From Ianthella basta (Eukaryota > Porifera > Demospongiae > Verongiida > Ianthellidae), in assembly GCA_964019415.1 (NCBI GenBank), contig OZ025888.1, positions 2,999,819 through 3,063,818 of the forward strand: a stretch of DNA of 64,000 nucleotides, read 5' to 3'. Positions within the stretch are counted from its first letter, which is position 1; every line of letters begins with the position of its first letter. The notes under the pieces are model-generated. The model was not told where the DNA came from, searched no databases, and saw nothing but the letters and a program-made list of their open reading frames with translations. Shown in pieces: positions 1 through 64,000 of the stretch. The translations under genes were made by a program, and so were the position numbers.

Positions 1-1560
1 ATACCTTCTGTTGATGTATTCCTCACCACGTAGAACACAATGCGCCCGCATGGCGTACTTTCGTGCAGTATCCCTCCACTTTCCTAGCACATTGCACTCC
101 CAAAAGCCTCTCTGGCTAGCAAGTGTTGGGTGAACAGACCAGATCAGACGACAAAGGTGAATCCACAGCAAAGCCTCGCGGAAGACAGGATAATGGAGGC
201 CACGGTGTAGACAAGACATAGGTACTACTTAAAAAAGAAATAAAAAATTTCGCTTCAGTGGCACTTTAATGACTTATTGAAATGTATGGTCTGGACTGTA
301 CCCCAATAACTTGATTATGAATCTAAATGTAATGACATTGTGCCCTCTGTCTATCAGCAACTTTGTACGTAACTGCATGAGATTGCAAAGTGAGGCAAGG
401 TCTACCAGAATTGTAACCTAAGATGACATTCTGCCAGATGCTCGATAGCTTGCTCTGGCACACCAGGAAAGTTCAACCAAACCCATCTAATTTTCCCAAT
501 AGGAAGGAGTACCATTCATGAAGCTCCAAGTGTTTCAGTCTTCCATAATTAGCAGGAAGTAGGTGGTGGTGCAGAGAAGAAATGAAGTAGGAGAGTTGCC
601 AAATAGAGAAGGCCTGAGAGAAGATTAGGCTCTGTCATGAAAGTAAGGTCTTTCAAAACCATTTCCAGGAGGCCCTCTGTGAGGCATACAAGCATCTTCC
701 ATCACAAACCTGGGAACAGGCTCCCAAGGCACCTCTGGTCAACAGGTTTTGAGAAAGCAACAAGAAAGCACCCATCAGTTGCCAGCTTGGTTACCTTGTC
801 GTCTTCAAATAATGGCCAACCGCCTTGAACACCTTCATCTCTATTGCCACAGACAAGAGATAAAAGCAACGTAAAACTTGTTGAGCACCATGAACTGTGA
901 AAGGTACGATTTGCCAATCATCTGTAGCACATACAGCTACCCTCTAAATAGTCTCAGAATGGTGCACATATACTATTATAGTGCACTCGAGCATTCTACC
1001 ATCACAGAACAAAGGCCACCATGTCCCCTGAAAGCATGTGAAAGAACAATGTCAGCCTCACCATTCTACAGCACTCAGAAGTGCTACTGAGCCAGCGAGG
1101 AGAAGATACAATGCACATAGCCCTACCCAGAACAAGTTACCACTAGGTCCAAATCCCCAGCAAGATACACTAAATTTAATTCGGATGGCAATCAATAGGT
1201 GGGATAAAGCTACTCACTACACACCTATGATGTAGTAATGACACTGCTTTGCAAAAGCTGTAAAAAATCAAAGGTAGTAACTAATACATACATAGGTACA
1301 CATATATGACACTATAGCACAGTTTTGTGGCAATTTCAATGCTGTACCTTCAAATACATCTCCATAAATGCTCGAACCACCAGCTCCACTTCCTCCATGT
1401 ATATCTAGCAAAATATGTCACAACAAATCAACAGTATGATATGAGGTGCTGAGGTGTAGGTGACTAATTCATAGGCCAACTAATACTAACAGGTCAACCT
1501 GGCTAGGAAACAGACAGCACAGTAGTGGTGTCTATGTAGTGATGGTGGTAGTTCACTTAA
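1..1560. other. No gene recognised
   Basis: Short open frames here (for example near 637-828 and 878-1090) have no recognisable domain and no convincing splice borders. Part of 1,480-1,560 resembles the end of a dispersed repeat that also occurs at 8,600-8,885 and 16,850-17,665 (shared words such as CAGACAGCACAGTAGTG). Confidence 0.5.
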
Positions 1561-1598
1561 GCTTTTCAATCACAATAGCAAAATCACTGGGTTGATCA

Positions 1599-1632
1599 GA
1601 CGTTTCGGCAACACTACAGCTGCCTTCGTCAG
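1599..1632 (-). ncRNA. Hammerhead-ribozyme-like motif
   Basis: On the minus strand the order is CTGACGA (1,626-1,632), a stem with GGCA pairing to TGCC around a loop, then GAAAC (1,602-1,606) and a GTC cleavage-type triplet (1,599-1,601). This matches the core of type I hammerhead ribozymes (CUGANGA, stem II, GAAA, NUH). Helix III is minimal or absent, as in the small hammerheads known from Penelope-like elements and retrozymes. Helix I can form only about three pairs (TCA with TGA). The motif is seen directly; activity is inference. No Penelope coding region lies immediately beside it. Confidence 0.5.
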
Positions 1633-1639
1633 TGAATAC

Positions 1640-2480
1640 TGACACCTACAAGCAGGGGTGTATAAATAGGGATAGTCACTTGAGGCATAGATGAGCACAG
1701 GAAGCAAAAAGGGTGGGAAAATGTTTGTATACTGTATACAGTACATACAACAGGAAAGCAGAACTATTCATGTAGACTGATAACCAGTGCAATAGGCTAC
1801 ACATGAGGAAGAAACAGACACATACCAAGCAGGCATGAATTACACTTCCAAGCAAAAGTGTGCACTCCCATAGAAAGCAATCTCAGCATTTTTCATCTTT
1901 CACATTCCAATGACACATATTCATTATCCCAAATTGAGCACACCCAAAATTTCTAAGGGTGCTGGTGATTTGTTTTTTGGGGCACCAAAGGCACCTCCAT
2001 AGTGTTTCAGATTTAGTTACTCGTATTTTTTGGAATGTTTGAATTTGAAATCTTATTTTTAACATGGGGAGGGTTTTAGCCAGGCTACTCTTCCAGCCAC
2101 CTACATATACATGCACAGTACATAGTGATACAACACAAACACACATACAGCAATCAGTCAGTAAATCAGCTAGTAAATCAGTTTGTTATTTGTTCAGTGC
2201 GGCAGTGTTTGTTGTCAGGGGGTGCTAACACTGAAAATTTGCTGCCATGGCTTGAGCTTGATCTTGGGATATCCCATAATCAGTGGATCTTGAATCTTGC
2301 ACCTTGTGCTCTAGACCACCAGCACCTCCCAATAGCAAAATCACTAGGTTGATCAGTATGGCTTCATATTCGTAAACACATATATATAATTATAAGCAAG
2401 CATGGCCTTCAGCCACGCTCACTCCGCATTGCATCACCAAGTAGACAATGCAGGCCATTCATCACCATTTGGTTGATTGC
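1640..2480. other. No gene recognised; dispersed repeat pieces
   Basis: Positions 1,800-1,890 resemble 16,990-17,065, another copy of a dispersed element. A 25-base piece at 2,336-2,360 repeats the sequence upstream of the hammerhead-like motif (around 1,578-1,600). Nothing else is supported. Confidence 0.4.
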
Positions 2481-2489
2481 AGCTGGGTG

Positions 2490-2860
2490 ACACTGCTGCT
2501 GCAAAAGATCAAATGAACCACCTTGTGAAATGCCTGAAAGATGCAGCTGCTGACACAGTGGTATTTGTCCAAACAACACGCAATGGCCATCAATATGACC
2601 TTGAGATTGAAACCTTGTCAAACAACAAAAAGACCTTAGGCTACAGATAAATGAGACCAAAGAAACCACTAAGGCAAAGGAACTAAAGCAACAATGTAAC
2701 AAATTTCTCCACTGTATATGAAAGAGAGAAACGAATGTACCATAGAGAAGCTTGAATCCCAGGCTACAGAAGTAGAGCAAACAAATGACTCTGCTATAAT
2801 GTCCAGGACCTGCATGAAAATCTACCGTATGCAGTAGATGCAGCACTCCTGTTGACAAAT
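2490..2860 (+). pseudogene. Unrecognised coding remnant, broken
   Basis: On the plus strand a readable stretch rich in Lys, Glu, Gln and Leu runs in one frame to about 2,640 and continues in another frame to about 2,700. It carries a piece reading DTVVFVQTTRNGHQYDLEIE. This has the feel of either a coiled coil or the region after the YADD motif of a reverse transcriptase. It lies upstream of the reverse transcriptase fingers at 3,020, so a simple single element does not explain it. Identity is open. A minus-strand open frame over the same interval (2,409-2,858) is probably its shadow. Confidence 0.25.
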
Positions 2861-2863
2861 AAA

Positions 2864-2910
2864 ATATCTATCAATCAAATAAAATATCTATCTATCCATC
2901 TATCTATGTT
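2864..2910. repeat. Microsatellite (ATCT)n
   Basis: Imperfect tandem ATCT/ATCA tetranucleotides between two coding remnants. Confidence 0.7.
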
Positions 2911-2929
2911 TTGTGCAATCAGACTGATG

Positions 2930-3772
2930 AGACGCAACTCCAACCAAAGCTAATAGTATGTGATGAGAAAGGTCAAACAATAGCTAGCCCTGTAGCCTGT
3001 ACAAACAGAGTATCTCAGTGGTTCAAGAGACTATTTGCTCCTGTAAATACTCATGGAATCCCCGTAATCCAGGTCCACTAGATCAGTCAATATCAGACGA
3101 GGTTCGGTCAGCGTTGGGAAGATTATGCAACCAACGTGCCACAGAAGTGGATGGGGTACTACCATTGCAAAGGAACTTACAAATCAGAAAGGGCTGGTTC
3201 TCTAATACCAGCTTCACAACAGGGTTGAAAAAGGTTTTCAACCCTGTTGTGAAGCTGGTATTAGAGAACCAACCCTTTCTGATGCCTGAGCCAGCTGAGA
3301 AGCCCTCACTTCGAACTTACAAATATCCTAAATGAAGCTCTGACTTCTGGATGTGACATAGGATTAGGCAGCAGCATACTGATACCACTCCCTAAACCAG
3401 GCAAATCCCCTGATCCGCTAGCCCACCTAAGACCAGCAGTACTACTGAACGCAATTTGCAAATGTTTGTCACTGGCCCTAGATGGGGATGGGGATGATTC
3501 CTCGCCCCAAGCCAAAGTAGATTCAGGAAAGGCAGGAGCACCACAAATGTAGTGTGGTGCAAGAGATGGCTGGCAACCAAAGCCCAAAGATTCCATTGGC
3601 AATGCCACATACTGGGTCTGGACATGTCTAGAGCCTTCGATACTATCTCCAGAGGAAAACTGCTGCAAGTGATGTTTGCAACTGTCCATTGTGATGAATT
3701 ATGAATGATTCAAATGCTGATGCATAATACAACACTAATAAAGTTGGGTGCATTGGCAATCTAGTCACTTTT
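2930..3772 (+). pseudogene. Non-LTR retrotransposon reverse transcriptase, broken
   Basis: This is a decayed piece of the ORF2 reverse transcriptase of a LINE, which copies element RNA at a nicked target. In order it shows a fingers segment (SDEVRSALGRLCNQRATEVD, from about 3,090), a segment reading LTNILNEALTSGCDIG then LIPLPKPGKSPDPL (3,315-3,420), and the palm motif A region MSRAFDTISRGKLLQ (about 3,625-3,665) followed by a piece reading MLMHNTTLIKLG. The YADD box and thumb are missing. The frame is interrupted by shifts around 3,480-3,620, by a TGA where Arg is likely (about 3,698), and by a 140-bp insertion at 3,185-3,324. It is a dead copy. The family is clear and the exact clade is not. 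Confidence 0.75.
3185..3324. mobile_element. Nested hairpin insertion with 12-bp target duplication
   Basis: GAACTTACAAAT occurs at 3,173-3,184 and again at 3,313-3,324. The bases between them interrupt an otherwise continuous reverse transcriptase frame, so this is an insertion with a 12-bp target duplication. Its left part is a palindrome of 101 bp (3,183-3,283) with 48-base arms, one mismatch and a 5-base centre. The remaining tail to 3,312 has no recognised feature. It has the size of a MITE or SINE-like hairpin and no coding capacity. Confidence 0.75.
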
Positions 3773-4399
3773 GAAAGGCACATAGGCATGTTATGCTGCA
3801 ATAAGGTATCTGTATGGAGAGCAGGAGGGCTATCAGGCAGACGAAGCAAACACAACCCATAACGGTGCAACTCCTTGTCCATTGCAAATGGCTTAAGCTA
3901 TGAACAAGGGACAAAGAAGGTGATTTAAGCTTCAAACAAAGGACAAAGAAGGTGATGTCAGAATAGAATACTATTATAATGACGACAAATTGGGAGAATG
4001 ACATGGAAATAGAAGACGGCAAATTTCGTCGGAGAATTAGAAGAAAACCGCACATTTCGTACAGATGACAAAAAATTGGAAGGAGGAAAATTTGAAGATA
4101 TACAGTACTGAAACTCTTTTCTGTCCTTGACAATGACAACTTCTTCCTGTATCGTAAAAAAAAACAATTATTACGATTTATGCATCTCTGCTTCCACAGA
4201 TACTGCAACAGACAATCATATCGTTATACATTATGGTAAACCTCTCTATTTACTATCAATCGTCCATGGGGACGCACAGTTCTTAAGTGACTCCACTGCC
4301 TGACAGACGTTTTCTCTAAAGACAGGCACATCAAGTATACATGTGGCCAGCCTCTGACACAGGTCCTGCCTGACAAAATGCCCTCAACAAGAATGGATA
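3773..4399. other. No gene recognised
   Basis: A minus-strand open frame at 3,765-4,208 is rich in Ser, Phe and Leu and has no recognisable motif. The same sequence is A-rich on the plus strand (for example around 3,900-4,170), which explains the absence of stops. Confidence 0.4.
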
Positions 4400-4720
4400 C
4401 CCTACGGAGATGGTTAAGTGGGACTGGTGACCTGCCCACAGGCAGGTTTCGGAGCCAGTCACACCCAAAGCTACGGTGGGGATCCCATATGTCCAACATG
4501 TATTTGTGTTCATTCAATGGATTCTTATTTCTTTGGAGATCTGGACCTGTTTTCACCCACACTGTATCCTATGGCAGATTCTGGTGAACAGGTGGATTTG
4601 GTCTACAAGATCCCCTGTGGCATCTGCCCCAAGGTGTATGTTGGCTAGACCTGTCAGACATTGGACTACCAGATCAAGGAGCATAGGAGAGCACTGACAA
4701 GTAGGAACCTGTCCCAAGGA
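4400..4720 (+). pseudogene. GIY-YIG endonuclease fragment of a Penelope-like element
   Basis: The plus strand reads CPTCICVHSMD, then GEQVDLVYKIPCGICPKVYV, then G, a TAG stop, TCQTLDYQIKEHRRAL. This is the Cys-rich linker followed by the VYxIxC-CxxCxxxYVGxT block and the downstream His-Arg region typical of the GIY-YIG endonuclease at the C-terminus of Penelope-like retroelements. The stop falls where Gln is usual (YVGQT). No matching reverse transcriptase is visible upstream and the frame loses similarity after about 4,720, so this is a truncated dead copy. Confidence 0.7.
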
Positions 4721-4749
4721 AGACAAACGTTAAAGAGTTCAAGACAGCA

Positions 4750-4835
4750 GAAACCTGCACATTCCTGTACAGAGTGGGCGCATGGACAAGGAAGGAATCT
4801 CAACAACACGGCAAATGTGCAGTACCATCTAGGTA
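4750..4835 (+). repeat. Dispersed repeat fragment, copy 1
   Basis: This shares long identical words (CATTCCTGTACAGAG, GGGCGCATGGACAAGGAAG, CAACAACACGGCAAAT) with 6,128-6,220. The two copies lie about 1.38 kb apart in the same orientation. Confidence 0.65.
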
Positions 4836-5376
4836 GACATATGCTTGGTTTGGACCAACAAACCATGCATGCATGGTTACGATCTATAACAGCTTGGGGT
4901 GTGACATCTGTCTGGGCTCTCCTGAACAAGCACACCTTGGCATGGGCCACAAGTTTGCTGGTCATGGAGGACAAATGCCTCTCAAGGACTGTAATGATCT
5001 CTATGAGAGCCAAGGGAAAGAGACCACAGGGCAGACTATACTTTAGTTGGTCAGACACTGTGAAGGCACAGGCTGGTCTGGTCTGCCTTTTAATACCTGT
5101 TCAGCACACACTAGTACAATAGCTGAACATACATGATGATTGCCAATCTGCATAATTATGTCTATATGTTGAGTTACAACTTGTGTACACCCATTGTCAC
5201 TCATTGATCAAAGTTGTATTCTATAAATGTTTTGGTACGGTATGTATGTATGTAATTGCTAGTTTCTCCTCTCTCTCGTAATGCACATGGAACATTCAAT
5301 GCTGTGGTCAATTGACTGATCATGATGATATATTGCCTACCTTTATACAAACACACATTACACAAGACATACGTAC
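4836..5376. other. No gene recognised
   Basis: An open frame continues from the Penelope fragment to 5,122 but shows no family motif. The rest is AT-rich non-coding sequence. Confidence 0.4.
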
Positions 5377-5524
5377 CTCCTCCTTGAATCCATCCATTAA
5401 CTACTATTCTGTGCAGTTTCGTATTGCAGTAGCTCATGGGTACACCAGGATAACATTCACCCGCTTCACCAGTGCACAATGCCTTAAAATTGGCACATGT
5501 GCGAGGGCATATGGTCTTGAATAG
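5377..5524 (-). pseudogene. Orphan cyclophilin exon (PPIL6-like)
   Basis: The minus strand encodes 49 residues including PRTCANFKALCTGEAG and LHRIVVNGWIQGG. These fit the peptidyl-prolyl isomerase (cyclophilin) fold: the FxALCTGE block, the His-Arg pair that holds the catalytic arginine, and the QGG loop. NGWIQGG is closer to the PPIL6 group than to cyclophilin A. The piece has exon borders: an AG acceptor (TCACTGCAG) before 5,524 and a GTACGT donor after 5,377. I could not find the preceding or following exons within several hundred bases on either side, so it may be a stranded exon, a pseudogene, or part of a gene with long introns. Family is fairly sure; functional status is not. Confidence 0.55.
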
Positions 5525-7628
5525 CTGCAGTGACATGGTTAAGCAACAAATATGTAGCAAGCAGATATGGTGTGCTGTTAATAAAAGTTGAATTATAAAG
5601 TGAATGTATCATAGTTAACATGATGAATACATACGACAAGTGAAGTGTGATATAAGGATGATTCGTAGATTATTCAATACTAGCTGAATGCCCACCCTTC
5701 GGGTGGGTTCCTAGCCTATAGTATGCCAGCGAGTCGGTCCCCTGCCAGTTTTGAATTATCTACACTGGTAGCAACGAAGGGTAGCTGCTATGACAACAGC
5801 AGAGTTTAATTCAAACATTGGACAATAGCAACTAATATTGTCCGACATGACATCACATTCTTATGACGAAATGAAATGCTGTACGTTGTCATGGGCTGCA
5901 AGAGTAGTCAAAAATGGCGTCTTGGCCTGTGGAAAAAAAGGAAGTGCGCTCTTCGGCTGCAGGGCAGCTAGGTGGACGGCAACCCTCTAAGCTCATGTTC
6001 CCTCACTCCCTGAACAGGCATGGCGAGTATCAAGTCCACCAATGACCCGTAGTAGAAGGCAAGATAATTTTAAAAATGGCATGTCGGCCTGCGGAAAAAG
6101 GACGAAGGAATCGCTAGATAGTGGAAACCTCCACATTCCTGTACAGAGCGGGCGCATGGACAAGGAAGAACAAGGAAGGACAAGGACAATGAAAGAATTT
6201 CAACAACACGGCAAATCAATGAGTGACAATGGTTCGCACTCTTCGGCCACAGGGCAGCTAGGTGAACAGCACCCCTCTAAGAACATGCCCGCCCAGTCCC
6301 TCAACTGGCATGGAGCGTCTCAAGCTGATTCCCTGCAAGATGCCAATTTTATGACAGAACAAATACACAAACTGAGATCCGGTGCATTATAGTAAGATAA
6401 GTCTTGATTCAGTAAGGCCTGCATAGAACACACGATGCATGCACAGAAAATGCAATGTATAGATCACTTAGATAGATCACTTGTCGTATGCATAGGACAC
6501 TTGATGCATGCATAAATCCACACACAAAACCGGGAAGTGCGTAGCTGCAATATAAATTTGTATACACTTTGATAAATGCACACATACGGGGCTGATAAAG
6601 GGGCATATCATAGCAACTCATGCAGGTAGACGAATAATCTACAAGGATTCTGGATAACACCCCACATTCTTGATCATTCGGCCATAATACAACTTGGTGT
6701 TGTCAATACATTTCCTTGGATACTTGCTGATACAGCAAAGTGCAAAGCATTTGGTATGGTCTTTATTAACCATGAAGAATGCACAGCAGGAGTCAAGCTT
6801 TGTGTCCCTCCCTTTCATTTCATATGATAAAGATGGTGAGCAAACTGTTAAGTTGTGTAGTACCGTATTGTCCCTAATTTTTCGGCTTCCTAATTGTGTG
6901 GCCTTGCAGCGAGGCAACGCAGCCTCAGTCCTGGGGACCATAGGGTGACCCCGTAGTTTAGATAATTAGGAAATTAGGTACTTTTCATTATTTCATTTCC
7001 AGTATCTGGCTGTTAATTTAATGTAGTTAAGTAGTATCAGACGTCACGCTCGTGACGTCTATTTAGGAATGTGCCTGGTTCAAAATGGCATCCCTATCTT
7101 AAGGTATTAGGGCGCTTCAGTGAAACTAGCCAAACGGCAGTGGCAAAGAACAATTTAAGGCCATGGATAGGCTTCTTTTGATGTATTGACGATGGCAGCA
7201 TACCCAAAGGCAACCTGGAGTTCACAGAAGAGAAAAGCGTCATAGGCTGCTCGAACCCCATTTTGTCTTTTCATATTATTCTTGTTCTTCCCACTGAATA
7301 TTTGTGCGCTCCTAGCGCACAAAACAGGGCACCTACAGACCCAAGTCGGGTACCAGGACTTGCGTACCTAGGTCAAGCAATCCAATAAGTATATACAGCG
7401 CTGGAGCGGGCAGGAAGTTTATCCTCCCTGTGTATTAAAGATACCCCAATGCCGCCATTTTGTTGCGCTAGTATACCGTACGATACACGGCAGCCACTTC
7501 ATCTAAAAGTGGCGTAACTGTGTTCGATGCTCTACACAATCTTCAGCTAATTTAAGGAAGGGGTATTAGTCAGCACAGGTATCAATCTGATGTAACCATA
7601 GTCCTTTGGATATGCAAAAACTGTACAA
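5525..7628. repeat. Non-coding, mosaic of diverged dispersed repeats
   Basis: Positions 5,945-6,050 and 6,232-6,345 are diverged direct copies of each other (shared GGGCAGCTAGGTG and CCCTCTAAG). 6,128-6,220 repeats 4,750-4,835. A short GC hairpin (CCCACCCTTCGGGTGGG) sits at about 5,690-5,706, in a context resembling 7,998-8,030. The open frame at 6,042-6,392 (116 codons) spans these repeats and has no domain, so I do not call it a gene. Confidence 0.5.
7039..7060. promoter_or_regulatory. CRE-bearing near-palindrome
   Basis: Ten-base arms AGACGTCACG and CGTGACGTCT face each other across a 2-base centre, giving two CREB/ATF half sites (TGACG). The same palindrome, with a different centre, occurs at 26,150-26,171. 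It could be a regulatory site or the end of a dispersed element. Confidence 0.4.
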
Positions 7629-7956
7629 ACTAGTGTATAAAAATTCCTTTAGAATTAAAGGAGATTTAGGAATGGCCAGCATAAAAAGTATAGAAGCAAG
7701 CAACAGTAACTCAACACCATGATGAACCACATTGCCGTGAAGTTTGCTACGCATTCCTAATTTCCTTGTAGCTACACGGGACTAGCTAGCTATACATTTG
7801 GGCCCATGTAGCTGCACAAGGAAATTAGGAATGCATAGCAAACTTCACGGCAATGTGGTTCATCATGGTGTTGAGTTACTGTTGCTTGTTTCTATACTTT
7901 TTCTGCTGGCCATTCCTAAATCCCTTTTAATTCTAAAGGAATTTTTAGACACTAGT
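7629..7956. repeat. Inverted repeat with ~150-bp arms
   Basis: The left arm (about 7,629-7,780) and right arm (about 7,803-7,956) are reverse complements with scattered mismatches; both carry the AACTTCACGGCAATGTGGTT core and end in ACTAGT. The spacer is about 22 bases. A diverged third copy of the right-arm core lies at about 19,940-20,025. This is a foldback/MITE-type repeat. Open frames on both strands here are mirror images of one another, not genes. Confidence 0.75.
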
Positions 7957-8600
7957 AATATTAGACTTTACTGTATGCATGGCTGTATATATCTATAACT
8001 AGCAGAGTGGCCCGCCTTTGGCGAGCTACGGTGCCCGACGCCAGTCCCCCGATGACCTCAGCAACCCTGTTACTGCTACAGCTCAAAATGATGATTATCG
8101 ATTTAAATTTGAATGTGGGACGACAGCAAATCAAGTCCGGTAAAAACCAGAAGTCGACAGGAACAATAATTAGAAATGGCCGTCATCCGCGAAGAAAAAA
8201 GTGGAAATGGAAGGATAACTCTCTGCGAACCGCAAGACGAGCGACGTCAACCCCACTATAACCTGACATCTGATGTCCCCAGCAACTACAGCGAGTTTGA
8301 GGGCAATGGAGCAAGAAACGCACACGCGTATCGCAAACACACACACACACAGACACTTTCGGCTTTATATATTAGATTATGTGCTACACTATGCTTGTTT
8401 CCTTTTCTTTTCCTCTTATACATTTACTCAGCTTATACATTATTGTTTTAATATTTAATATAGTCCACTACTAACATGAAGCCATATGAACACCTAAAAC
8501 AATAAAGGGGCGTCCTTTGGTGCCCCAAAAACAATAGTAAAACTTGCTCACGGACCTGAATAGGAATACAGCCAGTTGAAAGTGGCACAATAGTGAGGCT
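7957..8600. other. No gene recognised
   Basis: Holds a (CA)n run at about 8,336-8,354 and AT-rich sequence. The short frames have no motifs. Confidence 0.4.
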
Positions 8601-8885
8601 AAAGCTTTCTACTATGGTCTGTGTGCTACTGCTGTCAGAGAAAACATTGAGACAAGGAAGATGACAGAATAAGGAAATGTTAGGTTATTTCTGCATGCAG
8701 GACTGTGCACTTCCACTTCGCATGAAGTAAGCTTAGCTTCACATGTTATACAACCAACACTTCATCATGGGCAGCGGTGTTTAGCCCTATATGGGAATAG
8801 TACTACCTTTTAGTGTATTACAGCATACAAACCACCACTATCCCTACATGAAAAGCACTACTGTGCTGTCTGATAAGAAAAGGCA
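8600..8885 (-). repeat. Dispersed element copy
   Basis: Read on the minus strand, this begins CAGACAGCACAGTAGTGC, then ATGTAGGGATAGTGGTGG and TTTGTATGCTGTAATAC. The same words in the same order open the element at 16,850. A CTGTCAGAG-type end near 8,635 may be its other terminus. Confidence 0.5.
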
Positions 8886-9456
8886 ACACACAGTCAATAA
8901 CTCACTTCAAGCACAAGTTGACCATATGGCTCTCCTTCCACTGAGATATCCATGAAAACACAATCTCTTTCCTGCATTACAATGTGGAATAGGGTATTTC
9001 TTTTAATGTGGGTCAGCTTATTATATGCCTACTCTTCTAGACGCCAAACTACATAATATACAACATAAAATAAGTGATGACACAGCGGTACCATTTCTTT
9101 TCCTTTCCATTCCAGTTATACAGAATGACTTCGCCATTCTATGTACATGCACTACAGCATTTTAGAACATACTAAACCAGTACTATTACCAATACACACA
9201 TTAGAATGACATGCTGCTAGAAAGCTATCACTCTGTAACCATTCAAACCAGCTCTGCATAGGTTTTCCTCGCGGTAGACAGCATATCTATGGTTCATATC
9301 TGTTGAAATTTGACTATAATTCCTTTTGGGTCAGTTTTGGGTCTTGATTTTGCAGGTCTCTACTGTCTCTACTGTACTGTTTGCCTGATGCACCAAATAT
9401 TATGCAATAGACAGTGGTAATTTTGCTTCTACTAAATTTAATACTGACACTTATAA
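8886..9456. other. No gene recognised
   Basis: AT-rich sequence leading into the 5'-truncated LINE. No endonuclease domain is readable upstream of the reverse transcriptase. Confidence 0.4.
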
Positions 9457-11232
9457 TCAGATCAGATCAAACGTACAAAATTGGCTGAGTCGTTGCTCAA
9501 AGATCCCAATCGTGGTTTCTGGTCTGAAGTGCATCGACACTTTGGTAACAGCAAAGCTACTCCATCTCCAGTTGTTGATAGTGTTACTGGGTCTGACAAT
9601 ATTGCCAATCTGTTTGCCAATAGTTTTAAACAACTGTACAACTCCACAGACTCTTCCGCCGCTGAGGAACTGCTGGATAATCTTAATTCAGCTCTAACTT
9701 CAGCAGAGATTGAGCACATTTCTATATCACCTGATACAATCCATGAGGCCATTGGGAAGCTTAGGCATGGTAAGATTGGTGGTGACACATTGGCTTCAGA
9801 CCATATTCTGAACGCACCTGCCTCATTACATCAGTTTCTGGCTCGTCTGTTTACAACACTACTGAGACATGGCTTCATGCCAACTGCACTGCGAGATGCC
9901 ACCATTCAGCCTATTCCAAAGGGCTCTAAAGATCCTTCCCACTCTGCAAACTATCGTGGAATAGCCCTTGCTTCCTCCCTAAGCAAAGTCCTAGAGTGGT
10001 CCATTCTGATTACCTGGAATGAATTCTTTATCACGAGTGATTTACAATTTGGCTTCAAATCTGGCTTTTCTACTACCCTTTGTACTGGTGTCATGAAATC
10101 TGTTATCAATCGCTACTTGAATAAAGGCTCTAAAGTGTATGCTTGCTTGATTGATGCCTCAAAAGCCTTTGACACAGTTGACCACGGCATCCTGTTTTCG
10201 AAATTGCTTGAAAGAAGAATGCCCAAGCCTATTGTACGTCTGTTATTGCAGTGGTACAAGTCTCAGAAATTGTGTGTTCGATGGTTGGGTAAATCCTCTG
10301 ACCACTTTGAGGTCTCCAATGGGGTTCGCCAAGGCGGTGTCCTTAGCCCAATATTGTTCACAATTTATCTTGATGGCCTGCTAGATTCACTTCGTACTAG
10401 TGGTCGTGGCTGTTACTGGGAGGATCACTTCTCCGGGGCTTTTTGCTATGCCGATGATCTAACCATTCTTGCTCCATCCCCAGATGCCCTTAGAAAGATG
10501 CTTGCCCTATGTGAACAATATGCTCAGGCTCATGGGATTCAATTCAATGCTGATAAGACTCAACTTATATGTTTTAGACGTACTGCAGGTTCTGATCATA
10601 CCCGCTTCTCACTCTGTGGCCACTGCCTGCCTATGGTTGATTCAGTCGTTCACCTTGGGAATACTTTGCAGTATGACTTGTCTGATAAGCTGGATATTCA
10701 TTTAAAATCAATGGCATTTATCCGCCAGGCTAACTCTGTCCTGTTTCGATTCAAGGGGTGTAATCCGGAGACAAAGATGAAACTATTCAATGCATACTGT
10801 CTTTCACTGTATGGGTGCGCATTGTGGAGGCTCGATGCCCCAGACATCCGATCTCTTCATGTGTCGTTTAACAATGTTATCAGACGAATTTGGAATCTTC
10901 CACACAATTGCCATACGTCTATTGCCCATGCTGTTGGATTTACTAAAAGCATTTACAACATCATTTATTCCAGATTTATCAGACTACTTTCCACTGCATT
11001 ATCTCACTCATCTAGTTTCATTCGTTCTGTTTTTCATGAAAGTTCTTTAGTATGTAATTCAGGTTTTATAGGGTACAACTGTATGTTTGGTCCTTCTCAT
11101 TGTAAATCTTATTCCACCGATCATGTTGCTGTGGGTCATCTAATTAGAGAGATCCGAGATACTCACTCTGTAATTCCCCATTTTGCTCAGTCAGAATTAG
11201 ACTTTATTGTATCCTCAGCCTCCACCATGTAA
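9457..11232 (+). CDS. Non-LTR retrotransposon ORF2, reverse transcriptase, 5'-truncated
   Basis: A single open frame runs from just after a TAA at 9,454 to a TAA at 11,230-11,232. There is no ATG at its left edge, so it is the 3' part of a longer ORF2 lacking the AP endonuclease. Counting codons from 9,481, palm motif A reads DASKAFDTVDHG (D225), the template-grip region reads GVRQGGVLSPILF (about 281-293), and the catalytic box reads FCYADDLTIL (Y323 A324 D325 D326). A thumb and a C-terminal region with RRIWNLPHNCHT follow. The order fits the Jockey/CR1/L2 group of LINEs. The frame has no stop over nearly 600 codons, so this copy is young next to other elements in the window. It may still provide reverse transcriptase only in trans, if expressed at all. 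Confidence 0.85.
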   Translation, partial: SDQIKRTKLAESLLKDPNRGFWSEVHRHFGNSKATPSPVVDSVTGSDNIANLFANSFKQLYNSTDSSAAEELLDNLNSALTSAEIEHISISPDTIHEAIGKLRHGKIGGDTLASDHILNAPASLHQFLARLFTTLLRHGFMPTALRDATIQPIPKGSKDPSHSANYRGIALASSLSKVLEWSILITWNEFFITSDLQFGFKSGFSTTLCTGVMKSVINRYLNKGSKVYACLIDASKAFDTVDHGILFSKLLERRMPKPIVRLLLQWYKSQKLCVRWLGKSSDHFEVSNGVRQGGVLSPILFTIYLDGLLDSLRTSGRGCYWEDHFSGAFCYADDLTILAPSPDALRKMLALCEQYAQAHGIQFNADKTQLICFRRTAGSDHTRFSLCGHCLPMVDSVVHLGNTLQYDLSDKLDIHLKSMAFIRQANSVLFRFKGCNPETKMKLFNAYCLSLYGCALWRLDAPDIRSLHVSFNNVIRRIWNLPHNCHTSIAHAVGFTKSIYNIIYSRFIRLLSTALSHSSSFIRSVFHESSLVCNSGFIGYNCMFGPSHCKSYSTDHVAVGHLIREIRDTHSVIPHFAQSELDFIVSSASTM

Positions 11233-11309
11233 CTTAACTTGTGCTGTGTCTGCTCTTTTGCACCTTCACTGGTGTGTTTTTCAATAATAATAATAATAAT
11301 AATAATAAG
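11233..11309 (+). mobile_element. LINE 3' untranslated tail with (AAT)n end
   Basis: A short 3' region follows the stop and ends in (AAT)n at about 11,284-11,309. Microsatellite tails of this kind, rather than poly(A), mark the 3' ends of several LINE clades, so this probably sets the right end of the insertion. Confidence 0.7.
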
Positions 11310-11445
11310 TAAGCTATTTTCAGGAAATGCACATTCACAAGCTGTTTTGGGTTCAGATTTCACAGTGAAGGAAGAGTCTTTCATAAGGTACGTAATTCGT
11401 GTAAGTATTTTGAAATTTTTCTTGTGTAGTAACCTACCTATGCCA

Positions 11446-11500
11446 TCTGATACCTACAATACCTATACCTATACCTACCATACCTACCATACCTATGCTA
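11446..11500. repeat. Microsatellite (ATACCT)n, imperfect
   Basis: Repeated ACCTAT/ACCTACC units over about 55 bases. Confidence 0.7.
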
Positions 11501-11701
11501 TCTGATTGTGGAACCTTTGGGATTGGTGCAGTGTACCTGAAATCAACAAGCCTGTAGCCATAAACATGTACGTCCATAGCTGTAAATAGATACACCCCTA
11601 CCCATATTCGTATTACACCCATAGCACACTGTATTGTAAAGGCCTGAGTGGTTAGGTAGGGTATCCATGCTACACTTTATTTCACACTAGCCAGAATTCC
11701 A

Positions 11702-11736
11702 GATGTTTGGTAGCAATCTTTAGCTATCTTCATCAG
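11702..11736 (-). ncRNA. Degenerate hammerhead-like motif
   Basis: The minus strand has CTGATGA (11,730-11,736), a stem pairing GATAGC with GCTACC, then CAAAC and ATC. CAAACATC stands where CGAAACGTC is expected, which two C-to-T type changes would produce. A Penelope-like fragment lies about 1.5 kb to the right but on the other strand. Confidence 0.35.
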
Positions 11737-11739
11737 TGA

Positions 11740-12449
11740 ATGACAAGGAAAACACTCTACACTGCCTAAATAACATGGGATGACATGATGAATGACATCT
11801 CATAATAAGAATGACAGCAGGTGATGAGAATTATCGGACAACATTAACATAATAACACTACAATTAAACAAAACTAAGATGAGGGCCAAGGATAACATGT
11901 TGTGCAAGTAGATTGCAAAGCAGTCATGTTTCAGAGCAGTGACTCTATATGATGTGTGTCTATATTAACCTTTACTGTGTTTGTGAGATGTGTAGTTTGT
12001 TCCTCTCTTGTACGTCTTCATAGTTAGGAAGTCAGGTTTTCTACCTTTTAGGTTGCTGTACTGTAAAGCACTACCTTATTCAGCTCTGTTCAGTAGATCT
12101 AATGCTTTTCATACAGTGTCATGTTGTAGTTAGAATTTAGCTTAGTTTTACCTATATATGATTCAGTTTAAGTATAGAAATTAAGTGCTTTCACTTTACT
12201 TGAATGTACTTCAAAGTTTATCTCTGTAACCACAGTAGAGATCACTTTAGTGCTAAGTTTTGTATTTAAGTGGCTCTTGCTAGCAGTTAGGCAAGCAAAG
12301 CAAGATTGAGACATTTCTCTGTATGTGAGGACCTTGTAGTTACTGTTCAGCTAGAGACGCTCAATGAGGTCGTGTAACAAGTGTCTCTTCACATAGATAC
12401 AGGATGCTACAGGAGGGGAATACCATGTGATCGGTGTCACAAATACATA
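11740..12449. other. No gene recognised
   Basis: AT-rich sequence without long open frames or clear repeats. Confidence 0.4.
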
Positions 12450-13023
12450 CAGTGGAACCCCGCCTTGCGGACAACCCTGAAAAGCGGACGCCTCGATTAT
12501 GCGGACACTTTCTAAAGCCAACGATTGGCCCTATGTTACCTGTATAATGTTTCCCCTGAAATGCAGACACCCCGTTATTCCGTATTGCGGACAGCGCCCT
12601 GTGCACCGCCCTATACAACTCTGTATAAAACTCACCTGATAATCCGGACATTTTGATCAGCTGTCAGAAAATGGCCGCTCTCTGATGTGCACTGCTACTT
12701 CTGGCAAGTTACAAGAACAGCACAGAAGTCGACGAGTGCCGTAAATTGTATATACAAAGGATTTTGGAAGTGTCTTTAACATGGGAAAGTTCAGCGCGAA
12801 CAGCTACCCTTTAGAATCGTCTTCGGAAATGGTGCATGAGTCGTGTACTCGAGCGAGCCACCTCTACCTTTACAAACTCATCTTATTTTGATACTTTTGC
12901 AGCCATACTACATGATTGTTTCAACATATGGGCATTTAAGCTGTACCTCTGAAATGCGGACACCCCTATAATCAGGACACTTCTCTTGTTCCGAAGGGTG
13001 TCCGCATTATAGGGGTTCCACTG
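12450..13023. mobile_element. Pogo/Tigger-type MITE, TA target duplication
   Basis: The ends are CAGTGGAACCCC (from 12,450) and GGGGTTCCACTG (to 13,023), perfect inverted termini flanked by TA on both sides (12,448-12,449 and 13,024-13,025). CAGTGGAACC termini with TA duplications are typical of pogo/Tigger elements of the Tc1/mariner superfamily. Inside, the word GCGGACAC recurs several times in both orientations as subterminal repeats. At 574 bp with no transposase it is non-autonomous. Confidence 0.85.
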
Positions 13024-13179
13024 TAAATACATAATTCAGCCTAGGAGTGTAGTGTAAACCTCCATGCAGCAGTCTCCCTGGCCAGTAGTGCATTAAACTT
13101 CTTTATTCCCTTGTCTGGGCAGAATCATTGGTCTTGAAACAAATGAGCTGAGCAGAGGCCTTGTCATCCTCAGGTGTGG

Positions 13180-13716
13180 GAACAATAGCACTGAAGAAGA
13201 ATGGCTACCCCTCTGCCTTTGTATGCAGGCACTCTTGCCTTATTGACCAAGGCCAGACAGAGGTGAGCAGAGAACATAATACACTCTGACGTTGCCCTAC
13301 ATCAGCAATCTCTTTGAAACCATTAGGTAAGTCCTTGCCCTACTGCACATTCAAGTTGTGCTCCCCCCTTGATGACGCTTTGTCAACTCCTGATTCACAC
13401 CAAGGACCCAGTGTCAATGGGTGAGCAAAAGAGAATGGTCTACTCCATCCCCTGCACAGAATGCCCAAAGGGCAGGGCGAACGTATATATTGGGCAGACT
13501 GGGAGATGCCTGAAGCACTGGCTGAAGGAGGATCAGTGTGCCCTCAGCAATGATGTGGCAGCTTCTGCACTGGCAGAACATGCATTGACAGCAGGCCATG
13601 GCGTAGACCTCAACAAGGCAGAGGTGCTCAACAGCCACCCATACACCACTGCACGTTGCGTACTTGAGAGGTGCCATATTCAGCGTAATGCAGATAAGCT
13701 GAACAGAGAACAATGA
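13180..13716 (+). pseudogene. Penelope-like element, C-terminal GIY-YIG region
   Basis: From about 13,190 the plus strand reads NGYPSAFVCRH, then LPYISNLFETIR followed by a TAG, then after a frameshift near 13,365 LIHTKDPVSMGEQKRMVYSI. It continues PCTECPKGRANVYIGQTGR, ALAEHALTAGHGVDLNKAEV and ends NREQ with a TGA. This is the end of the reverse transcriptase, the linker and the GIY-YIG nuclease of a Penelope-like retroelement; the nuclease nicks target DNA. The VYSIPCxxC and YIGQTGR motifs are intact and the final NREQ is a usual ending. The 5' part is gone, so this copy is dead. Confidence 0.8.
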
Positions 13717-14834
13717 ATTCTACCAGAGGTTTACACAGCACTGCTGGGCTATTGTGAATTAATCGTACACTGGTTTCTGCTACGTATGTACCATACCACC
13801 ATATGTACATAGCTACAAATACTTATCACCTGATGACATCATACTTGAAAGTAGCTACCTTGCTAGTATTTCAGATACTGTGCGGTCACGCCAGTAGAAC
13901 GTAAGCACCCCGGCTGCACCCGCTAAACCAAAGGTCATGTGAACTGCCAAAATGATTTGGTATAGATACATTTTAACACAACTGCAACACTGCAGAAGCC
14001 GTCATACATGGCAGATTAAGCGAGCTGTCGTATGCAGCATATTGAGGGATCTGTCATTCACTGTAGACTGAGGGAGCTGTGGTAACCCTACGCAAGCTTG
14101 GCATGGGCAGGGTTTGCAACCAGGCACTGGATTCACTTCTGCAAGGAGCTAGGAGTCTTGCACAGGACCTTGGATCTGAGGAATCATGAAGTAGGGTTTG
14201 GGATGCTGCACAGACCATTGGCAAGTCCCACATCCTCTGGCAAACAAAACCCTGATGTGAACACTACTGAGGTATGCACAGCCAATCCCTGCCTTAGTAA
14301 ATAGCCATTAGGAATTTGTTTCAGAACCCAAGCTCTGTCTTTGACAATGCCCATAAGAACACTGCTAGCAGCTGAGCTCAGTCTTGGATGGAGACCAATA
14401 GGATACAGCAACTGATGTCTACCTCTGTTCATGACCACATAGAGGCAGCATACACTTGTTCATGAATCTTTTTCTTTTTGCCTATATCAAACGATTGGTC
14501 TGCCCATGCAGGCATTAGAGGAATACCTATGCAGAGTAACCATGGCAAAATTTTAAGCTACCCATTTCCTGTACTGTAGCTGCTGTGTCCTAGCCTCAAA
14601 GTATGGAATCCCATAATCACTGGAACTTGTTCCATAATCACTAGAATCCATGCACACACAAATTTTAGCTGTAGCTGATTTCTATATGACACAATGGATA
14701 CAGTGAAAAGCACTTACCTTGTTGTCAGTCAAGTAACTATTGTAAGCATCCTTAGCCATAGAACAGTAAGACAGCAGGGGCCTGCATTGAGAAGTGCTCC
14801 TGTAAATTTACACTACTCTACACTGCTAGATTAA
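13717..14834. other. No gene recognised
   Basis: Short frames at 14,098-14,304 (plus) and 14,184-14,438 (minus) overlap each other and have no family motif. Confidence 0.4.
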
Positions 14835-16374
14835 GGTAGGTAGTCTAGGGTCACCTCTTAGATTTTTTTCATTTTTTGGTATATTGTTTGCGCTGGCTAA
14901 CAATCACCAAGTGTGCAAAAATATCTCCAGAAAGTCTTGTGAATAGATGCGCACAGTGTGTGTTTATATTCCTTGTCATAACAATCACTATTTTTATGAC
15001 ACCTTTGTTGTGGTTAGACTTTAGATGGTTTCATTGCAAGTGTAAAGAATGTACTTCCGTTCCACAAATGCGTTATCGCACACTGTTATTTTCACCAGTA
15101 GGAAGCATAACAGTTCTAGTACACTGCCTTTCAGGACGTTTCTTGCGATGTCACTTTGTGCAATCAATCCCACGTCATCGTTTCCCATTGCAGGAAGATG
15201 GCTGCAACTGATATCAAGTTGGCTTCCAGGTGAGCCATCATACGCGCCTGTTCTGAACAGAATACGAGCGCTAATGCAGGCAATGTCTTGATAGGGTGAC
15301 TAGTGTGAGGTGTAGCTCCATACAGAGATGGTTTCATCTACAACGTGGTTTCTAGACAGTTAAAAGGAGTTTCCTGCTTTCCCCAGAAAGCAACATTGCA
15401 GCGCACACCTTTTGAGAACTAGGGCGCTTGCTGTAAAGTTAGAGTACGAAAGGAAAATCAATCGTAGTGCATTCGGTGAAGGATCCCTAGTTGAAGCTTC
15501 CTGGGAAACATAGCTACTGCAGTTAGCTTTCTGTTGATGCAAGCTAGATGTTCCTAGCTTTTTCCTAGAAGAAGAAACACACGGATTTCGGAATATTACC
15601 GTCTTTCTTTGTGGTTGCGCGGTGTTGTGCGCAAGTGCCCCAGCCAGCTGCTAGTTGGCACACAGGTAGCAGGTTGATAAAGGTATACACACAGCGCTTT
15701 TGAAGAAGATTGTTAGTACCTTGCTCGAGTTTGAGACAATTTCTGGTCATTCCATTTTAACTCCGTACCTACGTACCTTAAGGTAGGAAGGGAGTGTAAA
15801 ACCAAAAAAATGGCTGTGACGGAAAATCGCCTGAAACTTGCTAAGCATACATGCAATGTCCTTCGAAATCGCTGAGAATGTACACTTATCTACTTCTAGA
15901 ATACCAACTTTCAGCCGGCCAAGGGACTCAAGCACAATACAGCACAGCTGCAATGGAAAGAGAAATTTCCCAGAAATTCTGGAATTTCTTCTTCGAGGAC
16001 ATGGCGGAAACATCTAGCATCATGGAAAGTGCTACAGTAGCAAAGTTTTCCAGGTAGGCCACAACAAGAGCTCTGTCACAAAATTGGCTACAGTCGCTTT
16101 TCCTTTATCACTACAACTTCGTAGAAAACGTCATATTCCCTGCATTGAAGGCGCTGCAATTGCAGCCTGCCCAAGAATAAGCAAACACCTTTCAATACGC
16201 TAGAAACCATGTTTGTAAATACAGATTAGGCATACTTTACAGGAATGTTTCGGCACAGTGCAAGGGCTTTCGGAAGCGCTCTTTTTGTACATATTTGCAG
16301 AAGATTTGGAAGCACAAAAAATATATGTGATTTTTAAAAGATTCTGAAAGGTGAACCTAGACTCCCTTCCTACC
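14835..16374. mobile_element. Nested TIR elements with GGTAGGAAGGGAGT ends
   Basis: GGTAGGAAGGGAGT at 15,782-15,795 is the exact reverse complement of ACTCCCTTCCTACC at 16,361-16,374, defining a 593-bp element. The right end also matches, less exactly and over about 35 bases, GGTAGGTAGTCTAGGGTCAC at 14,835. The larger interval therefore looks like an older element of the same family with a second copy nested in it. Both left ends are preceded by TTAA; the right end is not, so the target duplication is unproven. Positions 15,565-15,750 and 15,851-16,000 encode similar peptides on opposite strands, a further diverged inverted repeat. No transposase is visible. Confidence 0.6.
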
Positions 16375-16849
16375 ATTTGTACACAAATACATAGCTAAAC
16401 AGTGGACAAATGGGTGCAGTCACTGGATTGTAACAAATACCAAACAGCACCTCATTTCAGATTGGTCCATGTATTGCTTTGACCAAGACAGAAAATCATC
16501 ACAGGATCCTAAAACACCATTGTCAAGGAACACTACCACAGCCTCATCATCTTTCCAGATCTTTCCATGCTGTTCCTAAAACACACAAACAGTAGCTTAT
16601 TCATTAATGATGACCAAACAACTTATTTCATTATATAATTATAAGTATATATGTAACATTTGCTGTCAATACATGATCAGTTAATCTTACATTAAGTCTT
16701 AATAACATATCTTATCTAAAGCCTGAATGCTACAAGTAAGGTCTATCCAGAAGCGTCACTACAGAAAGTCATGGTAACATTATTTGGCACCCCAATATGG
16801 CTTTCACTTTTAGGTATTCGTATGGTTTCATGTTCCTAATGGACTATAT
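16375..16849. other. No gene recognised
   Basis: AT-rich sequence; nothing supported. Confidence 0.4.
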
Positions 16850-17665
16850 CAGATATCAGACAGCTTGGTAGTGCTGTTTATGTAGGGATGGCGGAGGTTG
16901 TTTGTATGCTGTAATACAAACGAAAAGTTGCACTATCGCCGTATAGGGCTGATGACCAGCGAAGAAGGCTACCCAAAAGGAAGTATGTGCTGCATACAAC
17001 ACAGGCCTAACTTTACTTCCCAGCGAAAGCGCGCACTCCGGCAAGAAAACAACATCGACATTTTCCCTGTTTCGTCTTCATATTCTTCTTATTCTTCTTT
17101 GACAGTAGTAGCAAAAGTAGTTTCGTCTTGGAATTAGTTCAATAGCTGATTTTGTTTACCAGGTACAGCTGGCAAAGAAGAATATGAAGAACATGAAGAC
17201 AAAAATGAATGTTTTCAAGTGTCATGTTTTCGCTGAGAGACCATGTTCGCTTGCCTTCCAGGTCAGTTTAGCAGTGTTTCCCCAAGAAAAAGAATAATGG
17301 GGGAGGTAGATAGGATGCTCTGTATCGTGCACCATGCGTATTGTAGTATGCGGCAGTGTAGTGGCTATGTCATGGTTGTGTGCAGAGAATCAGATGCTCA
17401 CATGCACCACTGTGGTATGATAGTCTGTGCTAATGGTGCCAAAAGGAATATATGCAAAGCTGGAGACCAGCAGACAAAGAAACTGCTATAGAAAAAATAA
17501 AGAAAAGTGGTTTGAGTTCTGAGTTTAGCATAAGAATAGTTTGTATTTAACCCTACTAAGCCTTGTTTTGGCAGTTTCGGTGCTTTTTGCAATTTTTGTC
17601 CCCATACCAGTGTATTCTGAATTCAAAACACCCTGTACCATCCCTACATAGAGAGCACTGTCATC
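16850..17665 (+). mobile_element. Dispersed TIR element
   Basis: The left end contains GTGCTGTTTATGTAGGGATG (about 16,869) and the right end CATCCCTACATAGAGAGCAC (about 17,642-17,661), an inverted pair with few mismatches. Inside, 17,074-17,105 and 17,172-17,210 form a second inverted pair built on TCTTCATATTCTTCTT. Related sequence lies at 8,600-8,885 and about 1,480-1,890. No transposase is visible. Confidence 0.55.
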
Positions 17666-18370
17666 CTTAATATATTTAATCTTTTCCAGTTGGTGTGTTC
17701 GTTCGTGTGCTTGTGTGTGGCATTAAAAAAGTGCATTAGATTTGACGACGCAATGACATAACCGCAAACATGGCCATTCTGGCAGTGCACATGTGCCTCG
17801 CAGCCAGCCGTCTCTTAAACACTCTGCACACCTCAGGTTGAGTCTCCAAGGCGCGACACACACTTGCACAGAAGTTTACTGTTATTATCTGGTGCGAGGG
17901 AGCTGCTCTGGCTATCAGTACGTGAGTATTCTTGTTTCGTTATTTGGGAACTTTAGCTGTTAGCATTCTTGGCTACTGAAAGCCCTCTCTCTATCGCAAA
18001 GTAAGTTGTTGCACAAAAGCTTGCTTGGCTTCGGCACTGCCTTATTGGCTAAGGAAAGACATGACCATGCATTACTTTTAACATGGTGTAGATGTAGCTA
18101 TAGCTTTGTATATGTGCATGCAAGTGCATGACAGTGGCAAACGTCAGTGCAAACAAAATCAGCACTATACCCAGGCAATGTCACCCAGCTGCAATCACAC
18201 AAAACTACCAGACCCTTCTGCAGGGGGTCTGGCACATGAAACTAGGCCGTATGTATGGCTGAATTTTGCATTAGGCTGGCTTGGGTTGTGCAGTTATGAC
18301 ACAGTAATAGTTACTTACGTATGTGTTAGTTTGTTAATGTGTCTTGTTGTATATACTGTATAAATTTTAA
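17666..18370. other. No gene recognised
   Basis: Contains the minor frame at 18,106-18,363 without known motifs. Confidence 0.4.
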
Positions 18371-19137
18371 TATAGGCGCCCCTTAAAAATAATTCCACCT
18401 CTGACAGGCGCTTCTTATTAGAACGGATAAAATTATGTAATGGCCAAAGGGCGCTTCGATTGGAGCGGCGCCTAGCGCATGTAATTAGAGCGGAATAGCA
18501 CTGTTGCGCACGCACATGTAAAATTTGTTTACATGGCGGGCTCTGGCGATTCGCTGTTTCTTGGGTCCTCGTTTAGCAATACTCTGTTCGAAGCCATCAT
18601 CTCGAAAGTTCTTTAGCCACCGCTGGATATTCTTTCACGGAATGCTGAACTTCCTTTCAGCGGAACAAACTCCGTGGTTCCTAGAGTAAAGGACAATGCG
18701 CTGCTTCTGCTTAGCAGTGTATTGGCATCGAATGGCACTGGGTTCCTCACCATCAGCAACTACAGGTGCCACCTGGATGTTCTCCGGCTTGTCGACCTTC
18801 GCCTGGCCATTGCTCAAGGTCTATGGTTCCAGTGGGCGCTTTCTCGGTCTCCCCACAGGTCACTTGACCATCTTCCTCCCACCAATCCTACGTTCTCTGT
18901 TTGAGAATGAAGCAGCGATGTAGTCCTCTGGGCTGACATGCTTAAAGTCTGTCAAGGTCGCCATCTCACTTAGTAGCATCAGCACAGGTGTAAGTGGGAA
19001 GTGCGAACTACCATACTTCCGCTCCATTAGTTTAGGCACCACCTAAAATTAATTCCAACACCCAAGGGCGCTTACAATTGGAGCGGGAAAACTACAGTAT
19101 GCCCCTAGGGGGCGCTTTAATTGGGGCAGCGCCTATA
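18371..19137 (-). mobile_element. TIR transposon remnant carrying a psq-type HTH
   Basis: TATAGGCGC at 18,371 and GCGCCTATA ending at 19,137 are inverted ends next to TA. GGCGCTT/AAGCGCC words recur as subterminal repeats on both sides. On the minus strand between them, broken frames read RERRIGGRKMVK, a stop, then YTAKQKQRIVLYSRNHG and CSAERKFSIP followed by a TGA and KNIQRWLKN. That is a pipsqueak/CENP-B-like helix-turn-helix as found at the N-terminus of pogo-group transposases. No DDE domain is present, so this is an internally deleted non-autonomous copy. Confidence 0.6.
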
Positions 19138-20600
19138 TTAGAGTTTATACGGTAGTAGGGATGAATTTACATTGTACCTAAGTTGGTTACTGTAAATCAT
19201 CTAAAAATTTGAAAATCTAATTTTCGGAAACTTTCCACATTCTTGCCTCAAAACGAAGTCATGGGCGACTCTTAATTTGTGCAGACCTCAAACATTTGGC
19301 AACGGTAACCAGGGTGCTGCACAATACACCTTGAGAAATGGTACCTAACAACAGTAAACGCACCTAACAAACCAGTGCAGCCTTCAGAGATGTCCAGTGC
19401 GCTGAGATTAGCTATTGGGGAGTCACTATGAGTAGTGCACGTGACAGCTATGGCTTTTTTGTCCTGGACATTCTTTCCTTGGTGACCCACACAAAGTTCT
19501 CTGAAATATTGAGGCTCCAAGCCTGACATGACTTCCATGAACAACACACAACGCTCTGACGAGGAAAGAGCCAGCAGTGACTCCACCCATGGAACCTTCC
19601 AGAAAATTGCAGCCAAGTGTGCCACTAATTTTGCAAGAGGCTGTAATTTCCACAAGATGCGGATGAAAAAGAACATACTTCCTCCTAAACTTCGAAAAGT
19701 CAGAATTCTAAAGTCTAAAGAGTTCACAAATTTTTAGATTTATGGTACTGCATGTGTGTGGTAGACAAGACAATGGACACGTTGTAATGAGAGCTTGCTT
19801 GTAGTTGCAGTTGTGATTTCATTGAGTTTTGCTGCTCACGACCATTTAATAGCATTTGCATGACTCTCTATAGTATGATTAACTACGTAGTTCCACAAAC
19901 TTACAAGGACATTCAGAACTCCGCAAAAATGAGGCATATCATAGTATTGAGTTACTGTAGCTTGTTTCCATGCTTTTTCTGCTGGCCCTTCCTACATCTT
20001 TTAATTATAAAGAAATTTGGTGATGCCGCATCCTACAGCATGCAGAATAACATACTGGCGTACAGTAACCTCACCTGCTTCAAACTAGCTTGAAACCCTG
20101 CCCACTGGAACTCAAAGAGAGCCTCAACCTGTAGAAAATCAATTGCTGCAGGATACTTCTGCTTCAAGTTCTGAGTGGGGAAAAATGGAAAGCAAAGAAT
20201 CAGCATGGATTGCACCTACAAGTGTAAGGTCATGTAGGGTGACTTCATGAATGGGGTAACTCCATGAATTTCAACTTCAGAAGACTGTAACTTCTGAAAT
20301 ATACACGCTGGCAATCTAGTTGTACTCTGGAACACAAGATGCTGACTCTATAACGAATTATCCATACGCGTGCTGAACCGTAGAGTCAGATCTCAGTTAA
20401 CCGCAACTCAGATAACCAGTTCCCTCACCATCCACATCATTTCCTGCTGAAACTAATCTGCACGATATATTTTTACCTCCATTAACTGGAAACCTCTGGT
20501 CACACTCTTTGTATACTGTTGTTTACCAATCCATATAATTTTCCCTCAGTTAACTGTTGGTTTACACCTTGAGTGAAACATTGTGAAGTCTTTCTGTTTT
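19138..20600. other. No gene recognised; foldback repeat copy
   Basis: About 19,940-20,025 is a diverged copy of the 7,803-7,956 repeat arm (shared GAGTTACTG and CTTTTTCTGCTGGCC). Repeated GTTAACC/TTAACTG words at 20,385-20,560 look like the left flank of the pogo element that follows. The minus-strand frame at 19,272-19,727 (151 codons) has no recognisable domain. Confidence 0.4.
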
Positions 20601-20639
20601 TTCAAGTAGTATCTGCCTGAGATGGTCTCTAGTTTGCTC

Positions 20640-21890
20640 ATGAAATATCCAAGAAACTTCTTGAACGCCAGCAAGAAGCAAATCTGCCAAGCAAGCACAC
20701 CCGAAGGCTACATACGATGGTATTCAAGTGCACTTCGAGAAGGACTGGGGTTTCAAGGTCGGCCTTTCTACCATTGGTCATTACCATGTCTGGCGCGCTC
20801 ATGACGAATGGTTGAAGGTAGAAGACAACAGCAAGGCATGCTGCACCCAAATGCCAAATCAGAGTGTGGAAGATGTACTATACAGCTTTGGTTTTGCCAA
20901 GCGCATACATCTGGAGCTGCCATCAGCAATCTCATCTTGAAACCAAAGGCTCAAGAATTCAGTAGGCATCTTCGGATCACAAATTTATGCTATTCAAATG
21001 GATGGTTACAAAAATTCAAAGATCGGCATAACATCTGGAAGAAGAAATTTAAAAGTGAGAGTGCCAGTGCTGATATGCAGCAGGTTTCTTTAGGTAGAGC
21101 GTCTCTCCGTGCACTTACCTCCTCTTTGCACCATGTGATGTGTACAACATGAATGAGATAAGTTTGTTCTACCATCTCACACCCAACATCACCCTAGCTA
21201 CAGGTGCAGTTAGGGGTATGAAGAAATGCAAGGACAGATTGACTGTTGCTCTCTGCTCCAATGCCGATGGGTCTTACAAGTGCAAACCACCAGTTATTGG
21301 AAAGTCTAAGAGAACTGACAACAAGAGACACAAAGAGTGGATGTGCACCAAGCCATCAGCATGATTGCAGACACCTGGAAAGATGTTAAGCAGACAACAG
21401 TGGCCAATTGTTGGAGGCATGTCGGGATACTGCAGCCTTCTGAAGACCAGGATGACAATACTCATCAGCAGAATGATGAAGACATCAGGTCTTTGCTAGG
21501 CAACATTCACTCAACAACCAGTCATTTGGACATTGATCCCTCTGAAGAAATGACAGCAAAGGACTGCACCAATGACAGTGTGGAGACAGAGCAGTCATTA
21601 ACCGATGACCAGATTGTGGAGGTGGTCAGTGGAGGGACAAACGATGCTGTATCTGACGAAGACAAACCAGAGGTCGCTGAGGAACCACCTCCACCACCAC
21701 CAACTATTACAGAAGCACACATGGCTTGCCAGCAATCCCCAGCATATTTCTTTTAATGAGAATGAAGTGGCAAATGATGATTCACATTCATCAAAACTAA
21801 CCAAGATGCAAAAGCACATGCTATGTCTGAACACAAAGAAATTGGCTGTTACAAAACAAACAAGTATTACTGATTTGTTCAAAGTAGTTG
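20640..21890 (+). pseudogene. Pogo/Tigger transposase, broken and internally deleted
   Basis: Plus-strand pieces in shifting frames follow the order of a Tigger transposase: an N-terminal HTH with KKQICQ and FEKDWGFKVGLSTIGHYHVW (20,670-20,800); a CENP-B-type HTH with SNGWLQKFKDRHNI (about 20,995-21,040); then YNMNEISLFYHL and RLTVALCSNADGSYKCKPPV (21,140-21,300); then DVHQAISMIADTW and NCWRHVGI (21,337-21,430); an acidic tail; and KQTSITDLFK near 21,855-21,885. The first catalytic Asp, usually in NMDETG, reads Asn here. The segment that would hold the second Asp is missing between about 21,330 and 21,337. The tail resembles the PCNA-binding PIP box known from pogo transposases. Inactive copy. 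Confidence 0.8.
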
Positions 21891-21939
21891 CTATGCTGAC
21901 ATCATCTGGAGCACTTGTACAGCAGCAGAAGGTACCAGG

Positions 21940-22290
21940 CTGAAGTGCCTTCAGAATTATGCTGTGCGCCTTATCCTCCAACGTCACTGGGGAGCGTCTG
22001 CCACCTCTATGAACAAGGACTTGGGTTGGCCCACACTTGCTCCAAGAAGGAAGCTGAGTGAAGTGGTAACAGCGTTCCGTTGTATCTCAGGACAGTCCTC
22101 CCTACCTTTCCTCCCTTCTTAGACCAGCAGTGTCCCTACACAGCCATGGCACTCGATCTGCATCATCAAATGGCCTCGATTTACCAAAAGTCAAGACTGG
22201 TTTTGGGAAGAGGAGCTTTGCCTTCTGGGGAGCTCAAAGCTGGAACTGCCTCCCGGGTTAAGGTGAATCCAGCACCCTGACTCTTTCATG
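21940..22290 (+). pseudogene. LINE ORF2 C-terminal fragment
   Basis: One frame reads LQNYAVRLILQRHWGASA, then KDLGWPTLAPRRKLSEVVTA. After a frameshift another reads DLPKVKTGFGKRSFAFWG and AQSWNCLPG. These are the QNxAARLIL, LGWxPLxxRR and FGxRSFxxxGxxxWNxLP blocks found at the C-terminus of CR1/L2/Jockey-group LINE ORF2 proteins. The reverse transcriptase core is absent, as expected for a 5'-truncated insertion. It abuts the end of the pogo pseudogene directly. Confidence 0.7.
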
Positions 22291-23410
22291 TCTGCTGCAC
22301 ACACTCACTTACTATCCCATGAGTTGTGACTATGAACGTTGAACTCAATTTTTACTTCACAGCATGATTCTACTCCCTCCATGTGCACAGTCAATTTATT
22401 GTATTAGTAATACATTTATCTCACTTAATCTTGTGTCATCAACTTAATTATTTGTTCAATTGTTCGTCATCCTTAGTTTACTCTACTTGTACAAGGCCGA
22501 CGGAACCGGTCCGGTTGGTCAGGCTTTGGCCGGACCACTTTTCAGGGGAACTCAACCATTTTTAGACAGTACTACCGTGCTGTCTGATAACTTGCAAATG
22601 TTAAAGGAGACTCACCTTACCCAAATTTTAATATTATTAATGAATAACGATCAGGGAAAACAGGAGCTATATTCAAGAACTAGCTATAGTTTTATGTAAT
22701 TCTGAATTCACAATCGAATTCCTCTACCAAATTGATGGAGTCCATGGTCATATTGCGCAATCGGAGCACACGTTGGAATAACAAAATGGCCTCTTCACAA
22801 GCTGGGAATGCCAGTGGATTCAGCTGTTTGCCACCTAAATTACCTAATGACTCTGCATGTCCACAAGGAATTTACAGAAAGGCTTGATCTGATAAAGGAA
22901 GCCAATGATTTTGTACAGAACAATGAACACAGATATAGTCTTTTTGGTAGGTTTTCTTAATTTCACATAATTGCACCTTGTACTTCATTCTTCATATTTT
23001 AATTTCTGAACTTCTTCTGGGTTGCATTTCTATTCCACAATTTAGTGCTTTTGACATGTTATGCAGATTTGAGTTACTGTTATAATATTAGGTTAACTTC
23101 TTTTCAATGAATCATTGTATGGAATTGATGCATCACCATGTGATGTGTTGTGACTATTTACACATCTGTCAGATGTAGATGCATTAAAGATGTTATTGGA
23201 GTCAGCCCGAATTTACTCGTATTGGTCCTGACCACTGAGATTTTCCTTCCTCCAGCTATGTTGTACCATGCTCCCCTGTCTTATCACCCCCCATCTTTGT
23301 ACTTTTTCCTGGATACCTTGAAAAGTAGTCTACGGGCTTAAGGTTTCCCCAGTTTAAATAAGATTACAGATACAGATACAGATAGTTTTCATGTTGTGTG
23401 TTACTGAACG
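22291..23410. other. No gene recognised
   Basis: AT-rich sequence. A short (CAGATA)n run at about 23,363-23,382 could be another LINE tail. Confidence 0.35.
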
Positions 23411-23446
23411 CAAGTGTTGTGTTGTGTTGTGTTGTGTTGTGTTGCT
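23411..23446. repeat. Microsatellite (TGTTG)n
   Basis: About six tandem GTTGT units. Confidence 0.85.
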
Positions 23447-23535
23447 TCCTTAGCAATCCAAGGTTTATGAACTTTTAGAAGAGAGCAGAGTGTACCTTTT
23501 ACTCTGCAGAATTCTTTTGTGTAAAATACTCAAGT

Positions 23536-23754
23536 TTGATGCTGTTGACACTTGTACAAGAGGATAAGCTGCAGGAGGAGTTCATGGACTATCAATTTCT
23601 TGACAACTTTGACATTCCTGAAACAATATCGAAAGAAGCAACGATGCTTGAGGAAGACACAGAAGACAACGGGAAGACACACTGCCATGGCGTAAAAGTT
23701 TCCCCGCCAAAATGGTTCCGCTGGGCCAAAAACAATAGAAAATGGCTGCCGTAA
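23536..23754 (+). pseudogene. Unrecognised 72-codon coding remnant
   Basis: The frame reads EDKLQEEFMDYQFLDNFDIP and has an acidic, protein-like composition. The KLQEEFxDYQxLxxxDIP pattern reminds me of a segment of hAT-group transposases, but I cannot confirm this from one piece and find no matching fragments beside it. Confidence 0.3.
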
Positions 23755-23759
23755 TGGTT

Positions 23760-24251
23760 CTGCCATAGTAGTGCTGTGAACCAATATCAAATAATTGATT
23801 AATAACCAATTATGTGTACAGCTAATCAATAATTGCCATACTAGTGTAGTAATTGGTTTTTGTAGCTATCTAGCTAGCTATAGCTATAGCTACAACCTTA
23901 GCTGTAGAAACTTACAGAACTATAGAGACTTTACCCCTGTAAGGTTTCAAGACTTCAATCACTTTGAAACGCTGCCAGTAGTGAACACTGCATGATCCTT
24001 ACTTGTACTATGATCCATCTGCTATCCATTTACATATTAGCTAAATTCAATATTGAATTAAATTTAATTACACATTCTTTCAATCATAATTTATGCAATT
24101 AATATGACAATATCCAATATCTGTGTCCCAATAACTGATTAAAGTAAAAGACCAAGGTTCACAGCACTAAGCCGTAGTGACAAAGTCCCTTTCATCTCCC
24201 GATATTCATTGTTGTGGTGGATCTTGAGCTCACAACAAAGCCATGTCAGCT
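23760..24251. other. No gene recognised
   Basis: AT-rich, with a TAGC-type low-complexity stretch at 23,865-23,895. Confidence 0.4.
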
Positions 24252-24356
24252 GAAATCGTCTATTCATTGAACAAAATCGTCCACTCATTGAACGAAATCG
24301 CTTACAAATCAAACCAAAGCGCCCATCCCATGAATGAAATCGCCTATTGCTCAATA
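24252..24356. repeat. 21-bp tandem repeat, five units
   Basis: Five consecutive 21-base units begin with GAAATCG or a close variant. 21 bases equals seven codons, so one minus-strand frame (24,139-24,414) stays open and reads a seven-residue repeat (RFRSMSG, RFCSMNR and so on). Later units are more diverged. Confidence 0.7.
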
Positions 24357-25552
24357 ACTTCCAAGGGTCCTGCTTGAATCTACCAACACTGCTATGAGCT
24401 TCCATCAAGTCCAATATTATGGCTTTCCAGACCTATAGCTGGATGCTGGGCCTCTGGTTTTTGTTTGTCAGGTTGGCAGGCCTGGTAGTGGTACAGCAAA
24501 TTACCCCAAATGAATTTAGTTATCCTTTCATTCTCACTCATACTCCTAAATATACAGCAAACCCGACTCCACAGTTACAGTGTCAGTGTTCTCGCTAGGC
24601 TATTTTTGAAAGGTACAGAACCCTTTTTGCCGTATTAAGAACCCTCCTTGAGACTGTAAACATGGCAGTGTACCCTCCTTGAAAGGCACAGTGCCACTAA
24701 TCATGTGGTGTGGGCAATAGCATTAGCATGCATACACACTGTGTCACAAGGCTCTCCCTGTATTCAGCTAATGCACTTTGCAAGTGAAAGTGACACCCTC
24801 TCCAACACCCAACCATCCACTAGCCACTCCTCACGTGACTGTTGGTCAAGTGTACCCTTTTTACATTATCTGGGAAGAACACTGTACAGTGTATGTGCGC
24901 ACTGAACTTACACTTGCAACCTGTAGCTACGAGCCAAGAACAGTCTCAGTTTAGCACTTCGTCAAAAATTATCGCTACAATTGTACAATCTCTGATGTAA
25001 ATTTCAGTAGGAAATTCGTTGTAATTACCAACATTCTTGCTGAATGGCTAGCAGCTCAATGGTGCCATCTTTGTGCCATCTCCTCACAAAACATGCCAAT
25101 TTGTTCACTATTATCATGAATAGTAGAGCATGCTTTCAATCCCATTCCCATGCTCTATTATCCCTGCTATTATCCTGAGACAATCGCCATTTCACAATTG
25201 CCGTTTCAAAAATCCCGGAGTTAGGGTAAAGTGGGATAAAACAGAACACTTGCACACGATCAACTTTCACAAACAAATGAATAAATAAAAAACTCCATAT
25301 TTCAGGGCACTTAGGCCTAGCCTTTAGCGAATATGTCCATCTAAAACTACGCACCATCCCAGTAATACAGCACAATAAACATTACTGAGCAACTTGTAGT
25401 GCATGCTAAAAATTCACTGCAACAACTACACAACATTTCAGTACATCTTCACAGAGACGAGACACTAATGAAACATTACTCATCAATTCTCAGATTAGCG
25501 AAGCCTTTGCACACAGTGAGAACATTACTTCATATTTTTTAGGTTCAGACTC
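24357..25552. other. No gene recognised
   Basis: Contains ACCCTCCTTGA repeated twice near 24,640-24,680. No supported coding sequence. Confidence 0.4.
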
Positions 25553-25702
25553 AGAGTATTGACAATGCTTTGGATGACTGCAACAACTTGCATGATGGCA
25601 GCAAATGGGTAGTCTGTGATAGAGTTGACGCTTGGCACCACTTTGGATGTAGCTACCAGCTTGGAAGCCTTTCCAAGAGTCAAAGATCTGTAATTTATGC
25701 GA
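25553..25702 (-). other. Possible internal exon, function unknown
   Basis: On the minus strand, after an AG acceptor (ATAAATTACAG) at 25,703, one frame reads LGKASKLVATSKVVPSVNSI and on to QSIVNTLSLNLKNM before a possible donor GTAATG. It is hydrophobic-helical, with loose similarity to vinculin/talin-type helical repeats that I would not rely on. It lies about 300 bases below the candidate first exon at 26,014-26,082 on the same strand, so the two could belong to one gene. The polypyrimidine tract is weak. Confidence 0.3.
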
Positions 25703-26013
25703 AATTTGTAAATACACTTAATTCGTACTGAGATGGACGCGTAACTTGCTGAATGTGTTCCGTTTTCCATTTCCTCCGCTTTACCCTATCCCGTGAATTA
25801 GTTTGACCTTTATCAAACTTTTGTGAATATCTATGGAACTACAAGCTGAATCCAGCTCGGGAATATAAAGTGCGTGGTGGACATAGAGACCAGTAACCAG
25901 TGTCGCTTACCAACTGTCGGAAGTACACGGTGATAAAATAAGCTTAAGCATTTCACGGAGTTGCCCCATATTACCTTACGTATGTTTAATACATGTTCAT
26001 GTTGATTACTCAC

Positions 26014-26082
26014 TTCAGCAGTCAATTTGCATCTGTGGAAAGAAGGTTCCTTCAGGAGTCCCACTATTCTAATATGCGCCAT
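26014..26082 (-). CDS. Candidate first coding exon, 23 codons
   Basis: On the minus strand an ATG at 26,082 opens a frame reading MAHIRIVGLLKEPSFHRC and ending LTAE, directly followed by a consensus donor GTGAGT (26,013-26,008). The opening pattern (M-A, Gly at 8, Pro at 13, Ala-acidic at the end) resembles the N-terminus of malate dehydrogenase 1B-type proteins. That is a weak match over 23 residues and I did not find the next matching exon. Upstream, 26 bases before the ATG, lies a perfect RFX X-box palindrome, which would suit a ciliary gene. I read this as a plausible gene start of unproven identity. Confidence 0.4.
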
Positions 26083-26107
26083 TTTCGTGCAACCGTCGAT
26101 AGATCCC

Positions 26108-26121
26108 GTTACCATGGTAAC
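26108..26121. promoter_or_regulatory. RFX X-box palindrome
   Basis: GTTACCATGGTAAC is a perfect match to the palindromic X-box consensus GTNRCC-N(0-3)-RGYAAC bound by RFX factors. It sits inside a 20-base perfect palindrome (26,105-26,124), 26 bases upstream of the minus-strand candidate start at 26,082. Confidence 0.6.
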
Positions 26122-26149
26122 GGGCGTCTAAGCTATATCCTAAGCATAT

Positions 26150-26171
26150 AGACGTCACGTTCGTGACGTCT
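26150..26171. promoter_or_regulatory. CRE-bearing near-palindrome, second copy
   Basis: Same arms as at 7,039-7,060 (AGACGTCACG and CGTGACGTCT) with centre TT. It lies 68 bases upstream of the candidate exon start at 26,082. Confidence 0.4.
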
Positions 26172-26174
26172 GAT

Positions 26175-26515
26175 ACCCACCACCACACAGTGCAAGTTGC
26201 AATCTGCGCATGCAGTATATGCGCCAGTGCTTCTATGAACAAGGCCACCAGTGCAAGTTGCAGAGACTAACAACCCCGAGTGCAAGTAGAGTGCGCTAGT
26301 TGATAAAAGGAAAAACACCATCCGCGCAAGTTGCTGAAGGTCAGGGGGACCGGGCACCAGCATGGATTGGCATGCATTGGGGGGCCACTATGAATGCAAG
26401 TACAGTGTTGGTGCTAGTCGAATGGCACCAGTTAGAGCAGGATGCAGCAACAGCTTTGCAACTTGCACTTGGGCACTATGTGAACCGTGTTCTGCCCAAG
26501 TGCAAGTTGCATACC
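26175..26515. repeat. AGTGCAAGTTGC repeat region
   Basis: The core AGTGCAAGTTGC or a near variant recurs at about 26,188, 26,250, 26,327 and 26,497, with CCACCA before it and GCGCTAGTTGATAAAAGG-type spacers. The same unit builds the large palindrome at 32,511-33,262. Confidence 0.6.
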
Positions 26516-26536
26516 GTTTGGTTGTTTTTAATGTCG

Positions 26537-28424
26537 TTTGCAACTTTTGGAGTCATTCACTAGAGTTTGGGTGGGTAATGTCTGTGAGAAAAAACATTTG
26601 GAAAATTTGGAGTCATGCACTTGAGATAGGTATGGTGACACTCCCCCCCTTGCTAACACGGTTGGAGTAATTCAATGAAGTTTGGGTTGTTAAGACTCCT
26701 CCTTTGCTTATGGGTTGTGGACATTTGAAGTCATGCACTGGAGTTTGAGTGGGTAAGACTCCCCCCTCACTCATGACTATGGGAAAAGACATTTGCAACA
26801 TTTGGAGTCATGCGCTGGAGTTTGGTTGGGTAAGACTCCCCCTTCGCTCATGGCTATGGGAAAAGACGTTTCCAGCATTTGGAGTCGTGCACTGGAATTT
26901 TTTATGGGTAAGACACCTGCCTTGCTAATGGGAATGAGAAAACGAGATTGAAACATTTGGAGTCATGCGATGGAGTTTGGTTGTGTAAGACTCCCCTCTT
27001 GCTAATGGGAATGAGAAAAGACGTTTGCCACATTTGGAGTCATGCAATAGAGTTTGGTTGGGTAAGACTCCTCTCTTGCTAATGGGAATGAGAAAAGGCG
27101 TTTGCAACATTTAGAGTCATGCACTGGAGATTGGGTGAGTAAAACTCCCCCATTGCTAATGAGAATGAGAAAAGACGTTTGCAACATTTGGAGTCATGCA
27201 ATAGAGTTTGGTTGGGTAAGACTCCTCTCTTGCTAATGGGAATGAGAAAAGATGATTGCAACATTTGGAGTCATGCACTGGAGTTTGGGTGGGTAAGGAT
27301 CCTGCCTTGCTAGTGCGAATGAGAAAAGACGTTTTCAAGATCTGGAGTCAAGCACTGGAGTTTGGTTGGTAAGACTCCCCCATTGCTAATGGGAATGCGA
27401 ATAGACGTTTGCGACATTTGGAGTCATGCACTGGAGTTTGGATAGGTAAGACTCTTCCCTTGCTAATGGGAATGAGAAAAGACGTTTGCAACATTTGGAG
27501 TCATGCACTGGAGTTTTTGGGGTAAGACTCCTGCCTGCATATGGGAATGAGAAAAGTTGTTTATAATATTTGGAGTCATGCAATGGAGTTTGGTTGTGTA
27601 AGACTCCCCCCTTGTTAATGAGAATGAGCAAAGACGTTTGCAACACTTGGAGTCATGCACTGGAGTTTGGTTGGGTAAGACTCCCCCCTTGCAAATGGAA
27701 ATGAGGAAAGATGTTGGCAACATTTGGAATCAAGCACTGGAGTTTGCTTGGGTAAGTCTCCCTCTTGCTAATGGGAATGAGAAAAGACATTTGCAACATT
27801 TGGAGTCATGCACTAGAACTTAGATAGGTAAGATTCTTCCCCTTCTAATGGGAATGAGAAAAGGTGTTTGCAACATTTGGAGTCAAGCACTGGAGTTTAG
27901 TTGGGTAAGACTCCACCCTTGCTAATGGGTATGAGAATAGACGTTTGCAACATTTAAAGTCATGTACTGGAGTTTGGTTGAGTAAGACTCCCCCCTTGAT
28001 AATGGGAATGGGAAAAGACTTTGGCAACATTTGGAATCAAGCACTGGAGTTAGGTTGGGTAAGACTCTCCCACTGCTAATACGAATGAGAATAGACGTTT
28101 GCAATATTTGGATTCATGCACTGTTCTTTGGATAGGTAAGACTTTTCCCCTGCTAATGGGAATGAGAAAAGACGTTTACAATATATTGAGTCAAGCACTG
28201 GAGATTGGTTGGGTAAGACTTTCCCCTTGCTAATGGGAATGAGAAAGGACGTTTGCAACATTTGGAGCCAGGTACTGAAATTTGGTTGGGTAAGACTTCC
28301 CCCTTGCTAATGGGAATGGGAAAATACTTTGGCAACATTTGAAATCAAGCACTGGAGTTTGGTTGGGTAAGACTCCTCCTTTGCTAATGAGAATGAGAAA
28401 AGACGTTTGCAACATTTGGAGTCC
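26537..28424 (+). repeat. 77-bp satellite array A, diverged monomers
   Basis: About 24 tandem monomers of 77 bp. Consensus words in order are GACGTTTGCAACATTTGGAG, TCATGCACTGGAGTTTGGTT, GGGTAAGACTCCCCCTTGCT and AATGGGAATGAGAAAA. Neighbouring monomers differ at many positions and no higher-order period is obvious. The array stops abruptly inside a monomer at about 28,424, where the helicase-transposase pseudogene begins. Minus-strand frames of about 60 codons repeated every 77 bases are by-products. Confidence 0.9.
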
Positions 28425-28440
28425 GTTGCTCCCTTCGCAC

Positions 28441-29459
28441 TTAGGCAGATTTCAATCTTGCTTCATAATCAGTCCTATTATAAGTCAGGTCTCCACTGCG
28501 AATGGCAGCCATGTATTGATATGCACATGACTTGTCACTTTTGTACAATGCAATCAGCAAATATCTAAGTGATGCAGTATTTGTCATTTTGGAGTCCTTG
28601 TTCTTTCTTTCCACTGCATTTGTGTCCTTAGGACAATTTCTCCAATCATCATCATTTAGTGGGGAGAATTCCTTACATAGCATTTGAAGGTGATACTGCC
28701 TAGTCCACCATTCTACCCATGCCTTTGCCTTTCCTCAGTGACTGTTGTTAAATGGATGCAATCCATGGAGGTGAAGTGACTCCACAGGCTTTTCACCACA
28801 CAATACTTGAAATTGAAGGAGGACTGTTGACTTTGATTGGCCACAAGGTATGCGTGAGGCTACTGTATTGAATGCTCTCTTCTCCTCAGCTGTCCTGCAT
28901 ACCTTGTCTGCAACCCTCTGATAGGATCTGGCCCAGTGTACTTGGCACCCTCTTAATAGACCATTTGCCATAGTGGCACCTACTGCTTTTCGCAGTCCAC
29001 TTGCTTCAGCATTGCTCCAATCTATCACTATTCCCCTCAATGTCTTTCCTACTTCAAAACTGCTGCAGTCCGCTCTAGTTATGTCAAATATCTTGCTAAA
29101 ACCAATACCATACCCATCAGCATCATCTTTTGATAGGAGGCAACACCCCACTATGATCCATCGCATTGCTTCTTCATCGAAAGCTGTAACATTGAACAGG
29201 TATTTGTACTCAGCGTGCTCTAAGTATGTATGTATGTCACATTCTATGAAGGTAGCTTTAGATAGTTGTTGTGACATAAAAGGTGACTGTAATAAAGCGA
29301 ACTTTATCCCTTTGGAAATCCCGGCTTCCCTCATATATGGCCGACCCAGCTGAGCATACTCCTTTGCTGTGTGTGGACTTCCGGAGTGGCTGTTATCATT
29401 AGCATCAATACTGTCAGCTACCGTCTCAAACTCAAAGATTGTAATACTTGGTTCTCTGT
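28441..29459 (-). pseudogene. MULE-type DDE transposase domain
   Basis: The frame reads KYREPSITIFEFETVADSID, then MREAGISKGIKFALLQSPFM. Next comes FIECDIHTYL, placing the first catalytic Asp, then YLFNVTAFDEEAMRWIIVG. The second Asp and its helix read IVIDWSNAEASGLRKAVG, followed by GCQVHWARSYQRVADKVC, the CxxH signature of Mutator-like (MULE) transposases. Near the end, after an in-frame TGA at 28,735-28,737, come WVEWWTRQY and TNAVERKNKDSK, the position of the catalytic Glu. The order D-D-(CxxH)-E and the W.xWW/TNxxE region fit the MULE superfamily. The stop at 28,441 lies only 17 bases from the satellite. Confidence 0.7.
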
Positions 29460-30620
29460 ACTTCTTGCCTTTCTCATCTCCAGTCTCACTCGGCCTACAT
29501 GTGCTGCTGCCAAATCCGCAGAGGCTGGAACAAACCCAAGACCTGACCCTTGCTGGACTTGAGTTGCTGTGAGTGTTTCATCCATTAAAGCAGCTGACTG
29601 TATTTTATCTTTAACATAACTGCTTATTTGTGATGGACCTGGCATTGGGTGACTGTGCAAGGTGTCTTCACACCTTTTGCCTTCATAGTTGTTCCATAGA
29701 ATGCCACCAATCCAACGTCGATTGTCAGTCCAGGGGTTGGGTGGATATAGATAGGTTAATTCTATGGGACAATCGCTGATGGACAGTAGCTCTTGCTTTG
29801 GGTGCTTAGGGCATGGTTTCCTTACCTTCAATGTAACTGTAGTCACAGCCATCTGCAGAACACCTTTTAATTCCTTTACATGGACATGTTCTGTAGAATA
29901 ACGCCTCTTCCTTGCCACCAATAGAAAATTTTACCATGCGGTCTTTACTAAAACTGCCTTTTCCTAGTTGGACATCATCCCACAAGAAGTGAGGATGGCT
30001 GGGAGAAAATTGAGGCAGTTTGCTAATGTCATTGCAGTACATTATAGCTTGTTGCGACCCTGGATAGTGGTACTGTTCCTTTTCTATTATTGGCACCCAG
30101 TTTTCAACGTTGCTCATAAGTTGCCGTACTGTCTGTAAAGTGTGTGAACCTTTACCCACGCGCTCCTTTCCTACTGTTGAACCCTGAGTCTCTGTTGAGT
30201 GTAAGGACAGGCTCTTTCTTTTCACTACTGCTATAGGTTTACTGAGATTGTGCTGTGGCAGGAGGACTTCAGCCTGACTATCAGTGAGTAGTGAGTGTCC
30301 AGATTCATTGTTATGCATTGTAGCACAAACAGCATGCTGCTGTTTACAAACAGCCTGAACTGCCACTTTCCTATCAATGAGCCCAAGGCCATGACACTGT
30401 CTAATAAATGATTGCCACCATTCCAAAGAATGATCCCGTCCAGCCCCAAAGCTAGGCTCTCTTTTGTTCTCTTCAGTCAACCATGAACTGTTGGAGCCTC
30501 TGAGGAATTCAGACAGCTTGCACTCCCCCTTCAGACCCAAGGCTCGTATGGCTTGTACTAGAAGTTTGGCTTCTCTGGTGCATGAAGTATAGTCCATGTC
30601 ATTCTCACCATCACAAACTC
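29460..30620 (-). pseudogene. Linker and Cys/His cluster before the transposase
   Basis: After the RecQ zinc segment the frame continues TSCTREAKLLVQAIRALG, a winged-helix-like region with FIRQCHGLGLIDRK, then a variable linker. From about 29,930 it reads CPCKGIKRCSADGCDYSY. A frameshift follows at about 29,815, then KPCPKHPKQELLSISDCPIE, RRWIGG and LHSHPMPGP. Cys and His pairs ending in HxHP resemble the WRKY-GCM1/FLYWCH-type zinc fingers that stand before the catalytic domain in Mutator-like transposases. A following helix reads LTATQVQQGSGLGFVPASAD. The sequence GAAGGTAAGG at the frameshift also fits a splice donor, so a short intron cannot be excluded there. Confidence 0.6.
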
Positions 30621-30631
30621 CACAACAGGAT

Positions 30632-31810
30632 TTGCTGCATCTGTTAGTTCCTCGTTGTAGTATTCAAGCAGGGCTTTACGTAAACATCTTCCTGCAAGCT
30701 TGCAATACACTAGCTTCCAGCTCATGTCATACTCTGCCAGTATAGTGTCCCTGAGGAGTCTGTTCTGTAAATGATCACGTAGCCAGCCAAGCACATTTTG
30801 AACATCAGACTCACTGTAAAGTATTGTCGCTGTAGCTGCCTGCCCATTCCGCCCTGCTCTACCCAACTCCTGCACCCAGATATTGATGTTAGGGGGTACA
30901 CCAATCCTGATCGCATGCCTCACATTTCCACTATTTATGCCCATTCCAAATGCTTTAGTCGCTACCATTACCTGCACTTCGCCATTTGCCCGTTGCCTGT
31001 ACGATGCCAGTTTGGATTTAGCATCCAATTCTCCATGATAGTGAGCAGATGTAATGCCCACTTTATCCAGCGCCTGGGTGATGGGAACAATATCTGCTAT
31101 AAAATCAGTGTAAATTATTGCAGTGTCCTTCTTGATTATTTTGCATATACTGTTGACAAAACCGATGTAGTTGCCACGATTCTCCTTTGACACATGGCCC
31201 TTGTCTGTAACTTCCTGTACATCCAGGATGATATTAGGACGGTTCATGGTATCTTTCAACACAGTGGGGTCAGACAGGTACCCTATAAGCTTTTCAGCCA
31301 TACTAGGGGTTGCTGTGGCAGTAAGGAACATGACCGGTGTGCTGGGGAAATGGTTCTTTATTGTTTCCAAGTCCCTATAGTTAGATTGAAAAGATTGCCA
31401 CTCGCATATTAGGTGTGCTTCATCAACAGCGATTAGTGTTTTATTTAATGCTACATCTTCAACTGCTTTCAGATTGATGTCTTTGAATAGCCACTCTGGT
31501 GTAATAAAGATTATGCGGTGTGGATCCTTGGTGATAAACACAGATCTCTCCAGTGACTTGTCTACTTGGACACTTCCCAGATATGTACACTGTATACCTT
31601 GATCTGTCAGTAGAGCATGCTGGTCTTGCATAAGGCTGATTGTGGGACACACAACAACAGCTTTAGTATGTGTGTACACTGGTGGGAATTGATAGCACAG
31701 GCTTTTCCACTACCAGTTGGCTAACTAATCAGGGAATCTTTGCCATTTAGTGCTGTACTGATGGCTAATCATTGATAATCGCAAAATCGTGTCAACCCAA
31801 AAGTGTCTGC
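30632..31810 (-). pseudogene. RecQ-type DEAH helicase domain
   Basis: The helicase starts with FGLTRFCDYQ, a TGA, and LAISTALNGKDSLIS. It then has the Walker A motif PTGSGK (31,703-31,720), where one base is missing and the frame shifts before SLCYQFPPVYTH. Motif Ia reads VVVCPTISLMQDQ, motif II IAVDEAHLICEW (31,413-31,430 region), and motif III TATATPS. Motif V reads VMVATKAFGMGINSGNVRHA and motif VI QELGRAGRNGQ (about 30,850-30,872). This order and the DEAH box are diagnostic of the RecQ family of 3'-5' DNA helicases. A long open stretch of about 370 codons survives after Walker A. The C-terminal Cys region reads CCGVCDG after a frameshift at about 30,625, matching the start of the RecQ zinc-binding segment. 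Confidence 0.85.
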
Positions 31811-31963
31811 TGGCTCTGCCACCTGGCACTTGCCCTCAAGGTTGTCATGGGAAATGCTGTCTAAAAAGTCTGAAACAGTGGAGGACTGGCTGTTAGAATC
31901 TGGACTATCAGTGTTCATTGCAGTGCAAGTGTTAGTGTTCTCCATGATCACGTGGTTTTGTCA

Positions 31964-32068
31964 TTGTGGGTGACGGTGAACCAGTGTACCGCAATCTGAG
32001 CACAAGGCTTTATCGCACGACTTACAGTGTAATTTGGGGTTTTCAGCACCACAAATATTGCAGATACT
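31964..32068 (-). pseudogene. B-box-type zinc finger
   Basis: Directly after LKGG the frame reads CNICGAENPKLHCKSCDKA, LCSDCG, then LVHRHP. The spacing C-x2-C-x7-C-x2-C-x4-C-x2-C-x4-H-x-H is that of a B-box zinc finger, which binds two zinc ions and usually mediates protein contacts. It ends at a TGA, after which the same frame continues (MENTNTCTAMNTDSPDSNSQ) as a Ser/Asp/Thr-rich linker up to the helicase. Confidence 0.7.
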
Positions 32069-32281
32069 CCCACCCTTTAAGCTGCAACATAGGTTAATGT
32101 TGCATTCATTGTACTGCCAGCAATGTTCACTATCTTGAAGTAACTTGTTTCTATGCATTAGTCGTTGTGCTGAACTACTTAATCCAGTAGATGCTGCAAT
32201 ATGTTCTTTCAGTTCAGCAACTGTTGTCTCACCTGGTACTCAAAAGCTCAGAGTCTTTGTGTTGTCATGTACAAACAAGTT
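32069..32281 (-). pseudogene. Ubiquitin-like domain ending LKGG
   Basis: These 71 codons align along their whole length with ubiquitin: NLFVHDNTKTLSF, a TGA, VPGETTVAELKEHI, GLSSSAQRLMHRNKLLQD, WQYN and finally INLCCSLKGG. The TTVAELKxxI helix, the QRL, the KxLxD and the terminal LKGG (ubiquitin has LRGG) are all in place. Ubiquitin has 76 residues. There is no Met at the left edge; the true start may lie in an upstream exon, where a frame beginning MDKVSSVCCVCTEKEKK (about 32,450) is a weak candidate. The double Gly at the junction with the next domain suggests the UBL could once have been cut off by a deubiquitinase-type protease, which is inference. Confidence 0.7.
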
Positions 32282-32493
32282 TGACCAAGTAGTGGATAAT
32301 CTGTATAAGAAGATGAATTTTATCATTGCATATTTTGTATTTTATAATTGACATTGAAAATTTGTACCTGTAATCAGGACGATGTATAGTAGTAGCTGAT
32401 TTTCTTCTCTTTCTCTGTACACACGCAGCACACTGAAGACACTTTGTCCATGGTGTCGTTCTTTTCCTGCAAGTTGGATTACAGAACCTTCAT

Positions 32494-32513
32494 CAATATA
32501 TATATATATATAC
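32494..32513. repeat. (TA)n microsatellite
   Basis: Short TA run between the pseudogene upstream region and the palindrome. Confidence 0.8.
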
Positions 32514-33262
32514 CACCACCACACAGTGCAAGTTACAATATCGCAGCCACCACCACCTGTGCCAGTAGAGTATCTGTGCTAGTTGGTCATAGAAAAAGAC
32601 CACCACCAGTGCAAGTTACAGTAGCCACCACCACATGTGCCAGTAGAGTATCTGCGCTAGTTAGTCATAGAAAAAGACCACCAGTGCAAGTTACAGTGGC
32701 ACTGGGCCAGCACACGCACCATTCGCACCACCACATGTGCCAGAAAGTAAATGCGCTCAATGGCTGAAGAAAAAGACCACCAGCGCAAGTTACAGCCGGT
32801 CAGAACCTGCACCGTCACCATTGGAGTGCACGCTGCAGCAAGCAAATGTAACTTGCCTAAGGGCATGCCATTGAATTTCTTCCCACGCACCCTCAATTCA
32901 ATGGCATGCCCTTAGGCAAGCTTACATTTGCTTGCTGCAGCGTGCACTCCAATGGTGACGGTGCAGGTTCTGACCGGCTGTAACTTGCGCTGGTGGTCTT
33001 TTTCTTCAGCCATTGAGCGCATTTACTTTCTGGCACATGTGGTGGTGCGAATGGTGCGTGTGCTGGCCCAGTGCCACTGTAACTTGCACTGGTGGTCTTT
33101 TTCTATGACTAACTAGCGCAGATACTCTACTGGCACATGTGGTGGTGGCTACTGTAACTTGCACTGGTGGTGGTCTTTTTCTATGACCAACTAGCACAGA
33201 TACTCTACTGGCACAGGTGGTGGTGGCTGCGATATTGTAACTTGCACTGTGTGGTGGTGGTA
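32511..33262. repeat. Near-perfect 752-bp palindrome
   Basis: The left arm (32,511-32,877, 367 bases) and right arm (32,895-33,262, 368 bases) are reverse complements with one clear one-base indel near 32,849/32,921. The spacer is 17 bases. Both arms encode the same peptides on opposite strands. Each arm is itself built from tandem units of the AGTGCAAGTTAC motif with CCACCACC and GAAAAAGACCACC spacers. The arms are far more alike than the tandem units within them, so the palindrome formed recently or is kept alike by gene conversion. Confidence 0.9.
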
Positions 33263-33600
33263 GTGGTGTTTTTTCTAGAGCAATGGCGCATATACTGAAT
33301 GCATGCACTGTAACTTGCACTGTGTGGTGGTGGTGGTGGCAGTCATTTTCATCTAGGAATGCATGTGGTGGCCATAATATTGTAACTTGCACTGTGTGGT
33401 GGTGGTAGTATGTGGTAGCAGCGCCTGATGTGGTGGTCTATTTTCTTGCAGCTCTAGCACATAATATGCTATAACGTGCTCATTGCAACTTTCACTGTGG
33501 TGGTGGTGATGGCGGTGGTATTTATCTATGTGGTGGTATAGTAGCTGTATATTGTGGCTGGATAGTTGTGAGCAAGTGTACATGTGGGAGCTGCTCTGCT
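33263..33600 (-). repeat. Diverged units of the AGTGCAAGTTAC / TGG repeat
   Basis: Further copies of GTAACTTGCACTGTGTGG occur at about 33,308 and 33,380, and a weaker one (GCAACTTTCACTGTGG) near 33,484, with (TGG)n tracts after each. The spacing is about 70-105 bases. Confidence 0.65.
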
Positions 33601-33661
33601 CCAGCATAATGGCAAATGCCTACAAATTGGTGTCAAAATGTGATTGTTCAAAACGCCGCCT

Positions 33662-34045
33662 CCATTTTGTGACTAATTAAGCAATCCTGCTAATGACATG
33701 TGCAAATGGGCCATCTAACTATGTCCACTTAGTATCATGACTTAGTGGGGCTGGGTTGGTGGGATGTGCAATGAACCTCACTTTTCTCAGCCATTTTGCG
33801 ACTAATTAAGAAATCCTGCTAATGACATGAACAGTTAGATTATCTGGCTAGGTCCACCAAGTGTCAGGACTGAGCGGGCTTGGCTGGTTGAATAAATCAT
33901 ACACCACGCATATGTCGGCCATTTTGAGACTAATTAAGAAATCCCACTAATAACATAGGAAGGTGGACCACTTGGACGTCTCCACCACGTTTCATGTCTC
34001 AACGAGCCCAGTTGCATTATTATACAAAATACCACTATGCATCAA
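33662..34045 (+). repeat. ~129-bp tandem repeat, three units
   Basis: CCATTTTG-N-GACTAATTAAG starts at 33,662, 33,791 and 33,919, with similar sequence following in each unit. No coding potential is seen. Confidence 0.75.
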
Positions 34046-34319
34046 TATAAATGCACCATACATTAAGTGTTCTCCTATGCGCATTTATATTAGCATTTTG
34101 CGACCTCCTTGTAGAAGAACGAAGACCTAATTAAAAATTCTGTCTCATTTAAAAGTCTTAAAATCTCCCATACTTCATCACCACACCTAGCACATGTTCA
34201 TGAGGGCCGTCAAACTCCCAGGGAATTATTTATTTATTTATATTATATTATATAATTTACTTTAGATTAGTGGTGTATATTGTAACTTGCACTGTATATA
34301 TATAAAGAAGGAGTGAGCA
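34046..34319. other. No gene recognised
   Basis: AT-rich sequence with one more GTAACTTGCACTGT core at about 34,280. Confidence 0.4.
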
Positions 34320-34750
34320 GAACGGTTGTACGCGAACTCCTCCCGCGAGCAACGGCGCATGGACACCAAACTTTCCCAGATTACGGACGCCACACCCAGT
34401 CTCGATCTAAGGGGGGTGACGTGCGCGAAGAAGCCCCTGCCGAGGAGTGCGCAGCGAAAAACCTCCAAACGACCGTCCCCCATCTTGGATTTACAGAGAA
34501 AATATACGGTTTTCCGCGCACGTTCCTATGCTGCCAATACAAAAGAAGAACCCCAACTGTTGTTCGCGAACTCCTCCCGCAAACGTCGACGAAACATGCC
34601 CAAACATTCCCAGCTGTCGCACGCTGTACCTCACATCAATATAAGGTGGTAGACGTGCTAACATAAGCTGCTACCAAGGAGTGCACAGCGATAACCCAGG
34701 ATGAACCGACCATCGGCCATCTTGGATCTTGGAAGAAAGTATGCCGTATC
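34320..34750 (+). repeat. Diverged tandem duplication, ~236-bp period
   Basis: 34,320-34,520 and about 34,556-34,750 share CGCGAACTCCTCCCGC, AGGAGTGC-CAGCGA and CCATCTTGGAT in the same order. Overlapping open frames in two phases (34,313-34,666 and 34,326-34,652) have no recognisable domain and follow the repeat, so I do not call them genes. Confidence 0.6.
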
Positions 34751-35260
34751 CTAGGTGTTCACGCAGGTTCGAGGATTACACCCAAGCTAGCACGATGCCG
34801 AAGCTGAGAAAAAGGAAAGGGGGGTTGTCTCACACAGAAACCATCAGCTTCTTACAACTATCCGTTGTTTGTCTACAGTGATCTTCCATGTAAATTGCAT
34901 GCACACATGGTAGGTCAGTCACACTGACATCACCAGGCCAGCCTGGACTATCCTTTGCCAGAGCATGCATGACCAGCCAGTGCATTACTAGCTGGGGCCT
35001 GAGTAGCAATGGCATTACCAGCCTGTGTCCGACCAGCTGGCATATGCCGAGCACGCGGAGAGACCTGCTCGAAGGGCAGGTCTGTCCGCTAGTATATATA
35101 TATATATATATAGCATTATTGAACTTTCTGATCATTGAATAGGTGTGCAGGTGTTGTGTAATAATTGATGCTACATTAATTTAATTGCATGCAACTGTGT
35201 TTTGATTTTGACTAAATAATATTAAATCCTCCAGAGGATTTATAGAATAACTGTGCATAA
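34751..35260. other. No gene recognised
   Basis: Contains GACCAGCCAGTGCATTAC-type short repeats around 34,970-35,040 and a (TA)n run at about 35,091-35,112. Confidence 0.4.
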
Positions 35261-35660
35261 CTAGCTACATGCATACCTATTGCTTTGTGGTCTCCTTTTG
35301 ATCTGCTGTCTTCTGTGCTGTCTGTTGAACATTGCAATGTTAGTGTCCCTCATCACACAGGATCCATCATGAATGTAGCTGTGCTGGAAATAATAGCTCT
35401 GTCGCTTTGGTATAGCTCCACTGGTACTCAGCAAGAGCCTGATGCAGTTGATGGAAACGCCTGTAATATGCTTTATGGTGTGAAGCATTTGACTGACTGA
35501 TATGCACGGAGTAGCCCAACCAGTAAGGCCAGAACTGCAAAAGAAGCGACAATCATCAGCACTTTCCAACGATACATCATTCGCGGTCTGAGATTCGAAT
35601 GCTGCCGGCGCTAAATCGAAGTCAGGTGCACTAATCCATGGCCAGTACATCAAAATTCGT
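35261..35660 (-). other. Possible exon region, includes a membrane-segment frame
   Basis: On the minus strand an ATG at about 35,572 opens MYRWKVLMIVASFAVLALLV and continues GLLRAYQSV to a stop: a short cytoplasmic piece and one hydrophobic helix, like a type II signal anchor. Another minus frame covering 35,261-35,653 (130 codons) overlaps it. Positions 35,467 to about 35,282 could be a second exon (AG acceptor ATATTACAG, donor GTATGC). I could not join these pieces in frame with consensus borders, so no gene is called. Confidence 0.25.
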
Positions 35661-35918
35661 GTATTCTACATTAAAATGACTAATCACTCCTTCAGTTGTT
35701 ATTGGCTAGAAGAGCAAACGCTAAATACAAGTAGCACGACGTAGCGAACCACAGCATCCATTTTGTAGCCTTAACAGCTGATTCCGCTATTGCATAACAT
35801 ACTCAGGTCATGCGCATGATTATGCATTAGCCAGGCTTGCTAGACCGTCCAGTAAGCACCCGGTAGGCATGGAAGGAGGCCTACCAGGTGCTTACCAGAC
35901 TACATAATTATGCACATA

Positions 35919-36667
35919 CCGTATTTGTCCGAATAGAGGCCCAGGCCTCTATTTCTTTCCCGGGAATTTCGACCCGGCCTCTATTCGGGCCCGGTGTCAC
36001 AGTTTATTCCATCCCCCCGGGTAAAATAAACTATGATACTTTATCCCCCGACTTTGAATTTCTGAGTATTTCTTAACTCGTTTTGGTGTGTTTCACCTCG
36101 AGGGGTTGTTCTGACATCCATCAACCCTGCTTTGACAAGCAGTAGCTAAGATTCAGACCGTTTCATGCTCCTCACATGCTCAGGCTGTAGCGTCGATGTA
36201 CCTGCACATCGATGTTCACCAGTTTGCGAAACTGCACGCCGTACTGCTACTCAAGCACTCCTGCTCGTTGTAGTAGTGCCCTCTTGACATTCTTCGAGAA
36301 CCCAGAGAACTACACAAGCATCCCAGCCATGGTAGAAGGACAAAAACCTCACCGCGGCCGTCAGTTAACAAGATTGATGTGGTCTTCTGCAAGGACTGCA
36401 AAGAAAGTGCAGGGTTCGCAGATATCGTCACCTAACAGTCTCCTCTGGTAGTGGTAAGTCTCATCCTGCAGTAAGGTGCATTTTACTAGCTTCCATCAGC
36501 ATTTCTGTGTCGTTTAACCAACCTTCGGTTACTCGGGGGGATACTTTATATGGGGGGTAAAATAAACTGTGACACCGGCCTCTATTAATGTACTGACCTC
36601 CTGACTCCCGGCCACTATTTGAACCCCGGCCTCTATTTGAGCCCGGCCTCTATACGGACAAATACGG
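35919..36667. mobile_element. TIR element with CCGTATTTG ends, TA target
   Basis: CCGTATTTGTCCGAATAGAG from 35,919 faces CTCTATACGGACAAATACGG ending at 36,667, flanked by TA on both sides (35,917-35,918 and 36,668-36,669). A second internal inverted pair, GTGTCACAGTTTATT and AATAAACTGTGACAC, sits further in. CGGCCTCTATT words recur in both termini. No transposase is readable, so this is a non-autonomous element of 749 bp. Confidence 0.8.
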
Positions 36668-37000
36668 TAATTTATATGCATAGAGTTACTTCCGGTTGCC
36701 ATTTTGATATATAGTTGCAATAGGTCAAAATGGCGGGCGGACACAAAGGTGCTAGCTATATATACCGCTGATCTGGTAAGACGTGAGGCTCGCAAGGTAA
36801 AATACATATATCTGGTGCTCACAACGTAAAAGCTTATCACGTATAGTACAAGATACAGACAACGTAAAATGGTATCACGTATAATACAGGATATATGTAC
36901 TCATTATTTGCAAACATATGAGCAACCCTAACACAGTGTTCGTTATCGCTTCACCCGAGTGAACAGTGAAAATGTTCCTGGGTAGGCTACATGGGGCAAA
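36668..37000. other. No gene recognised
   Basis: Contains one ATGGCGGGCGG motif at about 36,729, similar to the YY1-type site at 37,013. Confidence 0.4.
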
Positions 37001-37025
37001 TGACGTCAGCCAATATGGCGGAATG
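37001..37025 (+). promoter_or_regulatory. CRE, CCAAT and YY1-like cluster at an ATG
   Basis: TGACGTCA (37,001-37,008) is a full palindromic CRE. It is followed directly by GCCAAT (37,009-37,014) and ATATGGCGG (37,013-37,021), then ATG at 37,023. The three motifs within 25 bases look like a core promoter or 5' UTR. The ATG opens only 30 codons before a TGA at about 37,110. Another frame reads STFAADGGQGEHFVVVRVCG downstream, so a gene start is possible but not shown. Confidence 0.4.
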
Positions 37026-37229
37026 GCCAAAAGGCGTGTAGCCCTCGCCGGAGCAATGGGTAACATTAACAACAACCTGAACGCAGGGTGCAGCGATGAC
37101 TTGGAGTGTTGAGCACTTTCGCGGCCGATGGTGGCCAAGGAGAGCATTTTGTTGTCGTGAGAGTCTGCGGAGAACACCGGGCTATTGCACAATCTAGGTA
37201 TCTCGGGTTGACTAGGATGAATATACGTA

Positions 37230-38200
37230 TATACATAAGAGGTTGGTTAATTGCAGTAAGCCACTGCAACGGCCAGGCAGGGCTAGGTTGAACAAAGGCT
37301 AATCACTGGATATTATGCCTACCAGCCTTCTACACCGAAGTGTTTCAGGAGACTGGGGGGCCAAGCCTTATTGATCACAACCAGTGATCGCCCACCCCCA
37401 TTACTAGTCATCCTACAAAGATGGAAGAGCAACAGACAGCTGTTCGCCCTGATTGGGATTCATCAGTGTGGCATGCTGATGGAATGCAAGATGACTAGTC
37501 ACTCTTGTATCCGCCACCAGTGAAACACATGTGGTTTCAACAAGAGTGAATATTAATGGGGGAAGGCTAAGTCATGAGCGTGACTTGCGCGTGATTGTTG
37601 AGAGGTCGGTTCATTGCACTAAGCCACTGCAACGGCCAGGCCTGGCTAGGTTGAACAAAGGCTAATCACTGGATATTACGCCTACCAGCCTTCTACACCG
37701 AAGTGTTTCAGCCTTTTAGCCTTCCCCCATTAATATTCACTCTTGTTGAACCACAAGTGTTTCACTGGTGGCGGATACAAGAGTGACTAGTCATCTTGCA
37801 TTCCACCAGCACGCCACACTGATGAACCCCAATCAGGGCAAAACAGCTGTCTGTTGCTCTTCCATCTTTGTAGGATGACTAGTAATGGGGGTGGGCGATC
37901 ACTGGTTGCCATCAATAGGGCTCCGGCCCCCCAGCCTCCTGAAACACTTAGGTGTAGAAGGCTGGTAGGCGTAATATCTAGTGATTAGCCTTTGTTCAAT
38001 CTAGCCCGGCCTGGCCATTGCAGTGGCTTACTGCAATGAACCGACCTCTCAACAATCCCGCGCAAGTCACGCTCATGACTTAGCCTTCCCCCATTAATAT
38101 TCACTCTTGTTGAAACCACAAGTGTTTCACTGGTGGCGGATACAAGAGTGACTAGTCATCTTGCATTCCGTCAGTCCTACGTCCTGCATTCAGTTGTTGA
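37230..38200. repeat. Founding cluster of M/E foldback modules
   Basis: An incomplete reverse copy of module M (about 37,230-37,553) is followed by the inverted arm E (37,554-37,711). Then come a full forward M and the start of the next M. E pairs with the end of M (37,939-38,098), giving a 545-bp element with 158-160-base inverted ends that begin TAATGGGGGAAGGCTAAG. M is about 364 bp and has further hairpins: CACTCTTGT with ACAAGAGTG (37,738-37,785) and ACTAGTCATC with GATGACTAGT (37,786-37,883). No transposase is present. The same modules recur through the arrays to the right. Confidence 0.8.
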
Positions 38201-41200
38201 ATAATCTGCTACATATTGCCCACAAACTATTTGCCTACATCTTGCATTCCATCAGTACGCAACACTGATGAGCGCCAATCAGGGCGGAACAGCTGTCTGT
38301 GGCTGTTCGATCTTTGTAGGATGACTAGTAATGGGGGAGGGCGATCACTGGTTGCCATCTATAGGGCTCCGGCCCCCCAGCCTCCTGAAACACTTCGGTG
38401 TAGAAGGCAGGTAGGCGTAATATTCAGTGATTAGCCTTTTTAAACATACATACATACATACATGCATATATACAAACGGGGGAGGACAACGCATCACGAT
38501 TACTTGCCTCGCCTTTCGGCTCGGCAGCCAGAAAAAAGTTTGCAAGATCTGGAGTCATGCGCTGGAGTTTGGCTTGGTAAGACTCCCCCTTGCTAATGAT
38601 AAGAAAAGTCCATTGCAAGATCTGGAGTCATGCACTAGAGTTTGGTTGGGTAAGACACCCCTTGCTAATGGGAAGGAGAAAAGTTGTTTGAAACATATAG
38701 GGTCATTCACTGGAGTGTGGTTGGGTAAGACTCCCCTCTTGCTAATGGGAACAAAAAAAGATGTTTGCAACGTTGAGAGTAATGCACTTGAGTTTGGTTG
38801 GGTAAGACTCCCCCCTTGCTAATGATAATGAGTAAAGTCGTTTGCAACATATGGAGTCATGCACTGGAGTTTGGTTGGGTAAGACTCCCCCATGTAATGG
38901 GAACGAGTAAAGACGTTTGCAAGATCTGGAGTCATGCACTGGAGTTTGGTTGGATAAGACTCGCCCGTTGATCATGGCATCTAGGAAAGACGTTTTCAAG
39001 ATCTGGAGTCATGCACTGGAGTTTGGTTGGGTAAGACTCGCCCGTTGATCATGGCATCTAGGAAAGACATTTTCAAGATCTGGAGTCATGCACTGGAGTT
39101 TGGTTGGGTAAGACTCCCCAGTTGATAATGGTAACTAGGCAAGACATTTTCAAGATCTGGAGTCAAGCACTGGAGTTTGGTTGGTAAAACTCCCCTTTGC
39201 AAATGGTAGCGAGAAAAGACGTTTGCAACATTTGGAGTAAAGCTCTGGATTTTGATTGGGTATGATCTCCCCTTGCAAATGGTAGCGAGAAAAGACATTT
39301 GCAACATTTGGAGTAAAGCTCTGGAATTTGATTAAGTAAGACTCTCCCCTTGCTAATAGGAAGAAAAGAAGACGTTTGCAACATTTGCAGTCATGCACTG
39401 GAGTTTGGTTGTGTAAGACTCCCCCTTTGCTAATGATTACGAGAAAGAACGTTTGAAACATTTTGAGTCATGCACAGGAGTTTGGTTGTGTAAGACTCTC
39501 ACCTTGCTAATTGTAATGAGAATAGACGTTTGCAAGATCTGCTGTCGTGCCTAGAGTTTTGGTTGGTTTGATATCAATGGGGGAAGGCTAAGTCATGAGC
39601 GTGACTTGCACGAGATTGTTGAGAGGTCGGTTCATTGCACAAAGCCACGGCAACGGCCAGGCCCGGCTAGATTGAACAAGGCTAATCACTGGATATTACG
39701 CCTACCAGCCTTCTAGACCGAAGTGTTTCAGCCTTTTAGCCTTCCCCCATTAATATTCACTCTTGTTGAAACCACAAGTGTTTCACTGGTGGCGGATACA
39801 AGAGTGACTAGTCATCTTGCATTCCACCAGCACGCCACACTGATGAACCCCAATCAGGGCAAAACAGCTGTCTGTTGCTCTTCCATCTTTGTAGGATGAC
39901 TAGTAATGGGGGTGGGCGATCACTGGTTGCCATCAATAGGGCTCCGGCCCCCCAGCCTCCTGAAACACTTAGGTGTAGAAGGCTGGTAGGCGTAATATCT
40001 AGTGATTAGCCTTTGTTCAATCAAGCCCGGCCTGGCCGTTGCAGTGGCTTACTGCAATGAACCGACCTCTCAACAATCCCGCGCAAGTCACGCTCATGAC
40101 TTAGCCTTCCCCCATTAATATTCACTCTTGTTGAAACCACAAGTGTTTCACTGGTGGCGGATACAAGAGTGACTAGTCATCTTGCATCCCATCAGCACGC
40201 CACACTGATGAACCCCAATCAGGGTAAAACAGCTGTCTGTTGCTATTCCATCTTTGTAGTATGACTAGTAATGAGGGTGGGCGATCACTGGTTGCCATCA
40301 ATAGGGCTCCGGCCCCCCAGCCTCCTGAAACAGTTAGGTGTAGAAGGCTGGTAGGCGTAATATCTAGTGATTAGCCTTTGTTCAATCTAGCCCGGCCTGG
40401 CCGTTGCAGTGGCTTACTGCAATGAACCGACCTCTCAACAATCCCGCGCAAGTCACGCTCATGACTTAGCCTTCCCCCATTAATATTCACTCTTGTTGAA
40501 ACCACAAGTGTTTCACTGGTGGCGAATACAAGAGTGACTAGTCATCTTGCATTCCGTCAGTCCTACGTCCTGCATTCAGTTGTTGAATGATCTGCTACGT
40601 ATTGCTCACAAACTATTTGCCTACATCTTGCATTCCGTCAGTACGCAACGCTGATGAGTGCCAATCAGAGCGGAACAGCTGTCTGTGGCTGTTCGATCTT
40701 TGTAGGATGACTAGTAATGGGGGAGGGCGATCACTGGTTACCATCTATAGGGCTCCGGCCCCCCAACCTCCTGAAACACTTCGGTGTAGAAGGCAGGTAG
40801 GCATAATATCCAGTGATTAGCCTTTTTGAACATACATACATACATACATGCATATATACAAACGGGGGAGGACAACGCATCACGATTACTTGCCTCGCCT
40901 TTCGGCTCGGCAACCAGAAAAAAGTTTGCAAGATCTGGAGTCATGCGCTGGAGTTTGGTTCGGTAAGACTCCCCCTTGCTAATGATAAGAAAAGTCCATT
41001 GCAAGATCTAGAGTCATGCACTAGAGTTTGGTTGGGTAAGACACCCCTTGCTAATGGGAAGGAGAAAAGTCGTTTGAAACATATAGGGTCATTCACTGGA
41101 GTGTGGTTGGGTAAGACTCCCCTCTTGCTAATGGGAACAAAAAAGATGTTTGCAACATTGAAAGTAATGCACTTGAGTTTGGTTGGGTAAGACTCCCCCT

Positions 41201-43213
41201 TGCTAATGATAATGAGTAAAGTCGTTTGCAACATCTGGAGTCATGCACTAGAGTTTGGTTGGGTAAGACACCCCTTGCTAATGGGAAGGAGAAAAGTCGT
41301 TTGAAACATATAGGGTCATTCACTGGAGTGTGGTTAGGTAAGACTCCCCCATGTAATGGGAACGAGTAAAGACGTTTGCAAGATTTGGAGTCATGCACTT
41401 GAGTTTGGTTGGGTAAGACTCGCCCGTTGATCATGGCATCTAGGAAAGACGTTTTCAAGATCTGGAGTCATGCACTGGAGTTTGGTTGGGTAAGACTCCC
41501 CAGTTGATAATGGTAACTAGGCAAGACGTTTTCAAGATCTGGAGTCAAGCACTGGAGTTTGGTTGGTAAAACTCCCCCTTTGCAAATGGTAGCGAGAAAA
41601 GACGTTTGCAACATTTGGAGTAAAGCTCTGGATTTTGATTGGGTATGATCCCCCCTTGCAAATGGTAGCGAGAAAAGACATTTGCAACATTTGGAGTAAA
41701 GCTCTGGAATTTGATTAAGTAAGACTCTCCCCTTGCTAATGGGAAGAAAAGAAGACGTTTGCAACATTTGCAGTCATGCACTGGAGTTTGGTTGTGTAAG
41801 ACTCCCCCTTTGCCAATGATTACGAGAAAGAACGTTTGAAACATTTTGAGTCATGCACAGGAGTTTGGTTGTGTAAGACTCTCACCTTGCTAATTGTAAC
41901 GAGAATAGATGTTTGCAAGATCTGCTGTCATGCCTAGAGTTTTGGCTGCTTTGATATCAATGGGGGAAGGCTAAGTCATGAGCGTGACTGGCGCAGGATT
42001 GTTGAGAGGTCGGTTCATTGCACTAAGCCACGGCAACGGCCAGGCCCGGCTAGATTGAACAAAGGCTAATCACTGGATATTACGCCTACCAGCCTTCTAC
42101 ACCGAAGTGTTTCAGCCTTTTAGCCTTCCCCCATTAATATTCACTCTTGTTGAAACCACAAGTGTTTCACTGGTGGCGGATACAAGAGTGACTAGTCATC
42201 TTGCATTCCACCAGCACGCCACACTGATGAACCCCAATCAGGGCAAAACAGCTGTCTGTTGCTCTTCCATCTTTGTAGTATGACTAGTAATGAGGGTGGG
42301 CGATCACTGGTTGCCATCAATAGGGCCCCAGCCCCCCAGCCTCCTGAAACACTTAGGTGTAGAAGGCTGGTAGGCATAATATCTAGTGATTAGCCTTTGT
42401 TCAATCTAGCCCGGCCTGGCCGTTGCAATGGCTTACTGCAATGAACCGACCTCTCAACAATCCCGCGCAAGTCACGCTCATGACTTAGCCTTCCCCCATT
42501 AATATTCACTCTTGTTGAAACCACAAGTGTTTCACTGGTGGCGGATACAAGAGTGACTAGTCATCTTGCATCCCATCAGCACGCCACACTGATGAACCCC
42601 AATCAGGGCAAAACAGCTGTCTGTTGCTCTTCCATCTTTGTAGGATGACTAGTAATGAGGGTGGGCGATCACTGGTTGCCATCAATAGGGCTCCGGCCCC
42701 CCAGCCTTTAGAAACACTTAGGTGTAGAAGGCTGGTAGGCGTAATATCTAGTGATTAGCCTTTGTTCAATCTAGCCCGGCCTGGCCGTTGCAGTGGCTTA
42801 CTGCAATGAACCAACCTCTCAACAATCCCGCGCAAGTCACGCTCATGACTTAGCCTTCCCCCATTAATATTCACTCTTGTTGAAACCACAAGTGTTTCAC
42901 TGGTGGCGAATACAAGAGTGACTAGTCATCTTGCATTCCGTCAGTCCTACGTCCTGCATTCAGTTGTTGAATAATCTGCTACGTATTGCTCACAAACTAT
43001 TTGCCTACATCTTGCCTTCCGTCAGTACGCAACACTGATGAGTGCCAATCAGGGCGGAACAGCTGTCTGTGGCTGTTCGATCTTTGTAGGATGACTAGTA
43101 ATGGGGGAGGGCGATCACTGGTTACCATCTATAGGGCTCCGGCCCCCCAACCTCCTGAAACACTTCGGTGTAGAAGGCAGGTAGGCATAATATCCAGTGA
43201 TTAGCCTTTTTCA

Positions 43214-43246
<33 letters not shown>

Positions 43247-43299
43247 CAAACGGGGGAGGACAACGCATCACGATTGCCTCGCCTTTCGGTTCAGCAACC

Positions 43300-46200
43300 A
43301 GAAAAAAGTTTGCAAGATCTGGAGTCATGCGCTGGAGTTTGGTTCGGTAAGACTCCCTTTGGCTAATGATAAGAAAAGTCGTTTGAAACATATAGGGTCA
43401 TTCACTGGAGTGTGGTTGGGTAAGACTCCCCTCTTGCTAATGGGAACAAAAAAAGATGTTTGCAACATTGAGAGTAATGCACTTGAGTTTGGTTGGGTAA
43501 GACTCCCCCCTTGCTAATGATAATGAGTAAAGTCGTTTGCAACATATGGAGTCATGCACTGGAGTTTGGTTGGGTAAGACTCCCCCATGTAATGGGAACG
43601 AGTAAAGACGTTTGCAAGATCTGGAGTCATGCACTGGAGTTTGGTTGGGTAAGACTCGCCCGTTGATCATGGCATCTAGGAAAGACGTTTTCAAGATCTG
43701 GAGTCATGCACTGGAGTTTGGTTGGGTAAGACTCCCCAGTTGATAATGGTAACTAGGCAAGACGTTTTCAAGGTCTGGAGTCAAGCACTGGAGTTTGGTT
43801 GGTAAAACTCCCCTTTGCAAATGGTAGCGAGAAAAGACGTTTGCAACATTTGGAGTAAAGCTCTGGATTTTGATTGGGTATGATCCCTTCTTGCAAATGG
43901 TAGCGAGAAAAGACATTTGCAACATTTGGAGTAAAGCTCTGGAATTTGATTAAGTAAGACTCTCCCCTTGCTAATAGGAAGAAAAGAAGACGTTTGCAAC
44001 ATTTGCAGTCATGCACTGGAGTTTGGTTGTGTAAGACTCCCCCTTTGCTAATGATTACGAGAAAGAACGTTTGAAACATTTTGAGTCATGCACAGGAGTT
44101 TGGTTGTGTAAGACTCTCACCTTGCTAATTGTAACGAGAATAGACGTTTGCAAGATCTGCTGTCGTGCCTAGAGTTTTGGTTGGTTTGATATCAATGGGG
44201 GAAGGCTAAGTCATGAGCGTGACTTGCGCGTGATTGTTGATAGGTCGGTTCATTGCACAAAGCCACGGCAACGGCCAGGCCCGGCTAGATTGAACAAAGG
44301 CTAATTATTGGATATTACGCCTACCAGCCTTCTAGACCGAAGTGTTTCAGCCTTTTAGCCTTCCCCCATTAATATTCACTCTTGTTGAAACCACAAGTGT
44401 TTCACTGGTGGCGGATACAAGAGTGACTAGTCATCTTGCATTCCACCAGCACGCCACACTGATGAACCCCAATCAGGGCAAAACAGCTGTCTGTTGCTCT
44501 TCCATCTTTGTAGGATGACTAGTAATGGGGGTGGGCGATCACTGGTTGCCATCAATAGGGCTCCGGCCCCCCAGCCTCCTGAAACACTTAGGTGTAGAAG
44601 GCTGGTAGGCGTAATATCTAGTGATTAGCCTTTGTTCAATCAAGCCCGGCCTGGCCGTTGCAGTGGCTTACTGCAATGAACCGACCTCTCAACAATCCCG
44701 CGCAAGTCACGTTCATGACTTAGCCTTCCCCCATTAATATTCACTCTTGTTGAAACCACAAGTGTTTCACTGGTGGCGGATACAAGAGTGACTAGTCATC
44801 TTGCATCCCATCAGCACGCCACACTGATGAACCCCAATCAGGGTAAAACAGCTATCTGTTGCTCTTCCATCTTTGTAGGATGACAAATAATGAGGGTGGG
44901 CGAATACAAGAGTGACTAGTCATCTTGCATTCCGTCAGTCCTACGTCCTGCATTCAGTTGTTGAATGATCTGCTACGTATTGCTCACAAACTATTTGCCT
45001 ACATCTTGCATTCCGTCAGTACGCAACGCTGATGAGTGCCAATCAGAGCGGAACAGCTGTCTGTGGCTGTTCGATCTTTGTAGGATGACTAGTAATGGGG
45101 GAGGGCGATCACTGGTTACCATCTATAGGGCTCCGGCCCCCCAGCGTCCTGAAAAACTTCGGTGTAGAAGGCAGGTAGGCATAATATCCAGTGATTAGCC
45201 TTTTTGAACATACATACATACATACATGCATATATACAAACGGGGGAGGACAACGCATCACGATTACTTGCATCGCCTTTCGGCTCGGCAACCAGAAAAA
45301 AGTTTGCAAGATCTGGAGTCATGCGCTGGAGTTTGGTTCGGTAAGACTCCCCCTTGCTAATGATAAGAAAAGTCCATTGCAAGATCTAGAGTCATGCACT
45401 AGAGTTTGGTTGGGTAAGACACCCCTTGCTAATGGGAAGGAGAAAAGTCGTTTGAAACATATAGGGTCATTCACTGGAGTGTGGTTGGGTAAGACTCCCC
45501 TCTTGCTAATGGGAACAAAAAAGATGTTTGCAACATTGAAAGTAATGCACTTGAGTTTGGTTGGGTAAGACTCCCCCTTGCTAATGATAATGAGTAAAGT
45601 CGTTTGCAACATATGGAGTCATGCACTGGAGTTTGGTTGGGTAAGACTCCCCCCTTGCTAATGATAATGAGTAAAGTCGTTTGCAACATATGGAGTCATG
45701 CACTGGAGTTTGGTTGGGTAAGACTCCCCCATGTAATGGGAACGAGTAAAGACGTTTGCAAGATTTGGAGTCATGCACTGGAGTTTGGTTGGGTAAGACT
45801 CGCCCGTTGATCATGGCATCTAGGAAAGACGTTTTCAAGATCTGGAGTCATGCACTGGAGTTTGGTTGGGTAAGACTCCCCAGTTGATAATGGTAACTAG
45901 GCAAGACGTTTTCAAGATCTGGAGTCAAGCACTGGAGTTTGGTTGGCAAAACTCCCCTTTGCAAATGGTAGCGAGAAAAGACGTTTGCAACATTTGGAGT
46001 AAAGCTCTGGATTTTGATTGGGTATGATCCCCCCTTGCAAATGGTAGCGAGAAAAGACATTTGCAACATTTGGAGTAAAGCTCTGGAATTTGATTAAGTA
46101 AGACTCTCCCCTTGCTAATGGGAAGAAAAGAAGACGTTTGCAACATTTGCAGTCATGCACTGGAGTTTGGTTGTGTAAGACCCCCCCTTTGCCAATGATT

Positions 46201-47227
46201 ACGAGAAAGAACGTTTGAAACATTTTGAGTCATGCACAGGAGTTTGGTTGTGTAAGACTCTCACCTTGCTAATTGTAACGAGAATAGATGTTTGCAAGAT
46301 CTGCTGTCATGCCTAGAGTTTTGGCTGCTTTGATATCAATGGGGGAAGGCTAAGTCATGAGCGTGACTGGCGCAGGATTGTTGAGAGGTCGGTTCATTGC
46401 ACTAAGCCACGGCAACGGCCAGGCCCGGCTAGATTGAACAAAGGCTAATCACTGGATATTACGCCTACCAGCCTTCTACACCGAAGTGTTTCAGCCTTTT
46501 AGCCTTCCCCCATTAATATTCACTCTTGTTGAAACCACAAGTGTTTCACTGGTGGCGGATACAAGAGTGACTAGTCATCTTGCATCCCATCAGCACGCCA
46601 CACTGATGAACCCCAATCAGGGCAAAACAGCTGTCTGTTGCTCTTCCATCTTTGTAGTATGACTAGTAATGAGGGTGGGCGATCACTGGTTGCCATCAAT
46701 AGGGCTCCGGCCCCCCAGCCTCCTGAAACACTTAGGTGTAGAAGGCTGGTAGGCGTAATATCTAGTGATTAGCCTTTGTTCAATCTAGCCCGGCCTGGCC
46801 GTTGCAGTGGCTTACTGCAATGAACCGACCTCTCAACAATCCCGCGCAAGTCACGCTCATGACTTAGCCTTCCCCCATTAATATTCACTCTTGTTGAAAC
46901 CACAAGTGTTTCACTGGTGGCGGATACAAGAGTGACTAGTCATCTTGCATTCCGTCAGTCCTACGTCCTGCATTCAGTTGTTGAATAATCTGCTACGTAT
47001 TGCTCACAAACTATTTGCCTACATCTTGCCTTCCGTCAGTACGCAACACTGATGAGCGCCAATCAGGGCGGAACAGCTGTCTGTGGCTGTTCGATCTTTG
47101 TAGGATGACTAGTAATGGGAAAGGGCGATCACTGGTTACCATCTATAGGGCTCCGGCCCCCCAACCTCCTGAAACACTTCGGTGTAGAAGGCAGGTAGGC
47201 ATAATATCCAGTGATTAGCCTTTTTCA

Positions 47228-47260
<33 letters not shown>

Positions 47261-49546
47261 CAAACGGGGGAGGACAACGCATCACGATTGCCTCGCCTTT
47301 CGGTTCGGCAACCAGAAAAAAGTTTGCAAGATCTGGAGTCATGCGCTGGAGTTTGGTTGGGTAAGACTCCCCCTGGCTAATGATAAGAAAAGTCGTTTGA
47401 AACATATAGGGTCATTCACTGGAGTGTGGTTGGGTAAGACTCCCCTCTTGCTAATGGGAACAAAAAAGATGTTTGCAACATTGAGAGTAATGCACTTGAG
47501 TTTGGTTGGGTAAGACTCCCCCCTTGCTAATGATAATGAGTAAAGTCGTTTGCAACATATGGAGTCATGCACTGGAGTTTGGTTGGGTAAGACTCCCCCA
47601 TGTAATGGGAACGAGTAAAGACGTTTGCAAGATCTGGAGTCATGCACTGGAGTTTGGTTGGGTAAGACTCGCCCGTTGATCATGGCATCTAGGAAAGACG
47701 TTTTCAAGATCTGGAGTCATGCACTGGAGTTTGGTTGGGTAAGACTCCCAAGTTGATAATGGTAACTAGGCAAGACGTTTTCAAGATCTGGAGTCAAGCA
47801 CTGGAGTTTGGTTGGTAAAACTCCCCTTTGCAAATGGTAGCGAGAAAAGACGTTTGCAACATTTGGAGTAAAGCTCTGGATTTTGATTGGGTATGATCCC
47901 CCTTGCAAATGGTAGCGAGAAAAGACATTTGCAACATTTGGAGTAAAGCTCTGGAATTTGATTAAGTAAGACTCTCCCCTTGCTAATAGGAAGAAAAGAA
48001 GACGTTTGCAACATTTGCAGTCATGCACTGGAGTTTGGTTGTGTAAGACTCCCCCTTTGCTAATGATTACGAGAAAGAACGTTTGAAACATTTTGAGTCA
48101 TGCACAGGAGTTTGGTTGTGTAAGACTCTCACCTTGCTAATTGTAACGAGAATAGACGTTTGCAAGATCTGCTGTCGTGCCTAGAGTTTTGGTTGGTTTG
48201 ATATCAATGGGGGAAGGCTAAGTCATGAGCGTGACTTGCGCGTGATTGTTGATAGGTCGGTTCATTGCACAAAGCCACGGCAACGGCCAGGCCCGGCTAG
48301 ATTGAACAAAGGCTAATTATTGGATATTACGCCTACCAGCCTTCTAGACCGAAGTGTTTCAGCCTTTTAGCCTTCCCCCATTAATATTCACTCTTGTTGA
48401 AACCACAAGTGTTTCACTGGTGGCGGATACAAGAGTGACTAGTCATCTTGCATTCCACCAGCACGCCACACTGATGAACCCCAATCAGGGCAAAACAGCT
48501 GTCTGTTGCTCTTTCATCTTTGTAGTATGACTAGTAATGAGGGTGGGCGATCACTGGTTGCCATCAATAAAGCCCCAGCCCCCCAGCCTCCTGAAACACT
48601 TAGGTGTAGAAGGCTGGTAGGCATAATATCTAGTGATTAGCCTTTGTTCAATCTAGCCCGGCCTGGCCGTTGCAATGGCTTACTGCAATGAACCGACCTC
48701 TCAACAATCTCACGCAAGTCACGCTCATGACTTAGCCTTCCCCCATTAATATTCACTCTTGTTGAAACCACAAGTATTTCACTGGTGGCGGATACAAGAG
48801 TGACTAGTCATCTTGCATCCCATCAGCACGCCACACTGATGAACCCCAATCAGGGCAAAACAGCTGTCTGTTGCTCTTCCATCTTTGTAAAATGACTAGT
48901 AATGAGGGTGGGCGATCACTGGTTGCCATCAATAGGGCTCCGGCCCCCCAGCCTCCTGAAACACTTAGGTGTAGAAGGCTGGTAGGCGTAATATCTAGTG
49001 ATTAGCCTTTGTTCAATCTAGCCCGGCCTGGCCGTTGCAGTGGCTTACTGCAATGAACCGACCTCTCAACAATCCCGCGCAAGTCACGCTCATGACTTAG
49101 CCTTCCCCCATTAATATTCACTCTTGTTGAAACCACAAGTGTTTCACTGGTGGCGGATACAAGAGTGACTAGTCATCTTGCATTCCGTCAGTCCTACGTC
49201 CTGCATTCAGTTGTTGAATAATCTGCTACGTATTGCTCACAAACTATTTGCCTACATCTTGCCTTCCGTCAGTACGCAACACTGATGAGCGCCAATCAGG
49301 GCGGAACAGCTGTCTGTGGCTGTTCGATCTTTGTAGGATGACTAGTAATGGGGGAGGGCGATCACTGGTTGCCATCTATAGGGCTCCGGCCCCCCAACCT
49401 CCTGAAACACTTCGGTGTAGAAGGCAGGTAGGCATAATATCCAGTGATTAGCCTTTTTCAACGTACATACATACATACATACATACATATATACAAACGG
49501 GGGAGGACAACGCATCACGATTGCCTCGCCTTTCGGTTCGGCAACC
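43300..49546 (+). repeat. 6,247-bp super-repeat, copy 1
   Basis: Landmarks from about 42,190 to 50,450 reappear exactly 6,247 bases further on (for example 42,986 and 49,233; 45,116 and 51,363; 47,339 and 53,586; 50,015 and 56,262). The super-unit holds three composite units of 1,979, 2,035 and 2,233 bp that differ in how many M copies they carry. The start point given is arbitrary within the periodic region. Confidence 0.85.
44880..44915 (+). repeat. Deletion junction inside an M copy
   Basis: An M copy jumps from GAGGGTGGGCGA directly to ATACAAGAGTGACTAG, losing most of one M. GGCGA is present at both original break sites, so deletion through short homology is likely. The identical junction is at about 51,127-51,162, one 6,247-bp step away. 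Confidence 0.75.
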
Positions 49547-52500
49547 AGAAAAAAGTTTGCAAGATCTGGAGTCATGCGCTGGAGTTTGGTTGGGTAAGAC
49601 TCCCCCTGGCTAATGATAAGAAAAGTCGTTTGAAACATATAGGGTCATTCACTGGAGTGTGGTTGGGTAAGACTCTCCTCTTGCTAATGGGAACAAAAGA
49701 AGATGTTTGCAACATTGAGAGTAATGCACTTGAGTTTGGTTGGGTAAGACTCCCCCCTTGCTAATGATAATGAGTAAAGTCGTTTGCAACATATGGAGTC
49801 ATGCACTGGAGTTTGGTTGGGTAAGACTCCCCCATGTAATGGGAACGAGTAAAGACGTTTGCAAGATCTGGAGTCATGCACTGGAGTTTGGTTGGGTAAG
49901 ACTCGCCCGTTGATCATGGCATTTAGGAAAGACGTTTTCAAGATCTGGAGTCATGCACTGGAGTTTGGTTGGGTAAGACTCCCCAGTTGATGATGGTAAC
50001 TAGGCAAGACGTTTTCAAGATCTGAAGTCAAGCACTGGAGTTTGGTTGGTAAAACTCTTCTTTGCAAATGGTAGCGAGAAAAGACGTTTGCAACAGTTGG
50101 AGTAAAGCTCTGGATTTTGATTGGGTATGATCCCTTCTTGCAAATGGTAGCGAGAAAAGACATTTGCAACATTTGGAGTAAAGCTCTGGAATTTGATTAA
50201 GTAAGACTCTCCCCTTGCTAATAGGAAGAAAAGAAGACGTTTGCAACATTTGCAGTCATGCACTGGAGTTTGGTTGTGTAAGACTCCCCCTTTGCTAATG
50301 ATTACGAGAAAGAACGTTTGAAACATTTTGAGTCATGCACAGGAGTTTGGTTGTGTAAGACTCTCACCTTGCTAATTGTAACGAGAATAGACGTTTGCAA
50401 GATCTGCTGTCGTGCCTAGAGTTTTGGTTGGTTTGATATCAATGGGGGAAGGCTAAGTCATGAGCGTGACTTGCGCGTGATTGTTGATAGGTCGGTTCAT
50501 TGCACAAAGCCACGGCAACGGCCAGGCCCGGCTAGATTGAACAAAGGCTAATTATTGGATATTACGCCTACCAGCCTTCTACACCGAAGTGTTTCAGCCT
50601 TTTAGCCTTCCCCCATTAATATTCACTCTTGTTGAAACCACAAGTGTTTCACTGGTGGCGGATACAAGAGTGACTAGTCATCTTGCATTCCACCAGCACG
50701 CCACACTGATGAACCCCAATCAGGGCAAAACAGCTGTCTGTTGCTCTTCCATCTTTGTAGGATGACTAGTAATGGGGGTGGGCGATCACTGGTTGCCATC
50801 AATAGGGCTCCGGCCCCCCAGCCTCCTGAAACACTTAGGTGTAGAAGGCTGGTAGGCGTAATATCTAGTGATTAGCCTTTGTTCAATCAAGCCCGGCCTG
50901 GCCGTTGCAGTGGCTTACTGCAATGAACCGACCTCTCAACAATCCCGCGCAAGTCACGTTCATGACTTAGCCTTCCCCCATTAATATTCACTCTTGTTGA
51001 AACCACAAGTGTTTCACTGGTGGCGGATACAAGAGTGACTAGTCATCTTGCATCCCATCAGCACGCCACACTGATGAACCCCAATCAGGGTAAAACAGCT
51101 ATCTGTTGCTCTTCCATCTTTGTAGGATGACAAATAATGAGGGTGGGCGAATACAAGAGTGACTAGTCATCTTGCATTCCGTCAGTCCTACGTCCTGCAT
51201 TCAGTTGTTGAATGATCTGCTACGTATTGCTCACAAACTATTTGCCTACATCTTGCATTCCGTCAGTACGCAACGCTGATGAGTGCCAATCAGAGCGGAA
51301 CAGCTGTCTGTGGCTGTTCGATCTTTGTAGGATGACTAGTAATGGGGGAGGGCGATCACTGGTTACCATCTATAGGGCTCCGGCCCCCCAGCGTCCTGAA
51401 AAACTTCGGTGTAGAAGGCAGGTAGGCATAATATCCAGTGATTAGCCTTTTTGAACATACATACATACATACATGCATATATACAAACGGGGGAGGACAA
51501 CGCATCACGATTACTTGCATCGCCTTTCGGCTCGGCAACCAGAAAAAAGTTTGCAAGATCTGGAGTCATGCGCTGGAGTTTGGTTCGGTAAGACTCCCCC
51601 TTGCTAATGATAAGAAAAGTCCATTGCAAGATCTAGAGTCATGCACTAGAGTTTGGTTGGGTAAGACACCCCTTGCTAATGGGAAGGAGAAAAGTCGTTT
51701 GAAACATATAGGGTCATTCACTGGAGTGTGGTTGGGTAAGACTCCCCTCTTGCTAATGGGAACAAAAAAGATGTTTGCAACATTGAAAGTAATGCACTTG
51801 AGTTTGGTTGGGTAAGACTCCCCCTTGCTAATGATAATGAGTAAAGTCGTTTGCAACATATGGAGTCATGCACTGGAGTTTGGTTGGGTAAGACTCCCCC
51901 CTTGCTAATGATAATGAGTAAAGTCGTTTGCAACATATGGAGTCATGCACTGGAGTTTGGTTGGGTAAGACTCCCCCATGTAATGGGAACGAGTAAAGAC
52001 GTTTGCAAGATTTGGAGTCATGCACTGGAGTTTGGTTGGGTAAGACTCGCCCGTTGATCATGGCATCTAGGAAAGACGTTTTCAAGATCTGGAGTCATGC
52101 ACTGGAGTTTGGTTGGGTAAGACTCCCCAGTTGATAATGGTAACTAGGCAAGACGTTTTCAAGATCTGGAGTCAAGCACTGGAGTTTGGTTGGCAAAACT
52201 CCCCTTTGCAAATGGTAGCGAGAAAAGACGTTTGCAACATTTGGAGTAAAGCTCTGGATTTTGATTGGGTATGATCCCCCCTTGCAAATGGTAGCGAGAA
52301 AAGACATTTGCAACATTTGGAGTAAAGCTCTGGAATTTGATTAAGTAAGACTCTCCCCTTGCTAATGGGAAGAAAAGAAGACGTTTGCAACATTTGCAGT
52401 CATGCACTGGAGTTTGGTTGTGTAAGACCCCCCCTTTGCCAATGATTACGAGAAAGAACGTTTGAAACATTTTGAGTCATGCACAGGAGTTTGGTTGTGT

Positions 52501-53474
52501 AAGACTCTCACCTTGCTAATTGTAACGAGAATAGATGTTTGCAAGATCTGCTGTCATGCCTAGAGTTTTGGCTGCTTTGATATCAATGGGGGAAGGCTAA
52601 GTCATGAGCGTGACTGGCGCAGGATTGTTGAGAGGTCGGTTCATTGCACTAAGCCACGGCAACGGCCAGGCCCGGCTAGATTGAACAAAGGCTAATCACT
52701 GGATATTACGCCTACCAGCCTTCTACACCGAAGTGTTTCAGCCTTTTAGCCTTCCCCCATTAATATTCACTCTTGTTGAAACCACAAGTGTTTCACTGGT
52801 GGCGGATACAAGAGTGACTAGTCATCTTGCATCCCATCAGCACGCCACACTGATGAACCCCAATCAGGGCAAAACAGCTGTCTGTTGCTCTTCCATCTTT
52901 GTAGTATGACTAGTAATGAGGGTGGGCGATCACTGGTTGCCATCAATAGGGCTCCGGCCCCCCAGCCTCCTGAAACACTTAGGTGTAGAAGGCTGGTAGG
53001 CGTAATATCTAGTGATTAGCCTTTGTTCAATCTAGCCCGGCCTGGCCGTTGCAGTGGCTTACTGCAATGAACCGACCTCTCAACAATCCCGCGCAAGTCA
53101 CGCTCATGACTTAGCCTTCCCCCATTAATATTCACTCTTGTTGAAACCACAAGTGTTTCACTGGTGGCGGATACAAGAGTGACTAGTCATCTTGCATTCC
53201 GTCAGTCCTACGTCCTGCATTCAGTTGTTGAATAATCTGCTACGTATTGCTCACAAACTATTTGCCTACATCTTGCCTTCCGTCAGTACGCAACACTGAT
53301 GAGCGCCAATCAGGGCGGAACAGCTGTCTGTGGCTGTTCGATCTTTGTAGGATGACTAGTAATGGGAAAGGGCGATCACTGGTTACCATCTATAGGGCTC
53401 CGGCCCCCCAACCTCCTGAAACACTTCGGTGTAGAAGGCAGGTAGGCATAATATCCAGTGATTAGCCTTTTTCA

Positions 53475-53507
<33 letters not shown>

Positions 53508-55793
53508 CAAACGGGGGAGGACAACGCATCACGATTGCCTCGCCTTTCGGTTCGGCAACCAGAAAAAAGTTTGCAAGATCTGGAGTCATGCGCTGGAGTT
53601 TGGTTGGGTAAGACTCCCCCTGGCTAATGATAAGAAAAGTCGTTTGAAACATATAGGGTCATTCACTGGAGTGTGGTTGGGTAAGACTCCCCTCTTGCTA
53701 ATGGGAACAAAAAAGATGTTTGCAACATTGAGAGTAATGCACTTGAGTTTGGTTGGGTAAGACTCCCCCCTTGCTAATGATAATGAGTAAAGTCGTTTGC
53801 AACATATGGAGTCATGCACTGGAGTTTGGTTGGGTAAGACTCCCCCATGTAATGGGAACGAGTAAAGACGTTTGCAAGATCTGGAGTCATGCACTGGAGT
53901 TTGGTTGGGTAAGACTCGCCCGTTGATCATGGCATCTAGGAAAGACGTTTTCAAGATCTGGAGTCATGCACTGGAGTTTGGTTGGGTAAGACTCCCAAGT
54001 TGATAATGGTAACTAGGCAAGACGTTTTCAAGATCTGGAGTCAAGCACTGGAGTTTGGTTGGTAAAACTCCCCTTTGCAAATGGTAGCGAGAAAAGACGT
54101 TTGCAACATTTGGAGTAAAGCTCTGGATTTTGATTGGGTATGATCCCCCTTGCAAATGGTAGCGAGAAAAGACATTTGCAACATTTGGAGTAAAGCTCTG
54201 GAATTTGATTAAGTAAGACTCTCCCCTTGCTAATAGGAAGAAAAGAAGACGTTTGCAACATTTGCAGTCATGCACTGGAGTTTGGTTGTGTAAGACCCCC
54301 CCTTTGCCAATGATTACGAGAAAGAACGTTTGAAACATTTTGAGTCATGCACAGGAGTTTGGTTGTGTAAGACTCTCACCTTGCTAATTGTAACGAGAAT
54401 AGACGTTTGCAAGATCTGCTGTCGTGCCTAGAGTTTTGGTTGGTTTGATATCAATGGGGGAAGGCTAAGTCATGAGCGTGACTTGCGCGTGATTGTTGAT
54501 AGGTCGGTTCATTGCACTAAGCCACGGCAACGGCCAGGCCCGGCTAGATTGAACAAAGGCTAATTATTGGATATTACGCCTACCAGCCTTCTAGACCGAA
54601 GTGTTTCAGCCTTTTAGCCTTCCCCCATTAATATTCACTCTTGTTGAAACCACAAGTGTTTCACTGGTGGCGGATACAAGAGTGACTAGTCATCTTGCAT
54701 TCCACCAGCACGCCACACTGATGAACCCCAATCAGGGCAAAACAGCTGTCTGTTGCTCTTCCATCTTTGTAGTATGACTAGTAATGAGGGTGGGCGATCA
54801 CTGGTTGCCATCAATAAAGCCCCAGCCCCCCAGCCTCCTGAAACACTTAGGTGTAGAAGGCTGGTAGGCATAATATCTAGTGATTAGCCTTTGTTCAATC
54901 TAGCCCGGCCTGGCCGTTGCAATGGCTTACTGCAATGAACCGACCTCTCAACAATCTCACGCAAGTCACGCTCATGACTTAGCCTTCCCCCATTAATATT
55001 CACTCTTGTTGAAACCACAAGTATTTCACTGGTGGCGGATACAAGAGTGACTAGTCATCTTGCATCCCATCAGCACGCCACACTGATGAACCCCAATCAG
55101 GGCAAAACAGCTGTCTGTTGCTCTTCCATCTTTGTAAAATGACTAGTAATGAGGGTGGGCGATCACTGGTTGCCATCAATAGGGCTCCGGCCCCCCAGCC
55201 TCCTGAAACACTTAGGTGTAGAAGGCTGGTAGGCGTAATATCTAGTGATTAGCCTTTGTTCAATCTAGCCCGGCCTGGCCGTTGCAGTGGCTTACTGCAA
55301 TGAACCGACCTCTCAACAATCCCGCGCAAGTCACGCTCATGACTTAGCCTTCCCCCATTAATATTCACTCTTGTTGAAACCACAAGTGTTTCACTGGTGG
55401 CGGATACAAGAGTGACTAGTCATCTTGCATTCCGTCAGTCCTACGTCCTGCATTCAGTTGTTGAATAATCTGCTACGTATTGCTCACAAACTATTTGCCT
55501 ACATCTTGCCTTCCGTCAGTACGCAACACTGATGAGCGCCAATCAGGGCGGAACAGCTGTCTGTGGCTGTTCGATCTTTGTAGGATGACTAGTAATGGGG
55601 GAGGGCGATCACTGGTTGCCATCTATAGGGCTCCGGCCCCCCAACCTCCTGAAACACTTCGGTGTAGAAGGCAGGTAGGCATAATATCCAGTGATTAGCC
55701 TTTTTCAACGTACATACATACATACATACATACATATATACAAACGGGGGAGGACAACGCATCACGATTGCCTCGCCTTTCGGTTCGGCAACC
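49547..55793 (+). repeat. 6,247-bp super-repeat, copy 2
   Basis: Nearly identical to copy 1 by eye, including private variants such as CATCGCC for CCTCGCC at about 51,518. Differences come in patches: around 54,290-54,310 copy 2 carries ACCCCCCCTTTGCCAATG where copy 1 at 48,043 has the TCCCCCTTTGCTAATG form. The former is the version seen at 46,180 and 52,430. Confidence 0.8.
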
Positions 55794-58700
55794 AGAAAAA
55801 AGTTTGCAAGATCTGGAGTCATGCGCTGGAGTTTGGTTGGGTAAGACTCCCCCTGGCTAATGATAAGAAAAGTCGTTTGAAACATATAGGGTCATTCACT
55901 GGAGTGTGGTTGGGTAAGACTCTCCTCTTGCTAATGGGAACAAAAGAAGATGTTTGCAACATTGAGAGTAATGCACTTGAGTTTGGTTGGGTAAGACTCC
56001 CCCCTTGCTAATGATAATGAGTAAAGTCGTTTGCAACATATGGAGTCATGCACTGGAGTTTGGTTGGGTAAGACTCCCCCATGTAATGGGAACGAGTAAA
56101 GACGTTTGCAAGATCTGGAGTCATGCACTGGAGTTTGGTTGGGTAAGACTCGCCCGTTGATCATGGCATTTAGGAAAGACGTTTTCAAGATCTGGAGTCA
56201 TGCACTGGAGTTTGGTTGGGTAAGACTCCCCAGTTGATGATGGTAACTAGGCAAGACGTTTTCAAGATCTGAAGTCAAGCACTGGAGTTTGGTTGGTAAA
56301 ACTCTTCTTTGCAAATGGTAGCGAGAAAAGACGTTTGCAACAGTTGGAGTAAAGCTCTGGATTTTGATTGGGTATGATCCCCCCTTGCAAATGGTAGCGA
56401 GAAAAGACATTTGCAACATTTGGAGTAAAGCTCTGGAATTTGATTAAGTAAGATTCTCCCCTTTCTAATGGGAAGAAAAGAAGACGTTTGCAACATTTGC
56501 AGTCATGCACTGGAGTTTGGTTGTGTAAGACCCCCCCTTTGCCAATGATTACGAGAAAGAACGTTTGAAACATTTTGAGTCATGCACAGGAGTTTGGTTG
56601 TGTAAGACTCTCACCTTGCTAATTGTAACGAGAATAGACGTTTGCAAGATCTGCTGTCGTGCCTAGAGTTTTGGTTGGTTTGATATCAATGGGGGAAGGC
56701 TAAGTCATGAGCGTGACTTGCGCGTGATTGTTGATAGGTCGGTTCATTGCACTAAGCCACGGCAACGGCCAGGCCCGGCTAGATTGAACAAAGGCTAATT
56801 ATTGGATATTACGCCTACCAGCCTTCTAGACCGAAGTGTTTCAGCCTTTTAGCCTTCCCCCATTAATATTCACTCTTGTTGAAACCACAAGTGTTTCACT
56901 GGTGGCGGATACAAGAGTGACTAGTCATCTTGCATTCCACCAGCACGCCACACTGATGAACCCCAATCAGGGCAAAACAGCTGTCTGTTGCTCTTCCATC
57001 TTTGTAGTATGACTAGTAATGAGGGTGGGCGATCACTGGTTGCCATCAATAAAGCCCCAGCCCCCCAGCCTCCTGAAACACTTAGGTGTAGAAGGCTGGT
57101 AGGCATAATATCTAGTGATTAGCCTTTGTTCAATCTAGCCCGGCCTGGCCGTTGCAATGGCTTACTGCAATGAACCGACCTCTCAACAATCTCACGCAAG
57201 TCACGCTCATGACTTAGCCTTCCCCCATTAATATTCACTCTTGTTGAAACCACAAGTATTTCACTGGTGGCGGATACAAGAGTGACTAGTCATCTTGCAT
57301 CCCATCAGCACGCCACACTGATGAACCCCAATCAGGGCAAAACAGCTGTCTGTTGCTCTTCCATCTTTGTAAAATGACTAGTAATGAGGGTGGGCGATCA
57401 CTGGTTGCCATCAATAGGGCTCCGGCCCCCCAGCCTCCTGAAACACTTAGGTGTAGAAGGCTGGTAGGCGTAATATCTAGTGATTAGCCTTTGTTCAATC
57501 TAGCCCGGCCTGGCCGTTGCAGTGGCTTACTGCAATGAACCGACCTCTCAACAATCCCGCGCAAGTCACGCTCATGACTTAGCCTTCCCCCATTAATATT
57601 CACTCTTGTTGAAACCACAAGTGTTTCACTGGTGGCGGATACAAGAGTGACTAGTCATCTTGCATTCCGTCAGTCCTACGTCCTGCATTCAGTTGTTGAA
57701 TAATCTGCTACGTATTGCTCACAAACTATTTGCCTACATCTTGCCTTCCGTCAGTACGCAACACTGATGAGCGCCAATCAGGGCGGAACAGCTGTCTGTG
57801 GCTGTTCGATCTTTGTAGGATGACTAGTAATGGGGGAGGGCGATCACTGGTTGCCATCTATAGGGCTCCGGCCCCCCAACCTCCTGAAACACTTCGGTGT
57901 AGAAGGCAGGTAGGCATAATATCCAGTGATTAGCCTTTTTCAACGTACATACATACATACATACATACATATATACAAACGGGGGAGGACAACGCATCAC
58001 GATTGCCTCGCCTTTCGGTTCGGCAACCAGAAAAAAGTTTGCAAGATCTGGAGTCATGCGCTGGAGTTTGGTTGGGTAAGACTCCCCCTGGCTAATGATA
58101 AGAAAAGTCGTTTGAAACATATAGGGTCATTCACTGGAGTGTGGTTGGGTAAGACTCTCCTCTTGCTAATGGGAACAAAAGAAGATGTTTGCAACATTGA
58201 GAGTAATGCACTTGAGTTTGGTTGGGTAAGACTCCCCCCTTGCTAATGATAATGAGTAAAGTCGTTTGCAACATATGGAGTCATGCACTGGAGTTTGGTT
58301 GGGTAAGACTCCCCCATGTAATGGGAACGAGTAAAGACGTTTGCAAGATCTGGAGTCATGCACTGGAGTTTGGTTGGGTAAGACTCGCCCGTTGATCATG
58401 GCATTTAGGAAAGACGTTTTCAAGATCTGGAGTCATGCACTGGAGTTTGGTTGGGTAAGACTCCCCAGTTGATGATGGTAACTAGGCAAGACGTTTTCAA
58501 GATCTGAAGTCAAGCACTGGAGTTTGGTTGGTAAAACTCTTCTTTGCAAATGGTAGCGAGAAAAGACGTTTGCAACAGTTGGAGTAAAGCTCTGGATTTT
58601 GATTGGGTATGATCCCCCCTTGCAAATGGTAGCGAGAAAAGACATTTGCAACATTTGGAGTAAAGCTCTGGAATTTGATTAAGTAAGATTCTCCCCTTTC

Positions 58701-60990
58701 TAATGGGAAGAAAAGAAGACGTTTGCAACATTTGCAGTCATGCACTGGAGTTTGGTTGTGTAAGACTCCCCCTTTGCTAATGATTACGAGAAAGAACGTT
58801 TGAAACATTTTGAGTCATGCACAGGAGTTTGGTTGTGTAAGACTCTCACCTTGCTAATTGTAACGAGAATAGACGTTTGCAAGATCTGCTGTCGTGCCTA
58901 GAGTTTTGGTTGGTTTGATATCAATGGGGGAAGGCTAAGTCATGAGCGTGACTTGCGCGTGATTGTTGATAGGTCGGTTCATTGCACTAAGCCACGGCAA
59001 CGGCCAGGCCCGGCTAGATTGAACAAAGGCTAATTATTGGATATTACGCCTACCAGCCTTCTAGACCGAAGTGTTTCAGCCTTTTAGCCTTCCCCCATTA
59101 ATATTCACTCTTGTTGAAACCACAAGTGTTTCACTGGTGGCGGATACAAGAGTGACTAGTCATCTTGCATTCCACCAGCACGCCACACTGATGAACCCCA
59201 ATCAGGGCAAAACAGCTGTCTGTTGCTCTTCCATCTTTGTAGGATGACTAGTAATGAGGGTGGGCGATCACTGGTTGCCATCAATAGGGCTCCGCCCCCC
59301 CAGCATCCTGAAACACTTAGGTGTAGAAGGCTGGTAGGCGTAATATCTAGTGATTAGCCTTTGTTCAGTCAAGCCCGGCCTGGCCGTTGCAGTGGCTTAC
59401 TGCAATGAACCGACCTCTCAACAATCCCGCGCAAGTCACGCTCATGACTTAGCCTTCCCCCATTGATATTCACTCTTGTTGAAACCACAAGTGTTTCACT
59501 GGTGGCGGATACAAGAGTGACTAGTCATCTTGCATCCCATCAGCACGCCACACTGATGAACCCCAATCAGGGCAAAACAGCTGTCTGTTGCTCTTCCATC
59601 TTTGTAGGATGACTAGTAATGAAGGTGGGCGATCACTGGTTGCCATCAATAGGGCTCCGGCCCCCCAGCCTCCTGAAACACTTAGGTGTAGAAGGCTGGT
59701 AGGCGTAATATCTAGTGATTAGCCTTTGTTCAATCTAGCCCGGCCTGGCCGTTGCAGTGGCTTACTGCAATGAACCGACCTCTCAACAATCCCGCGCAAG
59801 TCACGCTCATGACTTAGCCTTCCCCCATTAATATTCACTCTTGTTGAAACCACAAGTGTTTCACTGGTGGTGAATACAAGAGTGACTAGTCATCTTGCAT
59901 TCCGTCAGTCCTACGTCCTGCATTCAGTTGTTGAATGATCTGCTACGTATTGCTCACAAACTATTTGCCTACATCTTGCATTCCGTCAGTACGCAACGCT
60001 GATGAGTGCCAATCAGAGCGGAACAGCTGTCTGTGGCTGTTCGATCTTTGTAGGATGACTAGTAATGGGGGAGGGCGATCACTGGTTACCATCTATAGGG
60101 CTCCGGCCCCCCAACCTCCTGAAACACTTCGGTGTAGAAGGCAGGTAGGCGTAATATCCAGTGATTAGCCTTTTTGAACATACATACATACATACATGCA
60201 TATATACAAACGGGGGAGGACAACGCATCACGATTACTTGCATCGCCTTTCGGCTCGGCAACCAGAAAAAAGTTTGCAAGATCTGGAGTCATGCGCTGGA
60301 GTTTGGTTCGGTAAGACTCCCCCTTGCTAATGATAAGAAAAGTCCATTGCAAGATCTAGAGTCATGCACTAGAGTTTGGTTGGGTAAGACACCCCTTGCT
60401 AATGGGAAGGAGAAAAGTCGTTTGAAACATATAGGGTCATTCACTGGAGTGTGGTTGGGTAAGACTCCCCTCTTGCTAATGGGAACAAAAAAGATGTTTG
60501 CAACATTGAAAGTAATGCACTTGAGTTTGGTTGGGTAAGACTCCCCCTTGCTAATGATAATGAGTAAAGTCGTTTGCAACATATGGAGTCATGCACTGGA
60601 GTTTGGTTGGGTAAGACTCCCCCCTTGCTAATGATAATGAGTAAAGTCGTTTGCAACATATGGAGTCATGCACTGGAGTTTGGTTGGGTAAGACTCCCCC
60701 ATGTAATGGGAACGAGTAAAGACGTTTGCAAGATCTGGAGTCATGCACTGGAGTTTGGTTGGGTAAGACTCGCCCGTTGTTCATGGCATCTAGGAAAGAC
60801 GTTTTCAAGATCTGGAGTCATGCACTGGAGTTTGGTTGGGTAAGACTCCCCAGTTGATGATGGTAACTAGGCAAGACGTTTTCAAGATCTGGAGTCAAGC
60901 ACTGGAGTTTGGTTGGTAAAACTCCCCCTTTGCAAATGGTAGCGAGAAAAGACGTTTGCAACATTTGGAGTAAAGCTCTGGATTTTGATT

Positions 60991-63900
60991 GGGTAGGATG
61001 CTTCCCTTGCTAATGGGAAGAAAAGAAGACATTTGCAACATTTGCAGTCATGCACTAAAGTTTGGTTAGGTAAGACTCCTCCCTTGCTGATGGTAACGAA
61101 AAAAATTTTTTGCAAGATCTGGAGTCATGCACTGGCGTTTGGTTGTGTAAGACTCCCCCTTTGCTAATAATAACGCGAAAGAACGTTTGAACAGTTGTAG
61201 TTATGCACTGGAGTTAGGTTGGGTAAGACACCCCTTACTAATGGGAAGGAGAAAAGTCGGTTGAAACATATAGAGTCGTGCATTTGAGTTTGGTTGAATA
61301 AGACTTTCATCTTTCTAATGGGAACAAAAAAAATGTTTGCAACGTTGAGAGTAATGCACTTGAGTTTGGTTGGGTAAGACTCCCCCCTTGCTAATGATAA
61401 TGAGAAAGTAGTTTGCAACATAATATGGAGTCATGCACTGGAGTTTGGTTAGGTATGACTCTCACTTTTCGCAATAGAAACCAGAAAGGACGTTTGCGAG
61501 ATCTGGATTGATGCACTGGAATTTGTTTGGTAAGACTGCCTCCTTGCTAATGGTAGCAAGGAAAGACGCTTCCAATATTTAGTCATGCACTGGTTATTAA
61601 TTGGGTAAGACTCTTTCCTTGCTAATGATAACTAGAAATGTCTCTTGCAACATTTGGAGTCCTGCACTGGAGTTTGGCTGGGTAAGACTCACCCCTTGCA
61701 AAAAAAAAAAGAAAAAACGATTGCAATATTTAGAGTCATGCACTGGAATTTGGTTTTGTAATACGCCCCCCTTGCTAATGATAATAACTCAATTCGTTTG
61801 CAACTTATAGAGTCATGCACTAGAGTTTGGTTGGGTAAGACTATCCCCTTGCTAATAATAACGAGAAAAGAAGTTTGCAACATTATATGAAGTCATGCAC
61901 TGGAGTTTGGCTGAGCAAATCTCCCCCCTTTCCTAAACGGAACAAGAGAAGACGTTTGCAAGGTCTGGATTCATGTACTTGAGTTTGGTTGGGTAATAAT
62001 CCTCCATTGATAATGATAACGAGAAAAGACGTTTGAAAGATCTGCAGTTTTCCATCGAAAATTGGCTAAGATTCATTCCTTGCTAATAGGAAGTAGAAAA
62101 GAGTTTCGCAACATGTGGAGTCATGCACTTGAGTTTGTCCGGTAAGACTGCCTTCTTGCTAATGGTAGCGAGAAAAGAATTTTGCAACATTTGGAGTCAT
62201 GCACTAGAGTTTGGTTGGGTAAGATTCCCTTTTTGCTATTGGGAATGAGTAATAACATCTCAACATTTGCAGTAATGCACTAAAGTTTGATTGGGCAAGA
62301 CGACCAGTTGCTAATTAAAGCGAGAAAAGACGTTTGAATCATATAGAGTAGTGCGCCAGAGTTTGATTAGGTAATACTCTCCTTTAATAATGGGAACAAA
62401 GAAGATGTCTGCAACATTGAGAGCAATGCACTGGAGTTTAGTTGGGTAAGACTATCCCTTTGCAAATAGTAATGAAAAAAGCAGTTTACAACATAAGGAG
62501 TCATGCACTGGAGTTAGGTTGGGTAAGACTCCCCCCATTCGTAATGGGAACGATATACGACTTTTGCAAGGTCTGGATTAATGCACTGTAGTTAGGTTGG
62601 TAAGACTGCCCCCATGCTAATGGTAGCGAGAAAAAATGTCTGCAAGATTGAGAGTTATGCACTGGTAGTTTGCAACATTTGGAGTCATGCTTTGGAATTT
62701 GATTAGGTAAGACTCTCCCCTTTCGTAATGGGAACGAGAAAAGACGTTTGCAAGATCTGGAGTCATGCACTAAAGTTTGGTTGGGAAAGATTCCTTCCTT
62801 GCTAATGATAACGAGATAAGTCGTTTGAAGCCTTTGGATTCATGAGCTAGAGTTTGGTTGTGTATGATTTTTCCCTTTCTAATGGCAACGAGAAAAGACA
62901 TTTGCATGATCTGGAAACATGCACTGTAGTTAGATGAGTGAGACTTTCACTTGCTAATGGTAACAAGAAAAGTCTTCATAACTTGGAGTCATGCTCTGGT
63001 GTTTGGTTGGGTAAGACTCTCACCTTGCTAATGGGAGCAAGTAATATCGTTTGCAAGATTAGGAGTCGTGTACTGGAGTTTGTTTGGGTAAGATTCCTCC
63101 CTTGCTAATGGGAACGAGAAAAGACATTTGCAATATCTGAAGCCGTGCACTAAAGTTTGTTTGGGTAAGACTCCCCCTTTTGCTAATGGTTACGATAAAG
63201 AACGTTCGCAACATTTGTAGTGATTCACTAAATATTGCTTGTTTATGGGAAGGCGAAAAGTTCTTTGCAACATTTGGAGTCATGCACTAGAGTTTGGTTG
63301 GGTAAGACTCTCTTTTGCTAATAATAATGCGAAATAACGTTTGAACATTTGTAGTTAAGCACTGGAGTTTGGTTGAGTAAGACTCTCCTCTTGCTAATGG
63401 GAACGAAAGGAGATGTTTAGAATATCTGGAGTGATGCACTGGAGTTTGGCTGGGTAAGACTCTCCCCATGCTAATTGTAACGAGAAAAGACGTTTGCAAC
63501 ATTTGGAGTCTTGCACTGGAGTTAGGTTGAGTAAGACGCCCCCCTTGCTAATGGAAATGAGAAAAGACCTCGGTAACAATTGGAGTCATGCACTGGAGTT
63601 TAGTTAGGCAAGACTCTCCCCTTACTAATGGGATTGTGATAAAACGTTTGCAACAATTGCAGTCATGCACTGAAGTTTGTTTAGGTAAGGCTCTTCCGTT
63701 GCCAATTAAAACAAGAAAAGACGTTTGCAACATTTGAAGTCATGCACTAAAGTTTGGTTGAGTAAGACTTCATCCTTTGTAATGGGAACAAGAAAAGACG
63801 TTTACAACATTTGGAGTCATGCAATGGAGTTTGGTTGGGTAATACTCCCCCTTTGCTAATAATAACGCGAAATCCATCCTTTGTAATGGCAAAGAGAATA

Positions 63901-64000
63901 GACTTTTGCAGACTTTGAATTCATGCAGTGGAGTTTGGGTGATGATGATGGCTCTTGCCTTTCTAATGTGAATGAGAAAAAACGTCTGCAACATTTGGGG
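60991..64000 (+). repeat. 77-bp satellite, diverged right edge
   Basis: From about 61,000 the monomers lose the higher-order pattern and differ from each other by many substitutions and small indels; no M, E or T module appears again. The array runs off the right end of the window. Minus-strand frames of 60-90 codons are by-products of the repeat. Confidence 0.85.

Follow-up and report, generated by a model that had tools for sequence, protein, structure and literature searches.

A probable dead DNA transposon with a predicted RecQ helicase-transposase fusion protein in the sponge Ianthella basta

Introduction

Do a ubiquitin-like domain (UBL), a B-box zinc finger, a RecQ helicase and a transposase that lie in line on one strand of a sponge genome belong to a single mobile element, and what could a helicase contribute to it? 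The question was raised by a preliminary description of the interval 28441..32281 in a 64,000-bp stretch of Ianthella basta DNA (contig OZ025888.1; hereafter the window), which proposed a dead DNA transposon encoding its own RecQ fused to UBL, B-box and transposase. Sister copies in the same genome and their shared termini support this proposal. The interval is probably one member, dead and truncated at its 3' end, of a family of cut-and-paste DNA transposons with a RecQ-transposase fusion protein.

Layout of the element in the window

The features were delimited by Pfam matches, motif positions and alignment to sister copies, mainly C11 and C5:

36770-36927, minus strand: 5' terminal repeat, by alignment to sister 5' termini; inner limit approximate
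35911-36683 (approximate), no strand: nested insertion in the leader, an alignment gap against C11 and C5; 25-nt inverted ends
35100-35910, minus strand: 5' leader, 94-95% to the C11 and C5 leaders over most of its length
32509-35099 (approximate), no strand: nested insertion whose 341-nt inverted arms match perfectly, inside a TA-microsatellite
32367-32459, minus strand: predicted exon 1, a basic, Cys-containing N-terminus, by eye on the alignment; frame continuous with the UBL across the intron
32301-32366, minus strand: predicted intron, 66 nt in the window, GT...AG
32069-32280, minus strand: UBL, ends LKGG; Pfam ubiquitin 2.6e-7 on piece 31961-32239
31970-32068, minus strand: B-box zinc finger; Pfam zf-B_box 3.1e-6
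30600-31800 (approximate limits), minus strand: RecQ helicase core, DEAD plus Helicase_C, broken in the window; Pfam and sister alignment
30337-30582, minus strand: RQC domain; Pfam RQC 9.5e-8
29646-29934, minus strand: Cys/His cluster, ends HSHP; sequence and frame sharing
28444-29439, minus strand: DDE-type transposase core (provisional) with D, D, CxxH-W and TNxxE motifs; sequence and motif positions in C11
26721-28423, no strand: 77-bp minisatellite in the place expected for the element's 3' part

The outer 5' end, aligned with the 5' termini of sister copies, lies at about 36927, and a tandem repeat search located 38-bp subterminal tandem repeats at 36821-36893 within the 5' terminal repeat. 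Sister copies carry the inverted counterpart of the terminal repeat at their 3' end. The unit thus exceeds the interval of the preliminary description at its 5' side. The leader is split by the two insertions, neither of which has a counterpart at the same point in C11 or C5. Repeats akin to the insertion at 32509-35099 were found near C6, C20 and C11.

At its 3' side the element is cut off at 28422, where the minisatellite starts. The missing part comprises a Tudor-like tail and the 3' terminus, both of which are carried by C11 and C5. As neither C11 nor C5 has a minisatellite at that place, it was dropped as a component of the element. We also rejected the CAGTGCAAGTTACA repeats (26177-26332, 32511-33430) as element ends, since they have no counterpart there in C11 and C5, the right-hand set lying inside an insertion.

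Exon 1 and the intron are predictions from aligned copies. A start codon of exon 1 is found in C5, C11 and C69a and is absent from the window. Among the five aligned copies having the intron stretch, the 5' GT is kept in four and replaced by GC in one, and all five have the 3' AG.

Domains and reading frame

The order described at the outset, UBL, B-box, RecQ (DEAD, Helicase_C, RQC), Cys/His cluster and DDE-like core on the minus strand, was confirmed by Pfam for UBL to RQC and by sister alignment. The window matches to ubiquitin, zf-B_box, DEAD (7.5e-13), Helicase_C (7.2e-17) and RQC all exceed the curated Pfam cut-offs; RQC scores 32.3 bits against a cut-off of 23, and 29.8 in C5. With TIGR00614 (cut-off 219.8), the RecQ of C11 reaches 301.2 bits (1.3e-89) and that of C5, the first part of which is missing in that frame, 200.7 bits. 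WRN was the best PDB match of the C5 RecQ (1.1e-44). A RecQ_Zn_bind match stayed below threshold, and the Pfam match of the Tudor-like tail in sister copies is below the cut-offs. The LKGG motif is conserved in C11, C5, C5e, C69a, C3a and the window and lost in C20; the C18a sequence does not reach this position. The Cys/His cluster is probably the DNA-binding domain of the transposase.

In the window, an open frame of 285 residues (29806-30663) holds the RQC domain and the beginning of the Cys/His cluster. In C5, an open frame of 693 residues spans RecQ to the whole Cys/His cluster, and the core follows in the same frame apart from one stop. C11 runs from UBL to transposase in a single frame with one stop and one internal deletion. 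The RecQ-to-Cys/His junction was found again in the window, C5 and C2. As order and frame recur in separate copies, the RecQ-transposase fusion is not an assembly join.

Related copies, termini and target duplications

RecQ was found at six places of the genome including the window, the transposase at nine, and both at three. The search of the same genome yielded related copies and shared terminal inverted repeats, and no intact five-domain copy: every copy examined is broken.

The terminal inverted repeats start with GGT; in C5c, the 5' and 3' ends align over about 150 bp, best in the inner 38-bp units. C5 lacks the 5' terminus. Seven copies have both termini: three are flanked by a perfect 9-bp target duplication and one by a duplication matching at 8/9 positions, and three (C11, C69a and C17a) by none, the flanks of C11 agreeing at 3/9 bases. 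The RecQ core is missing from all four target-duplicated copies, which are internal-deletion derivatives; no copy having the RecQ core showed a duplication. One of the four, C5e, retains a UBL that is largely complete, together with the B-box and the first RecQ residues, between its termini. Two derivatives of 4,020 bp differ from each other by two mismatches, lie in unrelated flanks and have therefore moved recently. Inverted termini, 9-bp duplications and different internal-deletion derivatives fit cut-and-paste transposition; the rolling-type mobility suggested earlier does not agree with these traces.

Selection on the helicase and the passenger alternative

Could the helicase be a passenger? 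In that case a host gene with UBL, B-box and RecQ, or a fragment of one, would have been captured by the transposon without a role in movement, a scenario that we consider unlikely. One RecQ-less junction is common to five copies, of which two moved recently, so RecQ is dispensable in cis. All six pairwise tests of the RecQ core were indistinguishable from neutral in simulations (p 0.13-0.64), as expected of a passenger, and MULEs are described in parts of PMC6446971 as tending to pick up host gene fragments.

Three observations speak against a passenger. First, C5 and C11 keep the RecQ-to-transposase reading frame. Second, the RecQ-less copies resemble deletion products of the long form; their break points differ between the shared-junction group, C18a, C69a and C5e. 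Third, differences common to several copies were compared with singletons (six tests, p uncorrected), and shared differences show a synonymous excess in helicase and transposase: nonsynonymous/synonymous counts were 7/12 against 122/44 in the RecQ core (p=0.0018) and 16/25 against 62/24 in the DDE core (p=0.0004). The RQC domain followed the same pattern (8/13 against 65/32), with a p of 0.014 that would fail correction for six tests; UBL plus B-box, the Cys/His part and the tail were not significant in this test. Simple dN/dS counts, which ignore transition bias, gave 0.31-0.55 for the UBL-RecQ part and 0.16-0.87 for the transposase part. We preferred the shared-difference test and the simulations, the latter being stricter than the simple count.

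Identity of the transposase

The D-D-CxxH-E core, called MULE-type in the preliminary description, was read by eye from motifs (D74, D145, C170, W174 and E282 in C11). Both CxxH residues are kept in the window and C4a; His is replaced by Asn in C11 and Cys by Tyr in C5. The profile searches that recovered ubiquitin, B-box and RecQ in order gave no match to any Pfam transposase or FLYWCH/GCM model for any window or sister piece, even at E<=10. This includes the MULE profile PF10551, which matches 13 other stretches of the same genome. The label 'MULE' and the assignment of the core are therefore provisional.

When a profile was built from four PF10551-matching sequences of the genome, the scores of three element copies were reached by 81, 134 and 294 of 5000 shuffles and those of the DUF6589 controls by 658, 658 and 1554; the best shuffle outscored all three copies. 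Profile-profile comparison of the core with the MULE and DUF6589 sets, both thin profiles, was significant for neither, and the DUF6589 set scored no worse than the MULE set. Pairwise comparison with other MULE copies of the genome revealed no relation, and PDB and PHROGs gave no match to the transposase. No useful relatives were found in the genome contig collection (RecQ and Cys/His pieces), viral contigs (RecQ piece) or plasmids (DDE piece).

An Academ- or AcademH-type element, that is, a helicase-encoding DDE transposon with target duplications of 9-10 bp, appears quite improbable. A separate multicopy class of the genome carries RecQ and DUF6589, perhaps the Academ transposase, on opposite strands, and its RecQ pieces are 28-44% identical to that of the element. 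The transposase pieces of the element have no DUF6589 match in Pfam, and the thin profiles do not separate the two. In favor of such an origin, passages of PMC10045372 give AcademH duplications of 9 or 10 bp and a helicase as its enzyme, and RecQ is reported in Academ in sections of PMC3627910.

A fusion made by two neighbouring elements, an assembly join confined to this position and a lone domesticated gene can all practically be dismissed: RecQ and transposases usually form separate families, but the same order and junction recur within shared termini on other contigs, which contradicts these readings.

Proposed mechanism

For the cut-and-paste transposon with a fusion protein, the full form would consist of a terminal inverted repeat, leader, short exon 1, one long exon 2 and the 3' inverted repeat. 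Exon 2 would encode UBL, B-box, RecQ, RQC, Cys/His cluster, DDE-like core and Tudor-like tail in this order, in a fusion protein estimated at ~1,400 residues. The transposase half would bind the termini, cut and insert. The RecQ half, in the same complex, would most likely aid strand invasion and copying during repair of the donor gap from the sister copy; the long element would thereby be restored and not lost. Varied internal deletions are the products expected from interrupted gap repair. As LKGG is correctly placed at the UBL end, clipping by a host deubiquitinase is conceivable; alternatively, the UBL might tether the protein to ubiquitin-binding repair factors. Insertion could perhaps be directed to marked chromatin by the Tudor-like tail.

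In a more tentative reading, a transposon lineage with a profile-divergent transposase would use for its movement a repair helicase and UBL/B-box of its own, in one protein, and would be partly independent of host RecQ in excision repair or replication-coupled insertion.

Comparison with known systems

Mutator-like elements create target duplications of about 8-11 bp, usually 9 bp. The element resembles MULE/MuDR in its terminal inverted repeats, 9-bp duplications, internal-deletion derivatives and N-terminal Cys/His cluster, and in the D-D-CxxH-E motif order as read by eye; it differs by the missing PF10551 match and in that a single protein combines RecQ, UBL, B-box and Tudor-like parts. The main texts of a MULE survey (PMC6446971) and an arthropod MULE survey (PMC13359780) do not contain the word 'helicase', and no paper on a MULE-RecQ fusion was among the matches listed, judged by titles and abstract openings.

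With cellular RecQ proteins (WRN, RecQ1, BLM) the element shares DEAD, Helicase_C, RQC and the sub-threshold RecQ_Zn_bind; it differs in its fusion to UBL/B-box and transposase and in that no HRDC or exonuclease domain is among the Pfam matches of its pieces. Helitrons are transposons carrying a helicase as well; unlike them, the element has inverted repeats and target duplications, and the Pfam matches of its pieces include no Rep-type domain.

The earlier view of RecQ helicases and transposases as separate families holds with a qualification, since RecQ occurs in KolobokH and Academ transposons. Sections of PMC9587614 describe KolobokH of fungi and Kolobok-1_CCri of a rhodophyte as DDD/E transposons encoding a RecQ helicase, downstream of the transposase in KolobokH and on the complementary strand in Kolobok-1_CCri, with 4-bp TTAA target duplications. 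In contrast, the RecQ of the element lies upstream of the transposase in the same frame, and its 9-bp duplications contain no TTAA. Helicase and 9-bp duplications are shared with AcademH, the latter seen on derivatives without the RecQ core; unlike other RecQ elements of the genome, the element has no DUF6589 Pfam match.

RecQ in DNA transposons is thus already known, and order, fusion, UBL/B-box and MULE-like core of the element look new. RecQ entered DNA transposons repeatedly, in KolobokH, in Academ, in the DUF6589 class of the same genome and here beside a MULE-like core, which hints at a common need, perhaps repair of the excision gap. The UBL with its kept LKGG raises the question of whether transposons use the host ubiquitin system to reach repair sites. 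As two activities are joined in one chain and short helicase-less derivatives exist, the need for the helicase is directly testable in this element.

Fusion of helicase and transposase

In Pfam searches with seven pieces of the window copy, ubiquitin, B-box, DEAD, Helicase_C and RQC were matched above cut-offs, on the minus strand and in the order from the ubiquitin-like domain (UBL) to RQC that the preliminary description had claimed. Model matches had been predicted for the Cys/His cluster and the transposase as well; for these parts no Pfam transposase or zinc-finger model matched, even at E ≤ 10. The window copy is interrupted by stops and frame changes, in agreement with its description as a broken copy.

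Sister copies elsewhere in the genome retain longer frames. In C11, a 766-residue open frame comprises UBL, B-box, RecQ, part of RQC and the transposase start; a 338-residue frame, in phase beyond one stop, carries the remaining transposase and a tail. The remainder of RQC and the Cys/His cluster are missing through an internal deletion of ~890 bp. C5 has a stop inside the UBL and a frame change inside RecQ, from which a 693-residue open frame runs via RQC and the Cys/His cluster into the N-terminal part of the transposase, with the transposase core in phase beyond one stop. The two copies are ~98–99% identical across long common parts. The junction between RecQ and the Cys/His cluster is also present in C2 and only just reached in C6. 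Because the fused frames or this junction recur in these copies, an assembly join, which had been named as a refutation of the fusion, is excluded. By eye in the alignment, a predicted first exon is in frame with the UBL across a predicted intron, which starts with GT in four of five aligned copies and ends with AG in all five. The tail resembles Tudor/Agenet domains below cut-offs only.

The surroundings of the window copy contain further features:

9457–11232, plus strand: 591-residue open frame, by eye a non-LTR-type reverse transcriptase
26721–28423 and 38530–63860: long 77-bp minisatellite arrays flanking the element on both sides, the right-hand one also containing interspersed 365-bp repeats, arranged in a higher-order repeat pattern
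32511–33262: palindrome with 341-nt perfectly matching arms, within an insertion that has many CAGTGCAAGTTACA motifs; related repeats lie near C6, C20, and C11

Copies, termini and derivatives

The genome searched, that of the window, comprised 209 Mb in 96 contigs, and all match counts are lower bounds. The RecQ piece gave at least 75 matches, with identity ≥57% in six places (window, C11, C5, C20, C6, and C2); the remainder are more distant RecQ-like stretches. The transposase piece gave at least 30 matches in nine places, three with RecQ (window, C11, and C5) and six without. At least 10 matches of the UBL/B-box piece fell in eight copies of the family, and none was listed elsewhere. Among at least 87 matches of the 5' end, we assigned 13 to distinct 5' terminal regions and the others to copies of a nested insert or of a 38-bp unit.

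The sister copies terminate in inverted repeats (GGT...), with tandem 38-bp units in subterminal position. Seven copies have both termini: 9-bp duplications are perfect in C5b, C5c, and C5e and match at 8/9 positions in C5d, and none was found in C11, C69a, and C17a. The 3' terminus was not seen for C4a, C18a, and C3a within the stretch examined. At G000:C4:8463354-8475571, the 38-bp unit is amplified to tandem arrays adjoining the C4 copy. The leader of C11 holds an insert (L021:4318-5100) with ~100-bp inverted ends (97%). It carries part of a further RecQ gene, by eye of the L020 type, with a DEAD match (0.00078) below cut-off.

Derivatives differ in the inner parts lost. A single RecQ-less junction is common to C4a, C17a, C5b, C5c, and C5d; C69a, C5e, and C18a have other junctions, and C5e retains the B-box, with most of the UBL before it and the first RecQ residues after it. 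C5c and C5d, whose flanks are unrelated, show two differences in 4,020 positions and therefore moved recently. Since their transposase matches are split, with stops, they were probably moved by a factor in trans. No intact source copy was found among the copies examined.

Selection on the coding parts

Nonsynonymous fractions of copy pairs were compared with neutral simulations using the observed transition share. These pairwise counts combine selection while the lineage was active and the decay that followed insertion, and copies recur across pairs. The fraction was below neutral (p < 0.05) in 3/4 pairs for RQC (the fourth at p = 0.050), 6/8 for DDE, 4/6 for the Cys/His part, 4/7 for the tail, 1/7 for UBL+B-box, and 0/6 for the RecQ core (p 0.13–0.64). 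Two-state differences were also split into those common to at least two copies, a proxy for inner branches, and singletons.

Nonsynonymous/synonymous differences among copies (one-sided Fisher test, p uncorrected for six tests)
Part; shared; singletons; p
UBL+B-box; 2/3; 26/18; 0.36
RecQ core; 7/12; 122/44; 0.0018
RQC; 8/13; 65/32; 0.014
Cys/His part; 2/3; 14/16; 0.59
DDE; 16/25; 62/24; 0.0004
Tail; 5/6; 21/9; 0.14

The plain reading of these sequence comparisons is that both helicase and transposase were under constraint while the family multiplied. The UBL/B-box counts are too few to show constraint or its absence.

Affinity of the transposase

The motif order (D, a second D 71 residues further, CxxH-W, TNxxE) fits MULEs, of which CxxH and W are also found in hAT (PMC5225508). 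The 9-bp duplications fit both MULE and AcademH. Four sequences of the same genome that match PF10551 were combined in a profile. Against it, three element copies beat most of 5000 shuffles (reached by 81, 134, and 294), with the top shuffle outscoring all three; DUF6589 controls scored lower (reached by 658, 658, and 1554). These scores are no more than a hint of a MULE relation. Profile-profile comparison of the core did not favour MULE over DUF6589, which slightly lowered our confidence in the overall explanation. The transposase is termed MULE-like here, since membership of the MULEs is not regarded as proven. That the window holds a dead copy from a cut-and-paste transposon family with a fused RecQ and DDE-like transposase is, in our judgement, likely.

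Relation to other RecQ elements

The distant RecQ matches include multicopy elements whose opposite strand carries a DUF6589 gene, several near-identical (L013, L014, L017, L018, L020, L012, and L019). L013 and L014 are 100% identical across 2,996 bp, with the common starting end sequence TAGTCTGGCTCGC and different flanks; L017 and L018 are 99.7% identical across 2,570 bp. These are a different kind of element from the one under study, perhaps related to Academ, which is a suspicion only. A RecQ gene piece at L031:4453-5157 (DEAD 2.9e-23), ~35% identical to the element's RecQ, may be the host's RECQ5.

The termini, duplications and deletion derivatives are most simply read as the product of cut-and-paste by the DDE half. 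By analogy with WRN/BLM-type helicases, the RecQ half would aid gap repair or copying. The one thing shown by derivatives that lack RecQ but moved recently is that RecQ is dispensable in cis. Among the papers listed in literature searches, none dealt with a RecQ-MULE fusion with UBL/B-box. RecQ itself is already known in transposons, namely in KolobokH (PMC9587614) and Academ (PMC3627910).
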